In this document: piece after piece, positions 1 through 64,000 of the stretch
Layout of the letters: each line of letters begins with the position of its first letter
Position numbering within the stretch: position 1 is the first letter of the stretch
DNA from: Bacteroidia bacterium
Lineage (GTDB): Bacteria > Bacteroidota > Bacteroidia > Chitinophagales > JAUHXS01
NCBI GenBank assembly: GCA_030426955.1
Contig: JAUHXS010000006.1
Span: forward strand, 62,001 to 126,000
Length of the DNA: 64,000 bases
Reading direction: 5' to 3'
Position numbers and translations under genes: made by a program
The notes under the pieces: model-generated
What the model was told of the DNA's origin: nothing
Databases searched by the model: none
The model's input: the letters and a program-made list of their open reading frames with translations, nothing else

Positions 1-932
1 GTGAATGGAGCACTAAATCCTGTTCTTCGGAAAGCATATATCAATGAATCATTTGGTGAAAATGCGATGCCAGAATAGTACGAAGTCGTTGAATTGAATG
101 TGGTAATAGTTTTAGCATTACTTACAATTCCACATGATCTGTCAAAGTCATAAAGTTGAACACGACCCACATAGCCAGGAGGAGAAGTTGACGCTGATTC
201 TCCCGATATAAGTGCGTTTCCATCATACGATGGAACAAGAAGTCTACCGCCAGATCCATAAAAACCGGCACTACTAATTACAGGAGTTGGACATACCCCG
301 TTTTCTGTAACTAAAAATGCATAGAAGTTATTGCTATTATGTTTTCTGGTAATAATCCAATAATCAATGTTATTCGCGTGCATAATAGCGGTTAGTTTTT
401 CGGCCGTTGAATCCACAAGGTTAACGTTTTTATTTAATGGTTCGATGTCTCCTAGTGGTGAACCAATAGACCCATTGCCAGGAAGTGTCATGTCGACAAT
501 AGAATAGCTCAAGCCGTCAAACTCATCTTTAGGACCTATATTATCTGACGAACAAGAACGACCGTCAATAGTAAATATGTAGTGTTTATTAGGGTTACCT
601 ATAACGGGAGTAATTATGGCGCTCATTGCGCTGTGCCATCCGCCATAGAGTGTATCTCCTAAAGGCATCAAGCTATGTGTGCTGTCCCATACATTGACAC
701 CGTTTGTATAAAAAAGTAAATTACCGTTTTCATCACAGATGGCAGATGCTCCTTCAATAATAAAAGTATTGTCAAAGTTTCCGTTAGTTAAAACTTCTAA
801 TGTAGTATCCGTATCTAAATTGAAATCTAAGCCCAGACCACGTCCAAAATACCAGATGTTGTGTTCAAACTGGGCATTGCTTTTTAGAAGGAAAATTATC
901 AGAAATGATACAGATAATATGTGCTTTAACAT
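1..932 (-). CDS. Secreted WYFG-family protein, C-terminus cut by window edge
   Basis: The frame opens at an ATG at 932 and reads without a stop for 310 codons off the left edge, so the C-terminal part is missing. The N-terminus (MLKHILSVSFLIIFLLKSNAQ) is a signal peptide; the mature protein begins with a WYFGRGLGLDFN-type motif and has blocks such as DGLSYSIVDMTLPGNG, YAFLVTENGVC and LVPSYDGNAL. All of these recur at the same places in the next gene (1040-3208), so the two are tandem paralogues. By analogy the missing end probably carries Ig-like repeats and a type IX secretion signal, but this is not visible. The repeated DxxGN...W-type strands suggest a beta-propeller-like fold. Function unknown; probably exported to the cell surface. 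Confidence 0.85.
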   Translation of the reverse strand, partial: MLKHILSVSFLIIFLLKSNAQFEHNIWYFGRGLGLDFNLDTDTTLEVLTNGNFDNTFIIEGASAICDENGNLLFYTNGVNVWDSTHSLMPLGDTLYGGWHSAMSAIITPVIGNPNKHYIFTIDGRSCSSDNIGPKDEFDGLSYSIVDMTLPGNGSIGSPLGDIEPLNKNVNLVDSTAEKLTAIMHANNIDYWIITRKHNSNNFYAFLVTENGVCPTPVISSAGFYGSGGRLLVPSYDGNALISGESASTSPPGYVGRVQLYDFDRSCGIVSNAKTITTFNSTTSYYSGIAFSPNDSLIYAFRRTGFSAPF

Positions 933-1039
933 CTTAGATAATATTTGGTATCATTAAAATAACATAAATATCAATACAATTCAATACATAGAATTTTTAT
1001 TTTACTAAGTTCAGTGTACTACTTTGCAATGTAAACCGA

Positions 1040-3208
1040 TTACCTTATGGCGGTGATGTTGCCTATGTATGAATGCTTGTTATTACTGTAATCAGAATAT
1101 TTGAGATTGTAGGTGTAGGTACCAGGCCGTACGAGTTTATTATTGCAATATCCGTCCCATTTTATATCAGTAGAAGATTGGTACAATAGCACACCTCTTT
1201 CGTCATATATAGCTAGATGTGCTTCTTTTCCATTAATGATAGGTTTAAATATGTCATTTTCATTATCATTATTCGGGCTAAACGCATTTGGGACGTAGAT
1301 GCCACAATTTTCAACCGAAATTGTGAACTTAGTCGAGTCCAACTGGCATTGATTCTGTGCAAATAAGCCAAAACTATGTGTTTGGGGTGGAGATAAAGTG
1401 GCGTGAGGCATATTTGAGTTTGATATATATTCTTCGCTTTTCCATGAGTACTCAAAGTGTGGAGGAGCATCTTGCCATCCATACTCTAAAGAATCTCCCT
1501 CGCACAAGGTCGTATTCTTAATAGCATGAAGTTCATCTGTAGAATATTCAGGAATAACGTTAACCATTATAGTGTCTTTCCACGATACACATTGGTCATC
1601 TATATCTATAATGTAAGTTGCAGACGTATTTAAGAACGCAGTTGGTGCAGAAAGATTGTTATTATTAAGACCAGTAGTAGGACTCCAGGAGAAAGAGTAA
1701 TGTGAGCTTGCATTACTCCATCCAATTATAGTGGAATCCTTATGACATATAGTAGTATCATTAAAAAGGTCGGGGTGCCCATCCTGAATATAAACTGTAA
1801 TAGTATCATACCATGTAGAACAAAGGTAGGATACCTCTAAAATATAAGTAGTTGTTTGTTGTGGGGTAGCAGTTGGATTGGATATGTCCGTGCTATCTAA
1901 TCCAATAGAAGGAGTCCAGTTAAAGGTCATATTGCAAGTATTGTGTTGATAGCCTATGATGGTAGAGCTGCCATCACATATGGTAGTATCAGATTTTGCA
2001 TATTTTATTTCTTGTGAAGATGTTTTTGGATTGTATTCGAAATAGTTATTAAGCTCATATCCAGACTTGACACCATTTAATTTTACTGCATGAGCTTCAA
2101 AGCCAGGATTGCCGTATTGGTTGGGGGTTTTTAAAATATGTAGTGTAGAGTCTATGCCACATAAATAAACAGTATCATTAGGACCTTTTCTCATAGAGGT
2201 TGGTGCCCATAAATTGGGATAAAAACCTGTAGAACCTAAACTGATGATCTTTTCAGTTGCTGAAATATTTGGGGCGTACCTTTTATATTGGAGCATTATG
2301 GCATTGCTACCTGAGTTTCTGAATGTATAAATCAAAGAGTCATTTGGGGAAAATCCAAGCCCATAATAGATGGCAGAGGTGCTATTGAATTTTGAAATAG
2401 TTTGCCCATTGCTAACTATACCGCATGATTTGTCGAAATCGTGTAATTGTACACGTCCAATATAAGAGGGTGAAGATGCACTTTCAATAGAAGCAAGAGC
2501 GTTTCCATCGTATGAGGGGATTAGTAATCTGTGCCCAGCTCCATATAATCCAGAAGTGCTAATGACTGGAGTTGAACATACGCCATTTTCAGTTACAAGA
2601 AAGGCATAAAAGTCTGATGATAAATACTTTTTAGTAATGATCCAATAGTCTTTCCCATTTTCATGTATTATAGCTGTCAATTTCTCTTCTGTGGAGTCAA
2701 GTAAGGAGACATTTTTTCTTCCAATCATTACATCACCTAAGGGGTCACTTATTGTACCGTTTCCTGGTAATGTCATGTCTATTATGGAGTAGTTCAACCC
2801 ATCAAATTTTCCTTTTGGACCACTTGTTGCTAAGGTAGATGAACCATCTACCGTAAAAAGATAGTATTGGTTTGGATTTCCGATTACAGGAGTTATTAAT
2901 GCTCCCATTGTGCTACTTTGACCACCATATAAGTTAATTCCATTAGGCATTGGGTGATGGTTTTTGTCCCAGATGGATAAGCTATTGCTATAAAAGAGTA
3001 AATTGCCAGATTTATCACACATTGTAGAGGCAGCTTCTTTTACAAAAAATGCATCATAGCTTCCATTCGTTAAAGCTGTAGGAGGAGTTGTATTAAAATC
3101 TAACCCAGCGCCGTCTCCAAAGTACCAAACATTATGTTCTCCCTGAGCATAACTTATGAATATTTGAATGTTAAATAAAATAACTGATAGGAGTAGTTTT
3201 GTGTACAT
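1040..3208 (-). CDS. Secreted WYFG-family protein with type B T9SS sorting domain
   Basis: A 722-residue exported protein. Residues 1-22 are a signal peptide ending SYAQG. Residues 25-400 form the same WYFG-GLDFN module as the truncated neighbour at 1-932. Three Ig/PKD-like repeats follow (about 405-474, 484-551 and 563-633), each opening with TxC.GdS and containing an F.WSP-like strand and a later Cys. The end (about 636-722) starts VPNAFSPNNDNENDIFKP and ends with a beta-rich NLKYSD...IGNI stretch. That is the CHU_C / gliding-motility-associated C-terminal domain, which in Bacteroidota directs export through the type IX secretion system. A surface-attached or secreted product with binding or structural function is inferred; no catalytic motif was seen. 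Confidence 0.85.
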   Translation of the reverse strand: MYTKLLLSVILFNIQIFISYAQGEHNVWYFGDGAGLDFNTTPPTALTNGSYDAFFVKEAASTMCDKSGNLLFYSNSLSIWDKNHHPMPNGINLYGGQSSTMGALITPVIGNPNQYYLFTVDGSSTLATSGPKGKFDGLNYSIIDMTLPGNGTISDPLGDVMIGRKNVSLLDSTEEKLTAIIHENGKDYWIITKKYLSSDFYAFLVTENGVCSTPVISTSGLYGAGHRLLIPSYDGNALASIESASSPSYIGRVQLHDFDKSCGIVSNGQTISKFNSTSAIYYGLGFSPNDSLIYTFRNSGSNAIMLQYKRYAPNISATEKIISLGSTGFYPNLWAPTSMRKGPNDTVYLCGIDSTLHILKTPNQYGNPGFEAHAVKLNGVKSGYELNNYFEYNPKTSSQEIKYAKSDTTICDGSSTIIGYQHNTCNMTFNWTPSIGLDSTDISNPTATPQQTTTYILEVSYLCSTWYDTITVYIQDGHPDLFNDTTICHKDSTIIGWSNASSHYSFSWSPTTGLNNNNLSAPTAFLNTSATYIIDIDDQCVSWKDTIMVNVIPEYSTDELHAIKNTTLCEGDSLEYGWQDAPPHFEYSWKSEEYISNSNMPHATLSPPQTHSFGLFAQNQCQLDSTKFTISVENCGIYVPNAFSPNNDNENDIFKPIINGKEAHLAIYDERGVLLYQSSTDIKWDGYCNNKLVRPGTYTYNLKYSDYSNNKHSYIGNITAIR

Positions 3209-3420
3209 ATGGTTTTATTATTATGGAGTAGAATTTAATTCATAATACATCTCGATAAAACTCAATATTTTAATTATTAAACGGTTTTAAAAGAAGATTT
3301 TTTTTTACATATTCCTTTTAATCAATTATTTGTGTGTTTGTTTATGCTGTTTCAAACTTTTTTGCTGCTTACATAGAGGAATAGGTTTATTAATTGCCTT
3401 AGATATTATACTTTTATGCC

Positions 3421-5334
3421 ATGCCTGATAATCGAGCCCTTCAAGATGTTTTAAAGAAATACTGGGGGTATAATGAATTTAGACCTTTGCAGGAGGATAT
3501 AATCAATTCTATTATTGAAGGCAAAGACACACTAGCAATAATGCCCACAGGAGGTGGTAAATCAATATGTTTTCAGGTGCCTGGGGTGGCTCAAGAAGGT
3601 ATATGTATCGTTGTTTCTCCACTTATTGCGCTGATGAAAGATCAAATAGATGCTTTAAACAAAAAAGGCATAAAATCTGTGGCCATCTATTCAGGGTTAA
3701 GTTATCGGGAGATAGACATCACTTTGGATAATTGTATTTACGGAGATTACAAGTTTTTGTATGTCTCACCAGAGCGACTGGAAACCAACATATTCATTGA
3801 GAGAATCAAAAAAATGAAAGTCAATTTAGTTGCTGTAGATGAAGCTCATTGTATTTCACAGTGGGGCTATGACTTTCGTCCTTCTTATTTGAAAATAGCT
3901 TCAATAAGAGCGTATTTACACAATATCCCAATATTGGCATTGACGGCTACTGCAACAGAGAAAGTGAAGTGGGATATACAAGACAAACTGTTGTTTGAAA
4001 GCACAAATGTATTTCAAAAAAGTTTTGAAAGACCCAATCTCAAATACCTCGTTAGAAATGAAGAAAGTAAGCTGAAAAAAATGCTCGAAATTTTTTCAAA
4101 AACAGAGGGAAGTGCATTGGTTTATGTGAGGAGTAGAAAAAAGACAACCGATATTGCTAATTACCTCAGTCGAAACGGAATTAAAAGTGACTATTATCAT
4201 GCAGGCTTACCGATTACGCTTCGTGAAAACAAACAAAAACAATGGATACAGGATGAGATAAGAGTTATGGTTTGTACAAATGCTTTTGGTATGGGGGTTG
4301 ATAAACCAGATGTAAGGGTAGTTGTGCATTTGGATATACCAGAAAGTATTGAGGCCTATTACCAAGAGGCTGGACGGGCAGGTCGCGACGATAAGGAAGC
4401 GTATGCTGTGCTTTTATACAGTGGTGTGGACGTTAGATTGCTAAATGATCGGTTAGAAAATAGCTTTGCAGATGTTAAAACGATAAGGCGTGTTTATGAT
4501 GCGTTGGGCAATTATTTTCAATTGGCAGTTGGGGCTGGCGAAGGACAGAACTTTGACTTCGACTTAAGTAGCTTTGCAACAAACTATCAATTAAGTAAAT
4601 CAGAAGCTTATTATTCATTAAAATTTTTAGAGCATCAAGGTTATTTAGTATTATCAGATGCTGTTTTTGCAAAATCTCGATTGAAGATTTTAGTTGTTAA
4701 GAGCGACTTGTATAAGCTTCAGGTAAGCAATCCAAAGTATGAGCTGCTAATCAGGCAATTGTTGAGGTTCTACACGGGAATATTTGACGAATATGTTGCT
4801 ATTGAAGAAGACCAACTAGTCAAGTATCTAAGTTTGGAAAAAGTTGAGGTAACAAAGATGCTGAGTTATCTTAATAGTACTAATATTATTTCTTATCAAC
4901 CAAATAAGGAGCTGCCACAATTGACCTACTTATTACCCAGATTAAGCAGTTCAAATTTAAAACTAGACATCAATTTTTATAAAGAACGGAGAAATATAGA
5001 AGAAGATAAGTATCAACAAATATTAAATTACGCGATTCAGAAAGATGTTTGCAGAAGTATTTTTATTGCTAATTACTTTGGAGAAAAAGAGCTTAAACCA
5101 TGTGAAAAATGTGATGTTTGTGTAAAAAGAAGGCATAGTAAAGACAATGAATTGAATCAAAAAATCGTTGATATTATTAAGCAAAAGTTAATGAACAAAC
5201 CATTGAGTATTTCCGAATTGGTTAATGAGTTAAGTGCTTTTGAAAGCGACCATATTATTGGCCAAGTTCAATCGCTTAAAGAGCGAGGGAATATTATCGA
5301 AAATGAAGGTCAAAAATTGGAATGGAAGTGGTAA
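3421..5334 (+). CDS. recQ: ATP-dependent DNA helicase, RecQ family
   Basis: A 637-residue superfamily 2 helicase that unwinds DNA 3'-5' in recombination and repair. Visible motifs are Walker A MPTGGGKS (41-48), DEAH (140-143) followed by the RecQ signature CISQWGYDFRPSY, motif III ALTATAT, and motif VI QEAGRAGRD. The RecQ C-terminal zinc region has CRSIFIANYFGE followed by CEKCDVC. The last 60 residues look like another small winged-helix segment rather than a typical HRDC domain, and total length is close to short RecQ forms. The gene is divergent from 1040-3208 across a 212-bp gap in which I see no other feature. A partial -7-like box (TACTTTTA, 3409-3416) lies just before the ATG. Confidence 0.95.
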   Translation: MPDNRALQDVLKKYWGYNEFRPLQEDIINSIIEGKDTLAIMPTGGGKSICFQVPGVAQEGICIVVSPLIALMKDQIDALNKKGIKSVAIYSGLSYREIDITLDNCIYGDYKFLYVSPERLETNIFIERIKKMKVNLVAVDEAHCISQWGYDFRPSYLKIASIRAYLHNIPILALTATATEKVKWDIQDKLLFESTNVFQKSFERPNLKYLVRNEESKLKKMLEIFSKTEGSALVYVRSRKKTTDIANYLSRNGIKSDYYHAGLPITLRENKQKQWIQDEIRVMVCTNAFGMGVDKPDVRVVVHLDIPESIEAYYQEAGRAGRDDKEAYAVLLYSGVDVRLLNDRLENSFADVKTIRRVYDALGNYFQLAVGAGEGQNFDFDLSSFATNYQLSKSEAYYSLKFLEHQGYLVLSDAVFAKSRLKILVVKSDLYKLQVSNPKYELLIRQLLRFYTGIFDEYVAIEEDQLVKYLSLEKVEVTKMLSYLNSTNIISYQPNKELPQLTYLLPRLSSSNLKLDINFYKERRNIEEDKYQQILNYAIQKDVCRSIFIANYFGEKELKPCEKCDVCVKRRHSKDNELNQKIVDIIKQKLMNKPLSISELVNELSAFESDHIIGQVQSLKERGNIIENEGQKLEWKW

Positions 5335-5388
5335 ATAAGTGTGAATGCAACTTTAATCTTTTTTTTACGTTAAATTTTAAAGAGTATT

Positions 5389-5396
5389 TATATTTG
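5389..5396 (+). promoter_or_regulatory. Candidate -7 promoter box (TATATTTG)
   Basis: Perfect match to the Bacteroidota sigma-A -7 element TAnnTTTG, ending 11 nt before the ATG at 5408. No convincing -33 TTG element was found at the usual distance. It would drive the glycine-zipper / zeta-like kinase / glycosyltransferase run. Confidence 0.45.
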
Positions 5397-5407
5397 TTGC
5401 TAATATT

Positions 5408-5704
5408 ATGAGTGATACGAAAAGAAACGATTTAATTGAGAATGCAATTGCAGGTGGACTAATAGGTGCAGCTCTTGGTGCTTTACTTACTGGTAGGCGG
5501 GGAAATACTATTGTAGCTGGACTGTTAGGAGCTGCCATTGGAGCTTCAATCAAAGCTCAAAGAAAAGTTGAAAATATTGGCCTGCCAGTGTATTACGAGG
5601 AAGAAGGGGTGATCTATAAGGTCTTTTCGGATGGAACTAAGGAGAAAGTAAAAGAAGTCAAAGCCCGAAAAAGTAATATTCCTAAATCATTTTCTATTGA
5701 TTGA
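5408..5704 (+). CDS. Glycine-zipper small protein
   Basis: A 98-residue protein with two short Gly/Ala-rich helices, GGLIGAALGALLTGRRGN and AGLLGAAIGASIKAQ (about residues 16-50), in which Gly recurs every four residues as in glycine-zipper membrane proteins. The C-terminal half is hydrophilic (YYEEEGVIYKVFSDGTKEKVK). There is no signal peptide, so it may insert in the inner membrane as a helical hairpin. Its stop codon overlaps the start of the zeta-like kinase by 8 bp, which indicates translational coupling. Whether it acts with the kinase is unknown; it does not resemble a known epsilon antitoxin. Confidence 0.7.
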   Translation: MSDTKRNDLIENAIAGGLIGAALGALLTGRRGNTIVAGLLGAAIGASIKAQRKVENIGLPVYYEEEGVIYKVFSDGTKEKVKEVKARKSNIPKSFSID

Positions 5705-6467
5705 AAAAGGTGGAACTCCAAGGCTCAGAATATTTGCTGGACCTAATGGATCGGGAAAATCTACGCTTGCAGAGAAACTTATAAATGGCAATGATAAAAG
5801 AATAAAGCTGTATACTTTTGTAAATGCAGATGAGATTGAACAGATGTTTAACCAAGAAGGGTCTGTTTCTTTATACAATTTTTATAGGTTTAAATCTACT
5901 ACAAAACAATTAAGAAAGCACCTTGAAGATAGCGGTGCTGCAGAACAAAGGTTAGGCATTAGTAACATTAGTTTATTATTTAAGATTATTAAGAATAGAA
6001 TTTATTATTCAGGGAAGTATAACTCATATATAGCTGCCGATATAGCCTCTTTTATAAGGGCACAATTACTAGAAAGAGGTAAAAGTTTTTCTTTTGAGAC
6101 CGTGTTCTCTCATGAGTCAAAATTGCAAATTATACAAAAAGCTCGAGAGAAAGGATATAAAGTATATTTCTATTTTATTTCTACTGAAGATCCTGATATT
6201 AATGTGAATCGTGTTAACCTAAGAGTAGCAATGAAGGGACACCCTGTTCTAGAAAAAAAAATTAGAGATCGTTACTACAGGTCTTTAGACCTTTTGATAA
6301 GTGCAATTAGACTATGTAATAGAGCTTTCCTTTTTGACAACTCCAGTAAGTATTATAAATTGGTAGCTGAGGTTATAGATGGAAAAAAAGTTGATTTAAA
6401 CGAAAAGCTAAGTTCAATTCCTAACTGGTTTGTAAAATATGTTTATGATAGGAGTAAGGTAAAGTAG
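5697..6467 (+). CDS. Zeta-toxin-like P-loop kinase
   Basis: A 256-residue P-loop protein. Walker A is GPNGSGKS (residues 15-22), preceded by the beta strand RLRIFA. The zeta-family motif FVNADEIEQ is at 41-49. The blocks ERGKSFSFETVFS, IIQKAREKGYKVYFYFIST and RVNLRVAMKGHPV..KKIRDRYYRSL match the order seen in zeta-toxin (PF06414-like) kinases, some of which phosphorylate UDP-N-acetylglucosamine. A C-terminal FLFDNSS motif is also typical. No ATG exists upstream in frame after the stop at 5649, so the start is probably TTG 5697, overlapping the previous gene by 8 bp. Glycosyltransferase genes follow after 7 bp. A toxin role is not shown; many chromosomal members lack an antitoxin. Confidence 0.75.
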   Translation: MIEKGGTPRLRIFAGPNGSGKSTLAEKLINGNDKRIKLYTFVNADEIEQMFNQEGSVSLYNFYRFKSTTKQLRKHLEDSGAAEQRLGISNISLLFKIIKNRIYYSGKYNSYIAADIASFIRAQLLERGKSFSFETVFSHESKLQIIQKAREKGYKVYFYFISTEDPDINVNRVNLRVAMKGHPVLEKKIRDRYYRSLDLLISAIRLCNRAFLFDNSSKYYKLVAEVIDGKKVDLNEKLSSIPNWFVKYVYDRSKVK

Positions 6468-6474
6468 GTTCTAA

Positions 6475-7563
6475 ATGAAGATAGTATTTACCGTTATCAA
6501 TGATCTCTCTTATGATCAGCGTATGCATAGGATATCGCAAACGCTATCTAAAGAATATGATGTTTTGCTGGTAGGGCGAGTGCTTAATTCGTCATTAGCT
6601 TTAGAGCAGCAATTATATACTCAAAAGAGGCTTCGGTGCATTTTCAATAAAGGGAAACTATTTTATTTAGAATACAATCTAAGATTGTTCTTTTATCTAT
6701 TGATTATTCCTTTTGATATTGTATGTGGAGTAGATATGGATACTATTGCCCCTGCATATCTTGTTTCTAAGTTTAGAAAAAAAGCATGTGTGTACGATGC
6801 ACACGAGTACTTTTCAGAAGTGCCAGAGCTAGAAAATAGGCCGTTTACTAAAAAAGTTTGGCGGTATTTAGAAAGCTGGATTATTCCAAGAATAAAATAC
6901 GCATATACTGTTAGCTCAAGTATTGCAAATGTTTTCAAAGAAAAATATGGTGTGAATTTTAAAGTTATTCGCAATTTGCCAATGAGTTATGAGTTATCTG
7001 TAAAACAAACTAAAGCTGATAAAAAGCGGTTGATCTACCAAGGCGCATTAAATAAAGGAAGAGGATTAGAATATGTTATTCAAGCGATGAAAGACCTTAA
7101 TTGTGAACTTTGGATTATCGGTGAGGGAGATTTGTCTGAACAATTAAGAAGTCAATGTGATCAACTGGGATTAAATAATGTAGTGAAATTTTGGGGTAAG
7201 CAACCAATAAATAAACTAAGGGAGCTAATGTCATCTTGTACTATTGGTTTGAACCTTTTAGAACCTATTGGCAAGAGTTATGCTTATGCTTTAAACAATA
7301 AGTTTTTTGATTATATCCATGCTGAAATTCCATCTGTCTCACCCGATTTTGCGGAGTTTAAGTCAATAAATGATCAAATACAAGTAGCAGATTTAATATC
7401 AGATCCTAAAAATTTTGATACTCTTATTAGCGTAATTAACAATTTATTAAATAATGATAAACATTATGATAAGCTTGTTTTGAACTGTAAAAAGGCGAAA
7501 AGCCTTTACTGCTGGGAAGAAGAAGCAAAAGAATTAAGTCGTTTTTATCGCAGCATTTCTTAA
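6475..7563 (+). CDS. Glycosyltransferase, GT-B fold, group 1 / GT4-like
   Basis: A 362-residue cytoplasmic glycosyltransferase. The N-terminal Rossmann half begins MKIVFTVINDLSYDQRMHR and contains VYDAHEYFSEVPEL. The donor-binding half has LIYQGALNKGRGLEYVIQAM, WIIGEGDL and VKFWGKQP, then a region like the usual E-x7-E motif (LLEPIGKSYAYALNNKFFDYI). These features match group 1 transferases that add sugars to surface glycans or lipids. It lies 7 bp after the zeta-like kinase and 20 bp before a second transferase, so the genes are probably co-transcribed. Donor and acceptor cannot be read from the sequence. Confidence 0.85.
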   Translation: MKIVFTVINDLSYDQRMHRISQTLSKEYDVLLVGRVLNSSLALEQQLYTQKRLRCIFNKGKLFYLEYNLRLFFYLLIIPFDIVCGVDMDTIAPAYLVSKFRKKACVYDAHEYFSEVPELENRPFTKKVWRYLESWIIPRIKYAYTVSSSIANVFKEKYGVNFKVIRNLPMSYELSVKQTKADKKRLIYQGALNKGRGLEYVIQAMKDLNCELWIIGEGDLSEQLRSQCDQLGLNNVVKFWGKQPINKLRELMSSCTIGLNLLEPIGKSYAYALNNKFFDYIHAEIPSVSPDFAEFKSINDQIQVADLISDPKNFDTLISVINNLLNNDKHYDKLVLNCKKAKSLYCWEEEAKELSRFYRSIS

Positions 7564-7583
7564 TATTCTGTTAATTTTAGGAT

Positions 7584-8720
7584 GTGAATACGGGAGAGAA
7601 ACACATTCATATCGTTTCATTTGATGTGCCTTGGCCAGCTAATTATGGAGGTGTAATAGATGTATTTTACAAAGTGAAAGCCCTATCAGAACTTGGTATT
7701 CAAATACATTTGCATTGTTTCCAGTATGGAAGAGCAGCAGCAGAGGAATTGGAGAAGCTCTGCTGTGAGGTTCATTATTACAAAAGGTTGACCTCATGGC
7801 ATCAGCACATTGCAAGTCTGCCTTATATCGTCAATTCAAGATCTTCAATAGCGTTATTGGATAATTTACAAAAAGATGACTATCCTATTTTATTTGAGGG
7901 CTTACATACGACATTCTTATTGCCTCATCAAGCACTTATCAATAGAGAGAAGGTAATCAGGATGCACAATATTGAGTGGCGGTACTATAATAACCTATTT
8001 AAAATTTCTAAAAACATTATCAAAAAAGCATATTATGGCATAGAAGCCATTAAGCTTAGAGGTTATGAAAAAATAATCAAATTTTCCTCTACAACATTAG
8101 CCATTTCTCCAACTGACTTTAAGTATTTGGAAGATCGTTTTAGAATTGGAATAAGTTATTTGCCTGCATTTCATGCAAATGAAAATGTCAGTATACCAGC
8201 AGGGTTAGGGGAGTATGCCTTTTATCATGCAAATTTGGGCATAAAGGAGAATGAAGAGGCTGCATTATTCTTGGTCAATAAGGTCTTTAATAAGATAAGT
8301 ATCCCATTGGTAATAGCAGGGCTAAATCCAAGTAAGTCATTAAAGAAGGCTATTGTAAATAATCCTAATATATCTCTAAAACCAAATGTTTCTGACAAAG
8401 AATTATTTGATCTTATAAAGGGTGCTCAGCTAAACGTGTTGCTTGCTATGAAGCCTAGCACAGGTATTAAGCTTAAATTACTTAACGTGCTATTTAATGG
8501 AAGGCATTGTATTGCAAATAAATTTCTTGTTGATAATACTGGGCTAGAGGAGCATTGTATTATAAGGAATACTGCAACCGAAATAAAACACGCAATAGAA
8601 CACTATTTTAAAAGACCATTAGACGATAAGGCGATAGCTAGCAGGAAAAAAGATTTAGATAGGGACTTCTCAAATAAAAATAATGCTAAGCTATTGCTGG
8701 AGCAGATGCTGGACTTTTAG
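7584..8720 (+). CDS. Glycosyltransferase-like protein, GT-B fold
   Basis: A 378-residue protein starting at GTG 7584; the ATG two bases upstream is followed at once by a stop. The N-terminal HIVSFDVPWPANYGGVIDVFYKVKAL is the typical first beta-alpha unit of GT-B transferases with a substrate-binding Gly loop. Later blocks include VIRMHNIEWRYY, YAFYHANLGIKENEEAALFLV and IPLVIAGLNPS. The final part (LLAMKPSTGIKLKLLNVLFNGRHCIAN) corresponds to the donor-site helix, with a weak E-x7-E. It probably works with the preceding transferase on a surface glycan. Its last 35 bp overlap the 3' end of the convergent ftsE gene. Confidence 0.8.
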   Translation: MNTGEKHIHIVSFDVPWPANYGGVIDVFYKVKALSELGIQIHLHCFQYGRAAAEELEKLCCEVHYYKRLTSWHQHIASLPYIVNSRSSIALLDNLQKDDYPILFEGLHTTFLLPHQALINREKVIRMHNIEWRYYNNLFKISKNIIKKAYYGIEAIKLRGYEKIIKFSSTTLAISPTDFKYLEDRFRIGISYLPAFHANENVSIPAGLGEYAFYHANLGIKENEEAALFLVNKVFNKISIPLVIAGLNPSKSLKKAIVNNPNISLKPNVSDKELFDLIKGAQLNVLLAMKPSTGIKLKLLNVLFNGRHCIANKFLVDNTGLEEHCIIRNTATEIKHAIEHYFKRPLDDKAIASRKKDLDRDFSNKNNAKLLLEQMLDF

Positions 8721-9393
8721 AATCGACTATTTTTCCGTTTTCACATTTAATGATTCTGCTCGGATATTTCTCTAGAATAGAGTAGTCATGTGTTGCCATA
8801 AGAATAGCAGTATTAGATTCTTTGCAAATCTGTTGCAATAGTTTCAAAATCTCATCTGATGTTTCTGGATCTAAATTGCCAGTAGGCTCGTCAGCCAAAA
8901 TAACAGAGGGATGGTTAAGCAGTGCACGGGCAATTACAATTCTTTGTTGCTCTCCACCAGAAAGTTCAAAAGGCATCTTAAACCCCTTGGTTTGTAGTCC
9001 AACTAGAGTTAATACCTCATCAATTCGTTCTTGCATTTTTGCTTTTTCAACCCATCCCGTTGCCTTTAGAACGAATAACAGGTTATCTTTAACAGTTCTA
9101 TCTGTTAATAGCTGAAAATCTTGGAAAACAATACCAAGGTTTCTTCTGAGTTTAGGAACCTCTTTGCTTTTCAATTTGGCAATATCGAATCCAACAATAT
9201 TTCCAGTGCCTTCTTTTATCGGTAAATCTCCATAAAGTACCTTGAGTAAGCTGCTTTTGCCACTTCCTGTTTTTCCGATTAAGTAGACAAATTCACCTTC
9301 TGCAATTTGAACATTTACATTTTGTAAGACTAGTGTATGCCTCTGGAAGATCGTGGCATTTTCGAGTGATATAACATGAGTTTGCTCAGACAT
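8686..9393 (-). CDS. ftsE: Cell division ABC ATPase FtsE-like
   Basis: A 235-residue ABC ATPase. Walker A is GKTGSGKSS after YLI, the Q-loop is VFQDFQLLTDRTV, the signature is LSGGEQQRIVIARAL, Walker B is VILADEPTGNLDPET and the H-loop is ATHD. The combination of FQDFQLL and NLDPETS is characteristic of FtsE, which with the permease FtsX controls peptidoglycan hydrolases at the division site. No ftsX gene lies next to it. The upstream gene is a secreted protease; downstream it overlaps the convergent glycosyltransferase by 35 bp. A LolD/MacB-like ATPase is the main alternative. Confidence 0.85.
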   Translation of the reverse strand: MSEQTHVISLENATIFQRHTLVLQNVNVQIAEGEFVYLIGKTGSGKSSLLKVLYGDLPIKEGTGNIVGFDIAKLKSKEVPKLRRNLGIVFQDFQLLTDRTVKDNLLFVLKATGWVEKAKMQERIDEVLTLVGLQTKGFKMPFELSGGEQQRIVIARALLNHPSVILADEPTGNLDPETSDEILKLLQQICKESNTAILMATHDYSILEKYPSRIIKCENGKIVDSKSPASAPAIA

Positions 9394-9423
9394 AAAGCTA
9401 ATTTACAAGAAGTTTTCGGTCAT

Positions 9424-10863
9424 TCACAAAATACTTATTCTTTTAAATAGTTTGCCGTTTTCGGTAGTTATTTCTAAGAGATATAACCCCGATGAAATAA
9501 TGTTATTAGTGGCTATAGAATATGTTTGTGACGAGTGTTCCCAATCCGTGTGCATCAACCTTCCTTGAAGGTCATAAATGGCAATAGATGTGATTTTTTT
9601 ATTTGAAGTAACTTTTACAGTTTCCCCATAGTTGATAGGGTTGGGGTATACCTTAGCTGTTATATCGTTTTGCATCGATATGTTAACTAAGTTTCCAGCC
9701 TCGTCATTAGTATAGAACCTCCTGTACGGAGAATATTCTGCACAGGTATTTCCTGAGACAAGTGGCTTTATCTTCCAATAATGCCTTTGATCTGGCAAGC
9801 AAGTACCTATGAAAAAAGTATCTGATGTAATGATGTCATGAATCGGTAGCGTAAAGGCGACATTTTCACTAACTAATAAGTTGTAATGTTCCGCTTCAGG
9901 AATGTGAGACCATTCAAACTTTATATTATAGGGTAGGTTTGTTTCTTCAGATAACGGCATATTTAGATTGGGTGTTGTTTCTGGTTCAGTAGTATTAGGG
10001 GTAGGATAATTTAAGTGTTCTGGCCTAAAAGTAGTTAGATAATTACTCATTGATGCTATCTGCTCATTGCTAAACCTCTCAGTGCAAGCATCGGCAGCAT
10101 AGGACATAAATAAGGTCGGGTCTGGATCGTACGGAGTGCCCATTGGATCTAGCTCGTCATCACTATATGGGCAGATCCAAGGGTAATTTTGAAAATCAGC
10201 CTTTGTGTCACAGAAACGATCTCCTGCTGTGCTGCAGTTGCTGCCATCTGCATATTCGATGCCGTTGTTTGTATTAAAAGGGTGAGGGAGATTAAAGTAA
10301 TGTCCCATTTCATGTGTGAGGGTGTTTTGTGTTTTTCCGACAAGATTTTTTCTTATGACAATACCATCACCACTTGGGGAAAAGTAGCCCCCAATATACC
10401 CTCCTCCGCTGAGGTTTCCCTCTATGGTATTTACGATGTAAATATTGACTACATTAGAAATATTATGTTGATGCATCATCGAAGACCCTGTGCCGCTATT
10501 GAGGCTATGATTATAAAAACCAGAGCTGTGAATTCTGTGAAAGTCGTCGTATATATAGAAGTACATATTCGCTGAATCAAAATTTTCATTCAAAGTGCAT
10601 AGCTCATCATAAATATTTGATGCAAATATTCCTCCAGCACCCCATGTTTCTGTAACAATATGAAATTGAATAGGGATGTAATAAGTATTAGTAGTTTTCT
10701 TTGCAGGAGGATATGCTCTATTTTGGATATAGTCGTGAAAACGAGATGTCATGGCACTATCAAATTCTGTACCACATATTTGTTGCGAGTAAGAAGTATT
10801 GCTCAATAGAATAATACAAGCTATAAGGTTTATTATAATTTTTATGTTTCTTACATAGTTCAT
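9424..10863 (-). CDS. Secreted M43-type zinc metalloprotease with type A T9SS signal
   Basis: A 479-residue secreted protein with a signal peptide at 1-26 (ends SNTSYSQ). The zinc site HEMGHYFNLPH (184-194) matches the HExxHxxxxxH pattern of metzincins. The DGSNCSTAGDRFCDTKAD block and a later MSYAADACTERFS Met-turn place it in the pappalysin/cytophagalysin family (M43). A fibronectin-like segment (about 300-395) follows, with EWSHIPEAEHYNLLVS and HYWKIKPL. The end, KVYPNPINYGETVKV...SSGLYLLEI...FKRISIL, is a type A type IX secretion signal. It probably degrades extracellular protein. It stands alone between ftsE and divergent mdh. Confidence 0.9.
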   Translation of the reverse strand: MNYVRNIKIIINLIACIILLSNTSYSQQICGTEFDSAMTSRFHDYIQNRAYPPAKKTTNTYYIPIQFHIVTETWGAGGIFASNIYDELCTLNENFDSANMYFYIYDDFHRIHSSGFYNHSLNSGTGSSMMHQHNISNVVNIYIVNTIEGNLSGGGYIGGYFSPSGDGIVIRKNLVGKTQNTLTHEMGHYFNLPHPFNTNNGIEYADGSNCSTAGDRFCDTKADFQNYPWICPYSDDELDPMGTPYDPDPTLFMSYAADACTERFSNEQIASMSNYLTTFRPEHLNYPTPNTTEPETTPNLNMPLSEETNLPYNIKFEWSHIPEAEHYNLLVSENVAFTLPIHDIITSDTFFIGTCLPDQRHYWKIKPLVSGNTCAEYSPYRRFYTNDEAGNLVNISMQNDITAKVYPNPINYGETVKVTSNKKITSIAIYDLQGRLMHTDWEHSSQTYSIATNNIISSGLYLLEITTENGKLFKRISIL

Positions 10864-10887
10864 TTAATAGATTAACTGATTTTTTGC

Positions 10888-10895
10888 TACTTTTG
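10888..10895 (+). promoter_or_regulatory. Candidate -7 promoter box (TACTTTTG) for mdh
   Basis: Perfect TAnnTTTG match 61 nt before the mdh ATG, implying a leader of about 55 nt. The upstream -33 region is T-rich but shows no clear TTG. Confidence 0.5.
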
Positions 10896-10956
10896 TTTCA
10901 TATAGAAAGCAAGTTTTTAGTCAATTAACAATTTTTAACTTTTAAAACCAAAATTT

Positions 10957-11892
10957 ATGAAAATTACAGTTGTAGGAGCCGGTAATGTAGGTGCAACTTG
11001 TGCAGATGTTTGCGCAAGAAAAGAATTAGCCAATGAAATTGTATTAGTTGATATAAAAGAAAATTTTGCTGAAGGTAAGGCCTTAGATATTTGGGAGACA
11101 GCTCCAATTCATTTATATGATAGTAGAACAATCGGTTCAACGAATGATTATTCAAAAACAGCTGGATCAGAGGTTGTTGTGATTACATCTGGGTTGCCCA
11201 GAAAGCCTGGAATGAGCAGAGACGACTTAATTGCAACTAATGCGAAAATCGTACAATCTGTTACCGAAAACGTAATCAAATACTCTCCTGATGCAAAAAT
11301 TGTTGTGGTATCCAATCCACTGGACGTAATGACCTATCAGGCATACTTAACAGCAAAAATAGATTCTAATCGAGTATTTGGTATGGCAGGAATTTTAGAT
11401 ACTGCAAGATATAGAGCATTCTTAGCAGAAGCGTTGAATGTCTCTCCTAAGGACATTCAAGCTGTGCTAATGGGTGGCCATGGAGATACTATGGTGCCAC
11501 TTCCAAGATATACAACAGTTGGCGGTATTCCAGTGACTGAGATGATCGATAGTGCTAAGCTAGATGCCATTGTAGAAAGAACAAAGAAGGGTGGAGGAGA
11601 AATTGTGAATTTATTAGGAACTTCTGCATGGTATGCACCTGGAACAGCAGCAGCACAGATGGTTGAAGCAATTGTAAGAGACCAAAAAAGAGTATTCCCA
11701 GTTTGTGCATGGTTGCAAGGCGAGTATGGCATGAACGATATCTATTTAGGCGTACCTGTATTATTAGGTAAAAATGGTATTGAAAAGATCATTGAGTTAC
11801 AACTCAACGATGATGAGATGTCATTACTAAAAGAATCTGCAGGGCATGTTCGCGAAGTAATGTCAGTTTTAGACAATATGGCAGTTGCTTAG
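10957..11892 (+). CDS. mdh: Malate dehydrogenase
   Basis: A 311-residue NAD-dependent enzyme that interconverts malate and oxaloacetate in the TCA cycle. The nucleotide-binding motif is GAGNVGAT (7-14), with the adenine-ribose acidic residue in LVDIKENFAEGKALD. Substrate arginines lie in GLPRKPGMSRDD (R82, R88) and LDTARYR (R151). The proton-relay histidine is in MGGHGDTMVPLPRY (H175). Length and motifs fit the LDH-like MDH type common in Bacteroidota. It is apparently monocistronic, with a promoter-like box at 10888 and a 48-bp palindrome directly after its stop. Confidence 0.97.
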   Translation: MKITVVGAGNVGATCADVCARKELANEIVLVDIKENFAEGKALDIWETAPIHLYDSRTIGSTNDYSKTAGSEVVVITSGLPRKPGMSRDDLIATNAKIVQSVTENVIKYSPDAKIVVVSNPLDVMTYQAYLTAKIDSNRVFGMAGILDTARYRAFLAEALNVSPKDIQAVLMGGHGDTMVPLPRYTTVGGIPVTEMIDSAKLDAIVERTKKGGGEIVNLLGTSAWYAPGTAAAQMVEAIVRDQKRVFPVCAWLQGEYGMNDIYLGVPVLLGKNGIEKIIELQLNDDEMSLLKESAGHVREVMSVLDNMAVA

Positions 11893-11895
11893 CTT

Positions 11896-11943
11896 ACCAT
11901 ACTTCCCCTCTCCCGATAGCTATCGGGAGAGGGGAAGTATGGT
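11896..11943. repeat. 48-bp perfect palindrome
   Basis: Two 24-bp arms that are exact reverse complements meet without a loop at GATAGCTATC; the core is CTCCCGATAGCTATCGGGAG. It begins 4 bp after the mdh stop and ends 12 bp before the next ATG. It has no T-tract, so it is not a classic terminator, but it could stop or stabilise the mdh transcript. It may be a member of a dispersed repeat family. Confidence 0.9.
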
Positions 11944-11955
11944 GGTCTATATTTT

Positions 11956-12348
11956 ATGAAGTATATTGCAAAAATATTACATTTTATAACTGTAATTGCA
12001 CTTACATCAAGTGTATTCTTCTCCCTTTTTGTTCAAATATCTTTTAACGTAAATCGAGACTACATCATTAAAGAACTTTGTGAAAATCGATTTAACAAAG
12101 CCAGCCATTGCGATGGAAAATGTTATCTAAGGAAGCAATTGAAGAAAGAAGAGGCCGGCAGTGATACTCCTACTTCTAACAATAGAAGAACACAGGAGGA
12201 GGTTAATTTTATACAATTTTTGGTTCTTGATATCATGAATGTTAATCAAATATATTCAGATGCAGGACAAGAGCTTATTGCTTTGGATGCTTCTGTTTTA
12301 TCCTACGATTATATACCCGTTTGTATTAAGCCTCCCATTTTTAGCTAG
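11956..12348 (+). CDS. Small membrane-anchored protein with CDGKCYL motif
   Basis: A 130-residue protein. An N-terminal hydrophobic helix (about 8-27) acts as a signal or anchor. It is followed by CENRFNKASHCDGKCYLRKQLKKEE, a Cys-rich block I recognise from small Bacteroidota proteins often found near metal-handling genes. The remainder is polar and then hydrophobic, ending YIPVCIKPPIFS. Five cysteines lie outside the helix, which suggests metal or redox chemistry in the periplasm. The downstream genes (CDxC outer-membrane protein, MbnP-like lipoprotein) support a copper or other metal context. Exact function unknown. Confidence 0.7.
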   Translation: MKYIAKILHFITVIALTSSVFFSLFVQISFNVNRDYIIKELCENRFNKASHCDGKCYLRKQLKKEEAGSDTPTSNNRRTQEEVNFIQFLVLDIMNVNQIYSDAGQELIALDASVLSYDYIPVCIKPPIFS

Positions 12349-12408
12349 CCTTCTCGAAGTAATTTCTAAAAATAGAATTAGAGAAGCGTTTCCCAAAACA
12401 AAAATGAA

Positions 12409-12510
12409 CGTCACTCTGAGCGAAGCATAGCGTAGCGAGAGAGTCTTGTAAATAGCTTTGTCTTGTCGGTCTCGAGGGACTCCTTCGGAGCAGAAAGATT
12501 TGCTGTCATG
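12409..12510. repeat. Intergenic repeat of the GTCACTCTGAGCGAAGC type
   Basis: This gap (12349-12571) carries a segment starting CGTCACTCTGAGCGAAGC, then ATAGCGTAGCGAGAGAGTC, a small hairpin CTCCTTCGGAG (about 12480-12490) and an AGAAAGATTTGCTGTCATG end. Such sequences resemble the REP/MITE-like elements scattered through Bacteroidota genomes. Its GC content and codon pattern differ from the flanking genes and no start is convincing. Ends are approximate. Confidence 0.6.
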
Positions 12511-12571
12511 TATTGCGGTTCTTATGACTTCAAGATGTTGCTTTAAATGTTAAGAATAGTAAACCATATTT

Positions 12572-13501
12572 ATGTTACTTAAAATATATGTAACCGTATC
12601 ATTTTGGATGCTAGTACTAGGGGTTGTAGCGTGTGACTTTTGTAATATGTACTCCAATATTAATCCAAACGATTATCAGCACTCTTTTAGTGCGGTATAT
12701 CGATTGAGACCGTATAAAGGAGTATTTACAGAAGGTCAAGTACATACTTCTGGAACGCTAAAAACACAGCATGGTGGAACTCATGTCTCCAATACGCTAG
12801 TGGAAGAGACGTATCAGTCGTATGAGCTATGGGGGCGGTTTTTTATCTCAGAGCGATTACAATTGGTATCTTCTATTGGCGTTGCTAGTAACCATATCCT
12901 TGAAGATAGAGCGGAAGTAGATCAAGTTACTGGAATAGGAGACTGGTTATTCATGGGGCGTTATCAATTATATAACTCCTTAAGTACAGATACTGCTGAT
13001 TGGGTACATCGACTATTAGTCGGAGGTGGGGTTGTTATTCCTACAGGTGTTTATAGATATAATAATGGTATTGATCCATACATTCAGCCTGGCACGGGTA
13101 GCTTTGACTTTTTGCTTAGCAGTACATATTTAGTAAAGTGGAGAAATATTGGTACAAACGTTGATGTGAGTTATAAGATAAACACAAAAAATACGTTAGG
13201 TTTTAGATATGCTAATAGATTTAATATATCAGCAAATATCTTCTATCAGTTAAAAATGAAAAACTTAGCATTTGTGCCAAGGTCAGGGATATACTTAGAG
13301 AAGGCTAGTAGAGATCAAAAAGGTAAACAACTTGTTAATGGTAGCGGGGGCACAATTGCTTTCGGTGACATTGGGCTAGATTTTTATTACAAAAAGATAG
13401 CACTGAACAGCTTATTACAAGTACCTTTTTTAGAAAATTTAAATGATGTACAAGTGCCCAATCAAAATAGATGGACGCTTGGCATGACTTTATTCTTTTA
13501 A
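12572..13501 (+). CDS. Outer-membrane protein of the CDxC type, probable beta-barrel
   Basis: A 309-residue exported protein. A hydrophobic leader (1-20) ends VVA before CDFC, so processing may expose the CDxC motif at the mature N-terminus; VVAC could also be a lipobox. The rest alternates polar and hydrophobic residues in strands (HSFSAVYRLRPYKGVF, ELWGRFFISERLQLVSSIGV, GLDFYYKKIALNSLLQVPF) and ends with an aromatic residue (WTLGMTLFF), as outer-membrane barrels do. Related CDxCGC proteins in Bacteroidota often lie near MbnP and di-haem peroxidase genes. Transport of a metal or metal complex is inferred from context. It is bracketed by two intergenic repeats. Confidence 0.7.
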   Translation: MLLKIYVTVSFWMLVLGVVACDFCNMYSNINPNDYQHSFSAVYRLRPYKGVFTEGQVHTSGTLKTQHGGTHVSNTLVEETYQSYELWGRFFISERLQLVSSIGVASNHILEDRAEVDQVTGIGDWLFMGRYQLYNSLSTDTADWVHRLLVGGGVVIPTGVYRYNNGIDPYIQPGTGSFDFLLSSTYLVKWRNIGTNVDVSYKINTKNTLGFRYANRFNISANIFYQLKMKNLAFVPRSGIYLEKASRDQKGKQLVNGSGGTIAFGDIGLDFYYKKIALNSLLQVPFLENLNDVQVPNQNRWTLGMTLFF

Positions 13502-13542
13502 ATGAAAATGTTAATTAGTAAACAAAATAAATAAATCTCAGT

Positions 13543-13639
13543 TGTCATTTCGAACAGAGTGAGAAACCTGCCTGACGGCAAGGCAGGTCCACCTTAATCT
13601 ATATTCAAAGTTAGATTCCTCCCTGCGGTCGGAAAGACA
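13543..13639. repeat. MITE/REP-like repeat with imperfect terminal inverted repeats
   Basis: The left end TGTCATTTCGAACAGAGTGA (from 13543) and the reverse complement of the right end (13613-13639) agree at 19 of 27 positions by eye. Inside is an exact 8-bp hairpin, ACCTGCCT (13566-13573) and AGGCAGGT (13581-13588), around a 7-nt loop. The GTCATTTCGA...GAGAAA end is typical of repeats in Bacteroidota intergenic regions. It contains no gene. Confidence 0.65.
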
Positions 13640-13682
13640 GTCTTATAAAAAATTAGAACAAAAAATTTAAACAATAATAAAA

Positions 13683-14534
13683 ATGAAAAAGATTCAATCA
13701 ATAATACTACTAAGTACATTACTTGGTTTAACCATAACTTTCCAAGCATGTAAAAAGGAAGGTTGTACAGATCCTGATGCGACAAACTATGATAGCAAAG
13801 CGAAAGAAGATGATGGTTCTTGTATGTATGACGAAGAGCATGGAGAGCATGCTTCAATAGTTTTTAAATTTGAACATGTTGTGGGAAGTGATGACTTGGA
13901 ATATGATACGATGAAGTTTACTAATGCCGCCGGTAATTTGTATGAAGTAGAAAATATGAAGTACATCGTTTCTGACTTTGTATTACACACTTCATCGGGT
14001 ATGGTTGAGTTGGAAGATGAGCATTATATAGATGCAGCAGATCCGACAACACATACGTATGATCCGGGAGAGGATATCGAGACGGGTAGCTACACCAGCG
14101 TATCCTTTACTTTTGGTATTGACTCAATCGAGAATACAGCTGGTAAGTTTTCTAATGCACCAGAAAGCAATATGGCTTGGCCCGCTATGATGGGAACTGG
14201 ATATCATTACATGAAATTAGAAGGAAAGTATGATAGTGCAGGAACGACTAAGAATTACAACATTCATTTAGGACCATCAAATGGTGGTGCTGGAATGGGG
14301 GTTGTTGGTAATGATTACTCCGTAGATATAACTTTGAGTAATTCATCATTTACCGCGACGGATCATGGAGAGATAGAGGTTATCATCAAGGTAGATATCA
14401 ATGAGTGGTTTAAAAGTCCAAATATTTATGACTTTAATACCTATGGTGAGATCATTATGCCTAATCAAGTAGCTCAAGAGGTACTACAAGAAAACGGTGC
14501 TTCTGTATTTAGTCTTGATCATATTCATGAGTAA
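13683..14534 (+). CDS. MbnP-like copper-binding lipoprotein
   Basis: A 283-residue lipoprotein. The signal ends QAC (C23) followed by KKEG. Residues 27-48 are the Bacteroidota motif GCTDPDATNYDS..DDGSC. The main domain has FKFEHVVGSDDL, LYEVENMKYIVSDFVLH, DIETGSYTSVSFTFGID, MAWPAMMGTGYHYMKLEGKY with a conserved Trp (W166), and VDINEWFKSP. These match the MbnP family, whose copper site in studied members includes a Trp converted to kynurenine by the di-haem enzyme MbnH. A MbnH/MauG-like gene is about 11.5 kb away (26002-27120). Periplasmic or surface copper binding is inferred. A terminator follows. Confidence 0.82.
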   Translation: MKKIQSIILLSTLLGLTITFQACKKEGCTDPDATNYDSKAKEDDGSCMYDEEHGEHASIVFKFEHVVGSDDLEYDTMKFTNAAGNLYEVENMKYIVSDFVLHTSSGMVELEDEHYIDAADPTTHTYDPGEDIETGSYTSVSFTFGIDSIENTAGKFSNAPESNMAWPAMMGTGYHYMKLEGKYDSAGTTKNYNIHLGPSNGGAGMGVVGNDYSVDITLSNSSFTATDHGEIEVIIKVDINEWFKSPNIYDFNTYGEIIMPNQVAQEVLQENGASVFSLDHIHE

Positions 14535-14549
14535 ATATTAAAGCTAAAA

Positions 14550-14588
14550 CCCCCAACAAATACTTTGTTTGTTGGGGATTTTGTTTTG
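14550..14588 (+). terminator. Rho-independent terminator after the MbnP-like gene
   Basis: A 10-bp perfect stem CCCCAACAAA / TTTGTTGGGG (14551-14560 and 14568-14577) with a 7-nt loop, followed by ATTTTGTTTT. It lies 16 nt after the stop codon, between convergent genes. Confidence 0.85.
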
Positions 14589-14605
14589 ATAATTTAGTCT
14601 CAGTA

Positions 14606-14755
14606 TTACTTCGAAAACATTTTTACTAACCAAAGTATAAGGTATAACCCTATACCAAATCCAAAAAATAGTACTGAAATAACAAACGCAATCCTTATGT
14701 GCGCTGTTTTCCAGCCCAACTTACCGCTAAGCCATTCTGATACTCCTAGAATCAT
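14606..14755 (-). CDS. 49-residue PspC-like membrane protein
   Basis: A short gene with ATG at 14755 and TAA at 14606-14608. The peptide begins MILGVSEWLSGKLGWKTAH and continues IRIAFVISVLFFGFGIGLYL, then ILWLVKMFSK. The order GVSEWL, a short amphipathic segment with Arg before the helix, and a single membrane helix containing GxGIGLYLILWL is the PspC domain (PF04024) signature. PspC proteins are inner-membrane envelope-stress components. This one is a stand-alone domain. It lies 27 bp upstream of the pyrD stop on the same strand, so it is transcribed with or after pyrD. Confidence 0.75.
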   Translation of the reverse strand: MILGVSEWLSGKLGWKTAHIRIAFVISVLFFGFGIGLYLILWLVKMFSK

Positions 14756-14782
14756 GATATTATTTTTTTAAGTGATATAAAG

Positions 14783-15823
14783 CTAATTAAAATCTTGACT
14801 TTTAAGGTGAAAAGATTGATTGATTTGAGTAATCAGTGCTGGACCTTCATAAATAAAACCGGTATATAATTGAATCAAGTCTGCACCTGCATCCAGTTTT
14901 TCTTTTGCATCTGCAGTGCTATGAATACCACCCACTCCAATAATAGGAAAGGCATTGTTGGATTTTTCTTTCAAATAGTTGACTACTTCCTTAGATCTTG
15001 TTTTTACAGGCTTACCACTTAGACCACCGTTCCCAATTATTTCTATTTTCCTCTTTTCCGTTTTAAGTTTGTCTCTGGAAATAGTAGTATTCGTTGCAAT
15101 AACGCCTGCAATTTTTGTGGCTTGAACAATCTCAACAATGTCATCCAATTGTTCATTGGTCAAGTCAGGAGCAATTTTAAGCAAAATTGGTTTTTGCTTA
15201 CTTTTTTCATTATTCAAATCTTGCAATCTTTGAAGTAATTTTGTCAATGGTTCTTTCTCCTGTAAGTCTCTAAGGTTAGGCGTATTAGGTGAACTAACAT
15301 TGACGACGAAATAATCTACATGATCAAATAGCTTGTTAAAGCAAATTTCGTAGTCACTTACAGCTTTTTCATTAGGAGTGACTTTGTTTTTTCCGATGTT
15401 GCCGCCTATGATAATATTGGACTTTCTTTTTTTAAGCCTTTCAATCACTTTATCGACTCCATCATTATTAAAACCCATTCTATTGATAATAGCGCTATCT
15501 TTTTTTAGTCTAAAAAGCCTCGGTTTAGGATTTCCTGGTTGTGGTCTAGGGGTGACTGTCCCAATTTCTATAAATCCAAATCCTAAACAAGCTAGCTCAT
15601 CAATATACTGAGCGTTTTTATCGAATCCTGCTGCTAGTCCAACTCTATTTTTGAACTTCAAACCAAAAACCTCCTTTTCAAAAGTAACGTCATTTAAGTT
15701 TGGTCTTAAAAAGTGTTTTACTCCCGGAATCATTAAAAAAAACTTTAGTGACTTCATTGTAAAATGATGCGCACTTTCCGGAGACAATAAAAAGAGTAGT
15801 GGACGAATAATTAGTTTGAACAT
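14783..15823 (-). CDS. pyrD: Dihydroorotate dehydrogenase (quinone), class 2
   Basis: A 346-residue FMN enzyme of pyrimidine synthesis that oxidises dihydroorotate and reduces membrane quinone. The N-terminal amphipathic segment ([21 protein letters not shown]) is the class 2 membrane and quinone-binding extension. Core motifs are [48 protein letters not shown], the active-site region [16 protein letters not shown], and FMN phosphate-binding GVGGI and [13 protein letters not shown]. It stands at the head of a minus-strand pair with the PspC-like gene; a TATCTTTG box lies 5 nt before its ATG. Confidence 0.96.
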
Positions 15824-15828
15824 TACTT

Positions 15829-15836
15829 CAAAGATA
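15829..15836 (-). promoter_or_regulatory. Candidate -7 promoter box (TATCTTTG) for pyrD
   Basis: Perfect TAnnTTTG on the minus strand ending 5 nt before the pyrD ATG, which would leave almost no 5' leader. Confidence 0.45.
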
Positions 15837-15843
15837 GTAAGTG

Positions 15844-16329
15844 CTAGGCGTAATGTTGCTTTTTAATTAACGCTATTATTTCTTCAAGATACTTTTTATC
15901 AATCTCATCAAAATCGTTAAGTTGCTCACTATCTATATCTAAAACCATTTGTGTTGTATCCTTAAATACTAAAGGGATAACGATCTCAGATTTTGACAAG
16001 CTACTGCAAGCAATGTGTCCAGAAAACTCATTAACATTAGGTACAATGATACTTTTTTTCTCAGCTGCTGCCGTTCCACATACACCCTTGCCGATTTCTA
16101 TTCTTGTACAAGCCAATGGTCCTTGAAATGGTCCAAGTACTAGTTCATTGTTTTTGTTGAAGTAAAAACCGATCCATAAAAAATCAAATGCTGTTTTCAA
16201 AACAGCAGTTACATTAGCAAGGTTAGCAATCAAGTCATTTTCAGATGAAATTAAAGCTTCAATTTGTGGTATTAGAGTTTGATATAACTCAGCTTTACTT
16301 AGACCTCTTTCAACAGGTATGGTATGCAT
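15844..16329 (-). CDS. msrC: Free methionine-(R)-sulfoxide reductase, GAF domain
   Basis: A 161-residue single GAF-domain protein. The fRMsr pattern is clear: [35 protein letters not shown], then [18 protein letters not shown] and [16 protein letters not shown]. The three cysteines (ACTRI, GVCGT, IACSS) are the catalytic and resolving residues of this family. It reduces free oxidised methionine with thioredoxin as part of oxidative damage control. It is transcribed on the same strand as pyrD, 20 bp upstream of the pyrD start. A near-consensus box (TATATTTA) lies upstream. Confidence 0.93.
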
Positions 16330-16404
16330 TTTACTTAATTAAGAAGTTGTAAATATAGTTATATCCATGGTCAATATTTCTATGCAATGGCATAACAATA
16401 TTTA

Positions 16405-17430
16405 TTAGCTCATAAGCTTACAAAGTTCATACAGTACTCTTGCTCCAACATTCTCATTCCAATCTGTTTTGCTATTTGGAGCCACTTCACAAAGGTCAAA
16501 ACCAATGATTTGTTTACCAGATTCTTTGATTGAATGTAGCAAATAATTTACTTGTTCAAATTCTAGTCCCCCGGGAACCGGTGTTCCCGTATCTGGACAT
16601 AGACTTGGGTTTAGCCCATCAATATCATAGCTTATGTAAACCTTATTGGGTAATGCTTCAACGATCGATTTGCAAATGGATTTCCATGATGCACCATCAA
16701 ATAAAGATTGTTTTATATCTCGGTCAAAGAATGTTTTTATTTTTCCTTTACTCTTCTGCATCATAGTATATTCCTCCTCACAATAATCCCGAATACCAAC
16801 TTGAACTAATTTTGAGACATTTATTTCTGCTAAAATATTGCACATTATCGAAGCATGAGAATAGGTAAAGCCTTCGTAGGCCTCTCTCAAATCCATATGA
16901 GCGTCAATTTGTAAAATGCCAAATGAATCATGATGCTCGCTTAATGCTTTTATAAAGCCTAAAGGAGAACTATGATCTCCACCTAAAAGAGCGACTTTCT
17001 TTCCCGATTTGATTAATTCGTTGGCATACTCATAAATATATCTTTGAAGTGATTTGCAGGATTCGTTGATTCCCAATAAGCTTTCTAGTTCTTGATCAGC
17101 AATGTCCTCTCCAGACTCTAAAGTTTCAATATATGCTGAAGCTTTTTGTCTTAAACGGTCATTCTGTTCTAGCAATTCCTGATCAATTGGAGACATGAAT
17201 ATGCCCCTTTCCCATGTGTCTTTAAAGTCTTTATCAAATAAGTCTAATTGTGTAGAAGCTTCAAGAATGGCTTGTGGGCCTCTTGATGTTCCCGGTTTGT
17301 AGGAAGTAGTGACATCCCAAGGAATGGGTAGAATGATTATTTCTGCCTCTTCAATAGTATGTGGAAGCCCAAATAGATTACCATTGCATATGCCCACACC
17401 ATTGATATCAAATTCCTTTTCCTGACTCAT
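16405..17430 (-). CDS. Agmatinase / formimidoylglutamase family hydrolase
   Basis: A 341-residue ureohydrolase. Binuclear manganese ligands are visible in LLGGDHSSPLG, ILQIDAHMDLREAYEG followed by YSHASIM, and YISYDIDGLNPSLCP; a late Glu (GFDLCEVAPN) is the usual one in this fold. The substrate, agmatine, formimidoylglutamate or another guanidino compound, cannot be fixed by eye. Length is a little above the 300 typical of agmatinase because of a helical insert (about 75-125). No polyamine or histidine-degradation gene is adjacent. Confidence 0.88.
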   Translation of the reverse strand: MSQEKEFDINGVGICNGNLFGLPHTIEEAEIIILPIPWDVTTSYKPGTSRGPQAILEASTQLDLFDKDFKDTWERGIFMSPIDQELLEQNDRLRQKASAYIETLESGEDIADQELESLLGINESCKSLQRYIYEYANELIKSGKKVALLGGDHSSPLGFIKALSEHHDSFGILQIDAHMDLREAYEGFTYSHASIMCNILAEINVSKLVQVGIRDYCEEEYTMMQKSKGKIKTFFDRDIKQSLFDGASWKSICKSIVEALPNKVYISYDIDGLNPSLCPDTGTPVPGGLEFEQVNYLLHSIKESGKQIIGFDLCEVAPNSKTDWNENVGARVLYELCKLMS

Positions 17431-17461
17431 AAAGAAGTTATCTTTTTACAAAGAAAGACTG

Positions 17462-17469
17462 TAACTTTG
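17462..17469 (+). promoter_or_regulatory. Candidate -7 promoter box (TAACTTTG) for ccmE
   Basis: Perfect TAnnTTTG match 30 nt before the ATG at 17500, within the 69-bp gap to the divergent agmatinase-family gene. Confidence 0.5.
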
Positions 17470-17499
17470 TAATATCAAAGATATCTTACAAAAGAAGAT

Positions 17500-17916
17500 A
17501 TGAAGAGAGCTCACATTATAGCATTAGTCGTTATTGCCATTGCCATTGCCGCGATTATTAGTTTGGTGAATGATGCGAGCACTTACGTGAATTTTTCTAC
17601 AGCTCAGCTGAATGAAGGCAAGGAGTTTCATGTAGTTGGGGAACTATCCAAAGACAAACCACTGGAGTATAATCCAGAGGTCAATCCAGATGAGTTTACG
17701 TTTTATATGAAAGATAATGAGGGTGAGGAAAGAAAAGTGATCTTAAATGCTTCCAAACCTCGAGATATAGAAAAATCTGAGAATATTGTCGTGATTGGTA
17801 AAATTCAAGGAAAAGAGTTTATTGCATCAAGTCTTCTAATGAAATGTCCTTCTAAATACGTAGATGGCGAGCTTCAGACTATGGAAACCAAAATAGAAGT
17901 TAATTCTAAATTATAA
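17500..17916 (+). CDS. ccmE: Cytochrome c maturation haem chaperone, CxxxY-type CcmE
   Basis: A 138-residue membrane-anchored OB-fold protein: one N-terminal helix (5-25), then a small beta domain with VVGELSKDKPLEY, FTFYMKDNEGEERKVILN and VVIGKIQGKEFIASSLLMKCPSKY. CcmE holds haem covalently before delivery to apocytochromes c. The classical HxxxY haem site is here C116-P-S-K-Y120, the CxxxY form described for some sulfate reducers and archaea. No other ccm gene is adjacent. The di-haem peroxidase in this window is a possible client of the pathway. Domain assignment is fairly secure; haem binding is inferred. Confidence 0.85.
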   Translation: MKRAHIIALVVIAIAIAAIISLVNDASTYVNFSTAQLNEGKEFHVVGELSKDKPLEYNPEVNPDEFTFYMKDNEGEERKVILNASKPRDIEKSENIVVIGKIQGKEFIASSLLMKCPSKYVDGELQTMETKIEVNSKL

Positions 17917-17994
17917 ATCTAAAGTTTCAAGTCTCTCACTTCAAGTTTCATATTTCTAAAAGCATTTCTCTTAGCATTTGTAAATGATTGTGCT

Positions 17995-18002
17995 TATCTT
18001 TG
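17995..18002 (+). promoter_or_regulatory. Candidate -7 promoter box (TATCTTTG) for the caspase/SpoIIE operon
   Basis: Perfect TAnnTTTG match 27 nt before the ATG at 18030. A TTTG at 17977-17980 lies 14 nt upstream, closer than the usual -33 spacing. Confidence 0.45.
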
Positions 18003-18029
18003 TTACATATAGTAAATACGTACACAATT

Positions 18030-20381
18030 ATGAAAAAAATACTATCAAATTGCCTATTAATTCTTGTTTTGATGGCCTTAAGTGTTAGTCTCATGGCACA
18101 GTCTGCAAAAAAGTATTTCAAAACGGCAGAAAAATTTAAAGAAGCCAAGGAATATCCTAGCGCCATTACAAACTATACAAAAGCTATTGATTTAGATCCA
18201 GATTTAGTTGACGCCTATGTAAGCAGAGGCGAATCCTATATGGCTGAGGAAAATAATAAAGAAGCTATTCGTGATTTTGAAAAAGCTATAGCGCTAGACA
18301 TTAAGTCAAAGAAGGAGCTTTATTTGAAAATTGGAATGTTGCAAGCAAAAGAAAAAGAGTATGACAAGGCCGTTGAGGCGTATAACCAAGCAGCTAAGCA
18401 AGATAAAAAATATTTTGAGCCACATTTGAAGAAGACAGCCCTGCTTTTAGATATGGGCAAATATAATTCTGCCAAAGAATCTGCTGACTATGCCATTGCA
18501 CTAGATGATAAAAACCCTTGGGCATATTATTATAGAGGAAAGGCGCAATATAATCTGGAGTTATATAAGGATGCGAAAAGTTCTTTTCAAAGAGCTATTG
18601 CGCTTAAAAGTAGAGTCAAATATTTTCATTTAGCTTTAGCAGAGACATTGCATAAAATGGGTGGTGACGAAAGGGCGATGTTTGATCAATACAAAAAGGT
18701 AATCTATCTTGATCCTAATGATCCTGAGGCATATACCTATAGAGGAATTGCTTACAGAGAGACAGCAAAATATACCGAAGCAATAGATGATCTAACAAAA
18801 GCGATCACGCTTGATCCAGAATATTTATCTGCTTTTTTAAATAGAGGACTAGTTTACTTCAAAACAGGAAAGTACCAAGATGCCATAAACGATTTTACCA
18901 AAGTAATTGTGTTGGATAGTGAATATGCAAAAGCGTATTATCATAGAGGTGCTAGCTATCAACAAATGAATGAACCTAAAAGAGCCTCTCAAGATTATAA
19001 GTTGGCCATTAAATATGCAGGAGATGATAAGGAATTAGCAGTTTTATTGAAAGAAGCTAAAGGTAAGATGTATGAGCTAAATAGAGAGCTAGATAAACCC
19101 GAAATTGTTATAGAAAACCTAGTAACAAAAGGGACAATTATCGAAATTCCAGACCAGTTAAAAACAATTGTCGTAAAAGGGAAAATAAAAGATGCTAGTA
19201 ACATAAAATCGATTATTGTCGACGGCAATGACGCTACCTTTTCTGTAGATACTATTAATCCGAGCTTTCAAGCTGAAGTTAAGCTAACTTCTTCAACCTC
19301 ATTAGTAGAAATAAAAGCAACAGATGTTTATGATAACACTACAGCGACATCGTACAAGGTGAAGAGAACAGAGACCAACCTCCCTGTTGTAAAACTTTTA
19401 GCTCCGTATGCATCTGATAATAATGAAGTTTATTTAGATGCAGATAATCCTGAAATATACGTGGAAGGGAAGATTAAAGATGCAAGTTTGATTAGATCTA
19501 TAGTAGTAGAAGGGGCAAATGCTGGTTTTTCATTAACGGAGTTAAACCCTGCTTTTTCAGCGAAAATAAATATTACCAATAAAGCTTCTTTTTCTGTCAT
19601 AGTAGAAGATATCTATGGTAATAAAAGTGAAAACGAATACAAAATAAAAAGAGAAGGAGTTGACTTAGCTGATAATCCAATGGGCAAGACATGGGTCGTA
19701 TTTATTGAAAATGCGGACTACAAAGATTTTGCCAACCTCAAAGGTCCGACTAATGATGTAGCTAAGCTGAAAAATGCATTTGCAGGATATAAATTTAGCA
19801 ATATTATACACAAACGTAATATGAGCAAAGCAGAGATGGAGAAGTTTTTTGCGATAGAGCTAAGAGACTTAATCCGAACAAACAGAGTAAAATCTTTATT
19901 AGTTTGGTATGCTGGTCACGGAAAGTATCTCTTTGAGACAGGATATTGGATTCCTGTAGATGCTAAGAACGGAGAGGAGTTTACTTACTATAGTGTAAGT
20001 GCCTTAAAAGCTGCATTACAAGGATATAAAGATGTGGTACATACCTTAGTCATTTCTGACGCTTGTGAAACAGGCGATGCCTTCCTATTGGCTATGAGGG
20101 GTAGCGGCAAGAAAGTTTGTGATGATTGGAAAGCCACGACATTAAACTCATCTCAGGCATTAACGTCAGCTGGTTTAGAATTGGCCTCTGATGAATCTAT
20201 ATTTACCAAAACGTTTGTGAATATTTTGAATGGGAACAAAAATAAGTGTATTCCAATTCAGGATTTTGTAGCTCCAATCACGAGTGCGGTTACGGCTAAT
20301 CAGCAGCAAAAACCTAAGTTTGGTCCTATTAAAGGGCTTAATCACAATCCAAATGGAACATTCTTCTTCATAAGAAGATAA
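18030..20381 (+). CDS. Exported TPR protein with C-terminal caspase-like domain
   Basis: The frame is open from 17988, but ATG 18030 starts a signal peptide (MKKILSNCLLILVLMALSVSLMAQ has the right form), giving 783 residues. Residues 25-336 hold about nine TPR repeats (A.nyTKAIdLDPdlvdAY pattern). Two related beta-sandwich segments follow (about 361-446 and 451-541; both contain the block VxGKIKDAS...SIxV). The end (552-783) is a caspase/peptidase C14 fold with WVVFIENADYKDFANLKGPTNDV, the catalytic His in LVWYAGHGKYL (H630) and the Cys in LVISDACETG (C679), so the dyad is intact. A periplasmic or surface location follows from the signal peptide. The next gene starts 4 nt later, so the two are one operon. 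Confidence 0.88.
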   Translation: MKKILSNCLLILVLMALSVSLMAQSAKKYFKTAEKFKEAKEYPSAITNYTKAIDLDPDLVDAYVSRGESYMAEENNKEAIRDFEKAIALDIKSKKELYLKIGMLQAKEKEYDKAVEAYNQAAKQDKKYFEPHLKKTALLLDMGKYNSAKESADYAIALDDKNPWAYYYRGKAQYNLELYKDAKSSFQRAIALKSRVKYFHLALAETLHKMGGDERAMFDQYKKVIYLDPNDPEAYTYRGIAYRETAKYTEAIDDLTKAITLDPEYLSAFLNRGLVYFKTGKYQDAINDFTKVIVLDSEYAKAYYHRGASYQQMNEPKRASQDYKLAIKYAGDDKELAVLLKEAKGKMYELNRELDKPEIVIENLVTKGTIIEIPDQLKTIVVKGKIKDASNIKSIIVDGNDATFSVDTINPSFQAEVKLTSSTSLVEIKATDVYDNTTATSYKVKRTETNLPVVKLLAPYASDNNEVYLDADNPEIYVEGKIKDASLIRSIVVEGANAGFSLTELNPAFSAKINITNKASFSVIVEDIYGNKSENEYKIKREGVDLADNPMGKTWVVFIENADYKDFANLKGPTNDVAKLKNAFAGYKFSNIIHKRNMSKAEMEKFFAIELRDLIRTNRVKSLLVWYAGHGKYLFETGYWIPVDAKNGEEFTYYSVSALKAALQGYKDVVHTLVISDACETGDAFLLAMRGSGKKVCDDWKATTLNSSQALTSAGLELASDESIFTKTFVNILNGNKNKCIPIQDFVAPITSAVTANQQQKPKFGPIKGLNHNPNGTFFFIRR

Positions 20382-20385
20382 CTCG

Positions 20386-23300
20386 ATGCAATTGTTGGAT
20401 TTTAATAAGCTTAACACATATAAGTCAGTCACATTGCTCAAATGCTTGATATGCTTAAGCTTTGTTCTGAACGTCTTTTGGAGTAAAGCACAAACCAACA
20501 TTTACAATAATTACAACTCAGAACGTGGCTTACCTCAATCTAAGGTATATGCTTTAGCACAAGATAGCCTAGGATATTTGTGGGTTGGCACCAAGGGCGG
20601 TTTAGCTAAGTTCAATGGTTTAACATTTGAGACTTATACGGTCGATGAGGGAATGGGCGAAGACATTGCGACACAAGTTCTAGTTGATGAGCAAAACAAT
20701 GTGTGGATAGGACATGAAGGAGGCAGTATATCTGTTATTAAGAAAGATACTATTATATCTTACAGGTTTAAGTTACCGAAAAGTGAAGAATACCTTAAAT
20801 CAAGGATTCACAAGCTATTTCTAGACAGTAAAGGTAAGCTGTGGATTGGAACAGGAGAAGGGTTGATTATTATCAATGATAAAGACAAGTCATTAGATGA
20901 TCCGTCTAACTTTCAATTTTGGAATTTTGATAGTGGTTTGAGCGATATTGTTCTGGATATTCTGGAGGACAAACAAGGGAAGATGTGGCTAGTAACCACA
21001 AATGGCATCAAAACGTGTAATAGTGATGCCTTTCCATTCGAGACTTTTTTAGCAGAGGGTTTTGTCTCCACCCAATACCTTACTATTTACGAAAGTAAAG
21101 ATGGCACTATATGGTTTGGAGCTTTAAATAAAGGGCTGGCTAAGTTTGATCATAAAGAAAGCCAAGTAACTTATTTCCATGAGGGGTTAAAAGACCGTTG
21201 GATTACAGACATTATTGAAGATGATCATGACGACATTTGGGTCTCTACTTGGAGAGGAGGTATTGCGAAGTTACAAAACAATAAGTTCAGGACGATAGGC
21301 ATTCAAAATGGATTGAGTGACTATGCGGTAAGGTGTATGTTGCTAGATCAGGAAAATAACATTTGGATAGGAACAAATGAAGGTGGCTTGGACTACTATA
21401 AAGGAGAAATGTTTATAAACTACTTAGAGGGAGGAGTCTATGTAAATGACGCTGCTACAGCAATTCATCAAACAGTTTCAGGAGATTGGTGGATTGGGAG
21501 TAATAAAGGCATAACGATATTATCGAATACAGATGGGAATCTTAATGCTAGACAATTTAAATTGAATAGTCTAATTCAAGGAAAATCTGTTGATGCAATT
21601 CAATCGGATAATAGCGGTAATGTTTGGATAGGCGTATTTGAGCTAGGTGTCATCAAATACAATGTTAATAGTGGGAAGCATGAGATTTATAATGTGGGCA
21701 ACCATCTAATTAGTGACTTTATTACTACAATCGCCATAGATAAAGATCAGAATGTTTGGATTGGAACCAGACAAGGAATCACTAGGTACAACAGCAGAAA
21801 TAAGACTTATGAGAACTTCGGTCATGTAAATGGTCTTGCCTCCGACAAGGTTACCCAAATATTTGAGGACTCAAAAGGGCGAATATGGATTGGGGGAGAG
21901 TCTGGCGATGGTTTGACGGTCTGGGAGAATGCAGCTTTTAAGGTATATGGTACGGAAGATGGCATGACGCATCACAGTCCATCTTCCGTTACTGAAGATC
22001 AAAGTGGCAATATTTGGATAGGAACAGAAGGAAGAGGAGTCTTCAAGTTTGATGGCAGCTCTTTTACTAGCCATCGGGTTAAAGATGGATTATTATCAGA
22101 TTTTATTTTGTCTATTATAGCTGATAATGATGGTAATGTATGGATTGGTACACATCAAGGGCTATGTAGGCTTGATGCTAATAAAGGAGCTTTTACAAAC
22201 TATGGGAAGCAAGAAGGATTTCTGGGAGTTGAAGCAAAGCAAAATGCTGTATTTAAGGCAAAGGATGGAAGTATTTGGTTTGGTCATGCCAAAGGTTTTT
22301 GTATTTACAATGCGAATAATAGTAAAAATATTAATGCTCCTAAACTTCGCATAAAGTCATTCTATGCTAATTATGAATCAATTAACATTGGCTCAGAAAT
22401 TGTACTTGACCATGATCAAAATCAAATTAAAATAGAGTATTCTGGGCTATACTTTTCAAATCCTACTGGATTGAAGTACTCCTATATGCTTGAAGGCTTA
22501 GATAATGCAAATTGGTCATACCCTGAAACAAAAAACAGTATCACTTTCCCAGCCCTTGCTTATGGAAATTATACTTTGAACGTAAAAGCGATTAATAGTC
22601 AGGGAATAGAAAATAAAAACGACGTAAAAATAGCTTTTACTATAAGGCCCCCGTTTTATTTAACCTCATGGTTTTTGATATTGTGCGTCATTGTGGTTGG
22701 GGCAACTACTTTTGGGTTTATTAGTTGGCGAACACAAAAGCTGAAAAGAGATAAGCAAATACTAGAAGAAAAAGTAGCTGAGAGAACAAGAGAACTGGAG
22801 GAAGAGAAAAAGGTAGTAGAGGAACAAAAAGAGGAGATTGCTGAAAAAAATAAGGATATCACGGATAGTATCAAGTATGCGGAAAAGATACAGACTTCCA
22901 TATTGCCTATGCAAAAAGATATTGCAACAGCATTCCCAGAATCTTTTGTGCTTTACAAGCCAAGGGATATCGTAAGTGGGGACTTCTATTGGTTTAAAAG
23001 GAATAATGATGAAGCTTATATTGCAGCGGTCGATTGTACTGGTCATGGTGTTCCAGGTGCATTTATGTCTATGATAGGCTATTCTCAGCTTAATCAAATT
23101 ACAGGACAAGGTAAGCAAACAGAACCCGCTAAAATATTAGATGCACTTAGTGATGGTGTTAGGACAGCATTACGTCAAACCGAATCCGAGGACTCGGCTA
23201 AAGACGGTATGGACTTAGCCTTATGTAAATTGAATTTAAAGAGTAATGAGCTAACTTTTTCCGGCGCTTACAGGCCACTTTATTTATTAAAAAATGGAGA

Positions 23301-23607
23301 AATAGAAGAGGTAAAAGCTGATAAGTTTCCCATTGGTGGAACAGATGAAGGCAATGAATATACCGATAAACAGATCAAACTAGAGAAAGGGGATGCGATT
23401 TACATCTTCTCAGACGGATACCCTGATCAGTTTGGAGGAGAAAAGGGAAAGAAGTTTATGACCAAACGGTTTAAAAACCTACTGGTTGAAGTAATGAATG
23501 AACCCATGGATAAGCAAAAAGAAATATTAGACGAGCAAGTTGAGTCTTGGCGTGGCAATCTAGAGCAAGTAGATGATATATTGGTCATAGGAATCAAAAT
23601 TACATAA
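20386..23607 (+). CDS. Two-component-type propeller sensor with SpoIIE/PP2C phosphatase domain
   Basis: A 1073-residue transmembrane sensor. Signal peptide 1-36 (ends SKAQ). Residues 40-650 are at least twelve Reg_prop repeats (D..GNVWIGT..GL.r yn pattern) forming two beta-propellers. A Y_Y_Y domain follows (about 665-745; LKYSYMLEGLDNANWSY). The membrane helix is at about 761-782 and a charged coiled coil at 785-835 (EEKVAERTRELEEEKK). The cytoplasmic end is a PP2C phosphatase of the SpoIIE class with GDFYW, AAVDCTGHGVPGAFM, DGMDLALC, FSDGYPDQ and VDDILVIGI, including the metal-binding Asp residues. Signal-dependent dephosphorylation of a cytoplasmic partner, such as a STAS protein, is inferred; none is encoded nearby. 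Confidence 0.92.
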   Translation: MQLLDFNKLNTYKSVTLLKCLICLSFVLNVFWSKAQTNIYNNYNSERGLPQSKVYALAQDSLGYLWVGTKGGLAKFNGLTFETYTVDEGMGEDIATQVLVDEQNNVWIGHEGGSISVIKKDTIISYRFKLPKSEEYLKSRIHKLFLDSKGKLWIGTGEGLIIINDKDKSLDDPSNFQFWNFDSGLSDIVLDILEDKQGKMWLVTTNGIKTCNSDAFPFETFLAEGFVSTQYLTIYESKDGTIWFGALNKGLAKFDHKESQVTYFHEGLKDRWITDIIEDDHDDIWVSTWRGGIAKLQNNKFRTIGIQNGLSDYAVRCMLLDQENNIWIGTNEGGLDYYKGEMFINYLEGGVYVNDAATAIHQTVSGDWWIGSNKGITILSNTDGNLNARQFKLNSLIQGKSVDAIQSDNSGNVWIGVFELGVIKYNVNSGKHEIYNVGNHLISDFITTIAIDKDQNVWIGTRQGITRYNSRNKTYENFGHVNGLASDKVTQIFEDSKGRIWIGGESGDGLTVWENAAFKVYGTEDGMTHHSPSSVTEDQSGNIWIGTEGRGVFKFDGSSFTSHRVKDGLLSDFILSIIADNDGNVWIGTHQGLCRLDANKGAFTNYGKQEGFLGVEAKQNAVFKAKDGSIWFGHAKGFCIYNANNSKNINAPKLRIKSFYANYESINIGSEIVLDHDQNQIKIEYSGLYFSNPTGLKYSYMLEGLDNANWSYPETKNSITFPALAYGNYTLNVKAINSQGIENKNDVKIAFTIRPPFYLTSWFLILCVIVVGATTFGFISWRTQKLKRDKQILEEKVAERTRELEEEKKVVEEQKEEIAEKNKDITDSIKYAEKIQTSILPMQKDIATAFPESFVLYKPRDIVSGDFYWFKRNNDEAYIAAVDCTGHGVPGAFMSMIGYSQLNQITGQGKQTEPAKILDALSDGVRTALRQTESEDSAKDGMDLALCKLNLKSNELTFSGAYRPLYLLKNGEIEEVKADKFPIGGTDEGNEYTDKQIKLEKGDAIYIFSDGYPDQFGGEKGKKFMTKRFKNLLVEVMNEPMDKQKEILDEQVESWRGNLEQVDDILVIGIKIT

Positions 23608-23609
23608 GA

Positions 23610-24080
23610 ATGGAAGAGGTTTATAACTATTTATATATCATTGGACTAGTTGGGTATTTTATCTACAAGACCTTCTTTAAGGCGAAGAAGGATAATGCAA
23701 AAAAGAAGCCTGCAAAGAGGGATAAAGGTGAAATGAATCCATACGAGGTGCAAGAATTTGAAAGTGTCGAAATGACAGATTTCGAAGTTGAAAAGGAACA
23801 ACAAGAACGGTACACAGAGTTAAAGAAGAGAATTACACCGATAAGCTCAGCTACGGAAAAGAGCACTCATAAACCTACCTTTGATAAAGATGCTATTGAT
23901 AATATGCGAAAAATGGATGAGGAACTATCCATTAAAAGCAAGTCAAGAAAGAGAGAAATAAGTAAATCAAAAATAAAATCCGCAGAAATCGTGAATGAAG
24001 AGATGTCAGATGAAGAGGCCTTTGATCTTAGACAAGCAGTGATCAATAAAGTAATTTTAGACAGACCATATATCGATTAA
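23610..24080 (+). CDS. Small charged single-helix membrane protein
   Basis: A 156-residue protein I do not recognise as a named family. Residues 6-22 (NYLYIIGLVGYFIYKTF) form one membrane helix with positive charges after it, so the rest is probably cytoplasmic. That part is highly charged and disordered-looking, with Lys/Glu-rich segments. It ends with a conserved-looking helix, DEEAFDLRQAVINKVILDRP. The gene begins 2 nt after the SpoIIE-domain gene and abuts miaE with no gap, so it is translated as part of the operon. It could be an adaptor for the sensor or unrelated. Confidence 0.7.
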   Translation: MEEVYNYLYIIGLVGYFIYKTFFKAKKDNAKKKPAKRDKGEMNPYEVQEFESVEMTDFEVEKEQQERYTELKKRITPISSATEKSTHKPTFDKDAIDNMRKMDEELSIKSKSRKREISKSKIKSAEIVNEEMSDEEAFDLRQAVINKVILDRPYID

Positions 24081-24662
24081 ATGTTAGGATTAAAGTTACC
24101 TACAGATCCGAGATGGGTAGAATTAGTCGAATCAAGCTTGGAAGATATTTTAACAGACCATGCTTATTGCGAGCAAAAAGCAGCTTCTCAATGCGTTTCA
24201 TTGATTGTTCAATATCCTGAAAAAGAATTGCTAGTAGAAAAATTAGCACCAATAGTTACAGAAGAATGGGGACATTTTAGAATGGTTTTGAGAGAGTTGA
24301 AGAAACGAAACCTAAGACTAGGTGTGTCTAGAAAAGATGAATATGTTAATAAACTCAATAAGTTTATTCGCAAAGGCGGATCCAGGGAAGAACAACTATT
24401 AGAAAAGCTATTGGTTTGCGCATTGATAGAAGCAAGAAGTTGTGAAAGATTTCGCTTGCTTTCTGAAAAATTGGCGGAAGAAGAATTAAAGCAGTTCTAT
24501 CGTGAGTTGATGATTGCAGAAGCAGGGCATTATCGACTTTTTATAGACCTTGCAAAATCATACCTTTCTGAAGAAAAGGTAAAAGAAAGATGGCAAGATT
24601 ATTTAGATCATGAGGCGGAGATTATGAAACAATTAGAATTAAGAGGCGATCGAGTACACTAA
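24081..24662 (+). CDS. miaE: tRNA 2-methylthio-N6-isopentenyl adenosine-37 hydroxylase
   Basis: A 193-residue di-iron enzyme of the ferritin-like fold that hydroxylates the isopentenyl group of ms2i6A-37 in tRNA. Helical iron-ligand motifs are DHAYCEQKAASQ (Glu in a four-helix bundle), VTEEWGHFRMVLRE (ExxH), LVCALIEARSCERF and MIAEAGHYRLFIDLA (ExxH). Length matches the family. It is the last gene of the 18030-24662 tight run, which is likely an accident of transcription rather than function. No miaA or miaB lies in the window. Confidence 0.93.
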   Translation: MLGLKLPTDPRWVELVESSLEDILTDHAYCEQKAASQCVSLIVQYPEKELLVEKLAPIVTEEWGHFRMVLRELKKRNLRLGVSRKDEYVNKLNKFIRKGGSREEQLLEKLLVCALIEARSCERFRLLSEKLAEEELKQFYRELMIAEAGHYRLFIDLAKSYLSEEKVKERWQDYLDHEAEIMKQLELRGDRVH

Positions 24663-24706
24663 GTATTGATCTTTGTTTAGCTCTGTATTACATACATTTA
24701 GAAGAA

Positions 24707-25861
24707 ATGAAATTAGGATTTGATTCGAAAAGGCTTTTCTGCAACTTTACTGGCTTGGGAAATTATAGCAGGTCATTAGTTAAAAACCTTCAGAAGCTCT
24801 ATCCCGATAATCAGTACAATTTATATACCCCAGAGCTAAAACGGACGTCTGAAACTGCTTTTTTCTACGATAGTCCATTTTTTCAAACCTATAAAGCTAA
24901 GACAGCTTTTAAATCTTTTTGGAGAAGTTTTTCTATCCTTGATCAATTGAAGAAAGATAAGATTGAATTATACCATGGGTTGAGTAATGAAGTTCCTTTT
25001 AATATAAAAAGGAGTGGTATTAAAAGCATTGTCTCGATTCATGATCTGATATTTAAAGTTTTGCCAGATACATATTCTCTAATAGATAGAACGATTTATG
25101 ACCTTAAGTTTAAAAATAGTTGTCTCAATGCAGATAGGGTAATTGCAATCAGTAACAGTACAAAAAATGATATAGTCAGGTTTTATAATATAGATCCAAG
25201 TAAAATTGAAGTTATTTATCAAACTTGTAATCCAATATTTTATGAGCAAAACAACATAAAAGATAACGATAGCAGCCTTTTAAAGTATAATCTCCCGAGT
25301 GAGTACATTTTGTATGTAGGGAGTTTGGAAAAACGAAAAAATCTTACAGGGATAATTAAGAGTTACCAGCAGTTACATTCTGATTTTCAAATTCCTATAG
25401 TTATAATTGGTGGAAACAAAGGAAAGGAATATACAAAGAAGTGGCTTGATTTAGTTAGGGTTTGCGGGCTTGAAAATAAAATAATTTGGATAAATGATTT
25501 GAAGGATAATTATAGCTTGCAAAGAATATATCAAAAGGCTATGGCACTTGTTTACCCTTCATTTTATGAAGGCTTTGGGTTGCCTGTGGTAGAAGCATTA
25601 TTAAGTAAAATACCAGCAATTACCTCTAATATTTCTTCTTTGCCAGAGGCTGGTGGACCAAATTCTTTTTACATCGATCCAAATAATCCCGAGGAACTTG
25701 CATATGCTATTACCCAAGTTTTGAGCAATACGGAGCTAAGAAAAACAATGATTAGTGCTGGATATGATTACGCCATGCAAACGTTTGCGCCCGATCGGGT
25801 TACACGACAATTACTAACCTGTTATGAAAAAACGTTATCCGATAAAAGTAAAGGCATTTAA
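24707..25861 (+). CDS. Glycosyltransferase group 1 (GT4-like)
   Basis: A 384-residue GT-B enzyme. The N-terminal half has GLGNYSRSLVKNL and VSIHDLIFKVLPDTYSLIDR; the donor half has YILYVGSLEKRKNLTGIIKSY, IIWINDL and the E-x7-E site in YPSFYEGFGLPVVEALLSK. The following SSLPEAGGPNSFYIDP is also typical of mannosyl- and glucosyltransferases of family GT4. It probably acts on a surface polysaccharide or glycolipid. It lies 44 bp after miaE and could be read through from that operon. A near-consensus box (TACATTTA) lies 6 nt before its ATG. Confidence 0.88.
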   Translation: MKLGFDSKRLFCNFTGLGNYSRSLVKNLQKLYPDNQYNLYTPELKRTSETAFFYDSPFFQTYKAKTAFKSFWRSFSILDQLKKDKIELYHGLSNEVPFNIKRSGIKSIVSIHDLIFKVLPDTYSLIDRTIYDLKFKNSCLNADRVIAISNSTKNDIVRFYNIDPSKIEVIYQTCNPIFYEQNNIKDNDSSLLKYNLPSEYILYVGSLEKRKNLTGIIKSYQQLHSDFQIPIVIIGGNKGKEYTKKWLDLVRVCGLENKIIWINDLKDNYSLQRIYQKAMALVYPSFYEGFGLPVVEALLSKIPAITSNISSLPEAGGPNSFYIDPNNPEELAYAITQVLSNTELRKTMISAGYDYAMQTFAPDRVTRQLLTCYEKTLSDKSKGI

Positions 25862-26001
25862 TGTAATATTTCAGGATATTCGATACTTTCAAAGAGTCTT
25901 CTGATACTACCGCTCCAATAAATGGCGTTTGAATAATTGAAACTTTCATGCTAAAGGTTATCGAAAGATGCGAGAGATATCAAATACTAGCAATTTGATA
26001 A

Positions 26002-27120
26002 TTGGTAATTATAGTAACTTTGAAAAGAATTCTTAGTTTGAATAACGAAGGACATATCGGTTACAAGTTTGAGTATTTACTAGCTACTTTAGTAATGGGA
26101 ATGATATTTCTTGCATTATTAGTTGGATGTAAAAAGGACCCCCAAATAAGTGATGAGGCTAAACAGAGCTACAGCCCAACACCACTGGCAATTGAAAAGC
26201 CGTTTCGCTTTCCAGATCTCGTTATTCCTGATGATAATCCGATGACAGTTGAAGGAGTTGAACTGGGGCAAATGCTCTTTTTTGATCCTATCTTGTCATT
26301 AGATAATACAATATCTTGTTCCAGTTGTCATCGTCCTGAAAATTACTTTTCAGATGATATGGCAATTAGCCCAGGAGTGAATGGTGGCATGACCAATCGT
26401 AATGCTATGCCTTTGATCAACTTGATGTGGGCACCGAGCCTAAACTGGGATGGTTCGGCAGAAAGCCTAGAGGAACAAGCTATTACACCAGTACAACATC
26501 CTCAAGAAATGAATTTGAATTGGAATGAAGCAATCAATCGATTGAAAAACCACTCTGTTTATCCTGATATGTTTAGAAAGGCATTTGGCGATATAGAAAT
26601 CAGTCAATCGTATACCATTAAGGCAATTGCACAATATGAAAGGACGCTTATTTCTTCCAATTCTAAGTTTGATCGCTTTTTAAGAGGAGAAGTAGAGCTA
26701 ACAGATGATGAAATAGATGGGTATTTAATATTTAATACAGAAAAAGGAGATTGTTTTCATTGCCATGGTGTTCCTGAGGCTAGTTTGCTGTTAACAGATA
26801 ATGATTTTCATAATAATGGACTAGATTCCATGTTTTCGGATTTAGGATTGGGAGCGATCACAAATGATGCTAATGATAATGGAAAGTTTAAAACACCAAC
26901 ATTACGTAATATTGAGTTTACAGCCCCTTATATGCATGATGGTAGATTTGAGACTTTAGAAGAAGTAATTGACTTTTATAGCGAAGAGGTTAAGAACTCA
27001 TCAACGATTGACCCTTTAATGAAGAAACTAAATCAGGGTGGTATAGGCTTGACAATGGAGGAAAAGGAGGATTTAATAGCTTTTCTGAAAACCTTTACAG
27101 ATACGTCATTTGCCGATTAA
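26002..27120 (+). CDS. Di-haem cytochrome c peroxidase, MauG/MbnH-like lipoprotein
   Basis: Two CxxCH haem sites are visible, CSSCH (26317-26331) and CFHCH (26752-26766), in a protein of about 340-370 residues. Blocks such as LGQMLFFDPILSLDNTISC, NRNAMPLINLMW and FKTPTLRNIEFTAPYMHDGRF are those of bacterial cytochrome c peroxidases and MauG/MbnH. A lipobox (LLVGC) precedes KKD, so it is a periplasm-facing lipoprotein. The start is uncertain: the open frame begins at TTG 26002, TTG 26020 gives an MKRI start, and the first ATG (26095) leaves a very short signal. MbnH oxidises a Trp in MbnP; an MbnP-like gene is at 13683. It converges with cutA, overlapping by 4 bp. Confidence 0.85.
   Translation: MVIIVTLKRILSLNNEGHIGYKFEYLLATLVMGMIFLALLVGCKKDPQISDEAKQSYSPTPLAIEKPFRFPDLVIPDDNPMTVEGVELGQMLFFDPILSLDNTISCSSCHRPENYFSDDMAISPGVNGGMTNRNAMPLINLMWAPSLNWDGSAESLEEQAITPVQHPQEMNLNWNEAINRLKNHSVYPDMFRKAFGDIEISQSYTIKAIAQYERTLISSNSKFDRFLRGEVELTDDEIDGYLIFNTEKGDCFHCHGVPEASLLLTDNDFHNNGLDSMFSDLGLGAITNDANDNGKFKTPTLRNIEFTAPYMHDGRFETLEEVIDFYSEEVKNSSTIDPLMKKLNQGGIGLTMEEKEDLIAFLKTFTDTSFAD
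26015..26022 (+). promoter_or_regulatory. Candidate -7 promoter box (TAACTTTG) near the peroxidase start
   Basis: Perfect TAnnTTTG match. If used, transcription starts near 26029 and only starts downstream of that, such as TTG 26038 or ATG 26095, remain possible for the peroxidase. The preceding gap (25862-26001) shows nothing else. Confidence 0.35.
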
Positions 27121-27431
27121 GGTTTGCAATTTTCCAGTAACCAGTTTTGATAAGGCGTATTAGCACCATCAACAGACAACCTAATGATGCATGGGCAATC
27201 ATAATTATGATGCTGTTCAATAAAAGAACTAACCTTGTTAACATTGGCTTTAGAAGTCTTTATAATCATGACAACTTCATCATCCTTTTGAATTTTTCCT
27301 TCCCACCAATACATGGAGGTCATATTGTCAAATATGTTGACACAAGCGATTAATCTTTGCTCTAAGAGCTGTTGCGCTATATCTTGAGCACTTTTCTTTG
27401 TTGAAAATGTTGTGTAAAGTAGAGCGATCAC
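27117..27431 (-). CDS. cutA: Divalent cation tolerance protein CutA
   Basis: A 104-residue trimeric ferredoxin-like protein. Family motifs are LLYTTFSTKKSAQDIAQQLLEQRLIACVNI, MTSMYWWEGKIQKDDEVVMIIKTS and CPCIIRLSVDGANTPYQNWL. CutA1 has been linked to copper tolerance, but its function is not settled. The start is GTG, and the GTGA overlaps the stop of the upstream FG-GAP gene, so translation is coupled. Its 3' end overlaps the convergent peroxidase by 4 bp. Confidence 0.93.
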   Translation of the reverse strand: MIALLYTTFSTKKSAQDIAQQLLEQRLIACVNIFDNMTSMYWWEGKIQKDDEVVMIIKTSKANVNKVSSFIEQHHNYDCPCIIRLSVDGANTPYQNWLLENCKP

Positions 27432-29650
27432 TTTTGAACAATTATTTTAATGCTTTGGCTGACAGCATCATCTCGACAGGATAAGAAATAAACTCCATCA
27501 CTATATTCTGAAGTGCTGATTTCTATTGTATTGGAGCTCAAAATAGATGCATCTACAGGCAATGATTGTCCTAGTAGATCATACAAACTGATTGACGATA
27601 TATTGATTTGTTTGTTCGAAGACAAAATAAAAGCATTTTTACTAGGATTAGGGTAAATGGATAAAGTCGTATTGCTGGGTATTGGCGGAACAGATATGGC
27701 TGGTAATTTTATAGAGTCACTAGTGGTGTATAAGCTAATGCCACCGCCATAGCTACCAATTAAAAATTCTAGTTTGCCATCGCTATTAAGATCTCCTCCT
27801 GATATAGTAGATCGGTAACCTTCTCTAATATCTTCATAAGTTGAGTCAATAAGCGTGAATGTGCCATTGAGATTATTATCTATATTTCCATATAAATGTA
27901 TGTAGCCATCTTCTGCACCAACTAATAAATAGTATTCACCTGTGGTATCTAATGAAGTAAGGAATGGAACAGTATACCCTGTTACTAGGCTCGATTTAAT
28001 GACAATATTGCCAAATGTTTCAACTTTATTAGCATCGTCAAAAATCGGACTGTTAACTGACCCAGTATTGGGGTAGTAATTTATATTGCCATTCCGTTCT
28101 CCAATCAAGAGGTCAAGCAATCCATCTTTGTTTACATCTACAATTTGAGGGGTGCTAAACTTACCTGGATCTATATTTTGATAGTTGGGAATAGGCGTAT
28201 TAAAAACTGCAATATTGCCACCCCCTCCAGTATTTTCATAATATGTCAGTGTGCCATCTTCACTGCCGATCAGCATATCTTGATCGCCGTCACCATCTAA
28301 ATCTCCAAATGCAGGATATAGCGATAGTGCATCAGGGGCTAAGTTGCTAATGTTATAATATGATTTTGTAACTAAAGTGTATTCGGGCGTATCAAACTGC
28401 CCAGTATTTTCATAAAGCGCTAGTCGTGAATGATAATTGCCTCCTTGATAATAACCATAATTGCCCACTATGATGTCTAGCAGGCTGTCGCCATTATGAT
28501 CAAAAAAAACAGGATTAGCACCTTCGCCCAAGTCAATCATATCACCCACTAGAAATGAATCGGTTTGGACCTCAAATATGGCGGTATCATTACCTACATT
28601 TTTATACCACCAAACATTCTTAGTGTTACTGGAAAATGGACCATTGGGGCTTGCCAGAATATCTTCAAGACCATCATTATCTACATCTGCAAGAAATGCA
28701 GCTGGAAAAACATCTATGTCGACAGCGATTGAGTTTTTAGGAAATAGAGTATCTTGACTAATCATATGAGCGGAAGAGGAGTCTCCACCATTGGTTAATA
28801 AAATCAAATTTTGATAGGAAACATCTCCTAATATCAGATCTTTATCATTGTCTGAGTCAATATCTAATGCCAATAAGGTTGAGCCTGAATGAGCTGATGT
28901 GCCTGATGTTTTTCCACCACCTTTGCAAGTTTGGTTGAGTGTTACCGCAGTCGTTAAACCATCTTCTTTAAAATTCCCCCAACAATGATCAATATCATCA
29001 AAAAACAAGCTGTCTCCAAAACCTGATTCTAGAGCTATGTTTTCGTAGTACGTAACGGTGACACTATTAAGCCAGTCAAAAGTTAATATATCTATATCTC
29101 CATCTCCATCCACATCTGTAATAGCAGGAACGTCTGTGCTAATGACTTGTATGGGTTGACTGGAAGATCCTTGATAATATACTCTTGATACGAATAAGTC
29201 GAATGCAATTTGGTCAGCTGTGTCATACCTTCCTTTATAAACCTTAATCCAGTTGTTTGGTAAATTCGTAAACAAATCAGCAATGCCATCATTGTTAAAA
29301 TCGACCAATATTACCCATTTGTAAAGAGGAGTTGGAAAATTGTGTTGAAACTCAGGAGCATATTGATAGTCAATAGTTCCGCTAGAACCATTGTTTGTAA
29401 ATGTTAATACTTTTTGACTGCTCCTGTCAAAAACAACTAAGTCTTTGATATTGTCATTGTTTATATCTACAGATGAAAACTGTGGATTATTAAAACCACC
29501 TGTCCAGGGGTATAACAATTCTTGACCATTGGCAAATACACGAACACTATCCAATCTCTTAAAACTATCTTGACTAAAAAGGCTAAGTGTAGTAAAAATT
29601 AATAATAATATGGTAGATGACTGCCTCAACACGTTATAAATATAACGCAT
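27428..29650 (-). CDS. Secreted FG-GAP/VCBS-repeat protein with type A T9SS signal
   Basis: A 740-residue secreted protein. ATG 29650 is preferred over TTG 29671 because it begins a clean signal peptide (MRYIYNVLRQSSTILLLIF). The body has about nine FG-GAP/VCBS blades with calcium-binding DxNNDGxxDL or DVDGDGDIDIL loops, consistent with a seven- or more-bladed propeller. The last 80 residues, LSIYPNPSKNAF...ISLYDLLGQSL...GVYFLSC, form a type A type IX secretion signal. It probably acts at the cell surface in adhesion or binding; no enzyme motif was seen. Its 3' end overlaps cutA by 4 bp. Confidence 0.9.
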   Translation of the reverse strand: MRYIYNVLRQSSTILLLIFTTLSLFSQDSFKRLDSVRVFANGQELLYPWTGGFNNPQFSSVDINNDNIKDLVVFDRSSQKVLTFTNNGSSGTIDYQYAPEFQHNFPTPLYKWVILVDFNNDGIADLFTNLPNNWIKVYKGRYDTADQIAFDLFVSRVYYQGSSSQPIQVISTDVPAITDVDGDGDIDILTFDWLNSVTVTYYENIALESGFGDSLFFDDIDHCWGNFKEDGLTTAVTLNQTCKGGGKTSGTSAHSGSTLLALDIDSDNDKDLILGDVSYQNLILLTNGGDSSSAHMISQDTLFPKNSIAVDIDVFPAAFLADVDNDGLEDILASPNGPFSSNTKNVWWYKNVGNDTAIFEVQTDSFLVGDMIDLGEGANPVFFDHNGDSLLDIIVGNYGYYQGGNYHSRLALYENTGQFDTPEYTLVTKSYYNISNLAPDALSLYPAFGDLDGDGDQDMLIGSEDGTLTYYENTGGGGNIAVFNTPIPNYQNIDPGKFSTPQIVDVNKDGLLDLLIGERNGNINYYPNTGSVNSPIFDDANKVETFGNIVIKSSLVTGYTVPFLTSLDTTGEYYLLVGAEDGYIHLYGNIDNNLNGTFTLIDSTYEDIREGYRSTISGGDLNSDGKLEFLIGSYGGGISLYTTSDSIKLPAISVPPIPSNTTLSIYPNPSKNAFILSSNKQINISSISLYDLLGQSLPVDASILSSNTIEISTSEYSDGVYFLSCRDDAVSQSIKIIVQK

Positions 29651-29692
29651 AATCGATAGATAATGTTGCAATCTTTGTTTAAACTATGTGTA

Positions 29693-31234
29693 CTAGAAAG
29701 GAGGCGGTTCATTATCTCCAAACCCATAACCATCGTCTTCTTCGTTCATTCGAGAACTACGAGTAATGGTTTGTTGCTTCATGTCTTCCGCATCAGAAGG
29801 TAGATTGAAATTAGCAAACTCTTCTCCCTCTAAGTTATCGAATTTAGCAAACTTGTCGATAAATCGTAATGGGATGTTCTCTAAAGGACCATTTCTATGT
29901 TTGGCAATGATGATCTCACCAATTCCTCTCATTGGTCTTCCTTCTTCGTCTTCCATGATGCCGTAATATTCTGGCCTGTAAATGAAAGTAACCAAATCGG
30001 CATCTTGTTCAATAGCACCCGATTCACGAAGATCAGATAGCTGAGGTTTTTTATTTCCACCTCTGGTTTCTACCGCACGACTTAGCTGAGATAATGCAAT
30101 TACAGGTATGTTTAGCTCCTTTGCAATTCCTTTTAGCCCCCTTGATATCGTACTGATTTCTTGTTCTCTATTCCCTTGCTTACCATCTGCCGACGAGCCA
30201 CTCATCAATTGTAAGTAATCAATAATGATCATTTGGATGTCGTGTTGCATCTTTAAACGGCGACATTTTGCTCTTAGCTCGAAGATATTGATAGCAGGGG
30301 TATCATCAATAAAGATAGGTGCTTCTACTAAGCTCTCTACTTTTGTATTAAGCTGTTGCCATTCATGCGCTGCAAGATTTCCACGACGAAGCTTTTCTAA
30401 TGGCAATTCTGTTTCAGCAGAAATTAATCTATTGACTAATTGAAGATTGGACATCTCTAGAGAGAATACAGCAACAGGTCTTTTAAAATCAACCGCCGAA
30501 TTTCTAGCAAGTGAAAGAACAAAAGAGGTTTTTCCCATACCAGGCCTTGCTGCTAAGATGATTAGATCTGATTTTTGCCATCCTCCTGTGCATCTATCTA
30601 GTGCTGTAAATCCAGTTGGTACACCAGTGATGGTCTCATCGTGTTCTTTGGCTGCCTCGATTTCCTTGATCGCTTTCGTAATCAAGTTGCTCATGCTAGA
30701 GTATGTTCGACTTAGGTTTTGATCGGTAATGGCAAAAAGGTTTTGCTCTGCTTTATCTAAAAGCTCAAATACATCAGTTGTATCTTCGTAAGCATCTTCT
30801 ATAACCTGACTAGAAATGTTAATTAGTTCTCGTTGAATAAACTTCTGCGAAATAATTCTAGCGTGATGCTCTACATTTGCTGCTGATCCTATTCTATTGG
30901 TGAGTTCAGTAATGTAATAAGGACCACCGACTGCTTCCAAATCTCCATTGAGTTTAAGCTCCTCGGTAACCGTTAAGATATCTACAGGCTGAGATTTTTC
31001 AAAAAGCTTAGCAATGGCTAAGAATATCTTTTGATGTGCATCTAAGTAAAAGCTATTGGGCTTTAAAATGTCAATGACAGTAGAAAGCGCATCTTTATCA
31101 AGCATCAAGGCTCCTAGCACAGCTTGTTCTAGTTCTCTCGCCTGTGGCGGGATTTTCCCAAATACATAGCTAGATAGATCTGATCCTGAATTTTTTCTTC
31201 TTGTACGCCGTTCTCCTGTTTTCTGTTCTGCCAT
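29693..31234 (-). CDS. dnaB: Replicative DNA helicase DnaB
   Basis: A 513-residue hexameric helicase that unwinds DNA at the replication fork. The N-terminal helical domain begins PPQARELEQAVLGALMLDKDA. The RecA-like core has Walker A ARPGMGKTSF, VAVFSLEMSNLQLVNRL, Walker B MIIIDYLQLM, and IPVIALSQLSRAVE with the arginine finger region LRESGAIEQDADLVTF. The C-terminal tail (about 480-513) is acidic and Met-rich and specific to this lineage. The gene is apparently monocistronic, 42 bp upstream of the secreted FG-GAP gene. Confidence 0.97.
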   Translation of the reverse strand: MAEQKTGERRTRRKNSGSDLSSYVFGKIPPQARELEQAVLGALMLDKDALSTVIDILKPNSFYLDAHQKIFLAIAKLFEKSQPVDILTVTEELKLNGDLEAVGGPYYITELTNRIGSAANVEHHARIISQKFIQRELINISSQVIEDAYEDTTDVFELLDKAEQNLFAITDQNLSRTYSSMSNLITKAIKEIEAAKEHDETITGVPTGFTALDRCTGGWQKSDLIILAARPGMGKTSFVLSLARNSAVDFKRPVAVFSLEMSNLQLVNRLISAETELPLEKLRRGNLAAHEWQQLNTKVESLVEAPIFIDDTPAINIFELRAKCRRLKMQHDIQMIIIDYLQLMSGSSADGKQGNREQEISTISRGLKGIAKELNIPVIALSQLSRAVETRGGNKKPQLSDLRESGAIEQDADLVTFIYRPEYYGIMEDEEGRPMRGIGEIIIAKHRNGPLENIPLRFIDKFAKFDNLEGEEFANFNLPSDAEDMKQQTITRSSRMNEEDDGYGFGDNEPPPF

Positions 31235-31535
31235 TGTTGGTCAAATATAAAGTAAATCAAGGCTTAAACCGAGAAGCAATAAGGATTTAATTAAGCACTC
31301 CTTTCCACAGTGAAGCTAACACAAATAAGTGCTTTTAAACCATCTTATAAACAATAGTAAACTATTCATGGGTAATTAACAATAGTTGTTGATAAGTATG
31401 TTCGAAAATGTACTTTAGGTGTTAAAAACGAGTATTCAATTGTTATTAGCCTCTTGTACGAAATATTTTGAATTTGCTGAAATAATCTTGAAGTTAATAA
31501 AGTAAGGGTGAGTTTCTTTTACATTTACGCCACTC
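31235..31535. other. 301-bp intergenic region upstream of dnaB
   Basis: AT-rich and without a credible gene on either strand. It holds the dnaB promoter box at its left edge. A weak inverted pair, AAGCACT (31293-31299) and AGTGCTT (31328-31334), is the only structure seen. No DnaA-box cluster, tRNA or terminator was found. Confidence 0.6.
31242..31249 (-). promoter_or_regulatory. Candidate -7 promoter box (TATATTTG) for dnaB
   Basis: Perfect TAnnTTTG on the minus strand, exactly 7 nt before the dnaB ATG. A start site in the usual place would give a leaderless transcript. Confidence 0.5.
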
Positions 31536-32015
31536 TTATAAAGCTTCATTAAGCAAATCTAATTTCATCATAGCTTCACCCTCCTCATATTCTCCAGTAA
31601 GCTGAAATCCTGCATTTTCATAAAACCTTTGAGGACCTCCATCTTTCTGAACAACACTAGTTAATACTTCGGAGGCATTTGGTCTTGTTTTAATATGATC
31701 TATTAATAGGGATAACGCTTGCTTTCCAAAACCGAGTCTTTGATATTTTATGTCAATCATGAATCTCCAAATATAATACTCTGGTATTTTGGGTCTATCC
31801 TCCAGCATTAGAAAACCAACTGGGGTTTCATCGGCATATATTGCCCTAAACCAAGCATTTTTTGAAAAGTGTGCTTGTGCAATCGAATATGCGTTTGTAG
31901 CTACAAGTTTTTGTTGTTCTGGAGCAACAGATAGCTTAAGAATGGAGGATAAAGTCGACTCTGTTATTTTCCTTAGGGAAACTTTATTCTTTTTATTTAA
32001 TGATGTATTATTCAA
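31536..32015 (-). CDS. GNAT-family N-acetyltransferase
   Basis: A 159-residue acetyltransferase of the GNAT fold. Visible blocks are VGFLMLEDRP, YIWRFMIDIKYQRLGFGKQALSLLIDHI with the acetyl-CoA pyrophosphate loop QRLGFG, and GGPQRFYENAGFQLTGEYEEGE. The pattern is close to BltD/PaiA-type polyamine or small-molecule acetyltransferases. The annotated start is TTG 32015; the frame remains open further upstream without an ATG, so the exact start is unsure. Substrate unknown. Confidence 0.82.
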   Translation of the reverse strand: MNNTSLNKKNKVSLRKITESTLSSILKLSVAPEQQKLVATNAYSIAQAHFSKNAWFRAIYADETPVGFLMLEDRPKIPEYYIWRFMIDIKYQRLGFGKQALSLLIDHIKTRPNASEVLTSVVQKDGGPQRFYENAGFQLTGEYEEGEAMMKLDLLNEAL

Positions 32016-32105
32016 AGCTTTATTGTGCTTTTTAATATAGCTAAAGATAAATTTTGAAGTGTAACGAAAATTAAGATAGGCTTATGTTGTTAAAATAGAA
32101 AGTGA

Positions 32106-33017
32106 TTATTCTTCTTTTTCACTCAATTCCTTTACTTTATTTGCCCAATTGCTTAATATACCTTTTTGATTTCCAAACTCTTCTCTGAATGGTCCGCAAA
32201 CTACTTGGAATTTTGTAATGCCAGTCTGTTTATCTTCTATTAAAAAGAATTTTTCAGTATACCTTAAGTGACTATAGTCGTTTTGAATGTAATAGTTTCC
32301 AAAGAGCTTATCTGCATAAGATGACGTTCTAATACCAACCACCTTATAGCTATAGTTAATATTTGAATGCTTTCTCCAATCCGCTTTTAGTCGATTATTA
32401 CTATTGAAAATGGGCTGAAGTTCTTCGACATAGTCATGACTAGTGAGCACTTGCCATACTTTATCTTGACTAGCATTTATTTCTATATCAAATGTAACAA
32501 ATTGTGCCTTTGTAATATTAGCCTGCTCTTCTTTTGATAGAAACCTGACTTCTTTCAGTTGGGCGCTACCATTACCTCCGTTTAAGTATCTAAATCCAAC
32601 AATAGAATCATCTTGCACATGAATAGCTTGTATTAGAATTATGAGCTCTTCTCTTTTAGTATACGGGCTAAAAATGCTTGCTAACTGTGGCATAGGAATG
32701 TTTAGTGTATGTGCATTAGGGTACTCAACCGTATCCACAAAGATCAAAGAGGCGCCACTTCGTGCTTCTTCTTTGGATGGTAGCCTACCATTTATAACAG
32801 GTACATCTTGCCAATGCTCAATGTCAACAGGTGGAAACCCTTTTAAATTATCTGGGCAATGCCAACCACCATATTGGTGGGACTCTACCTGTGCTATTGG
32901 CTTGTTTTGTTTTTTAGATTGATTATCCTTAATAAAGGCTGATGTATCATGCCGTACACAAGACGTAAGCAGCATAATGAGAAATACCATATATGTTTTA
33001 TAGTGTTTGTTTTTCAT
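32106..33017 (-). CDS. Lipoprotein with SRPBCC-like C-terminal domain
   Basis: A 303-residue exported lipoprotein with lipobox LLTSC (C20). The N-terminal part has GGWHCPDNLKGFPPVDIEHW, PVINGRLPSKEEARSG and FRYLNGGNGSA, which I recognise as a conserved Bacteroidota block without known function. The C-terminal part (about 165-295; FDIEINASQDKVWQVLTSHDYVEELQPIF) resembles the start of an SRPBCC/polyketide-cyclase lipid-binding fold. The gene is divergent from a transmembrane regulator across 139 bp carrying tandem repeats, so it is a likely target of that regulator. Confidence 0.7.
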   Translation of the reverse strand: MKNKHYKTYMVFLIMLLTSCVRHDTSAFIKDNQSKKQNKPIAQVESHQYGGWHCPDNLKGFPPVDIEHWQDVPVINGRLPSKEEARSGASLIFVDTVEYPNAHTLNIPMPQLASIFSPYTKREELIILIQAIHVQDDSIVGFRYLNGGNGSAQLKEVRFLSKEEQANITKAQFVTFDIEINASQDKVWQVLTSHDYVEELQPIFNSNNRLKADWRKHSNINYSYKVVGIRTSSYADKLFGNYYIQNDYSHLRYTEKFFLIEDKQTGITKFQVVCGPFREEFGNQKGILSNWANKVKELSEKEE

Positions 33018-33071
33018 GATTTTACTAGTTTATTGTGTGATAAATATATGATATGGCAATGCTTAAGCTTA

Positions 33072-33110
33072 TGTATGTAGTGTAAATTAATGTAAATCAT
33101 GTGTAATTTA
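33072..33110. promoter_or_regulatory. Helically phased TGTAAAT direct repeats, candidate operator
   Basis: TGTAAAT at 33081, TGTAAAT at 33091 and TGTAATT at 33102, preceded by TGTATGT at 33072. Spacings are 9, 10 and 11 bp, about one helical turn, as in OmpR/PhoB-type binding sites. They lie 47 bp or more before the regulator ATG and about 55-90 bp before the divergent lipoprotein start. Confidence 0.5.
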
Positions 33111-33156
33111 TTATAAAACTATTCTTTACAGTTTTTAATTAAGGTAAATTAGCTGA

Positions 33157-33996
33157 ATGATCTTTCGATGGTGGTTTAAACATCTATTGCTTTTAAGTCT
33201 AGTTACTTTGATATCTTCTTATAGCCAGGCAGTAGAGAGTGATCAACAAACGAAGGTATTGCTTCGCAAGGTTGGACATGAATTTTTATTAAAAATGGGG
33301 GATAGTACCTCCCGAATATTGCCAATTGAAAATGTAAATGGTAGATATTTAGTTCAGTTTGAAAGAATGCTGTTCTTTGAACCTGATCTGATAATGTCTG
33401 CCACATTTGAGGTTTTAGAGCAATTTCAAGTAAAAAACGACTACATTATCGAAGTCGAAAAATGTGGAAGTAAAGAAGTTGTTCATAGTTTTCAAACTAC
33501 TTTGATAGATAGTAGCCGTATGATTGCTTGTCAACAAAGACAGCTACCAATGGATTGTTATGCGTTCTATTTTACTAAAATTGAGGAAACTACAGATGAA
33601 TATAGTCAAATCTATATTTTAGGGATGATTATTTTAATGCTGATACTAGGAATGATATTCTATCTCAAAAGAAGGAGTGAAATATCAAATGAAACGCAAA
33701 ACAGCGTAAAAATAGGCGATTTCCAGTTTAACCCTAAAAGTTTGCTGCTTGTTCATGCCTCTCGGTCTGTAGAGTTATCCAATAAAGAGTCAGATTTGCT
33801 TTATCTTCTTTTTTTGAATAAAAATAAAACGCTCAAAAGGGAATATATATTAAGTATTGTTTGGGAGGATGATGGCGATTATGTCGGTAGAACCTTAGAT
33901 ATGTTTATATCAAAATTGCGTAAGAAGCTAGAGGCAGATCCTAAGATCAAAATCATTAATATCAGGGGACTAGGGTATCGGTTTGTGATTGATTAA
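33157..33996 (+). CDS. Transmembrane one-component regulator with C-terminal OmpR-type winged helix
   Basis: A 279-residue protein. Residues 1-24 are a signal-like segment (ends SSYSQA), 25-150 a periplasmic domain with three Cys (C103, C125, C134), 152-170 a membrane helix (YILGMIILMLILGMIFYL), and 184-279 a winged-helix DNA-binding domain. The last part has VELSNKESDLLYLLFLNKNKTLKREYIL and the OmpR-class end LDMFISKLRKKLE...GLGYRF. Topology is the reverse of ToxR/CadC, where the DNA-binding domain is N-terminal. There is no receiver or kinase, so signal passes directly through the membrane. The adjacent phased repeats are a likely binding site. Confidence 0.85.
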   Translation: MIFRWWFKHLLLLSLVTLISSYSQAVESDQQTKVLLRKVGHEFLLKMGDSTSRILPIENVNGRYLVQFERMLFFEPDLIMSATFEVLEQFQVKNDYIIEVEKCGSKEVVHSFQTTLIDSSRMIACQQRQLPMDCYAFYFTKIEETTDEYSQIYILGMIILMLILGMIFYLKRRSEISNETQNSVKIGDFQFNPKSLLLVHASRSVELSNKESDLLYLLFLNKNKTLKREYILSIVWEDDGDYVGRTLDMFISKLRKKLEADPKIKIINIRGLGYRFVID

Positions 33997-34057
33997 CTGA
34001 TTTAGCATTGGATTTCTTTTGTGATTTTGACTATTGTCGTCATAGATTTCTAGCTTT

Positions 34058-34495
34058 TTAAATTCCTAGTGTCAAGTGTCCTTTGACCTTATGATATCTT
34101 AAAGATGCTTTTATGCATTCTTTTAATTCTTTTTCTGGAATTTCCTGGTCTAATTGAAAAATGATTGCCCGCTTTCCTTCGTACTGAAACTTTTGATCAA
34201 AAACTAGCCTAAAAGTATCGACTAATCTGCTTGTACATTGGAAATACATGGCATACTGATTAGGGGTATTTTCTTTCCAGTCCATTCGTAAGGTGCTGCC
34301 GTCTTTGGTTACAAAGCTAGGTTCTCCCCACTTTAAGGTTTCTTCTAAAATCTTTATTCCTTCAGTTTCTTCCGCAGTATCTATTACCAGTTTTCGTAGA
34401 TACTGCATCTTGTCCCGAACAAAGTCGGGATAAGATGCAAAGACTTTTTCAACCCTAGCATTTGTATTTAGCTGTATCTTTTCCATTTTATTCAT
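34058..34495 (-). CDS. DUF1801-type protein
   Basis: A 145-residue cytoplasmic protein with the DUF1801 pattern: VFASYPDFVRDKMQYLRKLVIDT, ETLKWGEPSFVTKDGSTLRMDWKENTPNQYAMYF and KECIKASLRYHKVKGH. The family is a small alpha/beta fold without a firmly known biochemical role. It overlaps the preceding GyrI-like gene by 8 bp and is the last member of a three-gene operon led by a YafY-type regulator. An alternative ATG at 34486 avoids the overlap. Confidence 0.8.
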   Translation of the reverse strand: MNKMEKIQLNTNARVEKVFASYPDFVRDKMQYLRKLVIDTAEETEGIKILEETLKWGEPSFVTKDGSTLRMDWKENTPNQYAMYFQCTSRLVDTFRLVFDQKFQYEGKRAIIFQLDQEIPEKELKECIKASLRYHKVKGHLTLGI

Positions 34496-34952
34496 TTTTT
34501 ATACCTACATAAAAGTCTACCTCCGCATCGGAAGGGTTTTGTGCTTTTTCTCCAAAAATCTCAAAATCGGCAATATGAGTTCTGTCTAGATCCATTTCAA
34601 ATATTTTTGACCATTGATTCACTACCAGACCTTGCATCAAGTCTCCTCTGGTCGTTGTTTTTACGTAGCTTCCTCCGTTAAACGATTTGCCAATCATTTC
34701 ATTGGGGATGTGATCTAATGTGTCTACTTTGCATCCTAATATAGCCGTGTAGGGCTTGGTATGGTCGCTTTCATAGTCTGTGTATAGTGAATAGATTTCG
34801 CTGTCCACTTTATTTGGGATTTTCGATTGAATATTTTCGGCAATAAACTTACCCCAAAGTTCGGCAATTTCCCTGCTTGCCTGTCCATTCTCATTTGTCG
34901 TTCTTATTGCTATTCCAATAATGTTAAAAGGTTCAATTTTGACTGTTTGCAT
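34488..34952 (-). CDS. GyrI-like / effector-binding domain protein
   Basis: A 154-residue SOUL/GyrI-like small-molecule-binding protein. Visible pattern: VKIEPFNIIGIAIRTTNENGQASREIAELWGKFIAENI, YSLYTDYESDHTKPYTAILGCKV and SYVKTTTRGDLMQGLVVNQWSKIFE, then YVGIKNE. Stand-alone forms are often linked to drug-sensing regulators. The gene lies 5 bp after the YafY-like gene and overlaps the DUF1801 gene by 8 bp. Confidence 0.8.
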   Translation of the reverse strand: MQTVKIEPFNIIGIAIRTTNENGQASREIAELWGKFIAENIQSKIPNKVDSEIYSLYTDYESDHTKPYTAILGCKVDTLDHIPNEMIGKSFNGGSYVKTTTRGDLMQGLVVNQWSKIFEMDLDRTHIADFEIFGEKAQNPSDAEVDFYVGIKNE

Positions 34953-34957
34953 CTTTT

Positions 34958-35719
34958 CTAGTTTTTATGGTTCGATACAAAGGTAGATTGACCTTGTGTC
35001 AAAGGTATGTCAGGGGTGTCCTTATATTTTTCACTACATTTTTCGAGATACTGTTGTAAGGTCATTTTGTGAGGCTCAAATTGCTCTGTTAAAACTTGTA
35101 GTTTTTCGATGCAATCAATACGAAATGCTCTGAAATCATTTTTTAACCTGCAATAAGCAATAAGTATCCAATTGTCTTGGGTCGTATAAAGTGCAAATGG
35201 CTCTATTTCTCTTTGGCTTTGCTCTTTCTGTAAAGACAAGTATTCAATTCTTACCATTTGATAATTTGAAATAGTAGATTGTAATTGTATAAGGAAGGTA
35301 CTTGTTTTATTATTTTTACGATTATTGCGTACTTGTATTCTAGAGTTTAGTAACTCTGCTTTTTCTTTTTGGGAATATTTTAAGACTGATTTTATTTTTG
35401 TAATAGCATTTTCAAATTGTTCTCTTAAAGATTGGTCTTTATTCTTTTTAATCAGTTGTTCTGCCGTTATAAGTGCATTTGCTTCTTCTTGGGTGAACAT
35501 GACTGGAGGAATCTTATAATCTTCCATTATGGAATATCCTTTTCCTTCCTCAGTGAGGATTGGAACTCCTGACTTTTCAAGAGTTCTAATGTCTCTATAA
35601 ATCGTTCGGATACTTACATTGTGCTTTTCAGCGAGATCATTTGCTGTTACAATTCGTTTTGATTGCAATTGGGTCATTATTGCTGTCAATCTTGCAAGTC
35701 TTGGTTTTTCCTTGTCCAT
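34958..35719 (-). CDS. YafY/WYL-domain transcriptional regulator
   Basis: A 253-residue regulator. The N-terminal helix-turn-helix (about 1-65) is of the HTH_11/DeoR type (ARLTAIMTQLQSKRIVTANDLAEKHNVSIRTIYRDIRTLEKSG is its extent). The second domain (about 140-225) has IRIEY-like VRIEYLSLQ, EPFALYTTQDNWILIAYCRLKNDFRAFRIDCI, as in WYL ligand-binding domains. Such proteins act as repressors or activators responding to small ligands. It leads the operon with the GyrI-like and DUF1801 genes. Confidence 0.88.
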   Translation of the reverse strand: MDKEKPRLARLTAIMTQLQSKRIVTANDLAEKHNVSIRTIYRDIRTLEKSGVPILTEEGKGYSIMEDYKIPPVMFTQEEANALITAEQLIKKNKDQSLREQFENAITKIKSVLKYSQKEKAELLNSRIQVRNNRKNNKTSTFLIQLQSTISNYQMVRIEYLSLQKEQSQREIEPFALYTTQDNWILIAYCRLKNDFRAFRIDCIEKLQVLTEQFEPHKMTLQQYLEKCSEKYKDTPDIPLTQGQSTFVSNHKN

Positions 35720-35818
35720 ATTAGAATTGTCTAAATGAAATGCAAGATTTACCTTCTATGATGATTAGCATTCCCAATCTTATTTGGGTAAAGGGGGAAG
35801 ACTATGTCTGGTTTTAGA

Positions 35819-36124
35819 TTATGCCGTAATCTGCGACAATGCCAAATCTTTTATCCTGCAAATCGGCAAATGGATATCATTTTTTAGCTGAATATCCTCT
35901 CCTTTGATACCCCAAATAGTTGTTTCTACTTTTTTTAGTCCTTCTGAATCTAAGAACGTAATGACTACTTTATATTGTGCCAGGTCGCCTAACTCAATAG
36001 CTTCCTTAATATCTTTCATCCGAGTAGCTTTTGCTTCTTCGGTGCTTAATACATCTTCCTTAGGAAAAGTCATTTTTTTGACATCCTCTTTATCCACTAA
36101 TTTAGGTTTTGCACTTGCATCCAT
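35819..36124 (-). CDS. Conserved-looking hypothetical protein
   Basis: A 101-residue cytoplasmic protein I do not recognise. The first half is Lys/Glu-rich (VDKEDVKKMTFPKEDVLSTEEAKATRMKDIKEAIELG). The second half is predicted beta: YKVVITFLDSEGLKKVETTIWGIKGEDIQLKNDIHLPICRI is the rough extent, resembling a short Sm- or PilZ-like barrel. No signal peptide or membrane helix. It is on the opposite strand to uvrA, with a near-consensus box (TATATTTA) upstream, and 99 bp from the YafY-like gene. Confidence 0.65.
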   Translation of the reverse strand: MDASAKPKLVDKEDVKKMTFPKEDVLSTEEAKATRMKDIKEAIELGDLAQYKVVITFLDSEGLKKVETTIWGIKGEDIQLKNDIHLPICRIKDLALSQITA

Positions 36125-36243
36125 GAGTTTTTGTTTTATCCGATACTAAATATAAGAAAGGGGAATTATAAATTGAATAAAAAATTATTAACAATCTATT
36201 TAAGTCTATTTTCTATTCATGCCTTTATCACAAAAGAAACACC

Positions 36244-36251
36244 TAACTTTG
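36244..36251 (+). promoter_or_regulatory. Candidate -7 promoter box (TAACTTTG) for uvrA
   Basis: Perfect TAnnTTTG match, exactly 7 nt before the ATG at 36259, again suggesting a leaderless transcript. Confidence 0.5.
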
Positions 36252-36258
36252 CGGATTC

Positions 36259-39120
36259 ATGAGTGAGTTAAAAGAATCATATACCATTCAAGATTTAGAA
36301 AATATCTCTATCTACGGAGCAAGAGAAAACAATTTGCAGGATATAGATGTTGAGATTCCCCGAAATAAGTTGGTTGTCATCACAGGAATTAGTGGTAGTG
36401 GGAAATCCTCACTAGCTTTTGATACTATCTATGCTGAAGGGCAAAGACGATATATGGAAAGCTTTTCAGCGTATGCAAGGCAATTTATTGGCAGTATGGA
36501 GGCGCCCGATGTAGATAAGATAGAAGGTCTAAGCCCTGTCATTTCCATTGAGCAAAAAACGACTAATAAAAATCCGAGATCAACTGTTGGCACCGTTACA
36601 GAAGTGTATGACTTTATGCGTTTGTTGTATGCCAGAGTGGGAGAGGCCTTTTCTTATGTAACTGGTAAAAAGATGGTTCGGTATACAGATCAGGAATTGG
36701 TCGACCATATTCTCGCTAAATACGATGGGAAAAAGGTGCTAATTCTCGCTCCTTTAGTAAGAGGTCGCAAAGGACACTATCGAGAGTTATTTGAGCAGCT
36801 CAGAAAACAAGGGTTTTTAAAAATACGAATAGACGGCGAAGTTGTGGATATAGAACCGAAGATGCAAATCGATCGATATAAGATTCATGATATCGAGGCT
36901 ATTACAGATAGACTGAAAATTGATCAAGACGATCGAGCAAGATTAGCAAAGTCTATTGCATCTGGAATGAAGATGGGTAATGGCTTGATTATGATCATGG
37001 ATCATGAAACTAATGAGACAACTGTATTTAGTAATCAACTAATGTGTCCAGATTCAGGAGTCTCTTATGAGGAACCATCGCCTAATACCTTTTCCTTTAA
37101 CTCTCCTTACGGTGCTTGTCCCCATTGCAATGGAATGGGAGTTATTAAGGAGGTCTCTGAAGAGTTAATTATCCCTGACTATAGTAAAAGTATTAATGAA
37201 GGCGGCTTGGCACCACTTGGCGAGTATAAAGACACTTATACATTTAAGTATGTCAGGGCAATTGCTGATACGTATGGATTTAGTTTTGCAGAACCGTTAA
37301 AGAAATTTTCTGAAAAGGCAATTCATACCATTATGTATGGGTTAGCTGAGGGAGAAAAACTAAAAGTTCCAGTTAAGTTTGGTGCAAATAATAGACAGGT
37401 ATATGATCTAGAATTTGAGGGGTTGGTCAATATGTTGCATCGGTATTATAACGAAACCTCATCCGATTCAATCAGAAAGTGGGCAGAGGATTTTATGGTT
37501 CAGAATGAATGTTCTGAGTGCCGAGGACATCGATTGAGAAAAGAATCGCTTCATTTTAAAGTAGCCGAAAAGAATATTGCTGATTTAGTAAAGCTAGATT
37601 TAGATCAATTATATGAATGGTTTGAGGAGGTAGAGGTCAAACTTTCAGATCGTCAAAAGCTGATAGGGAAAGAAGTTTTAAAAGAAATCAAAGAGCGATT
37701 AGGCTTTTTGCTAGACGTGGGACTTAATTACTTAACACTAGACAGGGCAACGAGAACATTATCTGGCGGAGAGTCGCAGCGAATACGTCTTGCCACTCAA
37801 ATTGGGTCTCAACTTCAAGGGGTTACTTACATTTTAGATGAACCTAGTATCGGATTGCATCAAAGAGACAATGAAAAGCTTATCGGTACATTGCAAGACT
37901 TAGTAAAGATTGGCAACTCTGTTTTAGTAGTTGAACATGACAAAGAGATCATGTTGCAATCTGACTATATCATTGACATTGGACCTAATGCTGGAAATTA
38001 TGGTGGCAAGATTGTTGCTAAAGGAACGCCAAGTGAGATTTTAAAGTCTAATTCTAAGACAGTTGACCATTTAAGCGGAGCAAGCGATATTGAAATTCCT
38101 GAGAAACGCAGAACTGGAACTGGAAAGATATTGAGTTTAGAAGGAGCAACAGGAAATAATTTAAAAGAAGTAAAGGCAGACTTCCCGCTTGGCGTTATGA
38201 TTTGTGTGACAGGTGTTTCAGGCAGTGGTAAATCCAGCTTAGTCAATGAGACTTTGTATCCGATCCTCAATCATCACTTTTTTAGGGCAAAGAAGAAGCC
38301 ATTGCCATATAAAAAAATTACTGGTTTGGAATATGTAGACAAAGTGATTGAGATCGATCAGTCTCCGATTGGTAGAACACCAAGATCCAATCCTGCCACT
38401 TACATTGGTGTGTTTACGGATATTAGACAATTGTATGCTAATCTACCCGAGGCCAAAATTAGAGGATATAAGCCTGGTCGTTTTTCTTTTAATGTCAAAG
38501 GAGGACGATGTGAAACTTGTGAGGGTGGGGGAATGCGTGTAGTAGAGATGAACTTTCTGCCTGATGTTTATATTGAATGTGAAACTTGTTTAGGAAAACG
38601 CTACAATAGAGAAACCTTGGAGGTTCGATACAAAGGAAAATCTATTAGTGATGTACTGGACATGAGCATAGCGGAAGGAGTTGAGTTTTTTAGTGAGATT
38701 CCATCAATTTATCGAAAGTTGAAAACATTACTAGATGTGGGATTGGGCTACATAACTTTGGGTCAATCTGCCACGACTATTTCTGGAGGGGAAGCACAAC
38801 GTGTAAAGCTCGCGTCAGAACTTTCAAAAAAAGATACTGGTAATACCTTTTACATCTTAGATGAGCCAACAACAGGGTTACACTTTGAAGATATCAAGAA
38901 GTTGCTAGAAGTACTCAATAAACTAGTAGATAAGGGCAATACGGTATTGATTATTGAACATAACTTGGATGTCGTCAAAGTCGCAGATCACATTATTGAC
39001 ATTGGACCAGAGGGGGGATCAGGAGGAGGAACAATCGTTGCTAAGGGAACTCCAGAAGAAGTTAGTAAATCAAAACAAGGGCATACAGCACGATTTTTAA
39101 GAGATGAATTGAAGTTGTAA
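36259..39120 (+). CDS. uvrA: Excinuclease ABC subunit A
   Basis: A 953-residue dimeric ABC-type ATPase that recognises bulky DNA damage and loads UvrB in nucleotide excision repair. The first Walker A is [10 protein letters not shown], followed by [20 protein letters not shown]; the second is [15 protein letters not shown]. Both signature motifs ([12 protein letters not shown] and [12 protein letters not shown]) and Walker B segments ([28 protein letters not shown]) are intact. Zinc modules show [24 protein letters not shown] and CETCLGKRY. Full length and apparently monocistronic. Confidence 0.98.
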
Positions 39121-39224
39121 ACTTTGTAAGATAGTTTATTAACATATGCAATATCAATAATATTGTAATTTGTAAAAACAAACATTAACACCTATATTTA
39201 ATTAAGGAAAATAGATACTAAAAT

Positions 39225-41036
39225 ATGAGTGATAGAACGCTTCTTGAAGTCAAAAACCTAGAGACCCATTTCAATACAGAAGAAGGATTAGTAAAGGCTG
39301 TTAATAATGTAAGCTTTACTTTGAATAAAGGAGAAACTGTTGGTATTGTTGGAGAATCTGGTTCAGGAAAGTCTGTTACTTCTTTGTCAACCATGCGATT
39401 GGTGCCAAATCCTCCAGGAGAAATAGTAGGTGGAGAAATACTATATCACGGAGATAGCGGAGTTGTTGACCTATTGAAAATTTCCGAAAAAGAGATGAGG
39501 GGGTACCGAGGTAATGAAATTTCTATGATCTTCCAAGAACCCATGACATCTCTTAATCCTGTGTTTTCTTGTGGTGATCAGGTTATAGAAGCAATTACAC
39601 TTCACCAAAACGTAACAAAAGCTCAGGCAAAAGAACTCACTTTAGAATTATTCGAAAAGGTAAAATTGCCAGACCCCAATAGGATATTAAACGCTTATCC
39701 GCATCAACTTTCTGGTGGGCAAAAACAACGTGTAATGATTGCTATGGCGATGTCATGCAATCCTAGTATCTTGATTGCAGATGAACCAACCACAGCATTG
39801 GATGTAACCGTTCAGGCAACAATTTTAGATTTGATGCGACAACTTCGAGATGAAATTGATATGTCCATCATTTTCATTACACACGATTTGGGCGTTATTG
39901 CAGAGATTGCTGATCGAGTAATCGTGATGTACCGAGGTAATATTGTTGAGCAAGGTAATGTGCTAGATATTTTTACTAATCCTCAACATCCTTATACGAA
40001 GGGATTATTGGCTTGTCGCCCACCATTAGGAAAAAGATTGAGCAAGCTTCCTGTTATAAGTGACTTTATGAAGGAAGGAGATAAAGGTGAGCTGATTGAA
40101 CTAGCCACTTCGGTTGATAGTGTTGTAAATGCTTATAACATTTCTCCAGAACAAACAAAAGCACGTCATGACAAAGTATTAAGTCAAGAACCTGTATTAA
40201 GTATTAGAAACTTAAAGACTCATTTCCCTACCAAAAGAAATTTCTTTGGAAAACCTACTGATTTTGTAAAAGCAGTCGACGATGTAAGTTTTGACGTATA
40301 TTCAGGGGAAACATTGGGCTTAGTAGGTGAATCAGGTTGTGGTAAGACAACACTTGGACGTTCTATTTTGAGACTGGTTGAATCAAAAGAAGGTGAAGTA
40401 ATATTCGATGGTAAAAATATTCTAGAGCTTAACTCTAACGATTTGAAGGAGCTAAGAAAGGATATGCAAATCATCTTTCAAGATCCATATTCCTCATTAA
40501 ACCCTCGAATAACTATTGGCAATGCCATTATGGAGCCAATGCAAGTGCATGGAGTATACGAATCAGATAAAGAGCGTAAGGATAAAGTCTTGGAGCTTTT
40601 GACAAAGGTGAACATGAAACCAGAGCACTTTAATAGATATCCGCATGAGTTTTCTGGAGGACAACGTCAAAGAATCTGTATTGCTAGAGCATTGGCCTTG
40701 AATCCCAAGTTTATTATTTGTGATGAATCTGTGTCTGCACTAGATGTTTCTGTTCAAGCGCAAGTATTGAATTTATTGATCAACTTGAGAGAGGAGTTTA
40801 ACTTTACGTATATTTTTATATCACATGATCTCTCAGTAGTTAAGTTTATGTCAGATCGAATGGTAGTGATGAACAAGGGTAAAATAGAAGAGATGGGTAT
40901 TGCCGATGACATCTATAACAATCCTCAAAAAGAATATACGCAGAAGCTGATTAATGCTATTCCTAAAGGACGTATAGAGGATATTAAAGCCAATATGCGT
41001 GCTCATGCCAAAGAAACAGAACATGCTAAGGCTTAG
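39225..41036 (+). CDS. Fused dipeptide/oligopeptide ABC transporter ATPase
   Basis: A 603-residue protein with two complete ABC ATPase domains (about 5-270 and 320-580), as in GsiA/YejF or DppD-DppF fusions. First domain: GESGSGKSVT, LSGGQKQRVMIAMAMS, LIADEPTTALDVT, THD. Second: GESGCGKTTLG, FSGGQRQRICIARAL, FIICDESVSALDVS, SHD. A typical peptide-transporter end (NPQHPYTKGLLACRPP) follows the first domain. It powers uptake or export of peptides with a permease encoded elsewhere; no permease or binding protein gene is adjacent. Confidence 0.9.
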   Translation: MSDRTLLEVKNLETHFNTEEGLVKAVNNVSFTLNKGETVGIVGESGSGKSVTSLSTMRLVPNPPGEIVGGEILYHGDSGVVDLLKISEKEMRGYRGNEISMIFQEPMTSLNPVFSCGDQVIEAITLHQNVTKAQAKELTLELFEKVKLPDPNRILNAYPHQLSGGQKQRVMIAMAMSCNPSILIADEPTTALDVTVQATILDLMRQLRDEIDMSIIFITHDLGVIAEIADRVIVMYRGNIVEQGNVLDIFTNPQHPYTKGLLACRPPLGKRLSKLPVISDFMKEGDKGELIELATSVDSVVNAYNISPEQTKARHDKVLSQEPVLSIRNLKTHFPTKRNFFGKPTDFVKAVDDVSFDVYSGETLGLVGESGCGKTTLGRSILRLVESKEGEVIFDGKNILELNSNDLKELRKDMQIIFQDPYSSLNPRITIGNAIMEPMQVHGVYESDKERKDKVLELLTKVNMKPEHFNRYPHEFSGGQRQRICIARALALNPKFIICDESVSALDVSVQAQVLNLLINLREEFNFTYIFISHDLSVVKFMSDRMVVMNKGKIEEMGIADDIYNNPQKEYTQKLINAIPKGRIEDIKANMRAHAKETEHAKA

Positions 41037-41050
41037 CTCAATTACTATTA

Positions 41051-43210
41051 ATGGGCTCCCGATCTAAGAAGAAAGGAAAGCAGAATGTATCATTATATTC
41101 TCGGACGTTAAAGGTTTTTCAGCGCGCTCCCAATAAGCAGTTTTCTTATAAGCTATTAAATAAGAAATTAGGAAAGAAAGTTGCTTATGACGAAGTAAAA
41201 GCTGTTGTTGAAGAGCTTATCACTAGGGGGCAAGTCGAGAGGGTTGATAAACGATTGCGTTTAATCGCTCGTGATCAAGTACGTTCTCAAACTAAAAGGA
41301 GTTTTTCTACCGATACCATTACTGGCAAATTGGATATGTCTTTAAAAGGCTTTGGATACTTAGTATCAGAACAGTCTGTCGATGACATTTATATATCATC
41401 TAAACGCCTTGGCCATGCACTTGATGGAGATACCATAGAGATTAAATTGCGAAGGAGTAATCGACGTGATGGTAGGATGGAAGGTGAGGTGGTCAATGTC
41501 ATCGAACGTGCTTGTGAAGATTTTATCGGTACATTGAAGCTATCAAAAGAGTTTGCCTTTGTCATCCCTGATAAGAAAAATATGCCAGTAGATATTTTTG
41601 TCCCTATTAACAAACTTAATGGTGCAAAAGACAATGAAAAGGTAGTAGTGAAAATGGAAGATTGGCCAGAGAAGGCTAAAAGTCCAATTGGTAGAGTGTT
41701 AGAATCACTAAAGGGGCTTAGTTCGAATGACTTGGCTATGAATACAATTCTGGTAGATCAGGGTTTTAAACTGAGGTTCCCTGCACCAGTTTTAAAAGCT
41801 TCAGAAGACATTGAGGAAAAAATAACTAAAGAGGAAATAGCCAACCGAAGAGATTTTCGAAAAGTAACCACTTTTACAATAGACCCCAAAGATGCTAAAG
41901 ACTTTGATGATGCTTTATCTATCAAGAGATTAGGAGAAGATACATATGAAGTAGGGGTACATATTGCAGATGTAACGCACTACGTAAGGGCGGGAAGTGC
42001 TTTAGACAAAGAAGCATCAGAGCGTGGAAACTCGGTTTATTTGGTAGATCGAGTAGTGCCCATGTTTCCTGAGCGTCTTTCCAACATCATTTGCTCTTTA
42101 CGTCCCAATGAAGATAAGCTTTGCTACGCAGCAGTATTTGAGGTTAACACGAATGGAAAGATATTAAATCAATGGTTTGGGAGAACGGTTATACATTCAG
42201 ATAAACGTTTTGTATATGAAGAGGCACAAAAGGTATTAGATGACGGTCAAGGATTGTACTATGAGGAATTAGATATACTGAATAAGATTGCATACAAGCT
42301 AAGAGAGAAAAGGTTTGAAAATGGTTCTGTAGCTTTTGAAACAAGTGAGGTGCAGTTTGAGCTAGACGAGGATAATGTACCTATAAATGTTATAAAGAAA
42401 GAGCGTGGAGATACGCACTTGTTGGTGGAAGATTTTATGCTATTAGCCAATAAGAAAGTAGCAGAAGTGGTTTCTAAAGCATCTCTTCAAAAACCTATGG
42501 TGTATAGAGTGCATGACGAACCCGATCCAGAAAAAATAATTGACCTTGCACAAATGGCTTTAACCTTTCATCATAAAATGGATGTCAGTACCCCAAATAA
42601 AGTTCCTTTTGCCATTAATCAACTTATGCAAGATATCAAGGGAAAGCCAGAGCAAGACCTTCTAGAAAAGCTGGCGATACGGTCAATGGCTAAAGCGGTA
42701 TATACAACCGATAATATCGGTCATTATGGATTAGGTTTTCCGTTTTACGTTCACTTTACCTCACCAATAAGGCGCTACGCAGATGTAATGGTGCACCGTT
42801 TGCTAACATACTTTCTATCAAAAAGTAAGCAAGCAGTTGATGTTAATCAGATAGAAAAATCGTGTGTTCATATTTCAGATATGGAAAGGCGGGCAATGGA
42901 GGCAGAAAGAGCTTCTGTGAAATATAAACAAGTGGAATATATGCAACAGCACGTTGGAGAAGTATTTGAAGGGGTTATATCTGGAGTAACTGATTGGGGC
43001 ATTTTTGTTGAATTGGACGGAAACAAGTGTGAAGGAATGGTTCGTATCAGCGATTTGGAAGGCGAGCGCTATACTTATAATAAGAAAGATTCTAGTGTAA
43101 CTGGAAATTTAAGTGGAACTAAATATCAACTCGGAGGTCGCCTGAAAATCAAAGTAAAAAAGGCAGATATCGTTAATTCTAATTTAGACTTTGAAATTGC
43201 AGAAGAATAA
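41051..43210 (+). CDS. rnr: Ribonuclease R
   Basis: A 719-residue 3'-5' exoribonuclease that degrades structured RNA. After an N-terminal winged-helix/cold-shock region, the catalytic RNB domain shows TFTIDPKDAKDFDDALSI (acidic metal-binding cluster), VGVHIADVTHYVR, VPMFPERLSNIICSL and FTSPIRRYADVMVHRLL. A C-terminal S1 domain follows (GVISGVTDWGIFVELDGNKCEGMV). Length is standard. It sits 14 bp after the ABC ATPase gene, and the polyprenyl synthase gene begins 1 bp after its stop. Confidence 0.96.
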   Translation: MGSRSKKKGKQNVSLYSRTLKVFQRAPNKQFSYKLLNKKLGKKVAYDEVKAVVEELITRGQVERVDKRLRLIARDQVRSQTKRSFSTDTITGKLDMSLKGFGYLVSEQSVDDIYISSKRLGHALDGDTIEIKLRRSNRRDGRMEGEVVNVIERACEDFIGTLKLSKEFAFVIPDKKNMPVDIFVPINKLNGAKDNEKVVVKMEDWPEKAKSPIGRVLESLKGLSSNDLAMNTILVDQGFKLRFPAPVLKASEDIEEKITKEEIANRRDFRKVTTFTIDPKDAKDFDDALSIKRLGEDTYEVGVHIADVTHYVRAGSALDKEASERGNSVYLVDRVVPMFPERLSNIICSLRPNEDKLCYAAVFEVNTNGKILNQWFGRTVIHSDKRFVYEEAQKVLDDGQGLYYEELDILNKIAYKLREKRFENGSVAFETSEVQFELDEDNVPINVIKKERGDTHLLVEDFMLLANKKVAEVVSKASLQKPMVYRVHDEPDPEKIIDLAQMALTFHHKMDVSTPNKVPFAINQLMQDIKGKPEQDLLEKLAIRSMAKAVYTTDNIGHYGLGFPFYVHFTSPIRRYADVMVHRLLTYFLSKSKQAVDVNQIEKSCVHISDMERRAMEAERASVKYKQVEYMQQHVGEVFEGVISGVTDWGIFVELDGNKCEGMVRISDLEGERYTYNKKDSSVTGNLSGTKYQLGGRLKIKVKKADIVNSNLDFEIAEE

Positions 43211-43211
43211 A

Positions 43212-44171
43212 ATGGTGAATAGTTTAAAGGATATACAAGCAAAGGTAGAACAAGCAATTGTAGATAAACAGTTTTTAGGGCAATCTGAAGAGTTATATGA
43301 ACCAATAAACTATTTAATGGCTATTGGTGGAAAAAGGATTCGTCCAGTCATGCTTCTTGCTGCATATAACTTATTCAAGGATGATATAGAGACGGTAATC
43401 GACTCTGCACTTGCCATAGAAGTATTTCACAATTTTACTTTGATGCATGATGATCTAATGGATGAGGCTTCATTGCGCAGAGGGCAACAAACTGTTCATA
43501 AAAAATACGACGCTAATACAGCAATTCTATCTGGAGATGTAATGTTAGTATATGCTTACCAGTTGTTATCTTCTTGTGATGCAAAACATTTAAAGCGTAT
43601 TTTGGCAATATTTAATAAAACGGCAATAGAGGTATGTGAAGGGCAGCAAATGGATATGAATTTTGAAACGAGAGATCATGTTGCTCAAGAAGAATATTTA
43701 GAGATGATTAAGCTCAAGACAGCAGTCTTACTTGCGGCAAGCTTGTCAATAGGAGGGATTTTGGCAGACGCTTCTGAGAAAGATGCTAATTTGCTCTATC
43801 AATTTGGAATAGATATTGGAATTGGATTTCAGTTACAAGACGACTTATTGGATGCCTTTGGAGATGAAAAGACTTTTGGTAAAAAGATAGGAGGTGATAT
43901 CGTACAAAATAAGAAGACTTTTTTATTGATCAATGCATTGGATCGAAATAGTGAATTGATGCTTGATGCTATGAGTATAACAGAACCAGAGCAAAAAATT
44001 AAAACTGTTAAAGGTATATATGAAGAACTGAAATTGCCGCAAATGGTTCAGCAAAAGATTGATGAATATTCTCAAAAGGCTGTAACCTCATTAGAGAATT
44101 TGGACATCAACTCTAGCAATAAAGACACGTTGTACGAATTAGTAGAGATGCTGCGTAAGAGAGCGATTTAA
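43212..44171 (+). CDS. Polyprenyl diphosphate synthase
   Basis: ATG 43212 is preferred over the open-frame TTG at 43191, which lies inside rnr. The 319-residue product is an all-helical prenyltransferase that extends allylic diphosphates with isopentenyl diphosphate. The two Asp-rich motifs are HNFTLMHDDLMDEASLRRG and FQLQDDLLDAFGD. GGKRIRPVMLL is the N-terminal substrate site. Product length (farnesyl, geranylgeranyl or longer, for quinones or carrier lipid) cannot be fixed by eye. It is probably co-transcribed with rnr. Confidence 0.92.
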   Translation: MVNSLKDIQAKVEQAIVDKQFLGQSEELYEPINYLMAIGGKRIRPVMLLAAYNLFKDDIETVIDSALAIEVFHNFTLMHDDLMDEASLRRGQQTVHKKYDANTAILSGDVMLVYAYQLLSSCDAKHLKRILAIFNKTAIEVCEGQQMDMNFETRDHVAQEEYLEMIKLKTAVLLAASLSIGGILADASEKDANLLYQFGIDIGIGFQLQDDLLDAFGDEKTFGKKIGGDIVQNKKTFLLINALDRNSELMLDAMSITEPEQKIKTVKGIYEELKLPQMVQQKIDEYSQKAVTSLENLDINSSNKDTLYELVEMLRKRAI

Positions 44172-44186
44172 ATAAAGTAGCTTTTT

Positions 44187-45023
44187 CTACTTAGCTGCTT
44201 CTTTCTTTTTTGCAGTCTTTTTCTTTCTAGCCTTTGTAGCAGCCTTTTTAGCTTCTTTCTTTTCTTCCTCAGCAATTAGCTCTTGCTCCGCCAATTTAGA
44301 ATCAAATACTAATACTCTTCCACAGTGATCGCACAAGTTGATCTTTTGTGCTTGTCTGATCTCCAATTGTTTTTGAGGTGGTACTTTGTTAAAACAACCA
44401 CCACAAGAATCTCTTTCAATAGGTGCAACGGCTAAGCCATTTCTATAAGAAGCTCTGATTTTATCATATGCAACTAAAAGTCTCTCCTCAATACTCTCAC
44501 GAGATTTTTCTGCTTTCTTTTTTAAATCAGCCTCCTCCTTGTCTGTTTCAGCAATGATCTTTTCTAATTCTTTCTTTTTATCCTCTAGCTCTTTCTTTTT
44601 ATCCTCAATGCCATCTTGAGATTCCTTCAAAAACGCTTCTTTTGCCTCAATTGCTTCTTTCGCATCCTTTGTCTTTTTCTCACAAAGCTGAATTTCTAGC
44701 TTTTGAAGCTCTATTTCTTTAGATAGAGCGTCGTACTCCCTATTGTTTTTTACATTTTGTTGCTGTTGCTCGTACTTAAGTATTAGTGCCTCAGCATCTT
44801 TGGCAGCATTTGCATTATTAGTGATTTGCTCATTTAACTCATTTTTTTCTTCCTCAATTTTGCCAATTCGAGTTTCGAGTCCTGCAATTTCATCTTCAAG
44901 ATCCTTGACTTCCATTGGAAGCTCTCCCTTCAATACATGAATTTCATCTATTTTAGCATCAATTTTTTGCAAACTATATAATGCATTTAATTTTTCCTCT
45001 ATCGTTTGATCTTTCTTAGCCAT
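44187..45023 (-). CDS. Coiled-coil zinc-ribbon protein, CdsZ/CT398-like
   Basis: A 278-residue protein. Residues 5-195 form a long antiparallel coiled coil rich in Glu and Lys. A C4 zinc ribbon follows (DSCGGCFNKVPPQKQ and INLCDHCGRVLVF), then a Lys/Ala-rich tail. This is the DUF164/CT398 architecture; the chlamydial member CdsZ binds type III secretion components, but the role in Bacteroidota is not known. Its start lies 3 bp from the end of the Nif3-like gene, so they are co-transcribed. Confidence 0.88.
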   Translation of the reverse strand: MAKKDQTIEEKLNALYSLQKIDAKIDEIHVLKGELPMEVKDLEDEIAGLETRIGKIEEEKNELNEQITNNANAAKDAEALILKYEQQQQNVKNNREYDALSKEIELQKLEIQLCEKKTKDAKEAIEAKEAFLKESQDGIEDKKKELEDKKKELEKIIAETDKEEADLKKKAEKSRESIEERLLVAYDKIRASYRNGLAVAPIERDSCGGCFNKVPPQKQLEIRQAQKINLCDHCGRVLVFDSKLAEQELIAEEEKKEAKKAATKARKKKTAKKKEAAK

Positions 45024-45026
45024 AAA

Positions 45027-45809
45027 CTAAAGGTAATTTACAGGATTAGTATTAATGTTTGTTAAATGGAACGCAAAGGTAGGAAATTTTTTTGTTAATA
45101 AGTCATGTAATAGCTCCATTGTATATTGTTCACTCTCGTAATGACCGATATCTGCGATAATGATTTTACCATCAGCATCAAAGAATTGATGATATTTAAA
45201 ATCGCCCGTGATAAACACATCTGCTTCCTCGCGTATAGCTTTATCAAGGAGGAAGCTTCCAGCACCACCGCAAACAGCCACTTTTTTGATTGTATCTTTT
45301 ACTATCCGTGTATGTTTTATAGATTGGGTATTCATCGTAGACTTCAATGTTTTTAGGAAGTCTTTGCTATTCATTGCTTCAGGCAAGTAGCCAACCATAC
45401 CAGATCCAATCTGTTCATTTTCTGTAGAAGGAGATAATATCTTACAATTGGCTAAACCTATTTTCTCTGCTATTTTACGACTAACGCCCTCAAAAACATT
45501 ATCTAAATTGGTATGAGATGCATAAATAGCAATATCATTCTTAATTGCATTAATCACCGTTCTCTCAATGTAGTTTTTACCATTCAATTGCTTCAACCCT
45601 GAAAAAACGATTGGATGGTGCGCAATAATCAAGTTGCAACCTTTTTCAATTGCTTCCTCTACAATGCTTTCCGTTGAATCAAGGCAAAGGAGTACACTTT
45701 TTAGTTCCATTTCGGGGGAACCAACAATTAGTCCTGCATTATCATAAGATTCTTGAAGGTTAAGCGGTGCAATAGATTCAATGTAAGATGTAATATCTTG
45801 AACGATCAT
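45027..45809 (-). CDS. Nif3-like dinuclear metal-centre protein
   Basis: A 260-residue Nif3/YqfO family protein. Metal-binding motifs are SYDNAGLIVGSP, NLIIAHHPIVFSG, IYASHTNLDNV and, at the end, IADIGHYESEQYTMELL. Many Bacteroidota members carry a 100-residue CutA-like insert; this one has the short form. It is often called GTP cyclohydrolase I type 2, but the activity is uncertain. It is divergent from lpxK and followed by the CdsZ-like gene. Confidence 0.92.
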   Translation of the reverse strand: MIVQDITSYIESIAPLNLQESYDNAGLIVGSPEMELKSVLLCLDSTESIVEEAIEKGCNLIIAHHPIVFSGLKQLNGKNYIERTVINAIKNDIAIYASHTNLDNVFEGVSRKIAEKIGLANCKILSPSTENEQIGSGMVGYLPEAMNSKDFLKTLKSTMNTQSIKHTRIVKDTIKKVAVCGGAGSFLLDKAIREEADVFITGDFKYHQFFDADGKIIIADIGHYESEQYTMELLHDLLTKKFPTFAFHLTNINTNPVNYL

Positions 45810-45830
45810 ACGTTATATTCTGTTCTTGTT

Positions 45831-45838
45831 CAAAATTA
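45831..45838 (-). promoter_or_regulatory. Candidate -7 promoter box (TAATTTTG) for the Nif3-like gene
   Basis: Perfect TAnnTTTG on the minus strand, 21 nt before the ATG. A one-mismatch box for lpxK (TAAATTCG, 45841-45848) lies beside it on the plus strand. Confidence 0.4.
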
Positions 45839-45864
45839 GCTAAATTCGTTGTACAAAGAAACTC

Positions 45865-46926
45865 ATGAGTCAATTATTAAGACTTTTGTTATTCCCATTT
45901 GCTATTATCTACGGTAGTGCCATTGGTTTGAGAAACCTTCTCTATGATTTAAGAGTAATAAAACAACATAGTTCTCCATGTGTTGTCATTTCAGTAGGAA
46001 ATCTTACAACAGGTGGAACAGGAAAAACACCTCATATCCATTACTTGATTAAGTTACTGCAAAAGAAATATAACCTTGCTGTTTTGAGTAGAGGATATGG
46101 TAGAAAAACCAAACGATATCAAGAGGTTAATCTTGAAAGTATTCCTGATGCTACAGGAGATGAGTCGCTACAAACAAAAATTAGATATCCAGACGCTCAT
46201 GTTTTTGTTGATGAAAATAGAGCAAAGGGCATTCAAAGAATATTAAATGATCATGATAATGTAAATGTTATTTTGCTGGATGATGCTTTTCAGCATAGAA
46301 AAGTAAAACCCTCATTGTCTATTTTGTTAACGGCGTATGATGAGCTTTTTACAGAAGATTATATCTTACCGATGGGAAATCTAAGAGAGTCACGAACAGG
46401 ATATAAACGAGCGGACATAATTGTCGTTACTAAATGTCCTCCAGCAATAAGCTTCAAAAGACGGGAGGAAATTATCAATCAAATTAAGCCGCAAAAGGGA
46501 CAACAAGTCTTTTTTAGCTTTATTCAATATGCAGATGATTTAATATCACTAGATGGAAAGGAGAAAAAAGTTTTAAGTTCGAAAGTTAGATCTATTGCTT
46601 TGTCTGCAATAGCAAGGCCAGACTATTTCGAAAAGTATATATCAGAAAAAACTGATCCACTAAAGGTATTTCGTTTTAAAGATCATCATCACTTTACTGA
46701 AGATGACTTAAAGAAGATTGCTTTAGAAATCAAAAAACTTGAATTAGAAGGTATTATTATTTGTACAGAAAAAGATGCGGTTAAGCTCAGATCACATCAA
46801 GAACTTATTGATAAACTGAGATCATCAATTTTTGTATTGCCAATTGAGATGCAGTTTGTGAATAGTGATAACAATTCATTTGATAGTGCTATCTTCACAT
46901 TCTTAAAGGAATTCAATCATGAGTGA
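45865..46926 (+). CDS. lpxK: Tetraacyldisaccharide 4'-kinase
   Basis: A 353-residue inner-membrane kinase that phosphorylates the lipid A disaccharide. An N-terminal membrane helix (LLRLLLFPFAIIYGSAIGLRN) is followed by the P-loop VGNLTTGGTGKTPH, LSRGYGRKTK, DENRAKGI and LLDDAFQHRKVK. The family ILPMGNLRESRTGYKRAD and FKDHHHFTEDDL motifs are present. Length is normal. The presence of lpxK confirms a lipid A outer membrane. It overlaps the purine nucleoside phosphorylase gene by 8 bp. Confidence 0.96.
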   Translation: MSQLLRLLLFPFAIIYGSAIGLRNLLYDLRVIKQHSSPCVVISVGNLTTGGTGKTPHIHYLIKLLQKKYNLAVLSRGYGRKTKRYQEVNLESIPDATGDESLQTKIRYPDAHVFVDENRAKGIQRILNDHDNVNVILLDDAFQHRKVKPSLSILLTAYDELFTEDYILPMGNLRESRTGYKRADIIVVTKCPPAISFKRREEIINQIKPQKGQQVFFSFIQYADDLISLDGKEKKVLSSKVRSIALSAIARPDYFEKYISEKTDPLKVFRFKDHHHFTEDDLKKIALEIKKLELEGIIICTEKDAVKLRSHQELIDKLRSSIFVLPIEMQFVNSDNNSFDSAIFTFLKEFNHE

Positions 46927-47740
46927 ACTATTAAAACAGATCAAGGAAGCACAAGATTACATCGCTTCAAAAGCATCATTCCAACCACAGTATGGAATCA
47001 TATTAGGAACTGGTTTGGGAAATTTAGTAGGAGAGATAGATATAAAATATGAGTTGAACTATGAGGATATTCCAAACTTTCCCTTGTCCACTGTTGAGTC
47101 ACATAGTGGCAAGCTAATCTTTGGAAGTTTAGGCAACAAAAATGTTGTTGTGATGCAAGGGCGCTTTCACTATTATGAAGGATATTCTATGAAGCAGGTT
47201 ACCTTTCCTGTTAGAGTATTAAAGCAATTAGGCATTGAGAAACTCTTTATTTCTAATGTTTCTGGAAGCTTAAACCCTGATATTTTGAAAGGCACTATTT
47301 TTATGATTGAAGATCATATCAATCTTCAGCCTGATAATCCATTAGTAGGTAAAAATGACGATACTCTTGGACCAAGATTTCCTGACATGAGCCAACCATA
47401 TAACAAGGAGCTTATTACAAAAGCCTTGGCTATTGCTAAAGAGCATAATATTACGGCTACAAAAGGCGTTTATGTAAGTGTCCCTGGCCCGAACTTAGAG
47501 ACCAAGGCCGAGTATAAATATCTCAGAATTATAGGAGCGGATATTGTAGGTATGTCAACAGTTCCAGAAGTGATAGTAGCTAATCACATGAGTATCCCAA
47601 CCTTTGCCATTTCAGTTGTTACAGACGAAGGGTTTCATGAAGAGTTGCAACCCTTAAGTGTTGAAGAGGTAATTGCAACAGCCATTGAAGCAGAACCTAA
47701 GATGACTAAAGTGATGAAAGAGTTGATAGCAACCTGCTAA
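46919..47740 (+). CDS. Purine-nucleoside phosphorylase, trimeric type
   Basis: A 273-residue PNP that cleaves inosine and guanosine with phosphate. Visible are IILGTGLGNLVGEI (phosphate site), GRFHYYEGYSMKQVTFPVRVL, SNVSGSLNPDI, FMIEDHINLQPDNPL and the purine-binding GVYVSVPGPNLETKAEY..LRIIGADIVGMSTVPEVIVA region. The motifs are those of the PunA/human-type trimer rather than hexameric DeoD. It overlaps lpxK by 8 bp and is followed by the porin gene after 16 bp. Confidence 0.94.
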   Translation: MSELLKQIKEAQDYIASKASFQPQYGIILGTGLGNLVGEIDIKYELNYEDIPNFPLSTVESHSGKLIFGSLGNKNVVVMQGRFHYYEGYSMKQVTFPVRVLKQLGIEKLFISNVSGSLNPDILKGTIFMIEDHINLQPDNPLVGKNDDTLGPRFPDMSQPYNKELITKALAIAKEHNITATKGVYVSVPGPNLETKAEYKYLRIIGADIVGMSTVPEVIVANHMSIPTFAISVVTDEGFHEELQPLSVEEVIATAIEAEPKMTKVMKELIATC

Positions 47741-47756
47741 TTTAACGCAGATACGA

Positions 47757-49652
47757 TTGAAGATTTATCCAATATTCTTACTCTTTTTGTTTTTTACAGT
47801 TTATTGCTTTGCTCAAGATTCGTTGGGGTATAAAGTATCCAGGGTCAATGCCATTAATATTGATGGAGTAGAAGTACTCGCCGTAGACACGGGGCTAGAA
47901 GATTATGAATTATATGATCCGATTATGCCTGATAGAACTAGTTATGCGTATAACCTTGGTAATTTAGGCCTTCCTACTCAATCTTTATTGTTTAACCCAA
48001 TTACAGCAACAGGATTTAGCATGGGCTATCATCAATTTGATGCTTATTTATTTTCTGAAAACAATTTAAGGTATTACAATTCATATTATCCATATACAGA
48101 GATCAAATACGTATTGGGAGGAGATGCAGAGCAAATTATTGAAGCGCGACATACGCAAAATGTAAGGCCTAATTGGAATTTTGGCGTGCATTATCGAAGA
48201 ATTACTTCACCTGGATATTATTTACGTCAAAAATCGGGACATCATAATTTTGCTTTAACACAAAAATATAGTACCAGAGACAAACGATATGAAATTTGGG
48301 GAAGCTTAGGCTTGAATAGCGCAAAAGCAGAACAAAATGGTGGTGCGGCTATTGATTCTTTTTTTGGCAACCCATCTTATGTAACGAGGAATTTAGTTCC
48401 AGTTCAACTCAATAGTGCATTAAGTCAACGCAACAATAAGTTTGTATCGTTTAAGCAATATTTAAACTTTGGTGATAAACAGAAGGTACAAATAAATGAC
48501 TCAACATCATACGAAGTTATTGAGCCCAAGTTTAAACTATTTCATCAATTCAAATACGATACAAGGTTCTATGCATTTAAAGATTTTGACTCGTTACCTT
48601 TTATTCCTTTTTATGCTAATGGTGATTTGGACTCATTATATAGTATCGATTCAACGCGTCAACGGAACATCAATAATGAAGTAGGCTTTGTTTTCTTAAA
48701 CCGAAAAGATAGCTCGGTAGTTAATACATTTCATTTGAGCTTGAGTCATGATTATCATACTATAAATCAGAATTATTGGAGCACATTGTTTTATACAGGA
48801 GTGACTAGAAAGTATTTTGTTAGCAATGTTGGCCTTAACTTTCGTTTTGGTAATAAGGAAGCGCAGCAACGTAAGTTTAAGTATGGTATAGATGGATATT
48901 ATTGTTTTGCAGGTTATAATCAAGGTGATTACAAGGCATTAGGCAGTCTGGCATTTGAAATCTCTCCTCAAATGGGAGAAGTAAGTTTGGATTTGTCACA
49001 ACAACAACGCTCACCTGATTTTATAGCTAACAACTTTATATCAAGTTATTTTGAATGGAATAATGATTTTAGTTCGACACAAAGTACTCAATACGAAGTT
49101 CAATACGTGAACGATGAATATAAGGCTAGATTACGCTATAAAGGCACGATACTTTCCAATTATATTTATTGGGACAACACTTATCAGCCAAAGCAAGAGT
49201 TATCAAATATTTCTATCAATCAAATTAGTCTTCAGAAAGACTTTGAGTTTGGTGTATTCGGTCTGAATAATTTTGTCATTTACCAACAAGTTAATAGTAC
49301 CGTAATCAACATTCCAGAGTTTGTCTTTAGGCATAGCGTATACGCACATGGTTTTTTATTCAAAAAAGCGATGAGGTTCAGGACAGGAGTGAACGTATAT
49401 TATAACACGGACTTTTTTGTTAATGAATATATGCCAGTAACTGGACAGTTTGCAGTGCAAAATACAAGTATGCTAATTCAAGAGCCACGCCTAGATGTGT
49501 TTGTTAACTTGCGAATCAAACGAGTAAGAGTATTTGTACTTTATCAAAATCTGACCCAAGGCTTAGTACATAATGGCTTTTATGCTTTTCCCGATTATCC
49601 TTTTCCTGATGCTAAGATCAAGCTAGGATTGAATTGGAAATTTTTTGATTAA
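47757..49652 (+). CDS. Putative porin, Porin_10-like beta-barrel
   Basis: A 631-residue outer-membrane protein starting at TTG 47757, which gives a proper signal peptide (ends VYCFAQDS). The N-terminal part has LYDPIMPDRTSYAYNLGNLGLPTQSLLFNP in outline; the rest is alternating aromatic beta strands, ending with an aromatic residue (GLNWKFFD). This matches the Bacteroidota putative porin family (PF14121-like). It probably forms a channel for small solutes. It may be co-transcribed with lpxK and the phosphorylase. It overlaps the open frame of the next gene by 8 bp before correction of that start. Confidence 0.82.
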   Translation: MKIYPIFLLFLFFTVYCFAQDSLGYKVSRVNAINIDGVEVLAVDTGLEDYELYDPIMPDRTSYAYNLGNLGLPTQSLLFNPITATGFSMGYHQFDAYLFSENNLRYYNSYYPYTEIKYVLGGDAEQIIEARHTQNVRPNWNFGVHYRRITSPGYYLRQKSGHHNFALTQKYSTRDKRYEIWGSLGLNSAKAEQNGGAAIDSFFGNPSYVTRNLVPVQLNSALSQRNNKFVSFKQYLNFGDKQKVQINDSTSYEVIEPKFKLFHQFKYDTRFYAFKDFDSLPFIPFYANGDLDSLYSIDSTRQRNINNEVGFVFLNRKDSSVVNTFHLSLSHDYHTINQNYWSTLFYTGVTRKYFVSNVGLNFRFGNKEAQQRKFKYGIDGYYCFAGYNQGDYKALGSLAFEISPQMGEVSLDLSQQQRSPDFIANNFISSYFEWNNDFSSTQSTQYEVQYVNDEYKARLRYKGTILSNYIYWDNTYQPKQELSNISINQISLQKDFEFGVFGLNNFVIYQQVNSTVINIPEFVFRHSVYAHGFLFKKAMRFRTGVNVYYNTDFFVNEYMPVTGQFAVQNTSMLIQEPRLDVFVNLRIKRVRVFVLYQNLTQGLVHNGFYAFPDYPFPDAKIKLGLNWKFFD

Positions 49653-49671
49653 AAAAAATATAGATACAGAC

Positions 49672-50427
49672 ATGAGATATATAATACTTTGCTTACTCGT
49701 TAGCGTCATTAATCTATCATTTGCCCAAACAAAAGTAACCTTTCCATCATTAGATAGTCTTGACATCACAGCAGATGTTTATCATGTAGGAGACAAAAAC
49801 CCAGTAATCCTTCTTTGTCATCAAGCAGGATATAGTCGTGGTGAGTATATTGAAGTTGTACAAGTTTTAAATACATTTGGGTTTAATTGTATTGCTGTTG
49901 ATCAAAGATCAGGCAATGCTGTCAATGGCATAGAGAATGAAACTGCTAAGAGAGCTATTGAAAGGGGACTAATAGTTAAGGCCCCCGAGGATAGAAACGA
50001 TGTAGTAGATGGTTTTTTATCTGCTGAGCAAGACATCATTGCAGCTATAGAATACGTTTATCAAAAGTATAATCAGCCTATTTTGTTATTGGGCAGCTCT
50101 TATTCGGCATCATTGGTGTTAAAAGTTGCTGTTAAAAATGACAAAGTAAAAGCTGTGATTTCCTTTAGTCCAGGGGAGTACTTTGGGGAAAAGCTTCATC
50201 TTGAGGAAGCTATTAAGGAGCTAGATAAGCCTGCCTTTGTGACTTCATCACTTAAAGAGTCAAAACTAGTTGGGAAGTTAATTGAGGGTATTGACTCTGA
50301 TAAACTTGTGCATTTTACCCCTCAAAAAGGAGAGGGGGTACATGGTTCTCGATCACTTTGGAAATCTAATGATAACGGAGCTGAATATTGGGAGGCATTA
50401 GTTCAATTCCTTACACCGCTACGGTAA
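49672..50427 (+). CDS. Exported alpha/beta hydrolase
   Basis: ATG 49672 is chosen because it starts a signal peptide (MRYIILCLLVSVINLSFAQ); the open frame extends to 49645. The 251-residue product has the alpha/beta-hydrolase pattern: VILLCHQAGYSRGEY (oxyanion strand), LGSSYSASLVLKVA with nucleophile Ser in GSSYS, and a late His in GEGVHGSRSLW. It resembles dienelactone hydrolase-like esterases. Substrate unknown. It follows the porin gene closely and probably acts in the periplasm. Confidence 0.8.
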   Translation: MRYIILCLLVSVINLSFAQTKVTFPSLDSLDITADVYHVGDKNPVILLCHQAGYSRGEYIEVVQVLNTFGFNCIAVDQRSGNAVNGIENETAKRAIERGLIVKAPEDRNDVVDGFLSAEQDIIAAIEYVYQKYNQPILLLGSSYSASLVLKVAVKNDKVKAVISFSPGEYFGEKLHLEEAIKELDKPAFVTSSLKESKLVGKLIEGIDSDKLVHFTPQKGEGVHGSRSLWKSNDNGAEYWEALVQFLTPLR

Positions 50428-50472
50428 CATATATTATTTAATCTATACTTAGATTTCTAAAGAAGTGTTCAT

Positions 50473-50480
50473 TACATTTG
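50473..50480 (+). promoter_or_regulatory. Candidate -7 promoter box (TACATTTG) for cysH
   Basis: Perfect TAnnTTTG match, exactly 7 nt before the GTG start at 50488. Confidence 0.5.
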
Positions 50481-50487
50481 CATTGTT

Positions 50488-51141
50488 GTGCAAATAAATC
50501 AACTAAATAAGGATTACGAATATTTATCTCCTCAAAATAGGGTAGCTAGATTGTTTGAGGATTTTGAAGACGACAAAATATTGTTTACTTCATCATTTGG
50601 AACTTCCGCCATTTTTCTATTACACTTATTTTATACTGTTAAACCAGATGTGAAAGTCTATTTTATAGATACAACATATCATTTCAGAGAGACATTGGCA
50701 TACAAGCAACAAATTATGAGGCAGTATAATATTAATGTGATTGATTTGAAACCAGAAGAGTGGAAAAATAAGTTTACTCAAGAGGATAGAACATGGGAGA
50801 AAAACCCAGACTTTTGTTGTTCAATAAATAAAGTAGAACCGTTGGAAAAGGTAAAACAGAATTTTTCTGTTTGGGTTTCAGGCTTGATGCACCATCAAAA
50901 TCAATACAGAAAAGAATTAGACATTTTTGTTCAAAAAGAAAACATATTAAAGTTTCACCCGATTATTGATATTGCGCCAGAAGATGTACAAGGCTACAAG
51001 CAAAAACATAGCCTGCCAGAGCATCCTTTGATTGATTTAGGCTACGAATCTATTGGTTGTACGCATTGTACTAAACAAGGGCAGGGAAGAAGTGGCCGAT
51101 GGGATGGTTTTAGTAAAACAGAATGTGGCTTACATATTTAA
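50488..51141 (+). CDS. cysH: Adenylyl-sulfate reductase, 4Fe-4S CysH type
   Basis: A 217-residue reductase of assimilatory sulfate reduction, starting at GTG 50488. The nucleotide loop is FTSSFGTSAIFLLHL; VYFIDTTYHFRETLAY follows. The iron-sulfur ligands CC (DFCCSINK) and CxxC (GCTHCTK) are present, indicating the [4Fe-4S] APS-reductase type rather than the cluster-free PAPS enzyme. The catalytic Cys is in SKTECGLH at the end. No cysD, cysN or sulfite reductase gene is adjacent. A bidirectional terminator follows. Confidence 0.94.
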   Translation: MQINQLNKDYEYLSPQNRVARLFEDFEDDKILFTSSFGTSAIFLLHLFYTVKPDVKVYFIDTTYHFRETLAYKQQIMRQYNINVIDLKPEEWKNKFTQEDRTWEKNPDFCCSINKVEPLEKVKQNFSVWVSGLMHHQNQYRKELDIFVQKENILKFHPIIDIAPEDVQGYKQKHSLPEHPLIDLGYESIGCTHCTKQGQGRSGRWDGFSKTECGLHI

Positions 51142-51154
51142 AGACCTTAAATAG

Positions 51155-51181
51155 AAAAGGAGGTTTACTAAACCTCCTTTT
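51155..51181. terminator. Bidirectional terminator between cysH and the lipoprotein gene
   Basis: Perfect 12-bp stem AAAAGGAGGTTT (51155-51166) and AAACCTCCTTTT (51170-51181) with a 3-nt loop. A-rich on one side and T-rich on the other, so it can end both convergent transcripts. Confidence 0.85.
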
Positions 51182-51204
51182 CAGTCCTTTGCAACATTTT
51201 CTGC

Positions 51205-52110
51205 TTATAATTCTAATTCTTTCTCTTTTTTGCCATTTATAGAATAGGTTGCCTTGTTATCACAAGTTCCATCTCCATAATCTAGCTCAACTGTTAAGTC
51301 AGGAGTTACTATTTCAAAACTGCCATCAATTATCCATTTGCAACCAAGCTTTGCAATCAACTGTTCTAAGATAGTTACAGTTATTACGTTGCCACCACCA
51401 TCAACACCTGAGGCAGAACCTGTTAGCTTGAAAAATACAGCAAAGCCTGTTTCTAGGGTCCAAGTACCATTTCTTGTAGATTCCCATTGATCTACTATTA
51501 TAGTAGAGCCATCTGGATGAGTAATCTTACCACCTGCAACATCGACATCAAAAGAAGCCGTGATAAATGGAGTTACAAACTGTAGACTAACTTCTTTAGT
51601 TGTAATGGTCTTGTTGCCTTCTATAGCATAACCATCAATAGAGAAATCAACTAGTGTCGCTGTTGTTTGAGTTCCCTGTTCAAACCACTTACCATCTCTA
51701 ATAATTTCGATTTTCCCTTTTCTCGTTCTTCCATTTTGCTCACATCCATCAGTTCCATAATCAATAGTAACAGATTTTAAATACAAAGAATCTGCATGAT
51801 GGTGGTTGGTATCAGGATCGAATATGAAAGTTTCATTATTACTTAACGTATATGTTACTGTTGCACATTCTGGAATTTCACTAGCAAAAGCCCCACTTGT
51901 GCCTGTATTTTTAAATATACTAGTTTTAAATTGTCCATCCTCTACTTCGCTATTTGTCTTGCTAATCTCGTTAAACACATCAGAATACATCTTTTCTGCA
52001 ACATCGTTTGTTTCTGAGGCATCAATGGCGGTTTGTTTCTTTTTGCCACATGCTGAAATCAGCATAACTGAGAAAACTACTAAACTGGAAAATATTAATT
52101 GCTTTTTCAT
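51205..52110 (-). CDS. Lipoprotein, paralogue of 52179-52994
   Basis: A 301-residue lipoprotein with lipobox ISAC (C21) followed by GKKK. Body blocks are ECATVTYTLSN, SVTIDYGTDGCEQNGRTRKGKIEI, DFSIDGYAIEG, GTWTLETGF and LGCKWIIDGSFEIVT, VELDYGDGTCDNKATYSING. The same blocks in the same order occur in the next gene upstream. A short His run (DTNHHHADS) is present only here. The fold is beta-rich with paired cysteines. I cannot name the family; surface or periplasmic exposure is inferred. Confidence 0.8.
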   Translation of the reverse strand: MKKQLIFSSLVVFSVMLISACGKKKQTAIDASETNDVAEKMYSDVFNEISKTNSEVEDGQFKTSIFKNTGTSGAFASEIPECATVTYTLSNNETFIFDPDTNHHHADSLYLKSVTIDYGTDGCEQNGRTRKGKIEIIRDGKWFEQGTQTTATLVDFSIDGYAIEGNKTITTKEVSLQFVTPFITASFDVDVAGGKITHPDGSTIIVDQWESTRNGTWTLETGFAVFFKLTGSASGVDGGGNVITVTILEQLIAKLGCKWIIDGSFEIVTPDLTVELDYGDGTCDNKATYSINGKKEKELEL

Positions 52111-52178
52111 GATAGTTTTATTTATTAATTATAATTACAAAAATTGTGCCAATTGCCTAATATAAATATACTTAATTT

Positions 52179-52994
52179 TTACAATATTGAAATGGGTATG
52201 GTTAGGCTACCAACTGAAATAGTGGCATTTTGATCACAAGATCCATTTCCAAAATCGATTATTCTGTCATTTTGATTGCCTTCTGTTACCCTTAGTATTC
52301 CTTCTCTTAACCATTTGCAATTGAACGTATATGTTAAGCTTTGAGTGATTTTAGCTTTGAAATCAGTTTCAGTACTACTTTTACCGATAGAATTGCCACT
52401 TATTAGATAAATATCATCTAAAGGGTCAATAGAACTACATCCGTTTTGTTGCGTGAGATTCCAATTCGAACTCCATTCAATGGTTTTGTCACCATTGGAT
52501 ATGGTACCACTTCGAATAGTCATTGAAAAGTTGGATGAATCATTTGTTGATTTCTGGGTAATAGTGATAATTCCTTCAACTTCATATCCATCTATGACAT
52601 AATTTTTAGGGTTTATATCGATTACTGTACCGCTATCATCGTATTTGCCGTTTAAGCTGATTTCTAATAATCCTGACCTGTTCTTTCCATCTAAAGCGCT
52701 ACATCCACTATCGCTTGTAAAGTCTAATAAGATAGATTCTAAGTAATTATTTCCGTTAGACGAGGTAGCTGTGATTTTAGGACAGCTATATGATAGTTGA
52801 TAGGCGGGAGACTCCTCAGATCTTATAAAGGCGTCTGAGATTGAAAAAATAGAGAGAAAAGTACTTTTTGCAATTATTGCCTCCTCAGCAGTTAAGGTAT
52901 CATTATCTGGGTCAGGTGAGGGAGGGTTATCTTTTTTACAGGCATAAACTCCAATGACTAGAATATAAATTATATATTTTCTAATTATTGCCAT
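52179..52994 (-). CDS. Lipoprotein, paralogue of 51205-52110
   Basis: A 271-residue lipoprotein with a short signal and lipobox VYAC (C19) followed by KKDN. Blocks match its neighbour: YSCPKITATSSNGNN, LLDFTSDSGCSALDGKNRSGLLEISLNGKY, YVIDGYEVEGIITIT and FNCKWLREGILRVT, IIDFGNGSCDQNATISVG. A Pro/Asp-rich linker follows the lipid site (PPSPDPDNDT). Its ATG is 1 bp from the folA stop, so it is co-transcribed with folA. Function unknown. Confidence 0.8.
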   Translation of the reverse strand: MAIIRKYIIYILVIGVYACKKDNPPSPDPDNDTLTAEEAIIAKSTFLSIFSISDAFIRSEESPAYQLSYSCPKITATSSNGNNYLESILLDFTSDSGCSALDGKNRSGLLEISLNGKYDDSGTVIDINPKNYVIDGYEVEGIITITQKSTNDSSNFSMTIRSGTISNGDKTIEWSSNWNLTQQNGCSSIDPLDDIYLISGNSIGKSSTETDFKAKITQSLTYTFNCKWLREGILRVTEGNQNDRIIDFGNGSCDQNATISVGSLTIPISIL

Positions 52995-52995
52995 T

Positions 52996-53487
52996 TCAGG
53001 TCTTTATATAATTCATGAATGAATGATCATATAGGTTTTTTTCATCACTGCTGTGATTCTCTTGGTAAACTAGTTTCCAATTAGTTAAATTAATATCAGG
53101 GAAAAAAGTATCTCCATCAAAACTTTCATGAACTTTTGTCAAATAGAGTTTGTCGATTATAGGTAATGATTGTCTATAAATTTCCGCACCACCAATTATA
53201 AATGCTTCATCCTCATTTTCAGATTTCGCTTTTGCTATGGCCGCTTCTAAAGAGGATACGATGATGCAGCCCTTTGCCAAATAATTATTTTGTCTGGTAA
53301 TGATAATATTCGTTCTATTGGGCAATGCTTTTCCGATTGATTCGTAAGTCTTTCTTCCCATAATAATACAATGACCATTGGTGATGTTTTTAAACCTTTT
53401 GAGGTCATTAGGGATATGCCATATCAGGTCTTGATCTTTCCCGATAACATTGTTTTCTGCTATTGCGACAATTGCCGAAAGTACCAT
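52996..53487 (-). CDS. folA: Dihydrofolate reductase
   Basis: A 163-residue enzyme that regenerates tetrahydrofolate with NADPH. Motifs: VAIAENNVIGKDQDLIWHIPNDLKRFKNIT (substrate loop and W), CIIMGRKTYESIGKALPNRTNIIITR (NADPH), AFIIGGAEIYRQSLP and LYLTKVHESFDGDTFFPD. Standard length, cytoplasmic. Thymidylate synthase, its usual partner in Bacteroidota, is not adjacent; instead the two lipoprotein genes follow. Confidence 0.96.
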   Translation of the reverse strand: MVLSAIVAIAENNVIGKDQDLIWHIPNDLKRFKNITNGHCIIMGRKTYESIGKALPNRTNIIITRQNNYLAKGCIIVSSLEAAIAKAKSENEDEAFIIGGAEIYRQSLPIIDKLYLTKVHESFDGDTFFPDINLTNWKLVYQENHSSDEKNLYDHSFMNYIKT

Positions 53488-53543
53488 ATACTAATAACGA
53501 AGAATTAAGAGATTTATTTTAAGGCTAAGTGCTATCATAAAGG

Positions 53544-54245
53544 CTACATCCCGACAGTTTGCATTAGTTCCTTGAGCTTGTTGTCGAACTCATCTTTTGA
53601 GATGACTTTATAGCCTTTTTCGAGCTCAAAGACTTCGTTGTCTATTGGTATTTGTTTTACTTCTTTTGCTGTGAGTCTCATTTTTAAATCCATATGCTCA
53701 AATGTATATTCCATGAGTAACCCATCAATTGATTCATAAGGGCTATGCCAGTTGATGTTGTTACTCCCAATCTCTTCTGAATAATAAATGTCAAATTCTT
53801 TGTTGCTTTCTACATCTTGTACGCTTGCAGACTTACATTCCCATTGCAGTATCTTCTTTTTTTGATCAGTTTGGGTTACTAAGTAATTTGGTAGTAAGTT
53901 AGCTTCCATCTCTAAGTCATCATCTCTTAAAATGCATACATAAGTATTGCCCCATAGTTGCATGACTTCTTTTACTTCTTCTTTGTCAGAGTCTGCTAAA
54001 TATTTTAACTGAACTGCCCCCATTCCAATACTTAAATCTATTCTAGTTTTATCTTCCTTGAAATTCATTACCAGCTTTTTAGGTAAAAAAATCCTAATAG
54101 GGCTTGAAGGGTTGATGTCTGGGAATGCTATGGCGTACTCAACCATTCCTTGGTTTACCGCTTTCTTTTTTTCTTGGCACGAGTTTAACGCAATCGCGAT
54201 AGATACGATAAAGATTAGTGTGAAGTAGGGTTTCTGTAAATTCAT
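53544..54245 (-). CDS. Hypothetical lipoprotein, DUF4412-like
   Basis: ATG 54245 is preferred to GTG 54251. The 233-residue product has a signal ending IALNSC followed by QEKKK, so it is lipid-anchored. The rest is beta-rich with MVEYAIAFPDINPSS, LVMNFKEDKTRIDLSIGMGAVQL and FDIYYSEEIGSNNINW; this resembles DUF4412/GLPGLI-like periplasmic proteins, but the match is loose. It lies between folA and an enoyl-CoA hydratase gene on the same strand. Confidence 0.65.
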   Translation of the reverse strand: MNLQKPYFTLIFIVSIAIALNSCQEKKKAVNQGMVEYAIAFPDINPSSPIRIFLPKKLVMNFKEDKTRIDLSIGMGAVQLKYLADSDKEEVKEVMQLWGNTYVCILRDDDLEMEANLLPNYLVTQTDQKKKILQWECKSASVQDVESNKEFDIYYSEEIGSNNINWHSPYESIDGLLMEYTFEHMDLKMRLTAKEVKQIPIDNEVFELEKGYKVISKDEFDNKLKELMQTVGM

Positions 54246-54279
54246 CGTCACTCAATATAGGAATAAATCAACGGCTTAC

Positions 54280-55059
54280 CTACCATTTTATCTTTTCTTT
54301 ACTTAAGAAGGTGCCAATTCCCTTTTGGCAATCTTTTGTTGCTCTTGATTGTGCATTCATCTCTGCAGCATAGCTTAAGGCATCTTCAATATCCATTGAT
54401 TGTACTTTGCTGATCATCTCTTTTGTACGTTTTAAAGATTCTGAGGAAGTTTCTAGGCAGAGTGCTTTTGCAAACTCAATTACCTTATCCTGAATAGATT
54501 CTTTTGGGAGCACTTCATATATCAAACCAATTGATTTTGCTTCCTCTGCGCTTATTAACTTACCAGTGAGTAATAATTCTTTCGCTTTAGTTTCACTTAG
54601 CTTTCTAAGCAAAAACACTAAAACGATGGCAGGAATAAAACCAATTTTCACTTCTGTATACCCCATCATTGCCTCAGGAGTGCTAAAACAGAAATCACAA
54701 ACTGTTGCTAATCCACATCCTCCTGCAATAGCATGGCCTTCAACTTGTGATATGACTATTTTAGGTGCCGTATATATTAACTGAAAAAGCTCCATGAGAT
54801 GCTTTGAATCTGCTAGATTCTCATTATAGCTATTTTGTTGTAATTGCTTTAAGTATGCTAAGTCTGCTCCAGCACTAAATACTGTTCCATTTGCTTTAAT
54901 AATAATGACCTTAACAGTAGAGTCTTCTAAGAAACTGTTAATAGCTGACTTTAGTTCAGAAACAAATTCTGCATTGAGTGCATTGCGTTTGTCTACTCTA
55001 TTCAGCGTAATAAGGCCTAAGCGTTCTTGGATTTCTGTTGAAATAAATTGATAGGACAT
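54280..55059 (-). CDS. Enoyl-CoA hydratase/isomerase family protein
   Basis: A 259-residue crotonase-fold protein. The oxyanion-hole strands are GTVFSAGADLAYLKQL and QVEGHAIAGGCGLATVCDF; the catalytic Glu region is MGYTEVKIGFIPAIV. The C-terminal helical part (LLLTGKLISAEEAKSIGLI) is typical. It hydrates or isomerises acyl-CoA in fatty or branched-chain amino-acid degradation; methylglutaconyl-CoA hydratase is one possibility. It is 17 bp from comEC on the same strand. Confidence 0.88.
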   Translation of the reverse strand: MSYQFISTEIQERLGLITLNRVDKRNALNAEFVSELKSAINSFLEDSTVKVIIIKANGTVFSAGADLAYLKQLQQNSYNENLADSKHLMELFQLIYTAPKIVISQVEGHAIAGGCGLATVCDFCFSTPEAMMGYTEVKIGFIPAIVLVFLLRKLSETKAKELLLTGKLISAEEAKSIGLIYEVLPKESIQDKVIEFAKALCLETSSESLKRTKEMISKVQSMDIEDALSYAAEMNAQSRATKDCQKGIGTFLSKEKIKW

Positions 55060-55076
55060 AATTCTATACTTTTAGT

Positions 55077-57146
55077 TTACAAGACCAAAGCTCCTTGTCG
55101 AGCTGTTATATGTACAAAAATACCTTGTTCTTCGCATATATTTTTCCATTTTGCTGAAAGATAATCTGGAACGGAACCATCTACTATAATACCCTTGAAA
55201 GTAAGTTTTTTCTTTAAGCTATTAAGGTAGTAGGGTGGAATAGTATTACTAATGATGATATAGTCAATAGATATTTTATTTTGAGAATTTGGATTTAGAT
55301 TTTTAATGGAATCAACTACTAAAAGCCTGGTAGCGCCTAACTGTATAAATTCATTTCTCTTTAACAGATTTTTAGATGAGTCCATAGGGATAGATATATC
55401 TAGTAATCTGCAATTCTTCATGCCACTATGGAGTAGATTGTTTTCTATAATATTGTAGTTATATTGATTTAGACTATCTGAAATAATTATCACACCCCTT
55501 CCATTTTGATACTGTATGGCAGATTTGCCATTTAAATGATAAATGGTAATATTATCTGTACTTAAGCTTGAATAAGCTTTATGGGATTGTATAGAGGAGA
55601 TAAGTAAAACTGTAAATAACGATATGTATAGCTTAAGGCGCCTAGAAATGTGATTGGAGGAAAATGTAAAGATGACGAAATATAGTATCGGTATTACTAA
55701 TGCGGGGAAAACAACATTTTCAATTGAGTTGAGAGGAGCTGAGTGGATCCAGTTTGTGATTTCATTAATGACTTTTAGCAAAAAATTAAAAACATTGATT
55801 AAATATTCATAGAGTTTATTGTGAGGAAGTACGGATAGTAATAAGCTTGTGAGCCCTGTATACATTATTAATGTGACAATTGGTAGGATTAAGATATTTC
55901 CGATAAGAAAATAAATTGGAAATTGATGGAAGTAGTACATCGTTATAGGCGCTGTTGCAATTTGTGCAGCGATGGAGACAGTTGCTATAACCCATATTTT
56001 ATCTAGCAACCAATTGTTAAGTTTAACTAAGTTGTATAGCTTGGGCTGAATGTAAATAATTCCAGTTAATGCTGTAAAAGAGAGTAAGAATCCAACATCA
56101 TAAATTAGATTGGGATTGAAACTAAGCATTAATAAGGCGGCAAATGCAATGGCATTATAGATATTAATTTTTCTATTGATGACTTTGGCAAATAGTATTG
56201 CAATAAACATGATGGTTGCTCTTACAATAGATGGAGGTAACCCAGTTATTACTGCATATAAACACAATGCTAGAATAGTAATAAGGTATTTAATTGGCTT
56301 TACTCGATTCAAAAAGGGAAATAGTGATAACACCTGATGAAGTAGTAAGTAAATAATGCCGACGTGCAGTCCTGAAACTGCTAGTATATGTATTACACCT
56401 GATTGGGCAAATGCTTCTTTGGTCTCAGGTGTTAGAAACTCTTTTGCTCCAATGAGTATTGATGCTCCAACTGAAAAGTTTTCTTCTGTAGCTAGTATTT
56501 GATTAAGTTGGGTAAGAATTTTGCTTCGTAAATTATAAATAAAACTCCATAACATCTGGTTGTCATTTCCAGCTAGCCGATATTCACTTTCCTTTAAGAA
56601 GATATTATAATAAATGCCTTTTCTATTGAAAAATAGTTTTGAGTTAAATTCGTGGGGATTAAGAGGAGGGGAGAATTGCTTTAGTTTGTTTTTAATGGCT
56701 AAAATATCGCCATACTCTAAGCCTTTAGATTGTTCTGATTTTGCCAAATAGACATTGCAATGTATTGGCTTTTGATTAGGTGTGATTTCTGGAGGAATCA
56801 ATTTGCCTAATATCTTGTATGTCCGTTCTTTTTCTTTTGGAGGTTTGATTACTTTGAGCAATAATGTTTTGCTATTTTCTTTACCATATGTAGTGTTAGT
56901 TTTTTGGACACCTATATCATTGTATATATGGCTAGTAATATACCCCATACAAGTGAATAAAAATAAAATTATAAGTGATGTTACTTTTTCGAGATGGAGT
57001 TTAAAGGTTTTGATAATTGTAAGACCGACAAGCAATACAAGTATAGAAAGAGTTGTGACAATAAATATTTCCTTAAAGTAACTATATAGTAATATCCCAG
57101 CAATATAAGCTGGCAATATCTTCAAGAATGTAAGTTTATTCCACAT
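55077..57146 (-). CDS. comEC: ComEC/Rec2-family DNA uptake channel
   Basis: A 689-residue inner-membrane protein. Residues 1-100 have membrane helices, then a DUF4131-like OB segment (about 110-190). The competence core (about 225-490) has many helices and the ComEC signature HILAVSGLHVGIIYLLL, with GLPPSIVRATIMF. The C-terminal domain (about 530-689) has no HxHxDH metallo-beta-lactamase motif, unlike ComEC of Bacillus. ComEC moves single-stranded DNA across the inner membrane. No other competence gene is near. Confidence 0.9.
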   Translation of the reverse strand: MWNKLTFLKILPAYIAGILLYSYFKEIFIVTTLSILVLLVGLTIIKTFKLHLEKVTSLIILFLFTCMGYITSHIYNDIGVQKTNTTYGKENSKTLLLKVIKPPKEKERTYKILGKLIPPEITPNQKPIHCNVYLAKSEQSKGLEYGDILAIKNKLKQFSPPLNPHEFNSKLFFNRKGIYYNIFLKESEYRLAGNDNQMLWSFIYNLRSKILTQLNQILATEENFSVGASILIGAKEFLTPETKEAFAQSGVIHILAVSGLHVGIIYLLLHQVLSLFPFLNRVKPIKYLITILALCLYAVITGLPPSIVRATIMFIAILFAKVINRKINIYNAIAFAALLMLSFNPNLIYDVGFLLSFTALTGIIYIQPKLYNLVKLNNWLLDKIWVIATVSIAAQIATAPITMYYFHQFPIYFLIGNILILPIVTLIMYTGLTSLLLSVLPHNKLYEYLINVFNFLLKVINEITNWIHSAPLNSIENVVFPALVIPILYFVIFTFSSNHISRRLKLYISLFTVLLISSIQSHKAYSSLSTDNITIYHLNGKSAIQYQNGRGVIIISDSLNQYNYNIIENNLLHSGMKNCRLLDISIPMDSSKNLLKRNEFIQLGATRLLVVDSIKNLNPNSQNKISIDYIIISNTIPPYYLNSLKKKLTFKGIIVDGSVPDYLSAKWKNICEEQGIFVHITARQGALVL

Positions 57147-57181
57147 ATAATTAAATGTGTGGTAATTATGTTTGCAATAAA

Positions 57182-57214
57182 AAAAGTCCTTTGAAATTGT
57201 TTCAAAGGACTTTT
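57182..57214 (-). terminator. Rho-independent terminator after the Thr-tract lipoprotein gene
   Basis: Perfect 15-bp stem AAAAGTCCTTTGAAA (57182-57196) and TTTCAAAGGACTTTT (57200-57214) with a 3-nt loop; on the minus strand it is followed by a T run. It separates the lipoprotein gene from comEC. Confidence 0.88.
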
Positions 57215-57249
57215 GAAGCTAAAGATTGTCTTTTATAAGTAAGAAGCTA

Positions 57250-57990
57250 CTACTCCTTAGTCCAAGTTTGTTGACCAGCAACGTTTAAATCTGTTATGGT
57301 TACACTTGTAGACTCGTCAAAAGAGTCAAAAGAAGAATCTGTATTTTTAGTAATGAAGTTTCCCTGTAATACAAGTTCTTTATCTTTTAACTGTAGTATG
57401 TCTCCCCATATAAAATCTCCCATAATAAAAATTTTGTTCTTTCTTGCATCTGCCCAGGTCCAAGTTCCTGCATTCTCGCTCGATTCATTTCTATTCTCAA
57501 AATCCCATGGATTTTGTGCAACAAGTTGTGCTAGCTCCTCTTTGTCTGTTATAGCAGTACACGTGTCACAAGCTTTGTAATAAGTAAGTGTTTCAACCCA
57601 GCTATTGGAAATGATATGATCTTTGCCCAACGTCTCGGAAACACTAAGGCTATAGCGCTCTTCCATTGTAGTAGTGGTAGTAGTAGTAGTGCTGCCAACT
57701 GTTGTTGTGGTTTGATCTGTCATTTTTACTGTTTTTGAAGAACCACTATAAGAAGAAATTTCTGTAGAAACAGATACATTCTTACTAGCTTGGTCGCCAT
57801 TTGAGTCTGTAACGGTGGTAGTAACTGTTCTTTTAGTGGTAACATCTTCTATAGCTAGTACCCAGTCACCTGTAATTCTTTTATCTCTGCTTCTAAGAGA
57901 TAAGAATGGATCATCTGCTCCTTTCTTACATCCCGATAAAATGCTTAGAGTAGTTCCTATAATTAGTCCAAAAATTGCTATCTTTTTCAT
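57250..57990 (-). CDS. Lipoprotein with threonine tract
   Basis: A 246-residue lipoprotein with lipobox LSGC (C21) and then KKGADDPFLSLRSRDKRITGDW, a start I recognise in Bacteroidota lipocalin-like lipoproteins. The first half is Ser/Thr-rich and includes a run of eight Thr (TTTTTTTT, about 101-108) encoded by a near-perfect GTA/TAG repeat. The second half has YKACDTCTAITDKEEL, AGTWTWADARKNKIFIMGD and VLQGNFIT. No enzymatic motif. It has its own promoter box (58027-58034) and terminator (57182-57214). Confidence 0.75.
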   Translation of the reverse strand: MKKIAIFGLIIGTTLSILSGCKKGADDPFLSLRSRDKRITGDWVLAIEDVTTKRTVTTTVTDSNGDQASKNVSVSTEISSYSGSSKTVKMTDQTTTTVGSTTTTTTTTMEERYSLSVSETLGKDHIISNSWVETLTYYKACDTCTAITDKEELAQLVAQNPWDFENRNESSENAGTWTWADARKNKIFIMGDFIWGDILQLKDKELVLQGNFITKNTDSSFDSFDESTSVTITDLNVAGQQTWTKE

Positions 57991-58026
57991 TCCAGTTTAA
58001 GTTTTAATGGTTTAGAATATCAGTCG

Positions 58027-58034
58027 CAAAAGTA
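58027..58034 (-). promoter_or_regulatory. Candidate -7 promoter box (TACTTTTG) for the Thr-tract lipoprotein
   Basis: Perfect TAnnTTTG on the minus strand, 36 nt before the ATG at 57990. Confidence 0.5.
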
Positions 58035-58070
58035 TAAAAAAAAATTATAATTAATAAGTGACCTTTTATT

Positions 58071-58090
58071 TAATGTAAAGTTAATGTAAA
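58071..58090. repeat. Phased TAATGTAAA direct repeat
   Basis: TAATGTAAA at 58071-58079 and again at 58082-58090, 11 bp apart, upstream of the lipoprotein promoter. The motif TTAATGTAAA also occurs within the candidate operator at 33087-33096. The rest of the gap 57991-58232 shows nothing else. Confidence 0.4.
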
Positions 58091-58232
58091 CTTTTTTTTT
58101 GGCTTTGTTACATTTTTAGCTAGTTGTACGACTCTCTCTCTAAAAGTTAGCAGAGTGCTTTTGATTAGCCGACTGGTTAGTATGCTCTTGTGTATTTAAT
58201 TAATTCTTTTTTGTACCAATTTTGCTAATGTT

Positions 58233-61200
58233 TTACTTGCCAATATATGCTCTTAATCTAGGATTTGCATTCTTCTGAATTAAGGCATTTTGGTATTGCC
58301 ATTTAGATTCTTCGCTGAAGTCTTTTAAAAACTTGACTTCACCGGATTCTAATACTGCGATAGGCTCACCATTTTTGTAGAGAACCCTATTTTTATAAAT
58401 GTTCGCCACTTTATTATTAGGAGTAAAAATACCCATTAGATTAGATGGATCAATGGCACTGATAGATATCAATTGCTTATTCTCCTTATTTTTCTTTACT
58501 TGTCTTAGCTTAGTTACTGCTTCGGGTAATGCAAACTGTTCTCCTGATACTCTTTGCACAAAATACCCACCACGTATCTCTCCTCTGGCCTCCATTCTGC
58601 GATATGTTCTTAATAGGTCTCTCCATTTAGGCAAAGGACAGCTTTCTTTTTCCAAAACTTTTCGAAATACAATGCCATATCTCTGAAGTAATAGTTTGGC
58701 AATCGCTTCAAGGTCGAATGATGATTCGTCATTTTTTTGATTTGAATCATTTAAGATAGACCACCTTCCCGCATGAGCCATTCCAAATACAGCTTGTTTT
58801 CCTCTTCTCGATCTTGATCTAGGTTTCAATTGCGCTGGAGTTAGTAACGCCCTCAAGCCAGTATAACTATCCGAGGTCAATATGCCTCGCGCTACCAATT
58901 CGCTAATGGCAACTTCTACTTGTATGTTTAGTAGTTTTGTTTTTCTGGCAATGTCTTCAAAGAAGGAGGCGCCATTTTCCTCTACCGTTTTTAGAACTGC
59001 TAAAGCATTACCACTTAAATCCTCTAATGAAAAGGTGTTTGAGGAAACATTGAGCCAAAATTTGACGTTTTCACGTTCAACTATCATGATAGGCGTGGTC
59101 TTGATCGGGCTTTTAGATTTGTTAATGTCACTAGATGATTTTCTAAATCTTCCCCAAGAGACACTTCCAGATAGACATAAAACATCTAACCAAGATGGAT
59201 CGTAATCCTTGAATCTGGTAGGTAAAATTTCACCTTCCCATGCTACGGCTGGAGCTTCAAAACCTTCTAACTGCTTTATAAATGCTCTAAGTGATTCTGG
59301 ACCTATGCCTTGCTCATCAATAGTAAGTTTCTGCCAATCAAAAATAAAGCGCATGTAATCAGCAATAGGCACCGCTTCAATCTCCTGACGCAAATTATTA
59401 ATGGTGTATTTATTGATTCTGGCAAGCAGTCCTCTTTCACACCATTCTTTTTTGTTTAAGTTGGGTGTAAACTGACTCTGAAAGGCAAAGCCCTCATTTT
59501 CAAGAGCCGTCATTGCAGCTTCAATATCGAATTCAGTTAGCTCCAATTGATTAGCGATATGGATAGATTGGACTGGACCTAAAGATTCCAACCTTCCACG
59601 TACTATTTCCTTTAATGCCTGTTCTTTAGACCATTCTTGTCGTCGGAGCTTTTCAGGTAGTGTGAGTTGAGGTGTTGTATTTAAATTACCGAAAATTGAT
59701 TTGAATTGAGGAATTCGCTCGATGGCAATATACAAACTTTGTTCACCTAGGTTAAGTTGAGTGGCTCTTTTGCTATTGATGAGTTCGTTCAGATATGGCT
59801 GCCATTGACTAACTTCTTTATTAGTCAGATAGCCTAATGAGTGTAATGCATCATGGAGTTCATCAACAGAAGTAACCTTAGGCCATGCTTGCTCTTTGAC
59901 TAAGTCAATGGCTTCAATACTCAATAGACCAAGGTCTGATGCTTCTGAAGGGTCTAGCCACCTTCTATTTTTGATAGCAGAGGTTCGTCGCTCTTCCTCG
60001 TCATCTAAGAAGGCATAGGGTTTGGCATTAACAATCTCTTGGGCAAGAGGAGAGGGTTCTGTGAGATCTTTTGCGTGGAGGTTTAGCTCGTTGTTATTGA
60101 TTTTACTTAGAAGCCATTCTAGTTGCTCTATATCCATTGCTTCTGTTAAGCAGTCATGAATAGTCTGATCGACAAGAGGGTGTTCGGGAACTTCTCTTTC
60201 TCCATCAATATTTTCAAAGCAAGCTAGTTGATCAGGGAATACTAGTGCAATCAAATCCTCAGCACCCATTCTTTGAAGTTGTGGAGGCACTCTTTTGCCC
60301 GCTCTATTTCGTAAAACGGCTAAGGCCCTTGTTGCATTCCAGCGCCATCTAATTTCAAAAATTGGAGAGTCCAGCATGGCCTGGATAAGGATGTCTTTTA
60401 CATTTGCTGACTTGAGATACCCAAATACTTCTTTTAATGGAAAACTATGTGTTGATCCTAGTGATAGAATTATAGCATCTTCAGTTGCTGCTGCTTGTAG
60501 CTCAAAGTTAAACTGCTTACAAAATCGCTTTCGTAGTGCTAGCCCCCAAGCTTTATTAAGCCGACTGCCAAACGGAGCGTGAACTACAACATGCATATCA
60601 CCTGCTTCGTCAAAAAAGCGCTCTAGCACTAAATCCTTTTGAGACGGCATGATAGTCAAGCCTCGTTTTGCTGCACCTAGGTATTCTGTTATTTGTTCTG
60701 CTGCATCCTTTCTAATCCCCGCTTCTTGTATTAGCCATTTAAATGCTTCTTTACCATCATTTTCTATAAAGCTCTCGCCTTGTTTTTCAGGAGTAAGCGA
60801 AATTCTGTCCGAAATAGCTACTCTGAATTCAGACAACTCTTCTGAGAGTTCTTTGGTACGACCAAGTCCTTCCCCTAGCCAAAAAGGGATACTAGGTGGC
60901 AATCCTTCCGCATCAGCGACTCTTACTTTGCCTGTTTCTACTTTCAGAATGCGCCAGGATCGATTACCTAATTGGAAAATATCGCCAACCATACTTTCTA
61001 GTGCATAGTCTTCATTGATGGAGCCAATAAAGGTATTAGTTGGTTCTAAAATGACATCGAAATCAAAGTTATCAGGAATGGCTCCGCCAGAAGTTAAGGC
61101 CGTTAATCTTGCTCCTTTTCTGGCACGTAATTGTTTGTTGACAATATCGTAGTGAATGTATGCGCCACGTTTTCCTCTTCTTGTGGTGAAGCCATTTGCT

Positions 61201-62576
61201 AGCATTTCTACGACTTCGTCAAACCGCTCTCTTTTGAGATTTCTAAACGAATAAGCATTTGTAAAACAATTATAGAGCTCATCTTCATTCCATTCTTCTG
61301 TTGAAGCTACTGCTGCTACAATTTGTTGTGCTAAAATATCAATAGGTGCCTCAGGAATGATAAGCGCATCTAATGTTCCTTTTTTGATGGCATGAAGCAT
61401 CGCGGCTGACTCCACCAATTCATCTCTTGTCAGAGGGAATATTCTTCCTTTTGGAATAGCACCAACGGAGTGTCCAGCACGACCAACTCTTTGTAAAAAC
61501 GCAGCAATCGATTTACAAGTACTAATTTGACAGACCAAGTCAACGGAGCCGATATCTATACCTAGTTCAAGAGAGGCTGTTGCAATAAGTGCTTTGAGCT
61601 TTCCATTTTTAAGCCTTTGCTCTGCATCAAATCGCTTGTCCTTTGACATACTTCCATGGTGTGCCGTAATGGTTTCTTCTCCTAGTCTCTCGCTTAAAGA
61701 ATGCGCAAGTCTTTCCGCAAGTCTTCTAGTATTAACAAACATGAGCGTGGTTTCATGTTCGTTAATCAGTTTTTCTAAGCGTACATAAATCTCTTCCCAA
61801 ACTTCCATAGACATTACAGCCGTGAGAGGGGAGTCTGGTAGCTCGATGTCAATATCTATTTGCCTTTTATGTCCTGTGTTAATGATTTTGCATAACGCAT
61901 CACCATTTTGATCAATATTTTTCTTGCCAACCAGAAACTTAGCAACTTCTTCAATAGGTTTTTGTGTGGCAGAAAGCCCAATTCTTTTCAAAGGTTGGGA
62001 CACGAGGTGCTCCAATCGCTCAACTGATAATGAAAGATGAGAACCTCTTTTATCTTGGACTAGAGCATGTATTTCGTCAATGATAATAGTTTTAGTATCA
62101 CTAAGCATTCGTCGCCCACCATCACTAGTGAGTAAAAGATATAATGATTCAGGGGTAGTGACCAAAATATGTGGAGGATTCTTAACCATACTGGTTCGTG
62201 TAGCGCTTGGTGTATCACCTGTACGAACCATGGCTGTGATATTGAGTTCCATCTCACCACTATCTTTGAGTGATTTATTGATACCCTTTAAAGGAATTTG
62301 CAGGTTTTTCTCAATGTCATTGCTTAGTGCCTTCAATGGTGAGACATAAACTACCTGTGTTGTGCTAGGTAATTGACCATTGATCCCTTGTTTAACCAAG
62401 TCGTCAATTGCTGAGAGAAAGGCAGCTAACGTTTTACCTGAGCCAGTAGGTGCAGAAATCAAAGTATGATGATCACTTTTGATGGCTTCCCAAGACTGTT
62501 CTTGTACATCAGTTGGCTGATCAAAAGTATTTTGAAACCAACTGCTAACTGAGGGGTGAAAGCCAGACCAATTCAT
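58233..62576 (-). CDS. lhr: Large helicase-related protein, Lhr family
   Basis: A 1447-residue superfamily 2 helicase, the long Lhr form. Helicase core: Walker A SAPTGSGKT (41-49), VVYVSPLKALSNDIE, motif II IIIDEIHALV, GLSATQKP, TLMFVNTRRLAERLA, HHGSMSKDKR and QRVGRAGHS (motif VI). A long extension of winged-helix and beta-barrel-like segments (about 420-870) forms the Lhr core, followed by the extra C-terminal part typical of full-length Lhr (to 1447). Lhr is linked to DNA repair. Apparently monocistronic; the longest gene in the window. Confidence 0.93.
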   Translation of the reverse strand: MNWSGFHPSVSSWFQNTFDQPTDVQEQSWEAIKSDHHTLISAPTGSGKTLAAFLSAIDDLVKQGINGQLPSTTQVVYVSPLKALSNDIEKNLQIPLKGINKSLKDSGEMELNITAMVRTGDTPSATRTSMVKNPPHILVTTPESLYLLLTSDGGRRMLSDTKTIIIDEIHALVQDKRGSHLSLSVERLEHLVSQPLKRIGLSATQKPIEEVAKFLVGKKNIDQNGDALCKIINTGHKRQIDIDIELPDSPLTAVMSMEVWEEIYVRLEKLINEHETTLMFVNTRRLAERLAHSLSERLGEETITAHHGSMSKDKRFDAEQRLKNGKLKALIATASLELGIDIGSVDLVCQISTCKSIAAFLQRVGRAGHSVGAIPKGRIFPLTRDELVESAAMLHAIKKGTLDALIIPEAPIDILAQQIVAAVASTEEWNEDELYNCFTNAYSFRNLKRERFDEVVEMLANGFTTRRGKRGAYIHYDIVNKQLRARKGARLTALTSGGAIPDNFDFDVILEPTNTFIGSINEDYALESMVGDIFQLGNRSWRILKVETGKVRVADAEGLPPSIPFWLGEGLGRTKELSEELSEFRVAISDRISLTPEKQGESFIENDGKEAFKWLIQEAGIRKDAAEQITEYLGAAKRGLTIMPSQKDLVLERFFDEAGDMHVVVHAPFGSRLNKAWGLALRKRFCKQFNFELQAAATEDAIILSLGSTHSFPLKEVFGYLKSANVKDILIQAMLDSPIFEIRWRWNATRALAVLRNRAGKRVPPQLQRMGAEDLIALVFPDQLACFENIDGEREVPEHPLVDQTIHDCLTEAMDIEQLEWLLSKINNNELNLHAKDLTEPSPLAQEIVNAKPYAFLDDEEERRTSAIKNRRWLDPSEASDLGLLSIEAIDLVKEQAWPKVTSVDELHDALHSLGYLTNKEVSQWQPYLNELINSKRATQLNLGEQSLYIAIERIPQFKSIFGNLNTTPQLTLPEKLRRQEWSKEQALKEIVRGRLESLGPVQSIHIANQLELTEFDIEAAMTALENEGFAFQSQFTPNLNKKEWCERGLLARINKYTINNLRQEIEAVPIADYMRFIFDWQKLTIDEQGIGPESLRAFIKQLEGFEAPAVAWEGEILPTRFKDYDPSWLDVLCLSGSVSWGRFRKSSSDINKSKSPIKTTPIMIVERENVKFWLNVSSNTFSLEDLSGNALAVLKTVEENGASFFEDIARKTKLLNIQVEVAISELVARGILTSDSYTGLRALLTPAQLKPRSRSRRGKQAVFGMAHAGRWSILNDSNQKNDESSFDLEAIAKLLLQRYGIVFRKVLEKESCPLPKWRDLLRTYRRMEARGEIRGGYFVQRVSGEQFALPEAVTKLRQVKKNKENKQLISISAIDPSNLMGIFTPNNKVANIYKNRVLYKNGEPIAVLESGEVKFLKDFSEESKWQYQNALIQKNANPRLRAYIGK

Positions 62577-62632
62577 CCTTCAATTTATTATTATTCGCTA
62601 ATAATTCAAAATGAACTTCGACTAGTTTATGA

Positions 62633-62640
62633 TATATTTG
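62633..62640 (+). promoter_or_regulatory. Candidate -7 promoter box (TATATTTG)
   Basis: Perfect TAnnTTTG match, 6 nt before the ATG at 62647. If real, it favours that start over the in-frame ATG at 62629. Confidence 0.4.
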
Positions 62641-62646
62641 TTAACG

Positions 62647-64000
62647 ATGAGAGCTATTTATATTTTATTGCTCATTCCAATGGTAAATTTCCTCTTTGCT
62701 CAACCAGATATTGAGCTTTCCTATGAAAAACCAGTATGCATTGGCTCAGAGGTAGAGTTTGATGCCGGTGGAAGTTGTTGTGATCCGGTAGATATTTTTA
62801 TCGACTATGGAGATGGAACAAAAGATACGCTCTTAGGGCAAGATCCAGATGGCTTTAATGTGTCCTATGAGTATAACATTCCCGGAACTTTCTTTTTTAA
62901 ATTTAAATTAGACGATGGTGTAGATGCCGATTCTTTATTAGACACTTTTGTTGTCTATGATCGACCGGTAGTGGACTTTTTACCGAGTGAAGATACCTTA
63001 TGTTTTAGCGATAATGCACTCATTGATTTTACAAATCTAACAACTAGTATTAATACTCCTGTAACTTATCAATGGTACATGGGTAATGGAGATCAATCCA
63101 CAGAGGAGCATACTAGTTCTGTATACTCACAACCGGGGAGGTATAGAGTCTTGCTCAGAGCGTATTCAGATACAGCGTTGTGTTCATCACAAACTACAAA
63201 GGATATCTTTATTGTTGATGATACTGCTTTGGCTAATTTTGAGATACAACAAGAATGCCCTTGTAACGAGTTCAACTTTACAAATACAACTGCTGAAAAG
63301 AATGACATAGTCTCATGGCAATGGATTTTTGGAAATGACTCAGTATCTATTGCAGAGAATCCCGATAAACAAAAATACTTAGACCCAGGTCAATACTACG
63401 TTAGTCTTATTGGTACAAAAAATGATGGATGTAAACATATACGAAGAAAGCTAGTGAATGTATGTCCAGAAGAGCAAGATACCTTGCCGAATACAGCATC
63501 TAATAACCGTTGGTACTTCGGTACTCAAGCCGGGATCGATTTTAACGGAGGTGTGCCGGTAGCCTTATTAAATGCTCCCAGCACTTTTGTTAACCCTACC
63601 AATGAAGGAAGAGCAACAGTCTCTGATCACTTGACGGGTGATTTATTGTTTTGGGTAAGTGATTCTACTATCTATAATAGAGATCAACAGCCTATGCCTA
63701 ATAGTACAAATCTATTATATGGCACATCTTCATCTCAAGGCCCTTTGATTGTGCCTCATCCCGGAAATGATAATCAATACTTTGTTTTTAGGACATTTGG
63801 GTGGACTGGAGAGCTTTCTGGATTATATTTTTGCTTAGTAGATATGTCATTAGATGGAGGGAAAGGGGACATCGTAATAAAAGATTCTATGCTTATTGGT
63901 ACCGTGCCTTTCTTTCCACCATACGGTTTTGCAAGAAGTGAGCATTTAACCGGAACAGCAAAATCTCTAGGTGAATGTGGAGAAAAGATCAGTTATTGGG
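62647..64000 (+). CDS. Secreted PKD-repeat plus WYFG-module protein, C-terminus cut by window edge
   Basis: Open to the right edge (451 codons). The signal peptide ends NFLFAQ. Three Ig/PKD-like domains follow: the first has IDYGDGTKDT, the second YQWYMGNGDQSTEE, the third WQWIFGNDSVSIAENP. From about residue 288 the WYFGTQAGIDFN module starts, with NDNQYFVF and LYFCLVDMSLDGGKGD, the same family as 1-932 and 1040-3208, but here after the PKD domains rather than before. ATG 62629 is an alternative in-frame start. A type IX secretion end is expected beyond the window. Function unknown. Confidence 0.85.
   Translation, partial: MRAIYILLLIPMVNFLFAQPDIELSYEKPVCIGSEVEFDAGGSCCDPVDIFIDYGDGTKDTLLGQDPDGFNVSYEYNIPGTFFFKFKLDDGVDADSLLDTFVVYDRPVVDFLPSEDTLCFSDNALIDFTNLTTSINTPVTYQWYMGNGDQSTEEHTSSVYSQPGRYRVLLRAYSDTALCSSQTTKDIFIVDDTALANFEIQQECPCNEFNFTNTTAEKNDIVSWQWIFGNDSVSIAENPDKQKYLDPGQYYVSLIGTKNDGCKHIRRKLVNVCPEEQDTLPNTASNNRWYFGTQAGIDFNGGVPVALLNAPSTFVNPTNEGRATVSDHLTGDLLFWVSDSTIYNRDQQPMPNSTNLLYGTSSSQGPLIVPHPGNDNQYFVFRTFGWTGELSGLYFCLVDMSLDGGKGDIVIKDSMLIGTVPFFPPYGFARSEHLTGTAKSLGECGEKISYW

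Follow-up and report, generated by a model that had tools for sequence, protein, structure and literature searches.

A caspase-like protein and its propeller-SpoIIE sensor form a long-kept gene pair that points to an undescribed signaling pathway across the cell envelope of Bacteroidota

The window analyzed here is a stretch of 64,000 nucleotides from the genome of a Bacteroidia bacterium (GenBank GCA_030426955.1). Within it, genes for a caspase-like protein, a large membrane-bound sensor, a 156-aa protein, and a MiaE-like tRNA hydroxylase follow one another on the plus strand, separated by 4, 2, and 0 nt, respectively (Table 1). An ORF check returned the reading frames, the 4-nt and 2-nt spacings, and the catalytic residues H630 and C679 as an earlier sequence-only reading of this DNA had given them; the caspase frame opens with an ATG at 18030. 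Absent from that reading were the MiaE-like fourth gene, immediately after the 156-aa ORF, and two Ig-like domains between the TPRs and the caspase domain. Sigma-70 and terminator scans at the locus gave matches no more than chance, and a single TAnnTTTG motif, at 17995, lacks a clear -33 element. A gene for a CcmE-domain-like small membrane protein lies shortly before the pair on the same strand (17500-17916); no other cytochrome c maturation genes were seen among those of its neighbors that were read. A defense-system reading of the locus was dropped, as PADLOC gave no credible match.

Table 1 Genes, domains, and catalytic codons of the caspase-sensor locus, in window coordinates.
Feature	Position	Strand	Basis
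TPR-Ig-Ig-caspase protein, 783 aa, exported (predicted)	18030..20381	+	ORF, Pfam, AF2 pLDDT 81
Signal peptide, residues about 1-23	18030..18098	+	Hydrophobic N-terminus
TPR superhelix, residues 26-350	18105..19079	+	Pfam TPR, AF2 helices, fold matches
Two Ig-like beta-sandwich domains, residues 358-541	19101..19652	+	AF2 secondary structure
Caspase (C14) domain, residues 551-783	19680..20378	+	Pfam PF00656 53.7 bits; AF2
Catalytic His630 codon	19917..19919	+	Invariant, 71 aligned sequences
Catalytic Cys679 codon	20064..20066	+	Invariant, 71 aligned sequences
Propeller-Y_Y_Y-TM-SpoIIE/PP2C sensor, 1073 aa	20386..23607	+	ORF, Pfam, PDB profile, AF2
Periplasmic (predicted) Reg_prop propellers, residues 40-650	20503..22335	+	Pfam; PDB 4a2l, 3v9f; AF2
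Y_Y_Y domain, residues 655-753	22348..22644	+	Pfam, AF2
Membrane/signaling helix, residues 761-796	22666..22773	+	AF2
Cytoplasmic (predicted) SiaA-type PP2C, residues 843-1072	22912..23601	+	Profile vs PDB 6k4e
156-aa single-helix protein, neighbor outside module	23610..24080	+	Relatives in other contexts
MiaE-like tRNA hydroxylase, neighbor outside module	24081..24662	+	Pfam MiaE 153.7 bits

The product of the first gene matches the Pfam Peptidase_C14 model well above its cut-off (53.7 vs 21.4 bits) and carries an intact His-Cys dyad, with H630 within YAGHG and C679 within SDACETG; both traits place it with the C14 caspases and orthocaspases. An AlphaFold2 (AF2) model built with the orthologue alignment (mean pLDDT 81, lower inside the caspase domain) begins with a signal helix, followed by the TPR superhelix, the pair of Ig-like sandwiches, and, at the C-terminus, the caspase fold (residues 554-783). 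Of the 131 orthologues that could be scored, 130 have an N-terminus resembling a signal peptide. The caspase domain is the best-conserved part of the protein, at 55% as compared to 23% for the TPRs. It matched the MALT1 paracaspase weakly in a PDB search (E 1e-4), and a fold search with the whole model returned TPR superhelices as the best matches, which swamped all others.

The sensor contains Reg_prop repeats, a Y_Y_Y domain (Pfam score 50.7, cut-off 26.6), and a SpoIIE domain (66.9, cut-off 25). Its AF2 model (pLDDT 85) runs from a signal helix through the propellers and Y_Y_Y to a single long membrane helix, a coiled coil, and the PP2C domain. The first 756 positions of a profile of linked sensors match BT4663-type propeller structures, and the remainder matches the SiaA-PP2C structure 6k4e with an E-value of 3.8e-68. 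Acidic residues D883, D940, D943, D1010, and D1064 are present in 59/59 linked sensors and D866 in 58/59, and together with the domain score they identify the window sensor as a SpoIIE/SiaA-type PP2C protein. Against the SiaA equivalog model NF038263 it scores 232 bits over its C-terminal part only, below the NCBIfam cut-off of 700. A link to the T9SS was considered and dropped, the PorZ model match being below its cut-off and spanning propeller repeats only. Among the residues specific to linked sensors, no conserved basic cleavage site was evident. The signal peptides, the one sensor helix, and the C-terminal caspase domain give a predicted topology that fits a caspase outside and a phosphatase inside.

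The third gene had been read as lying in one operon with the other two. It does not belong to the module, as its relatives in seven other genomes lie in other contexts. Distant relatives of the 156-aa protein (23610-24080) occur in several genomes of the order, never beside the caspase pair elsewhere; the strongest local match falls on a C-terminal stretch near VILDRPYI in one relative and on the helix stretch in another. A MiaE-like gene beside the pair was likewise not seen in orthologous loci. Other caspases were encountered along the way. Small exported ones of about 260 aa, without TPR or Ig domains, lie upstream of the pair at four loci (L094, L097, L102, L112), in tandem with the large caspase, and without an adjoining large copy at three (L212, L213, L215). 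The window genome has a second exported caspase (L056:7995-9689; G000:C11, about 425 kb), in which two beta-rich repeats, weakly DUF2846-like, precede the caspase domain, and which has no SpoIIE neighbor. A pairing with caspases in general was rejected, since a SpoIIE neighbor is lacking at 12 further caspase loci in the window's order.

The Ig-caspase part served as query in a first scan, which covered GTDB species genomes and returned 76 loci, mostly at 42-56% identity, from Bacteroidales, Flavobacteriales, and other Bacteroidota metagenome-assembled genomes (MAGs); two are labeled Chlorobiota. In 70 of these loci, the gene that immediately follows the caspase on its strand encodes a propeller sensor; one of the remaining loci is cut by a contig edge and five are without a sensor. 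The second scan covered 395 genomes of the window's class, with caspase orthologues in 50 genomes (23/197 genera). With the window genome excluded, 28 of its 29 strongest loci were judgeable, and the sensor is present in 21 of the 28; most of the weaker matches and extra paralogues are solo or, in one genus, cyclase-linked. In the two samples combined, a median of 8 nt separates caspase and sensor, and SpoIIE-type linked copies are found in nine families, the window's own included. The window's order departs from this pattern: none of 397 other sampled genomes of the order has a match beyond 1e-24 (orthologue strength; E-values of the genome-contig scan are relative to the candidate stretches only), and the window's own caspase and sensor copies sit on long branches. 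An 1836-aa frame in G753 had the appearance of a caspase-sensor fusion and was set aside, there being two separate genes at that locus.

The outer neighbors of the pair vary, with 18 families upstream and 19 downstream, and by eye the flanking genes are mostly housekeeping (for example ribD, thioredoxin, dnaE, and queD). No further conserved effector gene was found beside the pair among orthologous loci. Because the outer genes differ between loci, the pair rather than the region is the conserved unit. MAG assembly errors could make single loci misleading, but not the overall pattern. Co-occurrence across Bacteroidota was a check set beforehand, and a pair limited to this strain or its close relatives would have counted against the proposal. 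The pair is kept well beyond them, with the sensor in place at 70/76 loci and in at least nine families of the class. We are highly confident that the pairing is real, ancient, and functional, and functional coupling of caspase and sensor is well supported.

In a tree built from the periplasmic half of the sensors, one group (support 95/83) unites the caspase-linked sensors and the cyclase-bearing ones described below with the window sensor and three from family f24; the 13 other propeller-SpoIIE proteins of the comparison set fall outside it. A quick sensor tree of 83 rows likewise sets the linked sensors apart from paralogues, and in linked genomes the best match of the window sensor is the linked copy, despite the many SpoIIE proteins there. 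In family f24, the caspase gene is unlinked and the sensor orthologue lies on a different contig. The orthologue was found in 4/4 examined f24 genomes with an intact dyad (G399, G445, G481, G674) and is missing in 5/5 with a destroyed dyad (G513, G543, G573, G600, G627), G513 having just a weak partial match. That f24 keeps both genes though they are unlinked argues for a shared function.

The catalytic His and Cys are both kept in 85/85 scoreable SpoIIE-linked copies. Among copies without a linked sensor, 16/24 keep both residues and 8/24 do not. Dyad losses map to three events on the tree, none of them in a SpoIIE-linked copy, three being too few for significance. Intact-dyad solo orthologues occur in family f83, among f49 paralogues, and at L091, L123, and L148, and given these copies it appears that the caspase can work without a linked sensor. 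Family f49 (L197-L203) combines a linked intact caspase with several solo paralogues, and in three of the latter the Cys is replaced by Thr (DATETG). The solo intact caspases of f83 (L261, L262, L264) lie near a gene for an MFS-HEAT-cyclic-nucleotide-binding membrane protein, directly adjacent in two loci and beyond an inserted large gene in the third; this neighbor is possibly another partner swap.

The one genus with cyclase-linked copies, g173 (family f30), retains the TPR and Ig domains, and its Cys is replaced by Ala or Val, with Cys present in 0/24 copies. In the copies read, the caspase-fold protein stops shortly past the Cys position. The linked sensors keep the propellers, Y_Y_Y, and the membrane helix. 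All four that were read to their ends have a class III nucleotide cyclase as output domain; Pfam confirmed it in one of the four and in one further genome. The caspase-fold gene is present in 42/45 genomes of the genus, and tblastn located a propeller downstream of it in 30/30 loci examined. In the periplasmic-half tree these sensors nest within the SpoIIE-linked clade, which indicates that the output domain was swapped. A pairing that has outlived both the loss of Cys and the exchange of output suggests that the two periplasmic halves belong together whatever the output.

As to the SpoIIE-type output, 56 loci extend 1.5 kb or more beyond the sensor, and in six of them (L100, L120, L135, L140, L147, L149; Pfam was run on two of the six) the next two genes encode a DUF6272 (SiaB-type) protein and SiaC. 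The six group in the caspase tree (support 94 in one tree, 74/60 in another), and the extension is probably one lineage. SiaB and SiaC are absent next to the window pair, and the window genome holds four SiaC and six DUF6272 matches away from it. The earlier proposal to look for a partner elsewhere in the genome yielded a likely SiaB/SiaC system, both there and in some orthologous operons. In P. aeruginosa, SiaC is phosphorylated by SiaB and dephosphorylated by SiaA (PMC7647112); in its unphosphorylated form, SiaC activates SiaD, a cyclase (PMC8457831). The SiaB/SiaC linkage and the SiaA-like PP2C, combined with this pathway, make a SiaC-type phosphoprotein our best guess, by analogy, for the target of the SpoIIE-type sensor. 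The SiaC and DUF6272 matches of the window genome include a locus (L069; G000:C11:72500-83000) that encodes, in this order, a TPR membrane protein, two propeller-SpoIIE sensors, a DUF6272 (SiaB-type) protein, and SiaC; its sensors are paralogues of the window sensor with likely partners. At L187 (G000:C19), a SiaC-family gene (match 37959-38309) starts about 12 nt past an apparent ftsZ, a neighbor that might link SiaC regulators to cell division.

Our preferred reading, held with moderate confidence, is that the cytoplasmic output is controlled by the caspase protein, working together with the propeller receptor or upon it. The TPR-Ig-caspase protein and the sensor propellers would both be periplasmic. 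In the SpoIIE version, the caspase would cleave either the receptor or a ligand or bound inhibitor; in the cyclase version, the caspase-fold protein would serve as a non-cutting binding partner. Either event would alter the activity of the output domain, the change being relayed by the one membrane helix and the coiled coil. The PP2C domain would most likely dephosphorylate a SiaC-type regulator phosphorylated by a SiaB-type kinase, and in the window genome the SiaB/SiaC homologues for this route would be those encoded away from the pair. The pairing, its conservation, the orthology, the domain order, the conserved residues, and the SiaB-SiaC extension of some relatives can be read from the sequences themselves; from them we infer physical contact, signal direction, substrate, stimulus, and downstream effect of the module. 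The original proposal of one envelope signaling route for caspase and sensor is supported by the spread of the pair across at least nine families and by the fitting predicted topology. More tentatively, these proteins may constitute a new receptor class, in which a periplasmic caspase, dedicated to this task, gates the double-propeller ectodomain of a transmembrane phosphatase; in a natural offshoot, the gated output would be a nucleotide cyclase and the caspase a dead one. If true, this would be protease-triggered transmembrane signaling built from a caspase and acting outside the cytoplasm.

It is unlikely that control runs the opposite way, with the sensor converting a periplasmic signal through the phosphatase into expression of the operon and the caspase serving as the effector, either an envelope protease or a self-destruct enzyme. 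Tight, operon-like spacing would suit such an arrangement, and it is common for the propeller sensors of polysaccharide utilization loci to share one locus with an effector; yet a catalytically dead caspase, as g173 keeps by its sensor, would be needless for an effector protease, which weakens this alternative, and no further conserved effector gene accompanies the pair. Less likely still, in our view, is a main role for the caspase-fold protein as a co-receptor that binds ligands or provides a scaffold through its TPR and Ig domains, with proteolysis incidental. The g173 pseudo-caspase, persisting in 42/45 genomes and sensor-linked in 30/30 loci examined, fits a scaffold, but the invariant dyad of the 85 scoreable SpoIIE-linked copies and the higher conservation of the caspase domain than of the TPRs do not. 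Co-transcription only, for dosage or expression of two genes in separate processes, is improbable: while solo caspase orthologues do exist, the pair persists amid changing neighbors, is co-retained when unlinked, and involves a dedicated sensor clade. Chance adjacency in the window genome is highly improbable and, despite the many SpoIIE genes there, has nothing in its favor after the orthologue scan, given the 70/76 paired loci and the lack of a SpoIIE neighbor at 12 more caspase loci from the window's order.

Control of the receptor by the caspase protein remains our preferred reading, and the long-kept pair points to an undescribed signaling pathway across the cell envelope. Bacterial caspases are widespread, few of their natural partners are known, and discussion of them has mostly concerned cytoplasmic cell death or phage defense. 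A fixed orthologous signaling partner across many Bacteroidota, combined with the predicted periplasmic site, makes a caspase pathway directly testable, and the cyclase/pseudo-caspase branch is a natural comparison for separating a binding from a cutting role of the caspase fold. The pair also ties propeller sensors to SiaB/SiaC partner switching in Bacteroidota. In line with the earlier statement that no described system was known to have this pairing, we found no paper in the open-licence PMC literature that joins a caspase with a propeller sensor; a single paper there mentions SpoIIE, caspase, and Bacteroidetes together, and its subject is receiver domains. The pair is an undescribed combination of known parts.

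These parts resemble several known systems. MALT1, in which Ig domains also precede the caspase domain, is the weak sequence match noted above; unlike the protein described here, it is eukaryotic and cytosolic and is without TPRs or a sensor partner. Metacaspases and orthocaspases share the C14 fold and the His-Cys dyad (PMC3501461, PMC6426788). TPR fusions and pseudo-variants are known among prokaryotic orthocaspases, the latter mostly from Alphaproteobacteria and Cyanobacteria in surveys (PMC3501461, PMC6426788). The fixed propeller-SpoIIE partner sets the present proteins apart from those surveyed, and SpoIIE and propellers go unmentioned in these two surveys of bacterial caspases. The SiaABC(D) system of P. 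aeruginosa (PMC7647112, PMC8457831) likewise has a membrane-bound SiaA/SpoIIE-type PP2C phosphatase with a SiaB-type kinase and SiaC; genes for the latter two adjoin the sensor gene in six relatives and lie away from it in the window genome. The P. aeruginosa system differs in its input half, which here is a BT4663-like double propeller plus Y_Y_Y coupled to a predicted periplasmic caspase, and in its cyclase, no SiaD-type enzyme being seen by eye beside the SiaC genes examined in the window genome. The Bacteroidetes HTCS (PDB 4a2l, 3v9f, 3ott) have the same periplasmic Reg_prop propellers, Y_Y_Y, and single membrane helix. Pfam found SpoIIE only, and none of the HTCS output domains, in the cytoplasmic half of the window sensor; in place of the histidine kinase, receiver, and AraC domains of HTCS, the output is a PP2C or a class III cyclase, and the partner gene is a caspase and not a glycan-degradation locus.

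Follow-up and report, generated by a model that had tools for sequence, protein, structure and literature searches.

The window, a 64,000-nucleotide stretch of a contig from a Bacteroidia bacterium, contains two divergent genes with a predicted operator between them. The forward strand encodes a regulator of 279 amino acids (33157–33996), whose C-terminal part matches the Pfam family Trans_reg_C (residues 203–276, E 9.4e-20), the sole family to pass in a Pfam scan of the protein. This agrees with an earlier note on the sequence, which had described a 279-residue protein with a C-terminal OmpR-type winged helix. On the reverse strand lies the gene for an exported protein of 303 amino acids (32106–33017), with a lipoprotein-like N-terminus (LLTSC) and a possible SRPBCC-like C-terminal half, which is the predicted target of the regulator. 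The operator, in a gap of 139 bp, comprises the direct repeats TGTAAA/TGTAAA/TGTAA with steps of 10 and 11 bp (33081–33106, forward strand). Beside this module, at 34488–35719, are what we take by eye to be a DeoR/YafY-type HTH regulator and then a small effector-binding-like protein. The earlier account of the locus included neither the widespread family to which the regulator belongs nor its dedicated operator, both of which were found here.

Domain order and probable membrane topology of the regulator

An AlphaFold2 model of the regulator, computed from an 81-row alignment, has a mean pLDDT of 90.4 and runs from a helix (residues 2–47) through a small mixed domain and a membrane helix (148–178) to the winged helix. 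Residues 1–47 (33157–33297, forward strand, as for all parts of the gene) form an unbroken predicted helix, an anchor or signal sequence that enters the outer domain and carries the invariant R37. They are followed by the putative outer sensor domain (residues 48–147; 33298–33597), the membrane helix (residues 148–178; 33598–33690), whose cytoplasmic end bears the positively charged residues KRR, and the winged-helix DNA-binding domain (residues 184–279; 33706–33993). The recognition helix of the latter (243–260) is nearly invariant across the 81-row alignment, and the linker joining the DNA-binding domain to the membrane helix is short and poorly conserved. The membrane prediction held up at the place where the earlier note had put the helix, as residues 152–170 are the most hydrophobic 19-mer past the N-terminus (mean Kyte-Doolittle 2.69), a value matched in 8 of 2000 shuffles of residues 29–279. 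The signal sequence proposed alongside it stands in part: the N-terminus is hydrophobic, but may be an uncleaved anchor instead of a signal peptide, given the single helix 2–47 in the AlphaFold2 model. With either an anchor or a cleaved signal, the sensor would stay outside and the winged helix inside. With a DNA-binding domain (Trans_reg_C) and at least one membrane region (152–170) on one protein, the regulator fits the definition of a transmembrane transcription regulator (TTR) given in a survey of that class (PMC10269533).

The nearest NCBIfam model to the regulator is RprY (residues 170–278, E 2e-24), although the score of 86 bits is far short of the model's cut-off, 370. A structure search with the full-length model was dominated by matches to the DNA-binding domain, with CadC, SaeR and PhoB at Z 14–16; CadC (5ju7; Z 15.7, rmsd 1.9, 100 aligned residues) was tied with SaeR 4qwq and 4u88. 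The earlier note had proposed structure prediction and a family search for the periplasmic domain, and these yielded an AlphaFold2 domain with neither a Pfam family nor a close PDB fold. No relevant Pfam family was found for residues 1–176 in the 81 members, the sensor domain had no sequence match in the PDB, and a Foldseek search of its fold against the PDB gave nothing at E 0.001 (best 0.03). The best VIA-align match was alanyl-tRNA synthetase (Z 7.8, rmsd 2.8, 93 aligned), a level common for this tool.

Four residues, R37, D49, C125 and R128, are invariant in all 81 rows of the alignment. The outer domain holds three cysteines (103, 125 and 134). C103 and C134 occur together in 75 of the 81 rows, whereas 4 rows lack both and 2 have C103 alone; their joint loss was also read by eye in five of 20 rows from a first set of relatives, material that partly overlaps the 81-row alignment. 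This pattern of being kept or lost together suggests that C103 and C134 form a disulfide, and hence that the domain lies in an oxidising compartment outside the cytoplasm, which fits the Cys-containing periplasmic domain that had been claimed. C125 would then be an unpaired invariant cysteine, suggestive of a redox, metal or ligand signal. The hydrophobic segments and the covarying cysteines are indirect hints of a topology in which residues 48–147 would lie beyond the inner membrane.

A regulator family spread over Bacteroidota

A single-protein query of genome contigs found no relative, whereas an alignment-profile scan recovered full-length relatives at 80 loci spread over Bacteroidota, in Crocinitomix, Flavobacterium, Chryseobacterium, Chitinophaga, Mucilaginibacter, Pedobacter, Sphingobacterium, Saprospiraceae and others. 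The same scan returned 574 relatives, possibly including response regulators, a number that we do not take as the family size. The relatives are often close kin (44 in one clade), and locus counts are not counts of independent events. The first set, from 149 genomes of the order, comprised at least 19 full-length relatives in at least 17 genomes besides the host. A sensor-only profile hit 17 genomes in a sample of 198 from the phylum, and all 19 of its matches lie in frames of 279–325 amino acids, none of them kinase-sized. In all 81 members (the regulator and its 80 relatives), the membrane helix precedes the DNA-binding domain, bearing out the reversed domain order relative to ToxR and CadC that the first description had put forward. 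N-terminal hydrophobicity exceeds 1.6 in 74 members and is 1.26–1.59 in the remaining 7. By eye, a lipobox-like cysteine is present in the N-terminal segment of three regulators (L037, L041 and L044), some of which could be lipidated after cleavage.

Paralogues of the regulator in the host genome were rejected. The other four matches there (E ≤ 10) are to the DNA-binding part and lie in frames of 229–249 amino acids, a length that identifies them as response regulators and not copies of the regulator. The host genome also encodes an RprX/RprY-like kinase and response regulator pair (L165:827–3152; G000:C18), and the response regulator of this pair is the closest host-genome relative of the regulator's DNA-binding domain.

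A predicted operator at a fixed distance from the predicted partner promoter

Intergenic TGTAAA direct repeats, read on the regulator's strand, recur in the divergent loci, and the operator, like the recognition helix of the regulator, hardly varies. Scored as three units with a total pitch of 20–22 bp, the repeats reach 16 or more out of 18 points upstream of 75 regulators among 80, the remaining 5 falling below 16 and one of the 81 loci having too short an upstream, compared with 3 of 675 upstream regions of other genes at the same loci, where both strands were scored. The motif was discovered on the same set in which it was first counted. Among loci from a second search, a smaller and overlapping set, the operator is present in 15 of 18 (one of 19 being too short); L035 and L036 of this set are on the same contigs as L064 and L130, which leaves no more than 13 of 16 as new cases.

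In the host genome there is a single exact copy of the operator, and two-mismatch sites number three, against three in a backward control. A dispersed regulon found no support in the wider order either, with 19 exact three-repeat sites in 149 genomes against 10 in the backward control; 7 of the 19 are placed beside regulator copies by coordinates. The other 12, a count close to the backward-control expectation, were not placed beside a known regulator copy (G047, G051, G075, G104, G116, G128, G131, G132, G030:C63 and G100:C8), and some of them may be further targets.

A study of Flavobacterium psychrophilum (PMC9723704) gives the -7 box of that species as TAnnTTTG at -12 to -5, and leaderless mRNA as a minor class there (5.5%). 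The lipoprotein gene has a predicted -7 box, TATATTTA (33041–33048, reverse strand), that agrees with TAnnTTTG at 5 of 6 positions and lies 32 bp from the operator edge. Across the 75 loci with a scored operator, 67 have a partner-strand box (5 or 6 of 6 positions) that starts at one of two distances from the operator edge, 31 bp (22 loci) or 32 bp (45 loci), whereas other offsets have a mean of 0.46 loci each; the box at 31/32 bp is found with 13 partner clusters, and is missing there from 8 of the 75. The second set has a partner-strand box at 30–33 bp in 12 of 18 loci, while four (L035, L038, L041 and L044) have an operator scoring at least 16 and no box in that range. At L049, where partner and regulator are arranged in tandem, the operator lies ahead of the partner with a perfect box at 32 bp; thus the operator's position is tied to the promoter of the partner. 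The partner in this tandem operon (L049:6553–8484) has repeats of the type DNGQNWQNI, BNR-like by eye.

The near edge of the operator falls at about -44 from the predicted partner start. Such a position, ahead of the promoter core and with constant spacing to it, fits activation. The conserved operator and the neighbour-strand box at fixed distance lend strong support to what had been a guess in the earlier note, that the divergent lipoprotein is the target.

The regulator gene has its own predicted -7 box, TAAATTAG (33145–33152, forward strand), again 5 of 6 to TAnnTTTG and ending 4 nt before the ATG. TAnnTTTG is found within 30 nt in 32 of the 37 loci where the operator lies 38–61 nt from the regulator, and ends exactly 4 nt ahead of the ATG in 29 of those 37, the corresponding figures being 0 for the 44 other loci and, for control genes, 25 of 632. 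As a box at -12 to -5 makes the A of the ATG position +1, a leaderless regulator mRNA is predicted. In most of the other 44 loci, no more than about 25 nt separate the operator from the regulator start, an arrangement that would permit self-repression.

Unrelated partner genes beside one type of regulator

The upstream neighbour of the regulator is on the opposite strand in 74 of 81 loci, on the same strand in 6 and off the contig in 1, and 60 of the 74 divergent neighbours are signal-like in a crude hydrophobicity test. No such pattern is seen downstream (opposite strand in 48 of 79, same strand in 31). A few neighbours are, to judge by sequence, not exported; L079 has a methyltransferase in this place, and L122 an aldo-keto reductase.

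The divergent genes form 15 clusters, of which ten representatives were scanned with Pfam. A 180-amino acid family accounts for 20 loci (representative L090, without a Pfam match), proteins with a TonB_C-like end for 16 (representatives L056, over the cut-off, and L081, without a match), propeller proteins with Reg_prop for 13, one of them fused to YceI, and BNR-repeat proteins for 5; the lipoprotein type of the window, TPR plus peptidase S41 proteins and a 190-amino acid family have 4 loci each, and the remainder are singles. Relatives of the window's lipoprotein occupy the same position in L054, L055 and L060 (48–54% identity). This protein was rejected as a fixed partner, being retained solely in those three loci and found beside none of the 19 first-set regulators. 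The divergent SRPBCC-like lipoprotein of the earlier note was recovered as a lipoprotein-like open reading frame, but the SRPBCC part is only a sub-threshold match (Polyketide_cyc2, E 0.21, below the cut-off), obtained with the window's own protein alone among 4 members scanned.

On the regulator tree, at least 19 changes of partner type are needed among seven named types, a rough guide because this is a quick tree with 40 of 78 inner branches open; singles and loci without a divergent neighbour are excluded from the count. Since unrelated partners are found with one type of switch, we read the partner as an output and not as a receptor subunit. Seven loci (L090, L092, L095, L103, L112, L127 and L132) combine unrelated partners with near-identical DNA between operator and coding region, and these partners begin with an MKNK(K/R)N-type start, as if partner gene bodies had been exchanged behind a constant start.

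Proposed mechanism and alternatives

The domain order, the membrane helix, the family-wide operator, its distance from the promoter, the exchange of partner families and the single exact operator of the host genome can be read from the DNA itself. From these we infer a membrane topology, oligomerisation, DNA binding, activation as opposed to repression, and an activity set by a signal. Our main reading, to which we give a probability of about 0.7, is that this protein is a membrane-anchored one-component regulator that would use a dedicated operator to activate a single neighbouring gene, that of the exported protein. Outside the inner membrane, the N-terminal helix and helix 148–178 would carry a small sensor domain stabilised by a disulfide, with the OmpR/PhoB-type winged helix at the C-terminus in the cytoplasm. 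The sensor would read a condition beyond the inner membrane and, via the membrane helix, set the pairing or packing of the winged helices. The regulator, probably as a dimer or oligomer, would bind the three TGTAAA direct repeats between its own gene and that of the exported protein, and recruit polymerase to the partner promoter, whose -7 box is some three turns of the helix away. About half of the family would also activate their own leaderless promoter in this way.

The regulator might instead repress both its partner and itself. Most of the other 44 loci have an operator some 25 nt or less from the start of the regulator gene, and a -7 box near the ATG is absent from all 44, as self-repression there would lead one to expect. 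However, on the partner side 31–32 bp lie between the operator edge and the -7 box downstream of it, a gap too wide for the box to be covered, and this fixed spacing is what activation would give. We regard repression as unlikely. The membrane form might also be dormant until regulated proteolysis frees the DNA-binding domain, whose C-terminal position, after the membrane helix and a short, poorly conserved linker, would allow simple release. Membrane regulators, ToxR and TcpP among them, are known to undergo proteolysis. The invariant residues of the sensor domain are, however, what a receptor would have, and we consider activation by proteolysis improbable.

Beyond its proposed role as an output, the divergent protein might act as a ToxS-like co-sensor that binds the outer domain of the regulator. 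It is exported and adjacent, and transmembrane regulators with co-component partners have been described (PMC10269533), yet closely related regulators stand beside unrelated partners, with the 19 or more partner-type changes counted on a quick tree with many weak forks, and a co-sensor role seems very doubtful to us. A further idea concerns ancestry and is compatible with a one-component activator, namely that the sensor derives from an outer domain of the kind found in RprX-type histidine kinases, which would make the regulator a short-circuited two-component system. RprY is the best curated relative of the DNA-binding part, and an hhalign comparison of the sensor with 25 RprX-type outer domains scored 29.8, above every one of 150 column-shuffled controls (maximum 24.1; 0/150 reach 29.8). 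This likeness is nevertheless weak, with a probability of just 17% over 36 columns, a single-sequence comparison of the sensor with RprX-type kinase domains came back empty, and the sensor was never found on a chain as long as a kinase, all 19 matches being in frames of 279–325 amino acids. Such an origin is rather unlikely, and we do not claim kinship between the sensor and RprX.

Discussion

The activator proposed here differs from each of the known systems that it most resembles. ToxR and CadC share its winged helix and have the opposite domain order, with the DNA-binding domain N-terminal and the sensor C-terminal. Common to them and the present family is an OmpR-type winged helix, a membrane helix and an outer sensor on one chain, but here the order is reversed in 81 of 81 members, there are two hydrophobic segments, an operator of its own and an exchangeable neighbour, and the sensor is without a known relative. 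PhoB boxes are direct repeats with steps near 11 bp, and the family has in common with RprY/PhoB-type response regulators both the C-terminal domain and a direct-repeat operator of such steps. Unlike OmpR/PhoB response regulators, it carries no N-terminal receiver domain, as judged by Pfam over residues 1–176 of 81 members. Hybrid TTRs have an outer sensor first and the DNA-binding domain at the C-terminus, so the reversed order alone is not unprecedented. Domain order and occurrence in Bacteroidota are shared with Bacteroides hybrid TTRs and hybrid two-component systems; in contrast to both, the regulator has no kinase or receiver domain, and the sensor frames are 279–325 amino acids long (19/19).

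The survey of Demey et al. 2023 (PMC10269533) presents TTRs as an established class that has been little studied and in which Bacteroidota are rich, and hybrid TTRs as a broad class of membrane regulators. The present proteins have the DNA-binding domain and membrane region in common with those surveyed; the survey counts by domain, and we found in it no description of this regulator family, its operator or its partners. No description of the family was found in openly licensed PubMed Central papers. TTRs as such are already known; what is new is the domain order together with a dedicated operator and an exchangeable target.

More tentatively, at somewhat less than even odds, the whole may be viewed as a cassette, in which a conserved membrane switch with its operator-promoter unit is found across Bacteroidota and unrelated exported-protein genes have been swapped in many times, so that the same signal would drive different envelope outputs through an undescribed, cysteine-bearing sensor fold. 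The invariant Cys125/Arg128 site makes a specific chemical signal worth seeking. For the majority of transmembrane regulators, neither signal nor operator nor target is known; in this family an operator, a target and a promoter geometry can be predicted from the sequence by itself, and tests with one gene and one operator are feasible in genera that are easily worked with, among them Flavobacterium, Chitinophaga and Pedobacter. The family would offer a natural case of rewiring, in which the output gene is swapped and the switch stays constant.
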